This document shows, in pieces, positions 1-40,891 of a stretch of DNA of 40,891 nucleotides (its first letter is position 1; the number at the start of each line of letters is the position of its first letter). The stretch is taken from contig JAAZVW010000010.1 in assembly GCA_018623135.1 (NCBI GenBank), positions 1 to 40,891 of the forward strand, read 5' to 3'. The notes under the pieces were generated by a model, which searched no databases, was not told the DNA's origin, and saw only the letters and a list, made by a program, of their open reading frames with translations. The stretch comes from Pseudomonadota bacterium (GTDB lineage Bacteria; Pseudomonadota; Alphaproteobacteria; UBA1280; JAAZVW01). Position numbers and translations under genes: made by a program.

Positions 1-884
1 CCCATAGTAACAGAATGAGACTGGCCATTTTCATCTACAAACTTTTGTGAAAACGCATCAGAAAAACGGGACCCAAGCTTAAATATATTACCCACTTCAA
101 TGGCCTTAATTTCCTCTAAATCTTCCCTTTGTGTATGAGAATCTGCAAGAAGTTCCGCCAATGCGCTTTCATCATCGATAATTTCTTTATTAATAGCCTC
201 TTTTGTACCAGGAATGCGGTAGACAATATCTTCTCCTGAACCTGTAATCGTTTGAAATTCATGTGAATACTTAGAAAAAGCGCCACCAGAAGCAACCGTT
301 AACAATGTCACATCTCCAATACCACAGCGAGCATAAACATTTGTATAAGCAGATATTGCCTTTTCGTAAAAGGCATCTAAATCTTCTTGATTTGGGTGAA
401 AAGAGTACATGTCTTTCATTCTAAACTCTCGCCCACGTAAAAGCCCCGATTTAGCTCTGGCTTCGTTACGAAACTTCGTCTGAATTTGATAAACAGTTTT
501 TGGTAAATCTCTATAAGATTGAATAAATTGATTCATTAAAGGTGTAACAACTTCTTCATGTGTTGCACCTAACGCCAAATCACGATCTCCCTGACCTTTT
601 AACTTGTATAAAACATCAATTTTATCCCAACGACCTGTTTTATCCCAAATTTCACGTGGTTGTAACGCTGGCATAAGAATTTCATCTGCGCCGAGCTGGT
701 TCATTTCATCTCTTATAATATTTTCAATTTTATTTAGAACACGCAAACCAAGGGGCAAATAAGAATATACACCTGCCATAAGTTGCTGAACATAGCCTGC
801 CTTAACAAGTAATTGTGCATTTTTACTTGTATCTGTACTGCTAACATTTTTAAGTGTCTTCGTAAGAGAGTTGCTCATACGCAT
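1..884 (-). CDS. proS: proline--tRNA ligase, 3' part beyond window start (partial)
   Basis: Reverse-strand frame reads MRMSNSLTKTLKNVSSTDTSKNAQLLVKAGYVQQLMAGVYSYLPLGLRVLNKIENIIRDEMNQLGADEILMPALQP...FRNEARAKSGLLRGREFRMKDMYSFH, typical of bacterial ProS; open to window edge. Confidence 0.95.
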   Translation of the reverse strand, partial: MRMSNSLTKTLKNVSSTDTSKNAQLLVKAGYVQQLMAGVYSYLPLGLRVLNKIENIIRDEMNQLGADEILMPALQPREIWDKTGRWDKIDVLYKLKGQGDRDLALGATHEEVVTPLMNQFIQSYRDLPKTVYQIQTKFRNEARAKSGLLRGREFRMKDMYSFHPNQEDLDAFYEKAISAYTNVYARCGIGDVTLLTVASGGAFSKYSHEFQTITGSGEDIVYRIPGTKEAINKEIIDDESALAELLADSHTQREDLEEIKAIEVGNIFKLGSRFSDAFSQKFVDENGQSHSVTM

Positions 885-970
885 AGTTTATTTCCCTTTT
901 ATACTGCGATATTCTTGATTGTTAGCCTCTAGTATAGGCACAAATAAGAAAAATAAAAAAGTGGTATAGC

Positions 971-991
971 GTATAAAATGGATTTTAATGG
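971..991 (+). repeat. End-associated 21-bp repeat copy 1 (GTATAAAATGGATTTTAATGG)
   Basis: 19/21 match to 11311-11331 GTGTAAAATGGATTTTAGTGG at the other island end, same orientation. Confidence 0.7.
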
Positions 992-1004
992 GACGACAGG
1001 ATTC
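992..1004 (+). repeat. Putative distal att core (duplicated tRNA-Ser 3' segment)
   Basis: GACGACAGGATTC identical to 11358-11370 within tRNA-Ser. Confidence 0.75.
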
Positions 1005-1091
1005 ATATTTAACGACATATCTTATTGTTATTAAATAAATAAAAGTGTTAAAGTTTTATCTAAACCCCCAATTATGCCCCCAATATTAACT

Positions 1092-2234
1092 TTATACCCT
1101 TAATAAAGACACTAAAGCTTCAAAAGAATATAGGGCAGAACGACTTCCCGAAGCCTCTTCCACTGTTTTTAAATACCCTCTCTCCGACAGAGTTCTAGCC
1201 ATTTTAACAGCGGTCGATGTAGGAATATCGCTTTCATGAGTAAATGAACTATTACGAAATATAGGCTTAGCAAATATAAAGTCCAGAGCAGAAATACACC
1301 ATTTCGAAGACAACTCCTCCCTAAACACATCTTTCATCTCTTCATATAAACGAGAAATTGACTCTGCCACTTCTAAATTTCGACTAGCCTGAACCTCAAC
1401 CGCTTTGAGAAAAAATTCACACCAGCTAGTCCAATCACCAGATTCTGAAACCCTTCTCATTGAATCGATGTACTGATCTTTATTTTCTTCCAAATAACCA
1501 CTGATATAGAAATGAGGAGAGGATATTACCCCTTTTTGCCATAAAAAAAGCGTGATCATCATACGGCCAACACGACCATTACCGTCAAGAAAAGGGTGAA
1601 GAGATTCAAATTCCACATGAGAAATCGCTGTTTTTATCAACAATTCTTCATCTTTATGATTCATATAATCAAACAACATATCAAGACCTGACTGTAAGCT
1701 TTCAGGTCTAATTGGAGTAAATAGGACTTTCTTACGACCATCCACTAAATAGTTTTGCTTATCCTTAAACTGACCTGGCATTTTATCCGCACCACGGCCA
1801 AATTTAAGCAATTGTTCATGCATAAGCCTGATCACATGAGGACTAAGTTCTCGCCCCTCTAACAATAACTCCTGAGTTTTATTAAGAGCCACTTGATACA
1901 AAAAGGTTTCAATTGTTTCATTCCTAGCATGCGGAGAGAAAAAATCCTCATCTTCGTTTGCATCCGCTTCTAAAATTAGAATTTCATCCATAGTACTTAC
2001 AGTACCTTCAATCCTAGAAGAAATGATTGCCTCTTGACGCCTCAAAGGGGTCAAAAAGATGGCACTATTATTCATCGATTTCAGCATCTGATCAAACCTA
2101 GCCATTGCGGTAGAAGCTTTTGCCAATGGCTTTGATAAACGTCGATAATCCAAATTCATGTCATCTGGAGGGAATCCCCCATAATGATAATCAACTGCCC
2201 CTGAAAAATCCAACTCTGATTCCAATGTTGCCAT
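1092..2234 (-). CDS. Fic family protein (Fic_N + Fic + C-terminal winged-HTH-like), putative AMPylase
   Basis: Canonical Fic motif HPFLDGNGRVGR; upstream inhibitory-motif-like SSRIEG (S/TxxxEG); C-terminal wHTH-like region. Confidence 0.93.
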   Translation of the reverse strand: MATLESELDFSGAVDYHYGGFPPDDMNLDYRRLSKPLAKASTAMARFDQMLKSMNNSAIFLTPLRRQEAIISSRIEGTVSTMDEILILEADANEDEDFFSPHARNETIETFLYQVALNKTQELLLEGRELSPHVIRLMHEQLLKFGRGADKMPGQFKDKQNYLVDGRKKVLFTPIRPESLQSGLDMLFDYMNHKDEELLIKTAISHVEFESLHPFLDGNGRVGRMMITLFLWQKGVISSPHFYISGYLEENKDQYIDSMRRVSESGDWTSWCEFFLKAVEVQASRNLEVAESISRLYEEMKDVFREELSSKWCISALDFIFAKPIFRNSSFTHESDIPTSTAVKMARTLSERGYLKTVEEASGSRSALYSFEALVSLLRV

Positions 2235-2290
2235 ATCAATATGTAACCTTATTATTATAACTCTTTATATCAACACCAGATTAATACCTT

Positions 2291-2480
2291 TGTTAATCAA
2301 AAACAATCAAAAATGATCAACTAACCTATTTGTTGATCAGAATGCACACACAAAACTATTTGTTGATCAAAAACATATAAAAATGATCAACTAACCTATT
2401 TGTTGATCAGAATGCGCACACAAAACTATTTGTTGATCGAAAACATACAAAAACGATTAACTAACCCATTTATTCTTCAA
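2291..2480. repeat. 70-bp-period tandem repeat array with TGATCAAC/GTTGATCA inverted boxes, upstream of fic
   Basis: Unit TGTTGATCAAAAACATATAAAAATGATCAACTAACCTATTTGTTGATCAGAATGCGCACACAAAACTATT at 2361; related units at 2291 and 2431. Confidence 0.9.
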
Positions 2481-2490
2481 AAGTTCTTAA

Positions 2491-4152
2491 TCAACGATCT
2501 GTCTTCTCTTCATACATACCTTCATCAGCAAGCTTAAGAAGGGCCTCAGGGTTTGTTCCATCTTCTGGATAGGTAGAGATACCAACAGAGGCGCCAATTT
2601 CAATGTCTGTACCGTTGAAATCAAAAGGTGTTGAAAGACTCTCTTTAATACTATCCACATGCGCTTGAGCTTGCTCTTTTGTGCTGTCTAGTAGGAGAAT
2701 TGCAAACTCATCACCGCCAAGACGGGTGGTTAGCGCACGCTTAGGAAATAGGGCTGTTAAACGCTCTGCAACGCCTTTTAGAATCGCATCACCAGCATCG
2801 TGGCCATATGTATCATTCACAGGTTTAAACTTGTTTAAATCAATGAATAGGATGCTATAGACATCAGCTTCATATGCAGCACCCTTTAAAGCCGTCATAA
2901 AGCCTGCACGGTTTGCTAAACCTGTAAGTGCATCAGACATGGCAACCTTACGCCTGTAATTGCGTGAGAGTTCACTCAGAGCTTCAGGCTTAAAGGCGAT
3001 AACCTTGTCTTTATCCTTTAAAATAGCCTGTAGAACAATAAGAGGAACATCCAGTGCATCGGCTGTCTTTTTAAGATCATCACCAAAGTGTTCAAGAGTG
3101 TTTGCAAGAATCTCTCTCGAGTCATAGATACGCTCTGTATCTTGACCTGAGAATGATAGGTATTCAGCTAATTGATCATTCTTCTTATTCTTTACAGCAC
3201 CAAAGGCAACCATTACACCACCCGCTGTAATAATAAGCCCTGCAAGCAAGTCATTCTGCGTAAACTCTTTAAGAGATAAACCTGTAAGAGGTTGTGTTGC
3301 CCATTCCCAAAATAAAGTAGAAAAAGGAGCTAAGGCTGCAAGAGCTAAATAATTCTCTGATTTAATCACATGCGAGCTGGCAAATTCAATATAGCGAATC
3401 GGTGCAATAATGAGTGCACCAACAACAAGACCAAAGAAAATACTCTCAGGATGTGTAAAATCTTGTAGTGTTGGCATGTTACCCATAATAAGCTGCCCTG
3501 TTTGCATGTGTATTAGGGCACCTATAAGGCTTAATGCTAGGAATAACATAGCAACCACAAACATAACATAGCCAATTACACGAGAACGAGCTTTAGGATC
3601 AGAACTTGTCTGCACAGCAACCTTGTGTGGTTTGTGAAATTCAGCAATAAACACACGTGCGGCCTGTAAGAATGAGAATAAGAACACAAGCCCATAGAGT
3701 GTTGCTTTGCTTTCACTCTGCACACCTGCACATACCCATAATACACCGCCTAGCACAATAAGAGAGCCTAGAATTTGCCACCTGCCTGTACTACGTGAAA
3801 GGAATAGCCAGCTTGCAATAAGGCTAGCAACAATACTAGAACGCTGAAGCAAAGCACCTTCTGCGGCTGTTACAAGAGAGAATATTTCAAAGCTTAATAA
3901 GAAGCTGACAATAAGAACCAGTCCATAGCCCCATGTGTCTACTGAGCGAAGTGTCTCTTTCGATAATGCACCATGACCTGCATAGGCGAGTAATACCCAT
4001 GCTGCAGAAATAAACAAAGAGCATGTATATATCATCGCATTTGCTTCAAGTACTTTAGAACTAAAGCCAACAGCAAGGTTACCTAAGCCCCATAGCACAG
4101 AAATAGAGAAAATGGCGAGTATCCATGCAATGCGAATATCTTTAGAACTCAT
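2491..4152 (-). CDS. EamA-like (DMT-type multi-TM) sensor/transporter domain fused to GGDEF diguanylate cyclase (island copy)
   Basis: Hydrophobic N-terminal ~10 TM EamA-like region; C-terminal DALTGLANRAGF...RLGGDEFAILL; start reassigned to MSSKDIRIAW overlapping upstream stop (ATGA). Confidence 0.85.
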   Translation of the reverse strand: MSSKDIRIAWILAIFSISVLWGLGNLAVGFSSKVLEANAMIYTCSLFISAAWVLLAYAGHGALSKETLRSVDTWGYGLVLIVSFLLSFEIFSLVTAAEGALLQRSSIVASLIASWLFLSRSTGRWQILGSLIVLGGVLWVCAGVQSESKATLYGLVFLFSFLQAARVFIAEFHKPHKVAVQTSSDPKARSRVIGYVMFVVAMLFLALSLIGALIHMQTGQLIMGNMPTLQDFTHPESIFFGLVVGALIIAPIRYIEFASSHVIKSENYLALAALAPFSTLFWEWATQPLTGLSLKEFTQNDLLAGLIITAGGVMVAFGAVKNKKNDQLAEYLSFSGQDTERIYDSREILANTLEHFGDDLKKTADALDVPLIVLQAILKDKDKVIAFKPEALSELSRNYRRKVAMSDALTGLANRAGFMTALKGAAYEADVYSILFIDLNKFKPVNDTYGHDAGDAILKGVAERLTALFPKRALTTRLGGDEFAILLLDSTKEQAQAHVDSIKESLSTPFDFNGTDIEIGASVGISTYPEDGTNPEALLKLADEGMYEEKTDR

Positions 4153-4367
4153 CGTTGTAGAACTCCCCATGTTGCAAGAGCGATAAGTACAACAATGGCA
4201 GTTGTGCATGCATAGAATGTCATGCGCCATACACGTTTTTGACCTTGCACTTCTAGCAAGCGATCAAGCTCATCATGACGACGCTCTTTTTCAATAAAGA
4301 CATCAATATCTTTGAGCTTGTATAGCTCTTCATCTGCTTTGGTTGGGTTGGTTCTACGTTCGTTCAT
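4149..4367 (-). CDS. Small single-TM protein with charged N-terminus, coupled to the EamA-GGDEF gene
   Basis: 72 aa; DIDVFIEKERRHDELDRLLEVQGQKRVWRMTFYACTTAIVVLIALATWG; paralogous to 38353-38607; ATGA overlap with downstream gene. Confidence 0.8.
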   Translation of the reverse strand: MNERRTNPTKADEELYKLKDIDVFIEKERRHDELDRLLEVQGQKRVWRMTFYACTTAIVVLIALATWGVLQR

Positions 4368-4388
4368 TATATCCGTATTTTTAGTTAT

Positions 4389-4934
4389 TTATCTGTGAAT
4401 TCTGTCTGTTAAATAATGTAACCCTAAAAGAGTTGCAGAAAGCAAGCTAGCAAGACTAAAAAAGTAAATAATAGCCCATCCAAACTTAAAGCATTCTAAA
4501 TAGGGTTTTAATGAATGTATATTGATTTCATTTACTCCGAACAAAGCAGGCAATAAACCTAAAATGTAAATAACAATAGAAATAAAAGCGCAATAACCAA
4601 AGAGGTAACACAAAAAAGAACGCCGAGATATCGTTTTACCTTTTAGAGTTGTTTTATGAATGCCTTTAATTTCAGAATCGACATTATCATTATCAAATGT
4701 TGCGACTACAGCTAAGGATGTTATATAAAAACCAATCATAATATTGAGTAAGTTATTGATTTCATCCACAAGTCCGCCAGTATTAAACAATACGCTTTTA
4801 TTCGGAATGTGATTCAATAGAAGTATTGCACCTATTGTCAGAATAATAGGTACCCAAAATTGAAAAATTCTTAAACTTGGATTTTTTATTCTTAAAAATA
4901 ACAAGCATGTAAAAAAATGGGTTATTGATTTCAT
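4389..4934 (-). CDS. Predicted 4-TM membrane protein, function unknown
   Basis: 181 aa with four hydrophobic segments; 19 bp downstream of 4954-5940 gene. Confidence 0.75.
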   Translation of the reverse strand: MKSITHFFTCLLFLRIKNPSLRIFQFWVPIILTIGAILLLNHIPNKSVLFNTGGLVDEINNLLNIMIGFYITSLAVVATFDNDNVDSEIKGIHKTTLKGKTISRRSFLCYLFGYCAFISIVIYILGLLPALFGVNEINIHSLKPYLECFKFGWAIIYFFSLASLLSATLLGLHYLTDRIHR

Positions 4935-4953
4935 TATAATATCCTCGAGGCTG

Positions 4954-5940
4954 TTACTTTAACTCAGGTAAAGAGTTAGCAATTTTTGACATTTTTTCTA
5001 AGACATCTGGTCTAACTGTTGAGTACCATTGAGATAACTTAACTGAAAACCCTTCAATCTTCTCATTTTTAATAAAAGCTTGTTCTAATACATCATTCGT
5101 AAATTCAGCGCTATCGATTGTTTGAGAATCAATATGAGTCATTTTTGATTGTCCCTGGTCTGTTTTAATTCTTAAAAACATTTGGGAAGTCTCTTTATTT
5201 CCGGAAAACTCCCTCCATTTTTCTTGCCCAAACTTTAACAAATCCGCAAGATTTTCAAATTTTGCATGTTTAGATACCTTAAATAAATTGCTAGTTTTTT
5301 GTATTTCCAATAATGGTGTTTCATCCCACCTATCTTCTACTTCTTTTTCTTTAACGAATTCGAATCCTTGCAGTTTCCCTGTTTTAAGCATTTCTCCAAT
5401 TGTATCAGAAGGGTACCCTTTTATAATAACATTAGGCCTACAAAGTTTCTCTTGGTTTTTACTATTTTTATATGTTTTCTGATGCTCAGGATTAGAAAAC
5501 ACCCTAGTCAAAAATGCTTCCAATCTACTTAAAGTAATTGAAGGGGCTATTTCTAATACTATTACATGTTTTCCTTTTGTATTATCCTTTTTTATCAAGA
5601 CATGAGAAGAGTAGTGAGACATATCATCATCACCTTTTTGATCTTCCCTTGTCTTACCTGTTTTTCTATTAAATACAGCTGAGTCCGCTTCATTTTCATC
5701 TCCGACATGTAATACAAAATAATATGATTCATCATTTTCTGATAAATCTGTAGACCAAATTTCTTTTGATTTATCTTTGCCAAAAGCCATCGTGAATTTA
5801 TTATTAATAGAAACTCTAAAAGCATCTATTATCTCTTCTAGTGTGAAAGAGGGTGCACCTTCCAATTCCTGTATGTTTTTAGGCGTTAGAACTTCAATAG
5901 TTCCTTGCTGTACCCAACGATGAGTGGTAGATAGTGGCAT
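4954..5940 (-). CDS. Hypothetical soluble protein, partner of 4-TM protein
   Basis: 328-aa ORF with no recognised family, charged/soluble composition, same strand and close spacing to 4389-4934. Confidence 0.75.
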   Translation of the reverse strand: MPLSTTHRWVQQGTIEVLTPKNIQELEGAPSFTLEEIIDAFRVSINNKFTMAFGKDKSKEIWSTDLSENDESYYFVLHVGDENEADSAVFNRKTGKTREDQKGDDDMSHYSSHVLIKKDNTKGKHVIVLEIAPSITLSRLEAFLTRVFSNPEHQKTYKNSKNQEKLCRPNVIIKGYPSDTIGEMLKTGKLQGFEFVKEKEVEDRWDETPLLEIQKTSNLFKVSKHAKFENLADLLKFGQEKWREFSGNKETSQMFLRIKTDQGQSKMTHIDSQTIDSAEFTNDVLEQAFIKNEKIEGFSVKLSQWYSTVRPDVLEKMSKIANSLPELK

Positions 5941-6051
5941 TGATAGTATCCTTAACGTTTCACAAAAATATTTAAATAATTACGGTTCTAACCATAAATG
6001 TTTACCCTGTTTTTTGCAATCATAAATAAACGGTAAAAAACAAACACACTC

Positions 6052-6079
6052 TTGACTTATCCCCACAAAGGCATATACT
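6052..6079 (+). promoter_or_regulatory. sigma70-like promoter for putative sRNA
   Basis: TTGACT - 16 nt - TATACT. Confidence 0.6.
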
Positions 6080-6085
6080 CATAAA

Positions 6086-6166
6086 TGGAATGAGACCAAC
6101 GTACATTCTGGGGCTTCAAATCCCCATACAAGATGGCTAGCACCGCCATCAATGGTGTTTTTTTTG
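6086..6166 (+). ncRNA. Putative small structured RNA
   Basis: Follows promoter; hairpins GGGG-cttcaaat-CCCC and GATGGC-tagcacc-GCCATC, then CACC...GGTG and T8 tract. Confidence 0.5.
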
Positions 6167-6220
6167 TGCCTTAATGCTGACCATTATTAAGGCCAATCAA
6201 ACGTGATATTCAATTCTGTA

Positions 6221-6311
6221 TCAGCCAGAAGGTGGTGCTATGTCCAATGGGTGCCCTGCATCCTAAAAACACCACGCCATTATCTTGTAGTGGATTTGAA
6301 CTTCTGGCTGA
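6221..6311. repeat. Long structured inverted element, perfect 11-bp terminal stem
   Basis: TCAGCCAGAAG (6221-6231) / CTTCTGGCTGA (6301-6311), inner GTGGTG/CACCAC; reverse complement resembles the 6086-6166 element. Confidence 0.7.
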
Positions 6312-6366
6312 CCTTTATCCGTCAGCCTTGTTAATTTATTATAATAAAACAAGGAAGTTCGACATT

Positions 6367-6966
6367 ATGAACACAATTAAACTAGCGCTTGTTTCTGCGC
6401 TTTATATTGCCGCTGTTACAGCTCAGGCTGAAACTTTTAATCTTAAAGACTATAGCCCTTACATTGGTGCTGAATTAGGTTCTGCGTCTGTAAATTATGA
6501 TTCTGTTGCTGGTCTTGATGCATCCTCTTTTTATGCAGATAGCTTTACCTTGGCAACTCTTCATGGTGGTTTAGAGTTAAATGAACGCTTAGCTCTTGAA
6601 GCTGGCTACACAAGAACAGATGAAAAGAACCAAAGCTTTGATTTTGGCGGCGGTGTAGATGGAACAACTCAAACTCAATTCTCTACAATTCATATTGATG
6701 CGATTGGTAAATTACCTGTAACAAAAAAAGTAAAAGCTCTTGCCTCTTTGGGGCTTGCTCACATTAATGTGGACTCTTCAGGTGTTGTTTCAGGCACCGA
6801 CTTTTCTGATGATGACAGTGATTTCGGCTGGCGCTTAGGTGCAGGTGCTCAGTATAAGCTTTCTGAGAAGGTTGATGTGCGAGGAATGCTTCGTTACATG
6901 GGCACAAACTTAGAAGGTGTAGAGCATACGCTAGAGTACGCTGTAGGCGTGAATTATAAGTTTTAA
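6367..6966 (+). CDS. Outer-membrane beta-barrel (porin/OmpA-like barrel family) protein
   Basis: Signal peptide MNTIKLALVSALYIAAVTAQA, alternating beta pattern, terminal ...YAVGVNYKF; start moved from 6232 to the ATG with AAGGAAG RBS. Confidence 0.85.
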   Translation: MNTIKLALVSALYIAAVTAQAETFNLKDYSPYIGAELGSASVNYDSVAGLDASSFYADSFTLATLHGGLELNERLALEAGYTRTDEKNQSFDFGGGVDGTTQTQFSTIHIDAIGKLPVTKKVKALASLGLAHINVDSSGVVSGTDFSDDDSDFGWRLGAGAQYKLSEKVDVRGMLRYMGTNLEGVEHTLEYAVGVNYKF

Positions 6967-7086
6967 TAATCTCTTTTAACATTCTGAGCCTCTTGCTTTT
7001 TGGTGAGAGGCTTTTTAAGGTTTGTTGTATTTGACAGTGTTTACTAAAACAAACATAATAATAATGAATTTGAAGGGGCAAAACCT

Positions 7087-7635
7087 ATGTTAAAAAACAC
7101 TACAGTATTATTTATTCTTATTTTTATAACGGCTTGTTCTCCTATACAAAAGTACTCAAACTTAGAACAACCGATAAATCAAATACTACAGGCAGATATC
7201 GGATCTATAGTTTTACGAATTGATAAATCTGAAGATTTAAAAAATGCTTTTGGGAAAAAAGACATATGGGGTGGGAAAGTTGATTTAGGCCATCAGCTCA
7301 TTTTATTTGAAGGAATTAAAAATGATAAAGTTTCTCTATATGTGAAAAATGTTACAGTAAAAAGCAATGAAGACGTATTCACACGGTACATGAATAACGA
7401 TAGAATTCATACCTCCCATAATGCCAATATATATGCAAATGGCAATTACGGGTACATTAATGGAAGCTCAACAACAACGCTACAAAAAGCAAAGCCAATA
7501 AAGAGAGAAGTTATAAATAATAGTAATCACTTAATAGAACTAGATTTCAAAAAAGAGAAAAGTTTTGAATACGGTGGTTATATTATAGAAATTCTGAAAG
7601 CAACACCTTTTAATCTCACATACATAATTAAGTAA
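7087..7635 (+). CDS. Hypothetical lipoprotein
   Basis: 182 aa with signal/lipobox LFILIFITAC|SP. Confidence 0.75.
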   Translation: MLKNTTVLFILIFITACSPIQKYSNLEQPINQILQADIGSIVLRIDKSEDLKNAFGKKDIWGGKVDLGHQLILFEGIKNDKVSLYVKNVTVKSNEDVFTRYMNNDRIHTSHNANIYANGNYGYINGSSTTTLQKAKPIKREVINNSNHLIELDFKKEKSFEYGGYIIEILKATPFNLTYIIK

Positions 7636-7640
7636 TCTTA

Positions 7641-8231
7641 CTAAAAACTATTAGCCCCAAACCTCTTAAACATTAAAAAATCAACATGTGAATCAGCATG
7701 ATTAAGCTGATCAAGCAATTTAAAATAAGTTGTTTTGTGCATGTGTTTAGGTTTAGGGAAATAGGTGTCGTAGCTTCCTTCTTTGCAATAGCGATCTTGT
7801 AGTTTGTGTTTCTTGCGGATTGCTCGGTTAATGATACATTCGTTTTGAGAACGATACGGCAGATGATCAAAAGCTTGCCTTGAAACAAACTTACGGTATG
7901 TATCAGAAAAGTATAAAACAGCGCAACGCTTCTCTGTTACAGGGCAAACAAACCACCATCTCTTGCCGCCATAAAAGGGCGTGGTTGTGGTTAAATTCAT
8001 TTTGTAAGAAATCGGTTCTCTATTACATGAAAAGTGAAATTCAAGATAAGGGTTTTTGGTTAAAGAGATGCAATAACTTATTCGTGCGGTGACTTGTTGA
8101 TTTGTTTTCCATACCGAAATCCCAGAAATCTGACTTTCGTTGTTAAAATCCCATGTCTTAGTGAGCGAAAAAATACTTAGCCTTAATAAATCTTCTGTTG
8201 TAGTTACCATTGTAATTTCTTTCCCCCTCAT
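7641..8231 (-). CDS. Hypothetical island-associated protein
   Basis: 196 aa; motif TTTTPFYGGKRWWFVCPVTEKRCAVLYF, Cys/aromatic rich. Confidence 0.7.
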   Translation of the reverse strand: MRGKEITMVTTTEDLLRLSIFSLTKTWDFNNESQISGISVWKTNQQVTARISYCISLTKNPYLEFHFSCNREPISYKMNLTTTTPFYGGKRWWFVCPVTEKRCAVLYFSDTYRKFVSRQAFDHLPYRSQNECIINRAIRKKHKLQDRYCKEGSYDTYFPKPKHMHKTTYFKLLDQLNHADSHVDFLMFKRFGANSF

Positions 8232-8328
8232 ACGAAATCAATAGTGAAGTTATATGTTTCTATGTTGTGAGCAATTTACCGCTTATATACTGGCATACTA
8301 TAAGTGTATCTGTAATAAGATTGAGAAG

Positions 8329-8388
8329 AAGCCGTTTTAAGCAAAAATAGTACATGATTTAATACTGTAAGCTTAGTTGTAACGGCTT
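8329..8388. repeat. Imperfect long inverted repeat
   Basis: AAGCCGTT (8329-8336) / AACGGCTT (8381-8388) with inner AAGC/GCTT and AGTA/TACT. Confidence 0.6.
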
Positions 8389-8409
8389 TTATCATCTCTG
8401 AAGTCTCAT

Positions 8410-8829
8410 TTAAGATATCGGATAAACCAAATTAGGTACTATACCTTTTTCTTTATCGTAATCTTTCCACTCATTTGTGGCTTGTATATGTTTACCCAAA
8501 TAATTGAGAGTAGGCTCAAAAGTTAAACGATATTCAGAAGCTCTTTTAACGGTGAATTTACCTTTACATGTGACTTCAATAAAACCTTTCACAACAAGTT
8601 CTTTAATCGCTCTATTACCTGTGCCTTTTGACATAGGGGTGTTATCCTCTATCTCTCTTGCGCTTAATGAGATACGACCGTTGTTATAGCTATTGTGCCT
8701 TTGTATGAGCAAAATCAAAACTCTAACAGCGGAATGGCTTAAACTTTTAAAAGCATCGCTATCCATAAGGTGATGGGTGATTCTGACAAAGGCAGGTCCC
8801 TTGTTGTGGCGATAATTTTGCTTAGTCAT
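8410..8829 (-). CDS. Winged-HTH protein, putative island replication/regulatory protein
   Basis: 139 aa; FKSLSHSAVRVLILLIQRHNSYNNGRISLSAREIEDNTPMSKGTGNRAIKELVVKGFIEV helix-turn-helix pattern. Confidence 0.7.
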   Translation of the reverse strand: MTKQNYRHNKGPAFVRITHHLMDSDAFKSLSHSAVRVLILLIQRHNSYNNGRISLSAREIEDNTPMSKGTGNRAIKELVVKGFIEVTCKGKFTVKRASEYRLTFEPTLNYLGKHIQATNEWKDYDKEKGIVPNLVYPIS

Positions 8830-9025
8830 TTACCAATCCTCCTGTTTCTACATTTGAGATCAGCATTTCAATATCAGCCACCCGCCATGCTGTTGTGCGT
8901 GGCCCAAGCTTACAAGGTTGGGGGTATTTACCCTCGGCAATACCTTTCCACCAAGATGATTTAGAGATTGGAAATAATTTTAGTACTTCTTTAAGGCGAA
9001 GAAAGCCTGTTTTTTCAGTATTCAT
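8822..9025 (-). CDS. AlpA-family transcriptional regulator/excisionase-like
   Basis: 67 aa; FLRLKEVLKLFPISKSSWWKGIAEGKYPQPCKLGPRTTAWRVADIEMLI matches AlpA pattern. Confidence 0.9.
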   Translation of the reverse strand: MNTEKTGFLRLKEVLKLFPISKSSWWKGIAEGKYPQPCKLGPRTTAWRVADIEMLISNVETGGLVND

Positions 9026-9111
9026 AAGTCTGTCCTTTTCGGTTAATTAAAATCTAAAGACAGTTTATAAAAACCAAGTAATGTTTAACATGTAGATTAT
9101 AAAAATATAAT

Positions 9112-9999
9112 TTACATGTTTTTATTTCTAGTATAGTTAGCGACATCCTCTCCTGAATATACAGTATCAAAAATCAAATTAATAAGGGTTGCAACTTCAT
9201 CATGAAACGGCCTATTAAAATGTTTCCGCATAAGTTGAGATAAATACCTCATCCAAAACAAATCCACCTTACCCTTTTGATTCAAAGAAACATGGCTACC
9301 AAATTCTTTTTCAAATTTCTTTCTATGTAACTTTTCAATTCTTTCAATTTCCTGATAAAACTGAATTAACGAGCTTTCAAGCGACTCATAAACTTGCTTA
9401 GAAATACATTTTTTATCTTTTTCATTAGAAATGATATCCATTGGAAATGTTAACAAATCATCAACTTCATAATTATGCTCAAAGAACTGCTCAATCCACT
9501 CTTTATAAAAAATTAATTTACCAAAAGAATGAGACTGTTTAGCCTTAAAAGCCCAATCAGCTTTAGAGCTCATTTCAAGAAAGTCAAAAAAGAAACTTAA
9601 ATAATTAGATTCATTATAATCTTTCAACTTATTTAAAACTAAAACACCAAAAGGAGATAAAAAGACATTAGAAACAAACGCAAAATTTTGAAGGTAATGC
9701 ACCTCAGGAACCAACCCTGAAGACTCTCCATTATACTGAATAGGAACAAAACCTTTTGTCACTCCCTTATATCTCTCATAAAAAAGACACAAAATATCAT
9801 AAGTAAGTTCATTCAAACCTGAAGGTAATAAACGGTGGGTTTTATCTACAAATTGACTTTCATCACATTTATCTTTTACGACAGGAAAAACATAACGTAA
9901 ATAAAAATACATTTCTTGCGGAATATGTTTTCCTGACTTATGTTTAATTAGAATAATATCTCTAATCCTAAGAATTTCATGCTCTAGTTTTGACAGCAT
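9112..9999 (-). CDS. Hypothetical protein translationally coupled to integrase
   Basis: 295 aa; start codon overlaps integrase stop (TAATG). Confidence 0.75.
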   Translation of the reverse strand: MLSKLEHEILRIRDIILIKHKSGKHIPQEMYFYLRYVFPVVKDKCDESQFVDKTHRLLPSGLNELTYDILCLFYERYKGVTKGFVPIQYNGESSGLVPEVHYLQNFAFVSNVFLSPFGVLVLNKLKDYNESNYLSFFFDFLEMSSKADWAFKAKQSHSFGKLIFYKEWIEQFFEHNYEVDDLLTFPMDIISNEKDKKCISKQVYESLESSLIQFYQEIERIEKLHRKKFEKEFGSHVSLNQKGKVDLFWMRYLSQLMRKHFNRPFHDEVATLINLIFDTVYSGEDVANYTRNKNM

Positions 10000-11201
10000 T
10001 ATTTATTCCCCAAACTCTTAATATAATCATCCCAATCCTGCATCATCTTTGTACGCTCTTCTATAAAAGTTGCACGGTCATAAGCACGATCAACATTGCT
10101 TTTTTTCTGATGGGCAAGCTGCAAATCAACAACCTCATGTGCATAGCCCAATTTTTCTTTAATCGTAGACATAGCAAGAGCACGAAAACCATGCCCCGTC
10201 ATCACCCCTTTATAACCCATGCGTTCAAGAGCCTTTAATATGGTATTATTGCTCATATGCTTACTCAACTGTATTTGACTTGGAAAAATATACCGACTTG
10301 TCGGACAAAGCTCTTTAAGCTCCCTTAGAATATCAATCACTCGGGCGGATAAAGGCACAACATGTTCACGATCCATTTTCATACGCTCAGCAGGAATGCG
10401 CCAAACCTTAGCTTCTAAATCAAATTCATCCCACGTTGCTTTAATCAACTCACTTGTACGCACAAAAGTAAGCATAAGCATTTCCACAGCTAATAAAGTG
10501 TGAGGGTATAATCTCGCTCTATTGCTTTTAAGCGTCCTTATGAACTCTGGAAGCTGTTCAGAGGTAATCGCCGCATAATGTGTTTTCTTATAGGGCTGCA
10601 AAGCCCCTTGAAGATCTGCCGCTGGATTATACTCACATCTACCTGAAATAATAGCATAACGAAAAACTTGGTCACATAAGGAACGACAACGAGACGCCAT
10701 CTCATTCGCACCTCTTGCTTCAACTTTTTTTAAAGCATCAAGAACTTGAAGCGGTTTAACTTCTTTAATTGGTAAATGACCAATTTCAGGTAAAATATTT
10801 TGATCTAATCTACGCCATGTATATCTTGCATGACTTTCTGACCAAGCAGGCTTTTGTGTGTCATACCATTCACAAGCAAGCTTTTCAAAAGTATTATCTG
10901 AATTCAGTCTTTGAAGGTGCTTTTGCTCTTTCTTGTGTGCAGAGGGGTCAATACCTTGAGTAAGAAGCTTTTTGTTTTGTTCTCTTAACTCTCGTGCTTC
11001 AGCAAGAGATATCAGCGGATAAGAACCTAAAGCGAGGCGTTTCTCTTTTTGCAAATAGCGGTACTTTAAGCGCCAAAGTTTGCTCCCCTTGGCTGTTACC
11101 TCTAAATACAGACCTCCACCATCAAAGAGCTTATAAGCCTTTTCTTTAGGTTTTGCTGTGCGACAAGCTTTATCAGATAACTTCACTGGGGGCATCTCCA
11201 T
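9999..11201 (-). CDS. P4-type tyrosine site-specific integrase
   Basis: N-terminal DUF4102-like KLSDKACRTAKPKEKAYKLFDGGGLYLEV...KRLALGSYPLISLAEARE; catalytic FVRTSELIKATWDEFD, MTGHGFRALAMS, LAHQ. Confidence 0.95.
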   Translation of the reverse strand: MEMPPVKLSDKACRTAKPKEKAYKLFDGGGLYLEVTAKGSKLWRLKYRYLQKEKRLALGSYPLISLAEARELREQNKKLLTQGIDPSAHKKEQKHLQRLNSDNTFEKLACEWYDTQKPAWSESHARYTWRRLDQNILPEIGHLPIKEVKPLQVLDALKKVEARGANEMASRCRSLCDQVFRYAIISGRCEYNPAADLQGALQPYKKTHYAAITSEQLPEFIRTLKSNRARLYPHTLLAVEMLMLTFVRTSELIKATWDEFDLEAKVWRIPAERMKMDREHVVPLSARVIDILRELKELCPTSRYIFPSQIQLSKHMSNNTILKALERMGYKGVMTGHGFRALAMSTIKEKLGYAHEVVDLQLAHQKKSNVDRAYDRATFIEERTKMMQDWDDYIKSLGNK

Positions 11202-11350
11202 TTTAACTTTTTATTTTACGCCCCTTTTCATGCCCCCAACTTTTTGAGACATTAGTAGGCATAGAAATACGTTATTACACTAAAGATAAGTGTATCTCTT
11301 TATTTTTAAAGTGTAAAATGGATTTTAGTGGACAGTATGAAATTTGAAAA

Positions 11351-11438
11351 TGGCGGAGACGACAGGATTCGAACCTGCGAGAACTTGCGCTCAACACGCT
11401 TTCCAGGCGTGCGCCTTAAACCACTCGGCCACGTCTCC
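11351..11438 (-). tRNA. tRNA-Ser(GGA)
   Basis: Reverse strand GGAGACGTGGCCGAGTGGTTTAAGGCGCACGCCTGGAAAGCGTG...GCAGGTTCGAATCCTGTCGTCTCCGCCA; long variable arm. Confidence 0.95.
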
Positions 11439-11495
11439 TTACCAAGATGCTCAGTATACTTTTTTTTCATAATTTAGCAAATGTAAAAACAATAG

Positions 11496-11521
11496 AAAAA
11501 GCGCCTTTAAAAGCGCTTTTT
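11496..11521. terminator. Bidirectional-looking intrinsic terminator
   Basis: AAAAAGCGC CTTTAAAA GCGCTTTTT. Confidence 0.75.
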
Positions 11522-11526
11522 ATGCT

Positions 11527-12063
11527 TTATGCAGTATAGGCCGAACGCATTTTTTGCAAATTCATGAGACTTTCAAACAACGGATCTGCTTGCATTGCCT
11601 CATAATTAATACTCATATAAGGCTTAGGGGCTTGAGCATAGGCAAGTTCAGTCATGGCAGTATCTTTTATAACCAAATCACCGCCTAAAGCTTCAGCTAT
11701 CTGTTCTGCATTATATTGCGCCAAAGCAGGCCCTTTAGGCGCTTTTGCACCTTGCACAATATCTCGTATCACAGAACCCAAGGCATTGGAGCTTTCAACA
11801 GCACCGTTATTATCTATTTTAGCGATAACTTTACCATCTTTCATAATTTCTGCGTATGTATCATTCACAGGATTACCATGATAATTCTCAATGCTTGAAT
11901 GAAGACCTTCTAAAAAGCTTTTCATACCTGTAATATAATTTTGATACACCTCTTCGGGTGCTTCTGATATATGAAATGATGGCGCAGATGATAAATCAAA
12001 CATGCCCGATTGATCTATTTTAATCGCTTGATGCGTATAGCCTGCTGCTGTAATAGAATTCAT
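11527..12063 (-). CDS. Hypothetical protein
   Basis: 178-aa ORF, no recognised family, terminator downstream. Confidence 0.65.
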   Translation of the reverse strand: MNSITAAGYTHQAIKIDQSGMFDLSSAPSFHISEAPEEVYQNYITGMKSFLEGLHSSIENYHGNPVNDTYAEIMKDGKVIAKIDNNGAVESSNALGSVIRDIVQGAKAPKGPALAQYNAEQIAEALGGDLVIKDTAMTELAYAQAPKPYMSINYEAMQADPLFESLMNLQKMRSAYTA

Positions 12064-12113
12064 ACCTTAAACTCCTTTTATTTTTATAGAAAAATAAATG
12101 CAAGTTTAACGCC

Positions 12114-12148
12114 AAAAAAAGCCCCTATAAAAAACAGGGGGCCTTTTA
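12114..12148 (-). terminator. Intrinsic terminator
   Basis: AAAAAAAGCCCC...GGGGGCCTTTTA. Confidence 0.7.
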
Positions 12149-12535
12149 TTAATAAGGGGGTTGAAAATCTGCCTGACCTTTAGGTGGGAAAGGTTCATAG
12201 TAACCCATTTTTTCGCAAAGAATTTGCCTGAACTTAATGCGCCTTGCTTCTGGTAAAGGCGGATAAATTTGTGCGGTTGCTATATTCTTCATACGCGGGC
12301 ATTGCTTATGCCAAACTTTACGTACATGCTCCGTTGCTAAAAGATACTTTTGTGCAACAAGAAGCTGTTTACGATATTTGCTATGGTTTGGCATATGGCT
12401 TGCCGGATCACCAATAGATAAAATATCTATATGTTGAGGTAAAAACAAAATCTCACTCGCATCAAGCGCTGGTAAATCAAGAGGATTTGCAAACGCATTT
12501 TGCGCAAAAAAGAGCATACCCAAGAGATATTTCAT
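12149..12535 (-). CDS. Hypothetical secreted protein downstream of lepA
   Basis: 128 aa, signal peptide [21 protein letters not shown] overlap with lepA stop. Confidence 0.7.
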   Translation of the reverse strand: MKYLLGMLFFAQNAFANPLDLPALDASEILFLPQHIDILSIGDPASHMPNHSKYRKQLLVAQKYLLATEHVRKVWHKQCPRMKNIATAQIYPPLPEARRIKFRQILCEKMGYYEPFPPKGQADFQPPY

Positions 12536-14334
12536 TAATCATCCCCAAGTTTAAGCGCTGCTAGGAATGCTTCTTGAGGAATGCTTACATTACCAACAGC
12601 CTTCATACGGGCTTTACCTTTTTTCTGCTTTTCTAGCAATTTTTTCTTACGCGTAATATCACCACCGTAACACTTTGCCGTTACATTTTTACGGTAGGCC
12701 TTTACAGTTTCACGGGCAATAATTTTACCACCGATCGCAGCCTGCAAAGCAACATCAAACATTTGACGTGGAATAAGGTCACGTAACTTTTTAAGAAGTT
12801 GACGGCCACGCATTTCTGCAAGTTCACGGTGTACAATCATAGAAAGGGCATCCACAGGTTCGCCATTAATAAGGATATTAACCTTAACAAGAGGCGATTC
12901 TTGATAACCCGCAGGCTCATAGTCAAACGACGCATAGCCTTTTGTGGTTGACTTCATTCGATCGTAAAAATCCATCACCACTTCGTTTAATGGCAAATGA
13001 TATGTCAGCATGACACGGTTGCCATGGTAACCCATAGAAATTTGCTCACCTCGTTTTTCAACACATAAAGCAATCGTATTACCCACATACTCTTCTGGCA
13101 CCAAAATTGTTGCTTTAATCAGAGGCTCTAAAATAGATTTAATATGCTGTACATCTGGTAGGTCTGCTGGGTTTTCAATCTGAATTTCTTCACCATCTGT
13201 TTTTTGCACACGGTAAATTACACCTGGAGCAGTAGTAACAAGATCAAGATCAAACTCTCTTTCTAAACGCTCCTGAATAATTTCCATATGCAAGAGACCA
13301 AGGAAGCCACAACGAAAACCATAACCTAAAGCAGAAGATGTTTCTGTCTGATAGGTAAATGACGTATCGTTAATACGTAGTTTTGCTAAAGCGTCTTTAA
13401 GTTTTTCATAGTCATCTGAACTAGTTGGGTAAAGACCACAAAAGACCATTGGGTGTACTTCTTTAAAGCCTGGAAGAGGCGCATCACATTTATATGTAGC
13501 ATCGGTAATGGTATCACCAACGGCAGTATCTTCTACTGTTTTAATCGCCGCTGTAATATAGCCTACTTGGCCTGCTTTAAGCTCACCTGTTTCAATCATT
13601 TCTGGACCAAAAACACCAATACGATCAATCGTGTGTTTTGTGCCGTTTTGCATAAACTCAATGCGCTGGCCTTTTTTAAGGCTACCATCTACAACACGCA
13701 CCAAAATGACAACACCCAAATAGTTATCATACCAAGCATCTACAAGCATGGCTTTTGTACGCGCATCAGCAGCCTCATTACCTTCTGGTGCTGGTACCTT
13801 TTCAACAATTTGTTCTAAAATATCTTCGATACCAATACCTGATTTTGCAGAAGCAGCTACAGCTTCTGAAGCATCAATACCAATAATATCTTCAATTTCT
13901 TCACGCACACGCTCAGGCTCTGCCGCTGGCAGATCAATTTTATTAAGCACAGGCACAATTTCAAGGTCTTGATCTAGCGCCATGTAAACGTTTGCCAGTG
14001 TTTGTGCTTCCACACCTTGAGAGGCATCAACAACCAAAAGCGCGCCTTCACAAGCAGAAAGAGAACGAGAAACTTCGTAAGTAAAGTCCACATGCCCTGG
14101 TGTATCAATAATATTTAACTGATATGTTTCACCATTTTTTGCTCTGTAATTAAGGCTTACAGAGTTAGCCTTAATGGTAATACCACGCTCACGCTCAATA
14201 TCCATCGCGTCTAAAAGCTGGTCTTTCATTTCACGGGCATCTACAGCACCGCAATGCTGAATAAGACGGTCAGCCAAAGTTGATTTACCGTGGTCAATAT
14301 GGGCAATAATTGAAAAATTACGAATGTTCTTCAT
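12535..14334 (-). CDS. lepA: Elongation factor 4
   Basis: [23 protein letters not shown] GTPase and full EF-4 length with typical C-terminus. Confidence 0.98.
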
Positions 14335-14440
14335 TTGTGTTTAAAATCCTCTTTTCTCTTGCAACGGAGTATAGTGCTAAAGCCCTTTTTTTGCAAGGTG
14401 TTCTGTGCTAAGCTCTGCATATAAAACAAAGGATAAAAAA

Positions 14441-14875
14441 ATGACTGATCCACAAACTTTTCCTGCAAATGATTACCAAAAAGGTGCGCAGCTTGTATTA
14501 ACAAGAAAGCTTGCTCCTTTAGGCTTTAGTAAAAGGCTACACTTATTTGTAAAAAATGCAGAGGGGCAAATTCTTATTATACAAGATGATAATGGTGATT
14601 TTTTACCTTTTAATGAGCGCCAAGCAGGCGAGCAAACAGGAGATCAGGCGGCAAGATGTGCTTATGAAGAAGCAAAAATCCTTATTAAAAACATGGACCA
14701 ACTTGGGTACATTAAATACCAAGAAAAAGGTAAAGAATGCTACCACAGTTTTATTGTAGCAGAGCTTGATACCGAAGAAGACAGCTCGTTAAACTATGGC
14801 TTTATAGAAAAAGATGAGCTTAAAGATTTATTAAATGACCCTATCACCATAAAAATCATTAACCAAATCGCATAA
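14441..14875 (+). CDS. Nudix-like hypothetical protein with degenerate Nudix box
   Basis: GEQTGDQAARCAYEEAKI resembles the Nudix box with substitutions; start trimmed to MTDPQ. Confidence 0.55.
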   Translation: MTDPQTFPANDYQKGAQLVLTRKLAPLGFSKRLHLFVKNAEGQILIIQDDNGDFLPFNERQAGEQTGDQAARCAYEEAKILIKNMDQLGYIKYQEKGKECYHSFIVAELDTEEDSSLNYGFIEKDELKDLLNDPITIKIINQIA

Positions 14876-14906
14876 AAAAAAGACCGCATAAAGCGGTCTT
14901 TTTTTA
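14874..14906 (+). terminator. Intrinsic terminator
   Basis: AAAAAAAAGACCGC ATAAA GCGGTCTTTTTTT. Confidence 0.8.
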
Positions 14907-14926
14907 TCAACATCGAACGTAAATAA

Positions 14927-15472
14927 TTAACGGCGATTCGAACGATCAATCACAAAGCCATCACCATAAGGCGCGCGACGCGCATACAGCGGAACTGCAT
15001 ATGGCTTTTTACCTGAAGCGCCCGAGATTGAGCGTTTTTCAGATACTTGCTTTTGAGTGCTTGCACCAAGAGAAAGAGGACGTAAGCAGGAAAAAGCCCC
15101 AACAGAAACCAACGAAACCATCGGCTCATTTATCTGTTGTACAGCCTGCTGTTGATAATCTAAAACAACATCTGTGCTCATTCCAAAGCGGTACGCCAAA
15201 ATAAATTCTTTGGCTTTAATGATTGCAGGATCCATCCCCTGAAATTCCAGAGCGTAAGCTTGCAATGAAAGCATTCTACGAAAATGCTCACCGGCTGAAA
15301 ACACATACTCATTCACATTTTCAGGTGTGATTTTTTGTGTCTGAAACAAGTGACAGAGAATATCAGCACGCGTTTGTTTTGACTTTTGTGATTTTGCCTG
15401 CATACAAAACAGTACTGACATCACTTCATTTGTAGGGAATTGTTTTTGAATTTTTTCAATAGGCATAGCCAT
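14927..15472 (-). CDS. Hypothetical protein
   Basis: 181-aa ORF, no recognised family. Confidence 0.6.
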   Translation of the reverse strand: MAMPIEKIQKQFPTNEVMSVLFCMQAKSQKSKQTRADILCHLFQTQKITPENVNEYVFSAGEHFRRMLSLQAYALEFQGMDPAIIKAKEFILAYRFGMSTDVVLDYQQQAVQQINEPMVSLVSVGAFSCLRPLSLGASTQKQVSEKRSISGASGKKPYAVPLYARRAPYGDGFVIDRSNRR

Positions 15473-15501
15473 ATTCCTTGAGTAAAAAAACTGAAGGTAT
15501 A

Positions 15502-15993
15502 TTAATTACCTTCAACAAGTAATGCGCGCAGATTTAACTGGCGCTCAATGAAATCCTCAGCAATCTGAGGCATGAAAAAAGTTATTACCCTTAAAGGTGG
15601 GCGAGCAAATATAGTTGAATACTGCTCAACTTTAAGGCGCTGATCTTGTTCCTCCGGATGCTCTTTTGCATATTCTTTTAAATGCATAAACACATAAAGC
15701 ACTAAAGAGTTAGGCATATATGCAGACTTAAAAATATCTGCAAACAAATCAGCAATATGCAAGCGCATATCTGGGTTAAAATCATCAGTAAATGTCATTT
15801 CTGGGCAGCCCAAAAGCATTTGGATTACACTGTTATATTCTGCTTTTTGCACATCGGTAGGTGTAAGCGCCATGATAATTGTTGCGCAAACACTTAAAGA
15901 GATAGGGTAAGAGGTTTGCATAAATAAAGCTCCTACATATTTAATCAATAAATTAAACATGTGCTTAAAAAGGGCTGAAATAATTGTACTCAA
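15502..15993 (-). CDS. Hypothetical protein
   Basis: 163-aa ORF, internal start MQTSYPISL possible. Confidence 0.6.
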   Translation of the reverse strand: MSTIISALFKHMFNLLIKYVGALFMQTSYPISLSVCATIIMALTPTDVQKAEYNSVIQMLLGCPEMTFTDDFNPDMRLHIADLFADIFKSAYMPNSLVLYVFMHLKEYAKEHPEEQDQRLKVEQYSTIFARPPLRVITFFMPQIAEDFIERQLNLRALLVEGN

Positions 15994-16070
15994 CTTAACA
16001 ACATTTACAGTTATTGCAATAAAAAAACACCCAAGAATAAAATATCTTGAGTGTTTAAAGTAAAAATTTA

Positions 16071-16553
16071 TTAAATCGTTAATTCATAGGGAATATATCC
16101 ACCTATTTGACCTGCAGATGCCTGCTTCATCGCCTGCAAAATTTTATTTACAGACGACAGGCTTCCCACTTCTATGAACAAAGCGTTAATATGAAGCAGA
16201 AAAACGACTTCTTGTTCATACTGCTTTTCTTGCTCTGCCACTTCTTCTTTGACCGACAAGAAAAATCGCTGCGGATTCCAGGCGCCAGAATACACATAGC
16301 GTGGCAAATACAAATACCCCGTATCAATGCTTTTATTGAGCAAAAATTGCATCTGCGGCTGTTGTTCAATATCTGAATAAGCAACAGCCATACGGCTTAC
16401 ATCTTCACCTTCATGATCGTTCATCAATTTGATGAGAATAGCCTTAGCAATAGGGTATGATTCTTCAGTTAATGGCGTGGTTAAACGCAAATAACTTTCA
16501 ACACTTAGTGCATTCAGATGACCTAAATCACCATTATAGCTTTTACCGCCCAT
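16071..16553 (-). CDS. Hypothetical protein
   Basis: 160-aa ORF, no recognised family. Confidence 0.6.
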   Translation of the reverse strand: MGGKSYNGDLGHLNALSVESYLRLTTPLTEESYPIAKAILIKLMNDHEGEDVSRMAVAYSDIEQQPQMQFLLNKSIDTGYLYLPRYVYSGAWNPQRFFLSVKEEVAEQEKQYEQEVVFLLHINALFIEVGSLSSVNKILQAMKQASAGQIGGYIPYELTI

Positions 16554-16608
16554 ATGAGCTCTCCTTAAACGGAAACAATAAATGTATACGTTTTATAACA
16601 AAGCCCAC

Positions 16609-16638
16609 AAAAAAAGCAACCCTTAGGGCTGCTTTTTT
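16609..16638 (-). terminator. Intrinsic terminator after pheT
   Basis: AAAAAAGCAACCC TTA GGGCTGCTTTTTT. Confidence 0.7.
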
Positions 16639-16650
16639 GTGTGAGCTCTT

Positions 16651-19002
16651 TTAACTACGAAGCTCTGCCTCATAGCGTTTAGACATATCAGCAACTACTT
16701 TATCTGAAACTTTATTAATTTCATCATCCGTAAGCGTGCGATCCATCGCCTGAAGTGTTAGGCTCATTGCAACAGATTTAAAGCCTGCTGGCACGCCCTC
16801 TCCTTGATAAACATCAAACAAAGAAGCTTCTTTTACAAGCTCTTTATCTGCACCACGAAGGGTTTGTAATAGTTTTTCAGCTGGCACATCTTCTGCCACC
16901 AAAAAGGCAAAATCACGATTTACAGCCTGATACTGAGAAAGCTCAAATTTCTTTGGTTTCACTTTAATGGCGCTCATGGCATCTAAGTCTGCTTCAAAAA
17001 TATACACACGACCTTTTAAACCAAAAGATTTTGCCACAGCCGGATGCAACTCACCAAAATACACAAAACGCTTAGGACCTAAACCAATAGAACCCGAACG
17101 CCCTGGATGGAACCATTCTGGCGCTTTATCATCCGTTTGCAATTTCGTCGCATCGTGACCAAAGCTTTCGAGCAAGGCAATCGCATCGGCTTTAAGTGCA
17201 AATAGATCTTCTTTAACAGAGCCTGCTTGCCAATGTTTAAACCCACCAAAACGCACTCCCGCTGCTTTTAAAGTTTGTCCTTTATCTGTGTAAATATGAC
17301 CAACTTCTGCTAAACGAATATGGCTTTCTGAGCGGGCTACATTTTTCTTAACCGCCATAAGCAAACCTGGCAATAAGCTTGGGCGCATATCTGACATTTC
17401 TGACGTAATTGGGTTTGTAATGCGCAAAGAATCTTGCCCGCCACCAAAGGATTGAGCATGCTTTTGCGGAATAAAGCTATAGTTAATCGCCTCTAAGTAA
17501 CCTGCAGATGCAAGCGCACGGCGCGCACCACGATCCGCATGGAAATAATCTGCATCATCCAACGCATTTACTGGTATCATTTCTGGCAAAATTGCAGGGA
17601 TCGCATCATAACCTTTAAGGCGCAAAATTTCTTCAACAACGTCTTGGCTACCACCATCAAAAATATGGTAATGCGTTGGCACAGTTAAGCCTAAAACATC
17701 GCCTTTATCCTCAACTTTAAAGCCAAGTTTTGTTAGGGAGTCAACCACCTCTTGCTTTGGCATATCCACACCACCGAAAGACTTAAGGAATGAAAGCTCA
17801 AAATCCAACTGCAATATTTCTGTTGCTGATGCTTGCTTTTCTTGCACAGAAACAACCTCTGCGCCGCAAATTTCTTGAGCAAGATCAATCGCTTTTTTAA
17901 GCGCAATACGCGGAAGCTTCGCATCTACACCACGTTCAAAACGATAGCGAGAATCTGTAATAGCCTGTAGGCGTTGCCCCGATTTTGCAATACGTACTTT
18001 ATTAAACGTTGCCGCTTCCAATAAAGCTGTTGTTGTGGTTTCATCCGCAGAAGTTGAGACACCGCCCACAATACCTGCAAGACCTACTGTGCCAGTATCA
18101 TCTGCAATCACCATATCTTCTGAACTTAGCGTATAAGTTTCGTCATTAAGACCTTCTAGCTTTTCGCCTGCTGTTGCAGAAGTTACTTTAAGAGCGCCAG
18201 ATACTTTAGATGCATCATAGGAATGCATCGGTTGACCAAGATCCATCATCACATAATTTGTAATGTCAGCAAGCGGATTAATACTACGCAAGCCTATCGC
18301 CTCTAATTGAGATTTCATCCATTCTGGCGTTTGCTTGTTTTCAATGTTTTTAAGTGATGCGATTGCAAGGTAAGAACAACCCTCATGTGCAATATCAAAA
18401 TCAGCAGTTTCTGATGTAATTTCAGATGTATCTGTAATAAGCTCACCCAAACCAGCAGCAGCAAGGTCGCGTGCAATACCATAAACAGAAAGAGCATCAC
18501 CACGGTTTGGTGTTACTTCAATTTCAATAACAGTTTCAGAATCTATTTCAATCGCATCTTTAAGGTCTGTACCCAAAGGCGCATCTGTTTCTAGTTCCCA
18601 AATACCCTCATGTTCTGTACCTAAGCCAAGCTCACGCACAGAGCAGATCATACCATTTGATGTTTCACCACGTAATTTAGATTTTTTGATTTTAAAATCA
18701 CCAGGAAGAACAGCGCCCACTTTAGCAACCGCAACCTTTAAATTATCACGGGCATTAGGCGCACCACAGACAATTTGCACAGGCTCTGACTCACCCACAT
18801 CTACAGAACAAACACCAAGTTTGTCCGCTTCTGGATGTTGTGTTCTTGTTATAATATGGCCAACAACAACACCTGAAAAGTCAGGCCCTGTTTCTTCTAT
18901 AGCCGCAACTTCTAAACCAATACGGTTAAGCATTTCTGCAACTTCTGTGGCTGTTGCTTCTGTCTTAAGATGCTTTTTAAGCCATGTCATTGTAAATTTC
19001 AT
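16651..19002 (-). CDS. pheT: Phenylalanine--tRNA ligase beta subunit
   Basis: 783 aa, MKFTMTWLKKHLKTEATATEVAEMLNRIGLEV... full-length PheT. Confidence 0.98.
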   Translation of the reverse strand: MKFTMTWLKKHLKTEATATEVAEMLNRIGLEVAAIEETGPDFSGVVVGHIITRTQHPEADKLGVCSVDVGESEPVQIVCGAPNARDNLKVAVAKVGAVLPGDFKIKKSKLRGETSNGMICSVRELGLGTEHEGIWELETDAPLGTDLKDAIEIDSETVIEIEVTPNRGDALSVYGIARDLAAAGLGELITDTSEITSETADFDIAHEGCSYLAIASLKNIENKQTPEWMKSQLEAIGLRSINPLADITNYVMMDLGQPMHSYDASKVSGALKVTSATAGEKLEGLNDETYTLSSEDMVIADDTGTVGLAGIVGGVSTSADETTTTALLEAATFNKVRIAKSGQRLQAITDSRYRFERGVDAKLPRIALKKAIDLAQEICGAEVVSVQEKQASATEILQLDFELSFLKSFGGVDMPKQEVVDSLTKLGFKVEDKGDVLGLTVPTHYHIFDGGSQDVVEEILRLKGYDAIPAILPEMIPVNALDDADYFHADRGARRALASAGYLEAINYSFIPQKHAQSFGGGQDSLRITNPITSEMSDMRPSLLPGLLMAVKKNVARSESHIRLAEVGHIYTDKGQTLKAAGVRFGGFKHWQAGSVKEDLFALKADAIALLESFGHDATKLQTDDKAPEWFHPGRSGSIGLGPKRFVYFGELHPAVAKSFGLKGRVYIFEADLDAMSAIKVKPKKFELSQYQAVNRDFAFLVAEDVPAEKLLQTLRGADKELVKEASLFDVYQGEGVPAGFKSVAMSLTLQAMDRTLTDDEINKVSDKVVADMSKRYEAELRS

Positions 19003-19017
19003 TTAAAGCAACCTTTC

Positions 19018-20094
19018 TTAACGACGAATTTTAACAGCTGATTGACCAAAGTGCTTCAAGAAGCTCTGATGGCTTTCAAAGAAAAAGCGTAAATCATTAA
19101 TGCCATATTTAAGCATTGCCAAACGCTCAATACCTGCACCAAAAGCAAAGCCTTGCACCTCATCTGGGTTTTGGCCACCAGCTTTAAGCACATTAGGATG
19201 CACCATGCCCGCACCTAAAACTTCAATCCAGCCCGTGTCTTTACACACACGGCAACCTTTGCCTGAACAGAAAATGCACTCAATATCCACTTCTGTTGAA
19301 GGCTCCGTAAACGGGAAGTATGATGGGCGATAGCGCATGTTAAGATGACGTTCAAAATAGCTATCCATAAACTGCTGCAACACACCTTTTAAATGTGCAA
19401 AGGTAATTTTACCTTTTACATCTAACGCCAAGCCCTCAACCTGATGGAATTGTGGCGTATGCGTTAAGTCAGAATCACAACGATACACGCGACCTGCGCC
19501 CATAACACGCAATGGCGCTTTATGTTTTTCCATCGTACGAATTTGAACGGCAGATGTTTGCGTACGCAATACGCGCTTTGTGCCATCTTCTGCATCTGGC
19601 AGATAAAAGGTATCATGGTCTTGGCGTGCTGGATGCTCTTCCGGAATGTTTAGCGCTGTAAAGTTATAATAGTCCGATTCAATTTCAGGACCTTTTGCCG
19701 CTGAAAAGCCCATACGTGCTAAAATTATTTCAATCTCTTCTGTTACATAAGAAAGAGGGTGTAGCTTTCCAACTTCTTTAGGCGCTGCAGGTAAAGTTAC
19801 ATCAATTTTTTCACTTAATAATTTTTGATTTAAAATTTCTGTTTCTAATGCTTGTTTTTTGCTTTCAATAGCTTGAGCAACTTCTGTTTTAACGGCATTT
19901 ACTTCTGCGCCAAAAGTTTTACGTGCTTCAGGTTCCATATCTTTTAAGCCTTGCATAAGGGCTGTGATTTTACCTTTTTTACCAAGCATAGATACACGCA
20001 GTTCTTCTATTTCTGCAACTGTAGAAATCTGCGTAATCGCATCTAATGATTCTGTTTTTAATTGATGTAAATCTGTCATTTTAAAGCTCTTCAA
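19018..20094 (-). CDS. pheS: Phenylalanine--tRNA ligase alpha subunit
   Basis: HPLSYVTEEIEIILARMGFSAAKGPEIESDYYNFTALNIPEEHPARQDHDTFYL; class II aaRS motifs. Confidence 0.98.
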   Translation of the reverse strand: MKSFKMTDLHQLKTESLDAITQISTVAEIEELRVSMLGKKGKITALMQGLKDMEPEARKTFGAEVNAVKTEVAQAIESKKQALETEILNQKLLSEKIDVTLPAAPKEVGKLHPLSYVTEEIEIILARMGFSAAKGPEIESDYYNFTALNIPEEHPARQDHDTFYLPDAEDGTKRVLRTQTSAVQIRTMEKHKAPLRVMGAGRVYRCDSDLTHTPQFHQVEGLALDVKGKITFAHLKGVLQQFMDSYFERHLNMRYRPSYFPFTEPSTEVDIECIFCSGKGCRVCKDTGWIEVLGAGMVHPNVLKAGGQNPDEVQGFAFGAGIERLAMLKYGINDLRFFFESHQSFLKHFGQSAVKIRR

Positions 20095-20310
20095 AATTAA
20101 ATATCTGTGATTTGGCTTATAACTTAACAGAAATCTGCCTTTTTTTAAAGGTTTTCGCCAAAAAAAAGCATTTATTAATATCCGCTAAAATGCCTGTTTT
20201 TTTTGCATCTTTTTAAGGCACAAGCATAGATTTAAACCCAAAAACGAGCTAAAATACTTAACACAACACACAAGAACATTAAATTTAAGCAAACCGAAGG
20301 GTCTTTTTCC

Positions 20311-21159
20311 ATGTCTCAAGCTCTTGAACAACCATATTTAGATTTACTACGCTCACTTAAAGAAACAGGCGCCGCAAAAGATGACCGAACAGGCACAGGA
20401 ACTGTTTCTCAGTTTGGGCATCAGATGCGTTTTGATCTTTCAAAAGGCTTTCCTCTTTTAACAACAAAAAAAGTGCATATGAAATCGATTGTACATGAGC
20501 TACTTTGGTTTTTAAAAGGCGATACAAACATTGCTTACCTTAAAGAAAACGGCGTTAAAATATGGGACGAATGGGCAACAGACGCAGGTGATTTAGGCCC
20601 AGTTTACGGCGCACAATGGCGTAGCTGGCAAGGTGCCAACGGCGAAACAGTTGACCAAATTACAGATGTTGTAAATGAGATTAAAAACAACCCAACATCG
20701 CGCCGCCTTATTGTTTCTGCTTGGAACCCAACTGTGCTACCAGATGTCACATATTCACCTAAAGAAAACGCAGCCATGGGCAAACAAGCTTTACCACCAT
20801 GCCATTGCTTGTTCCAATTTTATGTACAAGACGGCAAACTTTCTTGCCAACTTTACCAACGCAGTGCGGATATCTTTTTAGGTGTGCCTTTTAATATTGC
20901 ATCTTACGCTTTACTGACGCATATGATTGCACAAGTATGTGACTTAGAAGTAGGTGAATTTATTCATACATTTGGTGATGTTCATATTTACAACAACCAC
21001 CAAGAACAAGTTGAAGAACAACTTTCTCGCATTCCAGGCAAAGCTCCTACACTTAAACTCAACCCAAATGTAAAAGATTTATTTGACTTTACATACGAAG
21101 ATATTGAAGTGATAGGCTACGAAGCAGCACCTGCCATTAAAGCACCTGTAGCGGTATAA
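20311..21159 (+). CDS. thyA: Thymidylate synthase
   Basis: [32 protein letters not shown] active site. Confidence 0.98.
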
Positions 21160-21164
21160 ATACC

Positions 21165-21647
21165 ATGACTTTACTAAGCCTTATTGCAGCAATTGGCCAA
21201 AACAGGGAGCTCGGTCACAACAACCAGCTCCCTTGGCATTTATCTGCCGATTTAAAATATTTCCGCGAACAAACCAAAGGCAAGCCTGTTATTATGGGTC
21301 GCAAAACCTATGAATCTATTGGCAGACCTTTACCCTTGCGTGAAAATATTATTATTAGCCGCAACCCCAACTACAAAGCAGAAGGATGCCACAGCTGCAC
21401 CTCTTTAGCTGAAGCAATAAAGCTGGCTAAAAGCTTTACAGATGATGAAATTATGGTTATTGGTGGCGGACAAATTTATACAGAAGCGCTTAATGTTGCA
21501 GACAGACTTTATATAACTGAAGTAAAAAAATCTGTAGAAGCGGATGCCTTTTTCCCTGAATTTGATACAAGCATATGGCAGGAAAAAAGTCGCACACCAC
21601 AACAAGAAGCTGAAACAGAATTTGATTTTGTTATATACGAAAAATAA
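21165..21647 (+). CDS. folA: Dihydrofolate reductase
   Basis: IAAIGQNRELGHNNQLPWHLSADLKYFREQTKGKPVIMGRKTYESIG. Confidence 0.97.
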   Translation: MTLLSLIAAIGQNRELGHNNQLPWHLSADLKYFREQTKGKPVIMGRKTYESIGRPLPLRENIIISRNPNYKAEGCHSCTSLAEAIKLAKSFTDDEIMVIGGGQIYTEALNVADRLYITEVKKSVEADAFFPEFDTSIWQEKSRTPQQEAETEFDFVIYEK

Positions 21648-21671
21648 AAGCACCCAAAAGGGTGCTTTTTT
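21646..21671 (+). terminator. Intrinsic terminator after folA
   Basis: AAAAGCACCC AAAA GGGTGCTTTTTT. Confidence 0.8.
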
Positions 21672-21761
21672 ACCCCTCAAGTCTTGTAAAAATACCCAAA
21701 AAGCCTAAATTAACAAGCATAAACACATCCCTTACCTTTCCCAAAAAATAGGAGGCGTCTT

Positions 21762-22118
21762 ATGACACGTCAAAACTTTGCGGCTGCAATTATTGCAGCA
21801 AGCAAAAAACTCAACAACTCATCCAACAAAGAAGTGCCCGTTTGCAGCATTCGCTTTGAGGATGAAACAAACCATGTGGTTGGCATTATCCCCATCAAAG
21901 AAAAGTTTAGCCTTGTTTTTATTAAAGGCAACCGCCCCTTTTATGTAGAACTGCCAAACCCGATAGGTGAAGAGACACTCCTCTTTATCCTCGATAAAAA
22001 ACTGAGTATTCCAAAAACAATTACTTTTGAAGAACCTTTCTTCGAAGTGATCTCAAAAGAGCATTCCACATTTGCCAATGGGCAGATTGAAGTGCCTTTC
22101 AAGAATATTCACCCCTAA
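21762..22118 (+). CDS. Hypothetical protein
   Basis: 118 aa, AGGAGG-type RBS upstream. Confidence 0.65.
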   Translation: MTRQNFAAAIIAASKKLNNSSNKEVPVCSIRFEDETNHVVGIIPIKEKFSLVFIKGNRPFYVELPNPIGEETLLFILDKKLSIPKTITFEEPFFEVISKEHSTFANGQIEVPFKNIHP

Positions 22119-22147
22119 TCACACACAGACATAACAACGGAGACTGT

Positions 22148-22507
22148 ATGTCAAACGTAACCATAAAAGGTTTTGTTAAACAGAATATAAACGAGCTAAT
22201 CAACAACCCTGAAGCTCAGGGGGAGACAAACACGGCCTATATTCGATACCGAGAGCCTCATGGTTCCGATGTCAATTTAGGCATGTTCGTTAAAAAAGGT
22301 GTACTGCACATTATTCGCCTACAAGGCGGCTGTGCTCAGCACTTTAAAGAAGACGCCTCTACGGAAACGAAGAAGATTATTGGCAAGTTCTGCCGATTAT
22401 ATCCAATCGACGAGATGGCGTCACTGGAACAACACCAAAGACAACCCGCAAAAGATTGCCAAAGCTTTGGCAACGGGCTGTTCACCATCCGTCCACCTAA
22501 ACGATAA
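22148..22507 (+). CDS. Hypothetical protein
   Basis: 119 aa, follows 21762 gene, strong terminator downstream. Confidence 0.65.
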   Translation: MSNVTIKGFVKQNINELINNPEAQGETNTAYIRYREPHGSDVNLGMFVKKGVLHIIRLQGGCAQHFKEDASTETKKIIGKFCRLYPIDEMASLEQHQRQPAKDCQSFGNGLFTIRPPKR

Positions 22508-22510
22508 ATA

Positions 22511-22541
22511 AAAACACCCCGCCATAGTGGCGGGGTGTTTT
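22511..22541. terminator. Strong intrinsic terminator (usable on both strands)
   Basis: AAAACACCCCGCCA TAG TGGCGGGGTGTTTT. Confidence 0.85.
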
Positions 22542-22580
22542 AGCTTGTGACGTATAAAATTAAAACAGTATGTAACTAAA

Positions 22581-22940
22581 TTACTTAGCTAGAGCTGCTT
22601 TAGAAGCTTCTACCATTGTAGCAAAAGCTGCTGGTTCGTTTACAGCAAGGTGCGCAAGCACTTTACGGTCAACTTCGATACCAGCTTTAGAAAGGCCATT
22701 CATGAATACAGAGTAGCTCATTTCGTGCTGACGTGCAGCAGCGTTAATACGAGCGATCCATAGACGACGGAATTCACGTTTTTTGTTACGACGGTCGCGG
22801 TATGCATATTGCAGACCTTTTTCAACCGCTTGAACAGCTACGCGGAAGCAAGTACTACGACGGCCACGGTAACCCTTAGCCGCTTTAATTACTTTTTTAT
22901 GACGCTTGCGCGCTGGTACTACTGAATTTACGCGAGACAT
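22581..22940 (-). CDS. rplT: 50S ribosomal protein L20
   Basis: [35 protein letters not shown]. Confidence 0.98.
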
Positions 22941-22960
22941 TTACATATCCTCCAATCAAA

Positions 22961-23155
22961 TTAAGCGTATGGAAGCATGCGACGTACAGCTTTTGTATCC
23001 GCATCTGAAACCATAGTTGTTTTTGCCAAACCATAAGCGTTTGAACCCATTTTAGAAAGTTCGTGGCTATGGTACGCTTTGTTACGCTTGAATTTGCCTG
23101 AAGCTGTTTTCTTGAAACGCTTAGCAGCAGAACGTTTTGTCTTCATTTTAGGCAT
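22961..23155 (-). CDS. rpmI: 50S ribosomal protein L35
   Basis: MPKMKTKRSAAKRFKKTASGKFKRNKAYHSH. Confidence 0.97.
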   Translation of the reverse strand: MPKMKTKRSAAKRFKKTASGKFKRNKAYHSHELSKMGSNAYGLAKTTMVSDADTKAVRRMLPYA

Positions 23156-23336
23156 AACCTAATACTCCTTAAGACTATTTTACACACAAGTCGGTGTCCA
23201 ATAAGGTGGGTGTGAACCACTTAAAACCTTGAGTATGGAACTTCTCAAACCGCTTATGCTCCGATGACAGGTTATAATATACTTTTAATGCAAATGCAAG
23301 GGGTTATTAAAAATTGCATACAATAAGAATAGCTAT

Positions 23337-23368
23337 AAAAAAACCTCCGCACTAGCGAAGGCCTTTTA
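23337..23368 (-). terminator. Intrinsic terminator after accD
   Basis: AAAAAACCTCCGC ACTA GCGAAGGCCTTTT. Confidence 0.65.
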
Positions 23369-23369
23369 T

Positions 23370-24224
23370 TTATGATCGATTCATAAGATTTTTTAAAATA
23401 CGACCCAGTTCTTGTCGTTGGTTTTTACGCTCTAAAATTAAATCCAACATACCATGTTCAAGCAAATACTCTGCTGTTTGGAAACCTTCTGGTAAGGTCT
23501 CACGAATAGTTTGCTCAATCACACGAGGGCCAGCAAAACCAATAAGCGCGCCCGGTTCAGAAACCAACACATCACCCAACATGGCAAAAGATGCTGTTAC
23601 ACCACCTGTCGTTGGATCTGTTAATAATACAATATAAGGTAAGGCTTTTTCTTTTAACTCTTGCAATGCAGCTGTTGTACGTGCCATTTGCATGAGAGAT
23701 AAAATACCCTCTTGCATGCGTGCGCCACCAGATTGCGAAATAAGTAAATAAGGTAAGTTATGCTCTGCTGCATATTCTGCACCTGTAACAATAGCTTCAC
23801 CAACGTAAGTCCCCATAGAGCCACCCATGAAGCTAAAATCCATCGCCATAACAACTGTTTCTACGCCATCAATTTCACCTTTAACCAATTTAAAGGCATC
23901 TTCCTGGTCTTGTTTCTTTTTACGGGTTGCTTTTAAGCGATCAATATACTTTTTAGAATCTTTAAATTTTAACGGATCTTCAGCAGGAGCTTTTACAGCA
24001 ATATTTGTAAGCGTATCGGCATTATCAAACAAAACAGCAAAACGCTCCGCAATACCTAAACGCAGATGGTGGTTACAATTGTCACAAACTTGGTGACTTT
24101 CTATTAAATCACGATGAAAAAGCATCTGCCCACAACTTGGGCATTTCTGCCAAACTGAATCTGGCACTTCATGCTTTTGCTTGGTACTAATTTTAGGGCG
24201 TACTAATTTAAGCCAACTCATCAT
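23370..24224 (-). CDS. accD: Acetyl-CoA carboxylase carboxyltransferase subunit beta
   Basis: Zn finger WQKCPSCGQMLFHRDLIESHQVCDNCNHH; SGGARMQEGILSLMQMART. Confidence 0.98.
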   Translation of the reverse strand: MMSWLKLVRPKISTKQKHEVPDSVWQKCPSCGQMLFHRDLIESHQVCDNCNHHLRLGIAERFAVLFDNADTLTNIAVKAPAEDPLKFKDSKKYIDRLKATRKKKQDQEDAFKLVKGEIDGVETVVMAMDFSFMGGSMGTYVGEAIVTGAEYAAEHNLPYLLISQSGGARMQEGILSLMQMARTTAALQELKEKALPYIVLLTDPTTGGVTASFAMLGDVLVSEPGALIGFAGPRVIEQTIRETLPEGFQTAEYLLEHGMLDLILERKNQRQELGRILKNLMNRS

Positions 24225-24373
24225 ATAATCTCCTTAAAATCAGCTCAGACTATGCCATAAAAGCAAACAAGAGGCAATATATAAGGCTTAAAGAGTTGAC
24301 TTTTATCAACAAAAACGACAAGATAAGCCAACTCAAAAATTCATAAATCATTTTAATGTAAGGATAAAAAATA

Positions 24374-24901
24374 ATGAGCTTTGCAAAAGTTCCCACAGGT
24401 AAAAACGCCCCAGAAGATATCTACGCTATTATTGAAAACCCTATGCGTGGTGATCTTGTTAAATATGAAGTAGACAAAGATATGGATGCTCTTGTTGTAG
24501 ACCGTTTTACACCAACACCAATGGTCTTCCCTGCACACTATGGCTACATTAACAATACACTTGGCGGCGACGGTGACCCTGTTGATGTTTTTGTATGGGC
24601 TGATGTACCAGTTGTACCTGGCTCTGTTATCCGCGCACGTCCTGTTGCTGTTCTTATGACAGAAGATGAATCTGGCGAAGATGCTAAAATTCTTTGCATG
24701 CCGCATGAAAAGGTAGACCGTCGCTTTAAAGACATTAAAGATGTTGACGATGTTGACCAACTTCTTAAAGACCAACTTGTACACTTCTACGAAAACTACA
24801 AAGGTCTTGAAGAAGGTAAATGGGTAAAAGTAACAGGCTGGAAAGACGCCGCTACTGCTAAGAAAATTATTGAAGAAGGCATTGCTGCATATAAAGGCTA
24901 A
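24374..24901 (+). CDS. ppa: Inorganic pyrophosphatase
   Basis: DRFTPTPMVFPAHYGYINNTLGGDGDPVDVFVWAD. Confidence 0.98.
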   Translation: MSFAKVPTGKNAPEDIYAIIENPMRGDLVKYEVDKDMDALVVDRFTPTPMVFPAHYGYINNTLGGDGDPVDVFVWADVPVVPGSVIRARPVAVLMTEDESGEDAKILCMPHEKVDRRFKDIKDVDDVDQLLKDQLVHFYENYKGLEEGKWVKVTGWKDAATAKKIIEEGIAAYKG

Positions 24902-24926
24902 GCCAAAGGTTTAATAATACAAAAGC

Positions 24927-24958
24927 AAAAACCCCAGACAATCTGTCTGGGGTTTTTT
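24927..24958 (+). terminator. Intrinsic terminator after ppa
   Basis: AAAAACCCCAGACA AT CTGTCTGGGGTTTTTT. Confidence 0.85.
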
Positions 24959-24976
24959 ATGCTCCTCGTTAAAAGA

Positions 24977-27166
24977 CTAAAGCTCACTCACCCGTGGTGA
25001 AACACGCACATAACCCACATAGCCATGAATGGCATTTAAGGGCTCGCGCGCATCATCATAACGGTACAAATTACCGTTTTGACCAATGGCATAAACTTCC
25101 ATAGATACAACACAGCCTTGGGCGCCAACGCCTAAGTCTGTATCATACTTCCATACGTACTTTTTCTCCTCTGTAGGTGTACGCAAAATAAACAGAAAGC
25201 TTGGCGATGTAACACCGTCACTAATCTGCACCCGATTTGGATTTGGATCAGGGCGCCAGCAGAAGCTACCGCCACGGTTTACGCCATAATTTAACCAGTA
25301 GCGGTTCCAATAATCACGCGATTGATTGCGTTCATTATCTTCCCACCACCAGCCAAACAGACCCAAACCATCTCGGCCGTAGTGCGTGCTAGACGTACCA
25401 GGTTCTTCCATTAACATATTCATCACCACATCAAACTCAGGGTTTTCGCGGGGGGACAATGTATCTGGCGAACCAATGATCAAATCCAAAATGCGGTTAT
25501 ACGGAACAACCACACCATTAGACCGACCATTAATGTTATCCACAATAGGATTACTATCATTATCTGGAATCACAATTGATTGAGACAAAAAGTTCAAAAT
25601 ACAATTGCGCGGATTATCCAGACTCAGGTAAGCCGTCCCAAAATCGTGGTTCACATTTGTGTAGCTACTTGCCGAAGCACTCACATTACCTTCTGGTATG
25701 CTTTGCAACAGCGGACGCAAATCATTAAGCATTTTATCATTGCGCAACGCGCAATAACTTCCATCGCCTGCCAAAGATGCCGAAACCAACGGCGCAACAG
25801 ATAAAATTTTAACTTTATCTGCATACTTAGCAGGGATATCTTGCTCTAAGCGGGCAGCAAAATCAGCCCCCCAACCATAAGCAACAATACTAATAGAACT
25901 TGCGCCACCACCAATGGCAGCCTCAATACGTTGCAAATAACGGTCTGCATATTCTGCATAAACTGCATCCATCAACATCGGCATTTCAGTCGCAATAAGA
26001 GTCAATCCATCCTGCGGATAACCCTTACGCGCAGTAAACCACGCGCGACCAAACTGCAAAACATTTTCTGGTGCAATTTGCAAACGCATATTCGACCAAT
26101 CGGCCTGTTCAAGCTCAGTATACCAATACTGGTAACTTACTTTACCACCAACAGCATTGCTAATATTACGCAATGTTGTTTCTAAACCCTCACGCCCTAT
26201 TTCTTCTTGCAAATAACGCAAGTCATGCATACCCAAATGGGCATTCACATTAGGGCCAGGCAAAAAGGCAATAACGTTAGATTTACCTGTATTGCCACCA
26301 AAGGTCAGCTTAAAATCAAACTGACTAGGCGGGGCTTCTGACTGAACAAACTGATCCAGCACACAATTATCTGCATCCGCATTACAATAGCCATCCATAT
26401 AAAGACGGTGCAAACGGTTGCGGTAACTGTGTCGTACAATCATTTTGGTGCGGTAATCAGTAACACGCCAAAGCATGTCATCAATTAACTTCACCAAATC
26501 CTGAAAGTACTGCCGATCTCGGTCTTCCGACTCTAAACTAACGGGTGAACCCAAATATTCCTTATTGCCATTAAGCTCACGAATACGGTGATAAAGCACC
26601 CACTCTGCAAGCTCAACGTAATAATCACCCTCTTCATCATTAAGCACGCCCCTTGCAGTATCACACTCAATACGTAAAACAATTGCTTGTTCTACGTAAT
26701 CAGGGTAGATATCACCATCTACGTTTTTACCATCGTACAGAGCTTGCTCCATATTTTGGTAAAACGACGGAAGAGTATTATTTGCCGCAACTTGATTAAT
26801 CAGCCATTGATCAGACTGATTACACTGATTCAAATCCTGACGAAAATACGTCAGGTCATAAACCGGATTTGGTTCTGGCTCAGGTTCTGGCGTCGGATTA
26901 GGATCAGGCTCAGGTTCTGGGGCTGGCTCATTAGGCGTCGGATCCAATCCATCACCACCAGGATCCGGCGTCGGATCAGGATCTGGTGTAGGTTCGGGGT
27001 CTGGATTTGGTGTGGGTTCTGGGGCTGGCTCAGAATCAGGGTTTGATACCTGTGAACGATCATCGTTTGAATGAATATCTCCATTCTCAGATGAATCTCC
27101 AGCGCAACCAACCAAAAAAGAACCAGCCAACATAAATGCCAGCAGTGTTTTAAAGTGCATACGCAC
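24977..27166 (-). CDS. Large lipoprotein with Pro/Glu/Asp-rich linker and DUF3530-like (alpha/beta-hydrolase-like) region
   Basis: Lipobox LVGC|AG; PEPTPNPDPEPTPDPDPTPDPGG... linker; ISIVAYGWGADFAARL. Confidence 0.7.
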   Translation of the reverse strand: MRMHFKTLLAFMLAGSFLVGCAGDSSENGDIHSNDDRSQVSNPDSEPAPEPTPNPDPEPTPDPDPTPDPGGDGLDPTPNEPAPEPEPDPNPTPEPEPEPNPVYDLTYFRQDLNQCNQSDQWLINQVAANNTLPSFYQNMEQALYDGKNVDGDIYPDYVEQAIVLRIECDTARGVLNDEEGDYYVELAEWVLYHRIRELNGNKEYLGSPVSLESEDRDRQYFQDLVKLIDDMLWRVTDYRTKMIVRHSYRNRLHRLYMDGYCNADADNCVLDQFVQSEAPPSQFDFKLTFGGNTGKSNVIAFLPGPNVNAHLGMHDLRYLQEEIGREGLETTLRNISNAVGGKVSYQYWYTELEQADWSNMRLQIAPENVLQFGRAWFTARKGYPQDGLTLIATEMPMLMDAVYAEYADRYLQRIEAAIGGGASSISIVAYGWGADFAARLEQDIPAKYADKVKILSVAPLVSASLAGDGSYCALRNDKMLNDLRPLLQSIPEGNVSASASSYTNVNHDFGTAYLSLDNPRNCILNFLSQSIVIPDNDSNPIVDNINGRSNGVVVPYNRILDLIIGSPDTLSPRENPEFDVVMNMLMEEPGTSSTHYGRDGLGLFGWWWEDNERNQSRDYWNRYWLNYGVNRGGSFCWRPDPNPNRVQISDGVTSPSFLFILRTPTEEKKYVWKYDTDLGVGAQGCVVSMEVYAIGQNGNLYRYDDAREPLNAIHGYVGYVRVSPRVSEL

Positions 27167-27318
27167 CTCCTTTAATAAAAAAACGGTATCTTAAGAGAAA
27201 TCTCTTAGGTAAGTGGATGAAAGGAGCCAAAAGACTCCTTTTATTTTTTAACACTGTGATTATAAGTAAAAGACATGCAAATACAAGATTGTATGCATAA
27301 AAAAATAAGAAAATTTAA

Positions 27319-28494
27319 CTATTTATGCTTATACGCACGCACAGAATCCCATTTAGAGCACTGAGGACAACGCCAAAATAGCTTATTGCTAGAAAACCCA
27401 CACTGATCGCACTGCCATAGAGGAAAGAAAGAAATCTTTTCATTAAGATGCTGATGCAGCACCAATAAAGCTTCTTTATTCTCTTCTTTACGTGTTAATA
27501 ACTGACTCAGAGCGTTCGCTGTTTCAATGGTTGTTGGGTTTTGCTCATAAGCACGACGCAAAATTTTAAGTGCATCTTCTGTTTCACCCTGCTCTTCTAA
27601 AAACTGAGCAAAGCTTACAGAACTACGCCAATGCGCTTTAGGATGCAAAGCTGCTGCATGCCATAAAACACGCATACCTTGCTCATCCTCTTTAAAGGCA
27701 TCTGCCATATAAGGCTCAAGAATATAAAATAAATCTGGTCGATTGGCTTGGGCTTCTCTTAAGACATCCTGTGCTTCAGCATAACGTGCTTGTTTAATAA
27801 GTAATTGCACCTGGTCTTCTGCCGCAGCTAAACATCTTGAATCAAGCTTAAGTGCTTTTTCAAAAAGCTTTTGCGCCTCTTCTTCTTTATTTTGTTTAAG
27901 AAGCTCTTGCCCTTGCTTATGCATCAGCAAGGCATGTGTACGTTTTTGTTTCATGTTGGGGTTACGCAAACGATTACGCACAGTAAGGGCTTCTGCCCAT
28001 TTACCCTGTCTTTCATAAAGCTCTGTTAATAAACGATAGGCCTCTAACTTTTCAGGTGTATCCCCTTTAAGCTCAACCAATTGATGCAAGCTTTCTTCTG
28101 CATGAGTTGTAAGCCCCGCACCTTTAAAATCTTTCGCAAGTGCTAACAGCGCCCAACGATGCTGTTCTTCGTTCAAATCTGGGTGCTGAAGCACTGATTT
28201 ATGAAGAGCAACCGCTTTATCAAATTCACCTCTTTCACGGAACACGCGACCTAAAGCCTTACAGGCCTCAATATCAGAATCAGACAAATTCTCTGCCTCT
28301 AAAAACCCTAAAGCCGCATCTGAAGCTGATTGTAAAACAGATGTCACCTCAGAAGGTTTTGCGCTCTGAATCACTTCACGCGCACCTTTAGGTTTTAAAA
28401 CCATGCCTAATAAGAAAAAGCTCAATAAAACTGGCGTCGTAAGAAGCCAGAATTCAGTCGAATACATGTAGTCGGGTATCATAAATTGTTGCAT
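27319..28494 (-). CDS. lapB: LapB/YciM-like TPR protein with C-terminal rubredoxin-type zinc ribbon
   Basis: N-terminal TM, TPRs, C-terminal WQCDQCGFSSNKLFWRCPQCSKWDSVRAY. Confidence 0.85.
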   Translation of the reverse strand: MQQFMIPDYMYSTEFWLLTTPVLLSFFLLGMVLKPKGAREVIQSAKPSEVTSVLQSASDAALGFLEAENLSDSDIEACKALGRVFRERGEFDKAVALHKSVLQHPDLNEEQHRWALLALAKDFKGAGLTTHAEESLHQLVELKGDTPEKLEAYRLLTELYERQGKWAEALTVRNRLRNPNMKQKRTHALLMHKQGQELLKQNKEEEAQKLFEKALKLDSRCLAAAEDQVQLLIKQARYAEAQDVLREAQANRPDLFYILEPYMADAFKEDEQGMRVLWHAAALHPKAHWRSSVSFAQFLEEQGETEDALKILRRAYEQNPTTIETANALSQLLTRKEENKEALLVLHQHLNEKISFFPLWQCDQCGFSSNKLFWRCPQCSKWDSVRAYKHK

Positions 28495-28540
28495 ACCATT
28501 ACTCTATATGATGCACTGCAAAAGTGCAATGATTTGACAA

Positions 28541-28567
28541 AAAAAAGCGACCCATTGGCCGCTTTTT
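28541..28567 (-). terminator. Intrinsic terminator after ihfB
   Basis: AAAAAAGCGACC CATT GGCCGCTTTTT. Confidence 0.65.
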
Positions 28568-28581
28568 ATCCATTTTAAGTC

Positions 28582-28860
28582 TTAGCCGTTGATACGCTCA
28601 CGCAAGTCTTTACCAACTTTAAAGAATGGTGTGCGTTTAGAAGGCACTTCTACTTGCTCACCTGTACGTGGATTACGGCCAGTACGTGCTTCACGCTCAC
28701 GCACAGAAAAAGCACCAAAACCACGTAGTTCTACACGATCACCACGCACAAGTGCTGTTGTGATTTCATCAAAAACTGTTGAAACAAGTTTTTCGATATC
28801 CGAGCTATGTAGCTGAGGATTTTTATCAGAAAGAAGTTGAATCAATTCAGATTTAGTCAT
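28582..28860 (-). CDS. ihfB: Integration host factor subunit beta
   Basis: [34 protein letters not shown]...[47 protein letters not shown]. Confidence 0.96.
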
Positions 28861-28871
28861 GGTTTTGTTCC

Positions 28872-29747
28872 TTATTTTATAATGCTGAGGGCGGCAGTTG
28901 TGCCACCAAATTTATTTAATATTAACTTTGACTGACTCATAAAATTGTCAAGCCAGTTTTGCTCTTCTTCTAAACTTAACTGAATAAGTGGAAGAGCTGA
29001 ATCTACCTGATATTTTTCGGTTAAAATGTAGCGCACTGTTTGCAAATCACCTAAATGGTCTATCAAGCCAATTTCTTGTGCTTTTTTACCAATAACCACA
29101 CGTGCATCACTAATCAGTTCTAAATTTGCAGGGCTCATATTACGGCGTTTTTTCACAAGGTCAATAAAAATTTCTTTTAATTGATCAACTGTTTGCTGTA
29201 AATAGGCATTTTCCTCACGTGTACGGGCCTTTAAAGGAGAGGTAGAGGCCTTTTTATCACCACTCACAAACTCACTTGACTGAATACCAATCTTTTCGGC
29301 TAAGCCACGCGCATCCACAAGGGGCAACATCACGCCCACAGAACCCGTAAGCGTTGCTGCATTTGCCACAATATCATCTGAGGCAAGCGCAACCATATAA
29401 CCTGCAGATGCAGCTACAGTACCCATATAAACAACAAGTGGTTTCTGTTCAGCAATTTTACGTAATTGCTGATACATATTTAAACCGCCAGTCATTGTAC
29501 CACCTTGAGAGTCCACATAAGCAACAACAGCTTTAATCTGTGGGTCTTGAGCGATGCGCTGCAATTTAACTTCAAGTTCAGGGCTATGGAGTATCATTCC
29601 TGTAATATCTAGCCTCGCGACATAAGCTTTAGGCTTCGCATCAGGCGCGCCATTAAGGCTAGATAGCAAAAGAATGATAAAGAGAAAAAGGGCAAATAGA
29701 CGCCACCTACCGCGGCTTACTTTAAGTTCCATACGTGTAAATGGCAT
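28872..29747 (-). CDS. sppA: S49 family signal peptide peptidase (SppA-like)
   Basis: [51 protein letters not shown]. Confidence 0.9.
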
Positions 29748-29773
29748 CTATTATATTCCTTCAACTATTCAAG

Positions 29774-31498
29774 TTATTTTTTAGTGTTCATAGCGTCAGC
29801 TAAAAGATCACCTAAAGAGCTTGAGCCGCTATCATCAGAAGCTAAGTCTTTCATAACTTGTTTTTCTTGGTCTTGTTCTAGAGCTTTAACAGAAAGGCTT
29901 ACCTTACCTGTTTTCGTTACTTGTGTAACTTTAGCTTCTAGTTCATCACCGATGTTGTATGCAGCAGGATCTTGCTTCGCACGATCAGCTGATAGGTTTG
30001 TTTTGCGGATTTCGCCTTGAGTACCGTCAAATTCAACGATAACAGCACTTTCTTCGATTTCCACTACTTTACCTTTAACAACTTGACCCTTCGATACAGA
30101 TTCAGCACCTGCATTTGGGTTTTCTGTAAGTTGTTTAACACCTAAAGAGATACGCTCTTTATCAGCATCGATGCTGATAACTTTGGCTTTCACCATGTCG
30201 CCTTTTTTGTAAGACTTAAGCGCTTCTTCAGCTGAACCATCCCAAGAAAGGTCAGACATGTGAATTAGACCATCAATATCATCAGTAAGTGTAATGAAGA
30301 TACCGAAGTCAGTAATGTTACATACTGGGCCCTCAACTTCTGTGCCTACTGGGTATTTGTCAGCAAAAGTATCCCAAGGGTTTTCTTGGCACTGCTTCAG
30401 ACTTAGAGAAATACGACGCTTGTCGCGGTTGATCTGAAGAACAGATACTTCAACTTCTTCAGAAGTTGAAAGGATCTTGCCAGGGTGTACATTCTTACGT
30501 GTCCAAGATAGTTCAGAAACGTGTACAAGACCTTCAACACCAGGCTGAAGTTCAATAAACGCACCGTAATCAGTAATGTTTGTTACTTTACCAGTTACAA
30601 CTTTACCAATTGGGAAGTCTTCTTCAACTTTAGCCCAAGGATCTTGGTTAAGCTGCTTCAGACCTAGAGATACACGTTTTGTATCTTCGTTGTAACGAAT
30701 CACTTGAACCTGTAGAGATTGACCAACGCTTAGCGCTTCTGAAGGGTGGTTGATGCGGTGCCATGCGATATCTGTGATATGCAATAGACCGTCTACGCCA
30801 CCAAGATCAATAAAGGCACCGTAGTCAGTGATGTTCTTAACAACACCCTCAAGCACTTTACCTTCAGTCATATCTTTAAGGATTTCATCACGCGCTTCTG
30901 TACGAGATTCATCAAGGATAGAACGACGAGAAACAATAATGTTACCACGCTTACGAGACATTTTGATTACTTGGAATTCAAGTGGTGTATTCATAAGTGG
31001 GTTCATGTCACGGATAGGACGTACATCTACTTGAGAACCTGGTAGGAATGCAAGCACACCTTGTAGATCTACTGTGAAACCGCCTTTAACGCGGCCGAAG
31101 ATCACACCAGTTACACGCTCACCAGCGTCGTAAGCTTTTTCAAGTACATCTAAAGCTTCTTCTTGCTTCGCTTTATCACGAGAAAGAATTGCTTCACCGT
31201 TAATGTTGTCTAGGCTTTCTACGTAAACTTCAACTTCATCACCAACTGAGATCTTAGTTTCTTCTTTACCGAATTCTAAGAATTCACGTAGAGAGATACG
31301 ACCTTCAGCTTTCATTGCAACGTCAACAACAGCTTCGTCGCCATCGATAGAAACAATGATACCTTTAACAACAGAGCCAATAATGTCTGTGTTGTTTGAG
31401 AAAGTTTCGTTTAGTAATGCGTCAAAGTCTTCATTTAACGCAGATTCAATCAGTTCAGATGTAATACCTGCTGATTTAAGCTCTTTTTCTGTAATCAT
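29774..31498 (-). CDS. rpsA: 30S ribosomal protein S1
   Basis: 574 aa with repeated S1 domains (NITDYGAFIDLGGVDGLLHITDIAW etc.). Confidence 0.98.
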   Translation of the reverse strand: MITEKELKSAGITSELIESALNEDFDALLNETFSNNTDIIGSVVKGIIVSIDGDEAVVDVAMKAEGRISLREFLEFGKEETKISVGDEVEVYVESLDNINGEAILSRDKAKQEEALDVLEKAYDAGERVTGVIFGRVKGGFTVDLQGVLAFLPGSQVDVRPIRDMNPLMNTPLEFQVIKMSRKRGNIIVSRRSILDESRTEARDEILKDMTEGKVLEGVVKNITDYGAFIDLGGVDGLLHITDIAWHRINHPSEALSVGQSLQVQVIRYNEDTKRVSLGLKQLNQDPWAKVEEDFPIGKVVTGKVTNITDYGAFIELQPGVEGLVHVSELSWTRKNVHPGKILSTSEEVEVSVLQINRDKRRISLSLKQCQENPWDTFADKYPVGTEVEGPVCNITDFGIFITLTDDIDGLIHMSDLSWDGSAEEALKSYKKGDMVKAKVISIDADKERISLGVKQLTENPNAGAESVSKGQVVKGKVVEIEESAVIVEFDGTQGEIRKTNLSADRAKQDPAAYNIGDELEAKVTQVTKTGKVSLSVKALEQDQEKQVMKDLASDDSGSSSLGDLLADAMNTKK

Positions 31499-31628
31499 AA
31501 TATAATAATTTTCCTAAATATAACCTATACCTCTTGAAAAGAAATATAGCTTTCTACCTGGTTTATAAAAAGCAACAACAAGCTTGCGCCTTTGTTACCA
31601 ACTTTAAAATAAAAGCCTCTTACAGCTT

Positions 31629-32312
31629 TTATTTACCGGACTCAGATGTAATAACGCTTAACGCTTTTTGCAAGACCTCTTCTACACAAAGCATGCTCGT
31701 ATCTAGGATATGCGCATCTTTGGCAGGGATAAGAGGGTCTGTTTTACGATTCGCATCGCGCGCGTCGCGCTCCACCATAGCCTGATAAATTTCGTCGAAG
31801 TTAGCAGATTTTCCCATATCTTGCAACTCTTTAACACGTCTTTCTGCACGAATTTTTGGATCTGCTTCTAAAAAGAATTTTACATCAGCATCCGGGCAAA
31901 TCGCTGTACCTGTATCTCGGCCATCCATAATCACCCCTTTATCTGCACCTTTTTCCTGAGCAAATTGCTGCTGGAAAGCCTTAAGTGCTTGGCGTACTTC
32001 TGTTTGAGCTGCAACAACAGAAGCTGCAGAACCAACCTCATCTGCCCTTAAGCTGCGCTGTACATTTTCGCCATCAATAAAAGTGCAAAAACCTGCCTCT
32101 GTGGGCTTAAAGTCATACCTTTCAAGCAAACTTATTGCCGCCTTAGCTGTTTGTTGCGTGTTTTGCAAATCACAATTATCTTTAAGACAAATAAACGCTG
32201 TCGCACGATAAAGCGTACCTGTATCCAAATAATGAAACCCCAAGTGCGTCGCTAAATTTTTAGAAAGCGTGCCCTTGCCAACGCCTGCCGGTCCATCAAT
32301 TGTAATAATCAT
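31629..32312 (-). CDS. cmk: Cytidylate kinase
   Basis: ITIDGPAGVGKGTLSKNLA; DGRDTGTAICPDADVKFFL; ERDARDANRKTDPLIPAKDA. Confidence 0.97.
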   Translation of the reverse strand: MIITIDGPAGVGKGTLSKNLATHLGFHYLDTGTLYRATAFICLKDNCDLQNTQQTAKAAISLLERYDFKPTEAGFCTFIDGENVQRSLRADEVGSAASVVAAQTEVRQALKAFQQQFAQEKGADKGVIMDGRDTGTAICPDADVKFFLEADPKIRAERRVKELQDMGKSANFDEIYQAMVERDARDANRKTDPLIPAKDAHILDTSMLCVEEVLQKALSVITSESGK

Positions 32313-32313
32313 C

Positions 32314-32883
32314 TTATTTGTCTTTCTTATTCTTTTTATCTTCCAAGCCTAAAGTGTCTTTTTCATCAGACGAAAGCGGCACATAACCATATTTATTATC
32401 TTCTGCCTCACCTGGTTTAATCGCTAACACAATAGCAAGCATCAGCATGGCAGAAGTTATCATAAACGAACTATTTTCAGCAATTTTTGCATCCACCACA
32501 ATACCATAAAGACTTAACAGAGAAGGAAAATACATAAACACAACCAAATACCCTGTCATGCCAGTATCATGCAACCTTTTCAAAAACGCTGGTAGCATTA
32601 ACAAAAAAACAGATTCGCTCACCAAGACCATGGCTGCAATATCTCTGTATGTTAAATACCCCATAAGACGCATCAGCTCCATTTGCCTTTCGTCGACAGG
32701 TAAATTAGCGCCATAAATACCCTGTATAGCCATAAGCAAATCAGGATGCATTGCCTGATACCAAGGAAGTGCAAAAAAGTTTAGGGTAAACCATAAAAGT
32801 GTCAGAATACTCGCAACCTTTATATAGCCTCTCCTGTTCATACGACCTTTAAGCTGAAAGTAATTAACCAGACTCTCGTACAT
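32314..32883 (-). CDS. DUF805-like membrane protein
   Basis: FQLKGRMNRRGYIKVASIL and FLKRLHDTGMTGYLV patterns, multi-TM. Confidence 0.8.
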   Translation of the reverse strand: MYESLVNYFQLKGRMNRRGYIKVASILTLLWFTLNFFALPWYQAMHPDLLMAIQGIYGANLPVDERQMELMRLMGYLTYRDIAAMVLVSESVFLLMLPAFLKRLHDTGMTGYLVVFMYFPSLLSLYGIVVDAKIAENSSFMITSAMLMLAIVLAIKPGEAEDNKYGYVPLSSDEKDTLGLEDKKNKKDK

Positions 32884-33032
32884 TTTTTATCTTTCTTAAA
32901 AACCATTATTGTTAGCTTTCTACACCATAACAAAAAGCACCTCTTTTTTAAAGCTTTCACTGCAAGCAAAAACAATGTATACTTTTTAACTAAGCACTCT
33001 GCTTTCCGTTTCCTCATTCAAGGACTCTTACT

Positions 33033-33734
33033 ATGAAGAACCCTTACTTAATCATTACAGTTGACGGCACATCTGCGGTTGGCAAAGGCACGTTATCCAA
33101 AGCCATTGCAGCTAAATACCAACTCAAGTATCTGGATTCTGGTACAATTTATCGCGCCGCAGCGCTTAAACTCAAAAACAGCGGCGTGCAGATTACAGAA
33201 CAGTACAAAGCAACAGCCGAACACTTAGCATTGCTTGACCATAGCAGCGGCTGGTACGATTTCTATTGCATATCAGAAAAACATCAGACCTACGCAACAA
33301 TTGTTGATGGTAAAGATGTTAGCAACCAGCTAAGCAGCGAAGAAATTGCGCAACTTGCATCCATTGTATCAAGCGACCCTCAAATTCGTAAACACATGGA
33401 TATTTTTCAGCAGGCCTTTTTAAGCTTACTGGAACATAGCCCCTTTAAAGGTGTTTTACTTGATGGGCGCACTTCTGGTATAGATATCTTCCCAGAGGCA
33501 GATATTAAATTCTTCATCACATGCAGTAATGAAGTGAAAGCCAAACGCCGCCATTTGCAAACAGGTGAGCCTGAAGCTGACATTCTGGCATCTCTCATAA
33601 AACGAGATGCCCGAGAAAAGTTACGCAAAGCAGGTCAGGTACGCCCAGCAGATGACGCTATTATTGTTGATTCCACAAACCTTACAATCGAAGAAGTACA
33701 ACGGTTGGCTTTTAACGCCATCAACAACCGTTAA
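33033..33734 (+). CDS. Second cytidylate-kinase-like NMP kinase (paralog)
   Basis: ITVDGTSAVGKGTLSKAIA P-loop; DSGTIYRAAAL; DGRTSGIDIFPEADIKFF. Confidence 0.88.
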   Translation: MKNPYLIITVDGTSAVGKGTLSKAIAAKYQLKYLDSGTIYRAAALKLKNSGVQITEQYKATAEHLALLDHSSGWYDFYCISEKHQTYATIVDGKDVSNQLSSEEIAQLASIVSSDPQIRKHMDIFQQAFLSLLEHSPFKGVLLDGRTSGIDIFPEADIKFFITCSNEVKAKRRHLQTGEPEADILASLIKRDAREKLRKAGQVRPADDAIIVDSTNLTIEEVQRLAFNAINNR

Positions 33735-33742
33735 CGCCACAT

Positions 33743-33776
33743 AAAAAAAAGGGATGCATATCGCATCCCCTTTTTT
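33743..33776 (+). terminator. Intrinsic terminator
   Basis: AAAAAAGGGATGC ATATC GCATCCCCTTTTTT. Confidence 0.8.
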
Positions 33777-33789
33777 ATTTTTAACGTTA

Positions 33790-34332
33790 TTAACCGCGTG
33801 TCATGCGCTTTACAACATCATCTTTACGAATAAACTGGTGGTAAAGCGCCGCCAGAATATGGGCAACAATAAGGCCAGCAAAAACCCAGCCACCAATACC
33901 ATGTAATGTATGGAATAAACTACCTAATTCTTGGTTCTTCTCCACAAGTGGTGGCACAGTAAATAAACCAAAGAAGCTTACAGGGTGACCACCCGCAGAA
34001 GACATACCCCAACCCACAAGTGGCATAGCAAACATAAGCGCATATAGCAAACCATGGCCAAATTCAGCAAGTACAATGATCAACTTATTCATACCCGTTG
34101 GTGCTTCTGGTTTTAAATTAATTTGGCGCCAACAAAAACGTGCCACAACAAAAGCAAGCAAGGCAATACCAAAAGATTTATGCAATCCATAAAGTTCAAA
34201 CTTTTCTGGTGAATTTGGCATACCTTCCATATAAAACCCTACAACTAAAATAGCCACAAGGCCAACAGCCATAAGCCAATGAAATGCACGAGAAATAACA
34301 CCATATGATTGAGACGTATTTTTTAAAGACAT
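33790..34332 (-). CDS. Cytochrome b561 family protein
   Basis: 180 aa, SRAFHWLMAVGLVAILVVGFYM; HGLLYALMFAMPLVGWGMSSAGGHPVSFFGLF. Confidence 0.93.
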   Translation of the reverse strand: MSLKNTSQSYGVISRAFHWLMAVGLVAILVVGFYMEGMPNSPEKFELYGLHKSFGIALLAFVVARFCWRQINLKPEAPTGMNKLIIVLAEFGHGLLYALMFAMPLVGWGMSSAGGHPVSFFGLFTVPPLVEKNQELGSLFHTLHGIGGWVFAGLIVAHILAALYHQFIRKDDVVKRMTRG

Positions 34333-34354
34333 ATCTTTACCTCTATATTATTTT

Positions 34355-34483
34355 TTAATACCCAGCTTGCCCCGAGTTAACAGCAAGCATATACTTAACA
34401 ATAAGTAAAACGAATATAGCTAAAAAACTTAGCTTCCAGTGCCTAAAAATAAACTTTAAAAATCCCCAAGGACGAGATAACAT
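34355..34483 (-). CDS. Small single-TM protein, 42 aa
   Basis: MLSRPWGFLKFIFRHWKLSFLAIFVLLIVKYMLAVNSGQAGY*; AGGA upstream of ATG; below the supplied ORF length cut-off. Confidence 0.5.
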   Translation of the reverse strand: MLSRPWGFLKFIFRHWKLSFLAIFVLLIVKYMLAVNSGQAGY

Positions 34484-34537
34484 AAGGCCATATCCTTTTT
34501 ATTAATTTAAACACTAGTGTAAAACAGATCTAAAAAC

Positions 34538-35302
34538 ATGCAACATATTTCAGAAAAATTAACATTTACAATTGAAGGCAGAAAAATTGCCGCTCGTTTA
34601 GATAAGCCTAAAGACCAAACTCCTCTTGCTTATGCCATTTATGCACACTGTTTTACCTGCTCTAAAGATTTTCCAACATCTAGTCGTGTATCAAGAGCCC
34701 TTGCCCAGCGTGGTATTGCTACTTTACGATTTGATTTTTCTGGGCTTGGGGAATCAGAAGGTGTCTTTTGTGATACAAACTTTAACACAAACATCGCAGA
34801 AGTTTTAGCTGCATACGCCTTTTTAGAAGAATTTTATGAAGCCCCTCTTTTAGCCGTAGGACATTCTTTAGGGGGCACTGCCATCTTAAAAGCAGGGCAA
34901 GCAATGCCAGATGTTAAAATCATCAGCACACTTAATTCACCTTACGAGCCGGCACACCTATTTCACCACTTCGGTAATCAAATTGATACAATTAGATTAC
35001 AAGGTGAAGCTGAAGTTGATATTAATGGCATTAAGCACACCATTAAAAAACACTTTTTAGAAGTCGCTGAACAAACAGATATGGCAGAAACCTTGGCTAA
35101 CTTAAACAAACAGCTTATTATTTTCCATGCGCCAGAAGATAGCACAGCTCCGCTTATTAATGCGCAAAAAATATACCAAGCCGCCAACCAGCCCAAAAGC
35201 TTTATTAGTCTAAAAGGTGCCGATCACTTTTTAACCCAACATGAAGACTCTAGCTTTGTGGCAGATATCTTAACAAGCTGGGTTAAAAAAGAGCAGTCTT
35301 AA
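34538..35302 (+). CDS. Alpha/beta hydrolase
   Basis: AIYAHCFTCSKDFPTSSRVSRALAQRGIATLRFDFSGLGESEG; nucleophile elbow VGHSLGG; catalytic GADHFL. Confidence 0.92.
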   Translation: MQHISEKLTFTIEGRKIAARLDKPKDQTPLAYAIYAHCFTCSKDFPTSSRVSRALAQRGIATLRFDFSGLGESEGVFCDTNFNTNIAEVLAAYAFLEEFYEAPLLAVGHSLGGTAILKAGQAMPDVKIISTLNSPYEPAHLFHHFGNQIDTIRLQGEAEVDINGIKHTIKKHFLEVAEQTDMAETLANLNKQLIIFHAPEDSTAPLINAQKIYQAANQPKSFISLKGADHFLTQHEDSSFVADILTSWVKKEQS

Positions 35303-35307
35303 ACCTC

Positions 35308-36558
35308 TTAAAGCTTATGTTTAAGCCATTTATCCATAACAGATGCGGCGGTTAAATCACCTGTTACATTTACCGCTGTGCGTAGCATATCAAGCAGCCT
35401 ATCCACACCCAAAATCAGGGCAATACCAGCACTAGGCACACCAACAGAAGCCAAAATCGTTGCCAAAATAACCAAACCAACACCTGGTGTACCTGGTGTA
35501 CCAACAGATGCTGCAATTGTTGTTATAAGTATCATCGCCATTTCTGTAAACCCAAGCTCTATACCAAAAGCCTGTGCTAAAAACACTGTAGCAACCGATT
35601 GGTAAAGCGCCGTACCATCCATATTAATCGTTGTCCCTAACGGAATCACGAAAGAGCGCACTTCTTCTTTAATTTTAAGTTTCTCTTCAGCTGTTTTTAA
35701 TGTAACAGGCATTGTTGCCGCAGAAGAAGAGGTGCTAAAAGCGAGTAAAAGAGGATCTCTTAAGGCAGAAAAATATTCTTTAAACGGCCTACCTGCCACA
35801 CACTTAGCAACACATAAATACACCAAAAACATACTGAATAGACCCAGAACAACAGTTAACATATAGCTGCCCATAGAAAGCACAGAATCAAAACCTAATT
35901 TAATCACAGCTTCTGTTATTAAGCCCATAACAGCAAGACCTGCTAACTTAAGCACCGCACCCACAACTTTCATTGTCGCATCCTGAATCGCCTCAAGAAC
36001 ATCCATCAACTGCTTTGCTTTACTGCCACGCAATTGCGCAAGTGCCGCCCCCATAATAGCTGCAAAAATAACAACCTGTAGCATTGCCCCTTGGCTCAAC
36101 GCATTAAAAGGATTACTAGGAATTAAACTATAAATAACACCCTTAACACCATCACCCCAAAGAGGCTGATTATCATTTAATTGATTGACATTAATATCTG
36201 CCATCATTTTTTGGTCTATATGCAACCCAGGTTCAAGCAAATTTACCCAGAAAAGACCAATGGAAATAGCAACTGCCGTTGTGCATAAAAAATACGCCAA
36301 AACTCGTGGACCTAAAATTTGTAGGTTTTCTTTACCCGAAGCCACACCTAAAGCAACAGAAACCAAAATAAGAGGCAACACAATCATTTTAATAAGCGCC
36401 AAAAACAAATACCCTGGCACTGCAAGCGTTGTTACAATTGTTTGCCTTACAGAATCAGAAAGTTGAGAAACTTCTGGGCTTAACAAAAACCCAAAACAAA
36501 GCCCTAACAAGAGCCCAATAAGAACTTGTTGCCATAAATGTAACTTAAAATATACCAT
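35308..36558 (-). CDS. Dicarboxylate/amino acid:cation (DAACS) symporter
   Basis: FSTSSSAATMPVTLKTAEEKLKI...VIPLGTTINMDGTALYQSVATVFLAQAFG; start moved to MVYFKLHL with AAGGAGAA RBS. Confidence 0.95.
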   Translation of the reverse strand: MVYFKLHLWQQVLIGLLLGLCFGFLLSPEVSQLSDSVRQTIVTTLAVPGYLFLALIKMIVLPLILVSVALGVASGKENLQILGPRVLAYFLCTTAVAISIGLFWVNLLEPGLHIDQKMMADINVNQLNDNQPLWGDGVKGVIYSLIPSNPFNALSQGAMLQVVIFAAIMGAALAQLRGSKAKQLMDVLEAIQDATMKVVGAVLKLAGLAVMGLITEAVIKLGFDSVLSMGSYMLTVVLGLFSMFLVYLCVAKCVAGRPFKEYFSALRDPLLLAFSTSSSAATMPVTLKTAEEKLKIKEEVRSFVIPLGTTINMDGTALYQSVATVFLAQAFGIELGFTEMAMILITTIAASVGTPGTPGVGLVILATILASVGVPSAGIALILGVDRLLDMLRTAVNVTGDLTAASVMDKWLKHKL

Positions 36559-36680
36559 AACTTTAATTCTCCTTAACCCTAAAGAGGGTAGATGCTTTTG
36601 TTCTTTAAAGTCAAGGTTGAATTTCTTCTCCATTATAAGCAAAGAGCTTCGCCTAATCTTTAATTGTTAGCAGACAGGCT

Positions 36681-38351
36681 TTATCTACTAGAGCCTCCTT
36701 CGCCTTTTTCAGCATACATACCACCATCTGCAATTTTAAGAAGCTTTTCACCATCTGTCCCATCTTCAGGGAAGCAAGCAATACCAACAGAAGCGCCCAC
36801 AGCAATTTCTTGCCCATCAAAGGTAATCGGTTCAATTACTTTTGCTTTAAGCTCTTTTGCAAGTGTCTCTGCTTTCTCACGGTCTGCATCTAACACAAGA
36901 ACGGCAAATTCATCGCCCCCTAAACGCGTTGGCAAAGCCCTAAACGGAAACATCTCTGTCATACGTTCTGCAACAGCTTTAAGCACCGCATCACCAGCTT
37001 CATGACCATAAGTATCATTAACCGGTTTAAATTTATCTAGATCTATATACAGAAGAGAAAATTTATCTGCCTCGTAAGGCGCACCTTTAAGGGTTGTCAT
37101 AAACCCAGCACGATTTGCAAGCCCTGTAAGCGCATCCGACATCGCTACTTTTTTACGATAAGCGCGCGCCACTTCTTTAAGCACATCTGGCTTAAACGCC
37201 AACGTCTTTTGTTTATCATCGACTAACGCCTGAATGGTTTGTATATGTACAGAAAGTGCTTTAGCAGATTTGTCAAAATCACTGTCATAGTGTTCTAGCG
37301 TGTTTGCTAAAATTTCACGAGAGTCCTCAACCATTTGCGGATCTTGCCCTGCATAAAAAAGCTCCTCCTGCCACTTAGGTGTTTTCTTTGAATGACCTCT
37401 TGTAAGAGCAATAAACAAACCACCAAAAGTAATTAGAGCCCCTGCTAACAAGTCTTGATTAGAAATAGCTTTTAAGCTTAAACCTGTAAGAGGTGATGTT
37501 GCCCACTCCCAAAACAGTGTAGAGACAAAAGATAAAGAGGTTACTGTTGTAAAATTTTCTGCTTTGATAATATTAGAACTCGAAAACTCCAATATACGTG
37601 AAGGCGCCACAATAATAACACCAGCGATCATACCTGCAAATATAGTTGGGGCATGAATAAAATCAGCAAGCGTTGGTAACGCTTCAATAGATTCCTGCTG
37701 TGCCTCTTGAGCAAGCGATATAAGCAAAGTACCAAACAAAAACAACGTACTGATAACAAACATGACAAAACCCACGACACGAGCACGTGATTTAGGGTCA
37801 TTATCTTGTGCTGCCTTCGCATGTGGTCTGTGTAATTCTGCAACAAAAATACGCGAAACCTGCAAGGCACCATACAAAAATGCAAGTAAATATATAACCC
37901 CTAAATCCTCACTATTTAGATCATTACATACTAAAACCACACCAATTGTGATAACCGCAACACCTAAAATTTGATACCGATCAGGTTGCCTGCCTAAAAA
38001 GAACCAACTACCTAAAAGCCCTAAAAGAACACTAATCTTTTGCAACATAGTCCCTTCAGTTGAAGTAACATGAGAAAAAAGAAGCATCCCAATAATATAA
38101 CTCATCATTAGAATTGCGCCATAAACCCATGTATCGACGGAGCGCATACTTTCTTTAGCAAGAGGTCCATGACCTGCCCTTATTAACAACACAAGCGCAC
38201 AACTAACAAATGCTGCACAAGAATAAATAACAGGATTCACCTCCAAAACAACCGCACTATAGCGACCCATAACAGTGTTAATACCCAAAAACACTAATAT
38301 AGCAACAAATGCCTGAACCCAGCCTCTTATTAAAACAGCTTTATCTTGCAT
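36681..38351 (-). CDS. EamA-like multi-TM + GGDEF diguanylate cyclase (core copy)
   Basis: Paralog of 2491-4152; DALTGLANRAGF...RLGGDEFAVLVLD. Confidence 0.9.
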   Translation of the reverse strand: MQDKAVLIRGWVQAFVAILVFLGINTVMGRYSAVVLEVNPVIYSCAAFVSCALVLLIRAGHGPLAKESMRSVDTWVYGAILMMSYIIGMLLFSHVTSTEGTMLQKISVLLGLLGSWFFLGRQPDRYQILGVAVITIGVVLVCNDLNSEDLGVIYLLAFLYGALQVSRIFVAELHRPHAKAAQDNDPKSRARVVGFVMFVISTLFLFGTLLISLAQEAQQESIEALPTLADFIHAPTIFAGMIAGVIIVAPSRILEFSSSNIIKAENFTTVTSLSFVSTLFWEWATSPLTGLSLKAISNQDLLAGALITFGGLFIALTRGHSKKTPKWQEELFYAGQDPQMVEDSREILANTLEHYDSDFDKSAKALSVHIQTIQALVDDKQKTLAFKPDVLKEVARAYRKKVAMSDALTGLANRAGFMTTLKGAPYEADKFSLLYIDLDKFKPVNDTYGHEAGDAVLKAVAERMTEMFPFRALPTRLGGDEFAVLVLDADREKAETLAKELKAKVIEPITFDGQEIAVGASVGIACFPEDGTDGEKLLKIADGGMYAEKGEGGSSR

Positions 38352-38352
38352 C

Positions 38353-38607
38353 TTAATTCTCCATCATGCCTGATACAGCTAACGCAACAAGCACAAGGTT
38401 CATGAGCAAACATAATGTAACAGTTCTGCGCCATGTTTTTTTCTGCTCTTGCACTTCTCGTAAACGATCCAATTCATCAGATCTGCGCTCTTTCTCAATA
38501 AAGCCATCTATATCTTTTACTTTATAGAGTTGCTGTTCTGTAAGCTGTGGACGCTTACGGCGATCATTTTTTTCAGCAGAGTGCATTTGTTCTTTTTTAT
38601 CAGTCAT
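38353..38607 (-). CDS. Small single-TM protein paired with EamA-GGDEF (core copy)
   Basis: 84 aa; LYKVKDIDGFIEKERRSDELDRLREVQEQKKTWRRTVTLCLLMNLVLVALAVSGM; paralog of 4149-4367. Confidence 0.85.
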   Translation of the reverse strand: MTDKKEQMHSAEKNDRRKRPQLTEQQLYKVKDIDGFIEKERRSDELDRLREVQEQKKTWRRTVTLCLLMNLVLVALAVSGMMEN

Positions 38608-38682
38608 TTTATTTATTCTTTATTTTATATTTTTGTTAACGAATAAAAATTGAAGCAGAGATTTAAACATCTTTGAATCTCT

Positions 38683-40891
38683 TTAATAACCTTCTTCTGG
38701 TGGTTTACGCATAATTACTTCACGCTTACCAACATGGTTTGCAGGGCCAATTAAACCATCTGTTTCCATTTGGTCAATAATAGTTGCCGCACGGTTGTAA
38801 CCTATTTTGAGGTGGCGTTGAATAAAAGAGGTAGATGCTTTTTGTTCTCTTGCCACAATTTCAATTGCACGCTGATAAAGCTCGTCACCTGTGTTTTCAA
38901 CACCTGTAATACCAGCACCAGCTTCACCACCGGCTTCTTCAGATGTATCAAAACTCTGAATATATGTTGGCTTAGACTGCTCTTTACAAAATTCTGCCAC
39001 ACGAATACATTCATCTTCATCAACAAAAGCACCATGCAAGCGTGCAAGGTTTGGTGCTCCGTTTTCCATAAACAGCATATCACCTTTACCAAGTAAAGAT
39101 TCAGCACCCTGAGCATCTAGAACTGTACGACTATCAATACGAGAGGTAACATTAAACGAACAACGTGTCGGGATATTAGCTTTAATCAAACCTGTCACCA
39201 CATCTACAGATGGGCGTTGTGTTGCTACAAGTAAATGAATACCCGCCGCACGCGCCATTTGCGCTAAACGTGCAATAGAGACCTCTACCTCTTTACCTGC
39301 AACCATCATCAAATCTGCAAGCTCATCAATAATAACAACAAGGTACGGCAATGGCTCTGTCGCCAGCGGTTTTTCTTCCATTTTAGGCTTGCCAGTTTCT
39401 GGTTCAAAACCAACCTGCACAAGTTTTGTTGGTACCTTACCTTGCTCTTTAAGCTCATTAAATTTAGCATTAAAGTTCTGGATGTTTTTAACCCCTAAAT
39501 CCGCCATCATGCGGTAGCGATTTTCCATTTCTTTTACGGCCCATTTAAGCACCACATTCGCTTTAGAAGGATCTGTCACCACAGGCGTTAACAAATGCGG
39601 AATATCATTATAAATAGAAAGCTCCAGCATTTTAGGGTCAATCATAATAAACTTAAGCTGGTCAGGCGTTAGTCGGTATAACAAACTCACAATAATACCG
39701 TTCATCGCAACCGATTTACCAGAACCTGTTGTACCAGCAATAAGCGCATGAGGCATTTTGGCGATATCCGCATAAACAGGTTTGCCCGATGTATCCACAC
39801 CCATAGAAATAGCAAGCTTACCCGGATGAGTTTCAAATACTTCTGTTGAAAGCAAATCTTTAAAGTTCACCGTATCTCTATCAGCATTCGGCATTTCAAT
39901 ACCTAAAACATTACGACCCGGAATTGTAGCAATACGAATAGAAATAGCCGACATAGCACGCGCTAAATCATCTGCCAAGCCAATCACTTTAGATGATTTT
40001 ACACCTGCTGCAGGCTCTAGCTCATAAATTGTAATCACAGGGCCAGGGCAAATACGCGTCACCTTACCTTCAACGCCAAAATTAGAAAGCTGAGCTTCTA
40101 TTTGTCTGGCATTTTGTTGTAATGCTGTTTCAGAAAGCTGTTTTGCTTCGCCTTTTCTATCATTTAACAAATGAAGCGGTGGTAGCTGATACGCCCCCTC
40201 AGCAGAAGGTGCATCCCCAAATAAAGAGCCCTGTTTTTCTTCCTGAACACGTTTAGATTCTTTTGTTTCATGCTTAGGCATATCCACAGCTGGTGCTTGT
40301 TTTTTCTTTTTAGGTACAAGCGTAAGCTTATTTTTTCTAGCTTCAGGCACAGGTAATCCCATTTCCATTTGTCCTGAAGGCTTCACGCCATAAAAACGAT
40401 GCTTCAAGGCGCTTAAAGCCTGACGCAGTAAAGTCTGCACACGTTTTAAATAAAAGAAAATATCATTAAGCGTAAGCTGTAATAAAAAGAGCGCGCAAAT
40501 AAGCGTTGCTAAAAAAGGCAGAAAGAACGCCGAAAACTCACCAGCCCAACGGGCAAGCGTCGCACTAATTACCACACCAATTAAACCACCATTACCTACG
40601 CCTTGCTCTGTAGGCCAATCGGGCACAAGTGCTATTGTGTGTAAAAGAGAGGCAAAAGAAATAAGCAATGCCGAAAGCATAGCTATTTTTGTCATCACAT
40701 CATAAACAGGTTGGTGGAAGAATAATCTAAAAGACCACGCCATAAAAGTCAGCGGAATCAAAAATGCTGCTCCGCCTATATATTGTAAAAACAAATCAGA
40801 GGTAAAGGCACCCAAAAGCCCTGCCGCGTTGCGGATATATTCATCAGATGTCGCATGATTAAAGCTCGGATCAGCCGGATTGTATGATGTA
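38683..40891 (-). CDS. ftsK: DNA translocase FtsK (5' end beyond window)
   Basis: Walker A AGTTGSGKSVAMNGII, C-terminal gamma domain; frame is open to window edge reading TSYNPADPSFNHATSDEYIRNAAGLLGAF. Confidence 0.96.
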   Translation of the reverse strand, partial: TSYNPADPSFNHATSDEYIRNAAGLLGAFTSDLFLQYIGGAAFLIPLTFMAWSFRLFFHQPVYDVMTKIAMLSALLISFASLLHTIALVPDWPTEQGVGNGGLIGVVISATLARWAGEFSAFFLPFLATLICALFLLQLTLNDIFFYLKRVQTLLRQALSALKHRFYGVKPSGQMEMGLPVPEARKNKLTLVPKKKKQAPAVDMPKHETKESKRVQEEKQGSLFGDAPSAEGAYQLPPLHLLNDRKGEAKQLSETALQQNARQIEAQLSNFGVEGKVTRICPGPVITIYELEPAAGVKSSKVIGLADDLARAMSAISIRIATIPGRNVLGIEMPNADRDTVNFKDLLSTEVFETHPGKLAISMGVDTSGKPVYADIAKMPHALIAGTTGSGKSVAMNGIIVSLLYRLTPDQLKFIMIDPKMLELSIYNDIPHLLTPVVTDPSKANVVLKWAVKEMENRYRMMADLGVKNIQNFNAKFNELKEQGKVPTKLVQVGFEPETGKPKMEEKPLATEPLPYLVVIIDELADLMMVAGKEVEVSIARLAQMARAAGIHLLVATQRPSVDVVTGLIKANIPTRCSFNVTSRIDSRTVLDAQGAESLLGKGDMLFMENGAPNLARLHGAFVDEDECIRVAEFCKEQSKPTYIQSFDTSEEAGGEAGAGITGVENTGDELYQRAIEIVAREQKASTSFIQRHLKIGYNRAATIIDQMETDGLIGPANHVGKREVIMRKPPEEGY

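Follow-up and report, generated by a model that had tools for sequence, protein, structure and literature searches.

Features of the locus

The window, i.e., the whole stretch of DNA analyzed here, comprises 40,891 nt of contig JAAZVW010000010.1 in the assembly GCA_018623135.1 (Alphaproteobacteria; UBA1280; JAAZVW01), and the locus of interest lies on its forward strand between positions 6052 and 6966. A gene at 6367-6966 encodes a 199-aa outer-membrane beta-barrel protein of the OMP_b-brl family (PF13505, Pfam E=2.1e-18), which we presume to be the regulatory target, and it is preceded by the ribosome-binding site (RBS) GGAAGTTCGA at 6353-6362. The leader starts with a predicted sigma-70-like promoter at 6052-6079 (TTGACT, a 16-nt spacer and TATACT, with 10 of 12 consensus matches). 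As our promoter scan returned three sites, against 2.0 in shuffled sequence, what argues for this promoter is its position, ahead of box a1 just as in phage P1. It is followed by two short boxes, a1 (TTCAAATCC, 6115-6123) and b1 (TACAAGAT, 6127-6134), which are complementary to the segments a' (GGATTTGAA, 6292-6300) and b' (ATCTTGTA, 6282-6289), respectively, of a predicted C4-like antisense RNA at 6221-6311. A third stretch at 6138-6147 (TAGCACCGCC) can pair with 6231-6240 (GGTGGTGCTA), as read from the sequence and the alignment; by reading, it is also present in the related loci L004, L008, L015 and L017.

Two hairpins accompany these elements. The first, found by scanning at 6139-6165 (AGCACC/GGTGTT followed by T8), is terminator-like, and the same four relatives retain its 6-bp stem although the pairs themselves differ, again by reading. 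Hairpins between b1 and the RNA occur in 20 of 84 loci, about twice the 9.3 found in shuffled sequences; the hairpin of the window itself is unscored in this stricter terminator scan. The second, a weak terminator or attenuator hairpin at 6306-6327 (GGCTGACC-TTTATC-CGTCAGCC), lies between the RNA and the gene, and since its 5' arm shares nucleotides with the 3' strand of the outer helix of the RNA, the two structures compete. A terminator-like hairpin in this overlapping position behind the RNA is seen in 37 of the 84 loci, whereas 6.0 are expected from shuffled sequences.

The two arms are complementary rather than duplicated

The first-pass annotation described 6104-6165 and 6221-6311 as two diverged inverted copies of the same ~85-nt element. 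The sequences that it quoted are indeed present at these positions, and the similarity exceeds chance: when the arms are aligned locally, the score is 28 versus a shuffled mean of 14.4, a value reached by one of 1000 shuffles, and under looser gap costs it is 91 versus 61.8, reached by 18 of 1000. The comparison with shuffled sequences, which had been proposed as the means of refuting the observation, bears out the similarity of the arms. However, the true match is a single block of about 19 nt, TTCAAATCCCCATACAAGAT (6115-6134, plus strand) against TTCAAATCCACTACAAGAT (6282-6300, minus strand), made up of 9 nt, a gap and 8 nt, plus a short GGTG/CACC motif. There is no ~85-nt element in duplicate, and the two halves differ in structure and role.

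The same annotation also called for a search of the genome and its relatives. The shared part, TTCAAATCC-n-TACAAGAT, occurs only at the two sites in the window when the whole 1.52-Mb genome is searched for the pattern, but relatives in which the pairing is kept do exist. One of them is L004, from a genome (G087) of another family, where the same 250-nt leader (71% identical) with a like RBS precedes a homologous outer-membrane barrel gene. Here the pairing is retained although both of its sides have changed, CTTCAAATCC/GGATTTGAA being replaced by CTTGATAACC/GGTTATCAA. As the arms have changed together, the inverted similarity is explained by base-pairing between two parts of the locus rather than by homology of copies. 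Hence, 6104-6165 and 6221-6311 appear to be the target boxes and the antisense RNA, respectively, of a C4-like unit.

The downstream half is predicted to fold as a three-helix RNA

We built a covariance model, R1, from five relatives (L004, L008, L010, L015 and L017), leaving out the window; in its structure a helix P1 encloses helices P2 and P3. In the five-sequence alignment, 99.2% of the cells pair normally, compared with 32-45% when the partner is slid; both sides change in 10 of 24 pairs (matched by 3 of 500 shuffles) and in 20 cells (matched by none of 500), though with only five sequences in the set these covariation figures are inflated by kinship. Applied to the window, R1 detects 6221-6311 at 65.7 bits (E=9.1e-13), which supports a model-based reading of the downstream half as a three-helix RNA recognizable on its own. 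In this predicted fold, P1 is formed by 6221-6231/6301-6311 and surrounds the hairpins P2 and P3, as in C4 RNA; P2 (6232-6237/6270-6275) carries the internal loop AUGUCCAA...CUAAAAAC and a hairpin at 6249-6254/6258-6263; and P3 is formed by 6277-6281/6289-6293. The segment b' corresponds to the P3 loop plus a closing base, and a' is the J3/1 strand, which is joined directly to the 3' strand of P1.

R1 copies are found in 37 of the 289 genomes searched (the source genome counted), with at most nine per genome. The source genome has two further copies, C24:3605-3687 and C21:26816-26907. In the latter (L078, minus strand), P3 is extended and there is no clear a/b box by score (rank 28); GTGTTGT and AGCTAGCT upstream appear complementary by eye. 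Further relatives are L008, L010, L015, L017, L007, L014 and L009, among which L017 comes from a metagenome-assembled genome labelled Magnetococcales. When genome contigs were scanned with the pattern, five of 10 matches belonged to the family, two of them from UBA2136, and the other five look like chance.

The RNAs tend to match their own upstream boxes and ribosome-binding sites

For every locus, the RNA was compared with the stretch upstream of it and with the corresponding stretches of the remaining loci, the score being complementarity in two correctly ordered blocks. The own upstream box was the best partner in 25 of 29, 41 of 56 and 53 of 83 loci in three sets that overlap and are not independent (about one expected), and in the alphaproteobacterial 83-locus set the own mean was 14.57 versus a permuted mean of 8.39 (sd 0.40). 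The window is among the loci whose own pairing ranks first. Boxes differ even among the copies of one genome, and 42 distinct a 8-mers are found among the rank-1 loci. An initial comparison of duplex energies over 210 nt upstream was noisy. These results are consistent with the upstream boxes being the best-matched partner of the RNA; a' and b' of the window copy, like those of C4, are complementary to a1 and b1 upstream on what would be the same transcript. The suggestion that the two parts give RNAs that anneal to each other is thus borne out to the extent that upstream boxes and downstream RNA are complementary and co-vary by locus.

The RNA also shows complementarity to the translation start of the gene behind it. 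In the window, GGAAGTTCGA (6353-6362) and TTGAACTTCT (6296-6305) can form 10 bp, including two G-U pairs, covering the Shine-Dalgarno sequence of the OMP_b-brl gene. This gene has the lowest duplex energy of the 37 genes in the window (-12.0 kcal/mol versus a mean of -5.7), a value equalled by 1.2% of random 30-mers. Across the 65 loci whose start could be identified, a' together with the P1 3' strand scores 6.43 against its own RBS versus 5.51 (sd 0.14) against those of other genomes (z=6.5, none of 2000 permutations), a figure that is partly post hoc, since the test was devised after several loci had been viewed. Reversed controls gave z from -1.0 to 1.1, codons from +36 were null and +6..+36 gave z 2.5. 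In multi-copy genomes, the own RBS exceeds the other loci of the same genome modestly (6.83 versus 6.25). The excess emerges only when the segment of a' plus the P1 strand is compared with the RBS; in the 80 nt behind the RNA, a longest-stretch score gave no own-locus excess. As the match uses a strand of helix P1, this helix would need to open for the pairing to form. RBSs complementary to a' plus the P1 strand are thus found in the group and in the window, whereas the a2/b2 arrangement of phage P1 is absent.

Relationship to C4 and sRNA-Xcc1

C4 is a classic antisense RNA of phages; the transcript from which it comes is also the one from which its target is cut. The anatomy of the window locus parallels it. 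The phage P1 record lists, in order, a promoter, a1 (48255-48261), b1 (48269-48276), the C4 RNA (48343-48419), a2, b2 (48452-48459) and icd (48470). In our reading of its sequence, the J3/1 strand of the P1 RNA, which links P3 to the 3' strand of the outer helix, contains a', and b' is in the P3 loop; the window shows the same placement. C4 of phages P1 and P7 (RF01695) and the window locus therefore share the order of promoter, a1, b1, three-helix RNA and gene. With respect to the ribosome-binding region behind the RNA, the parallel is looser, the complementary segment in this family being a' plus the P1 strand. On the other hand, a2/b2 precede icd in phage P1 whereas the window has no clean a2/b2 pair, and phage C4 precedes icd/ant whereas the window RNA precedes an outer-membrane barrel gene. 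C4 of P1/P7 is described as acting in trans, with its 5' end made by RNase P (PMC5320573, PMC8546580), and Weinberg et al. (2010) listed both c4 and c4-a1b1 as motifs (PMC2864571).

A second relative is sRNA-Xcc1 (RF02221), first found in Xanthomonas (PMC2996969) and present in integron cassettes upstream of symE (PMC12444791), which has a similar three-helix fold and likewise lies ahead of a protein gene. In the RF02221 consensus, the P2 internal loop reads AAUACAAUA...GGAAUAA, differing from that of the window copy given above. The window copy returned nothing in Rfam at gathering score or at E<=10, including 6S, tmRNA and riboswitches. The window copy reaches neither the gathering score of RF01695 (45 bits) nor that of RF02221 (53 bits), with no match to either up to E=10, and it is therefore not filed under either family. 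The source genome had no match to RF02221 at E<=0.01, and our R1 search of phage P1 did not find the C4 RNA. Intermediates do connect these groups: L010 scores 40.7 bits against RF02221 and 27.4 bits against RF01695 (below the respective cut-offs); RF02221 matches 56 of 385 alphaproteobacterial genomes at E<=0.01, seven above the cut-off, with 10 copies in genome G293 and 11 in G098; and R1 recovers some of the loci found by RF02221 (L060, 41.3 bits; L031, 33.1 bits; L026, 28.0 bits). Thus, the window copy seems to be linked with sRNA-Xcc1 and C4 by its anatomy and by intermediate sequences, with no direct model match. By analogy, the window RNA would work like C4 and represent a divergent variant of a known RNA type that is multi-copy in Alphaproteobacteria.

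The Group 1 sRNAs of Acinetobacter baumannii likewise comprise many C4-like copies per genome with variable specificity regions; they belong to Gammaproteobacteria and are called phage-derived and possibly retargeted (PMC5320573). In the sections of that account consulted here, our locus-by-locus upstream-box matching and RBS test have no counterpart.

A putative C4-type antisense unit and its alternatives

We consider it probable (roughly three in four) that we are dealing with a C4-type antisense unit, the RNA of which represses the gene behind it. Four lines of evidence point this way, namely, the conserved fold, the locus-specific box match, the excess of RBS complementarity and the P1-like order; transcription, processing, trans action and the repressive outcome are what we infer from them. 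A transcript from the promoter at 6052-6079 would run through a1/b1, the antisense RNA and the OMP gene, and the RNA would be cut out of, or terminated within, this leader transcript. The J3/1 strand together with the P1 3' strand would then pair with the Shine-Dalgarno region of the gene and block its translation. The P3 loop and the J3/1 strand could also pair with a1/b1 of the leader, which would either tune the amount of free RNA as a decoy or feed back on the leader transcript.

Alternatively, the leader may be purely cis-acting, with a1/b1 pairing intramolecularly with the downstream half in a pseudoknot switch, like a riboswitch or an attenuator, and with no free antisense RNA. All complementary parts do lie on one transcript, the terminator-like hairpins overlapping P1 are well above expectation, and in the window a second hairpin lies between b1 and the RNA; several pairings are mutually exclusive. 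However, the boxes vary freely within one genome, which is better explained by antisense pairs that are specific than by a ligand pocket common to all copies, and the same anatomy in phage P1 belongs to a trans-acting RNA (PMC8546580). We therefore regard this alternative as unlikely, though worth keeping in mind. Control of the gene through attenuation or translational coupling by a leader peptide, with the conserved AUGUCCAAG at 6241 as its start, is far less probable. In many copies AUGUCCAAG does follow a purine-rich stretch, and the reading frames of some are alike (MSK..PK.T), but the frame ends after eight codons in the window and six in L010, and the start codon is missing in L082, L095 and L100, while the RNA fold is retained. 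The suggestion that an inverted pair of DNA elements was inserted here, either as a small non-autonomous repeat or as a sequence forming a cruciform, is hardly credible. The complementary arms do lie ~150 bp apart, and a tyrosine integrase gene (9999-11201) is ~3.7 kb off, but the pattern is unique to this site in the genome, the two arms vary in concert from family to family, and it is as an RNA that the fold is conserved. A cruciform, moreover, is unneeded for the complementarity and leaves both the P1/P2/P3 fold and the RBS complementarity unexplained.

Genes downstream of the C4-like RNAs

If the antisense reading is correct, a divergent multi-copy branch of C4 before non-phage genes would mean that this scheme is used well beyond lysis-lysogeny control, and the window locus would point to a specific candidate mechanism for keeping an outer-membrane protein gene off. 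A scan of 49 downstream proteins identified seven HTH_3, three OMP_b-brl (in the window, L100 and one other member), three Phage_pRha, two PD-(D/E)XK and two YdaS domains, and one each of KilA-N, Bro-N, N6_N4 methylase, TM2 and BamE. A PHROGs scan added antirepressors; the OMP_b-brl protein of the window had no PHROG match. Some copies therefore lie in phage-like control units as in phage P1, and others precede cell-envelope or other genes. In L045 the RNA copy is directly ahead of a DNA methylase gene (N6_N4_Mtase), which suggests that a restriction-modification system is under its control. G293 (L060-L075) and G098 (L056-L074) each have about ten C4-like RNAs, many of them ahead of small HTH or 46-aa basic proteins in the former and ahead of a related family of ~100-aa proteins with no assigned function in the latter.

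With pairing boxes particular to each copy, the family amounts to a collection of naturally occurring antisense pairs that differ from one another, and it offers a direct test of the purpose of the puzzling upstream a1/b1 box. We tentatively speculate, with considerable doubt, that in Alphaproteobacteria an RNA of phage immunity has been adapted as a general guard of genes, in which the C4-like RNAs of a genome, as many as about ten, all different and each with its own leader box, silence individual genes for surface proteins, regulators, restriction-modification systems or antirepressors, and in which a resident copy could silence the same gene arriving on a mobile element.

Other features of the window

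The region 9112-11438 contains a tRNA-Ser(GGA) and then a phage-type tyrosine integrase with an Arm-DNA-bind_3 domain (the gene at 9999-11201), and a phage-replication-like HTH protein is encoded at 8410-8829; together these are probably an integrated element. We considered whether the T-loop-like TTCAAATCC block is a tRNA or att remnant and rejected this, as ARAGORN finds only the tRNA-Ser (11351-11438), whose 3' end is unlike it; no second copy of this 3' end was found in the window. An integron attC site was also rejected, its core motifs not being seen by eye, and searches of plasmids and viral contigs returned no match. Elsewhere in the window, two related membrane proteins are encoded 30 kb apart (2491-4230 and 36681-38351), each with transporter-like N-terminal and GGDEF-like C-terminal parts as judged by eye. 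From their translations, two different cytidylate-kinase-like genes lie close together (31629-32312 and 33033-33734), and a Fic/DOC family protein with an N-terminal Fic_N domain (Pfam) is encoded at 1092-2234.
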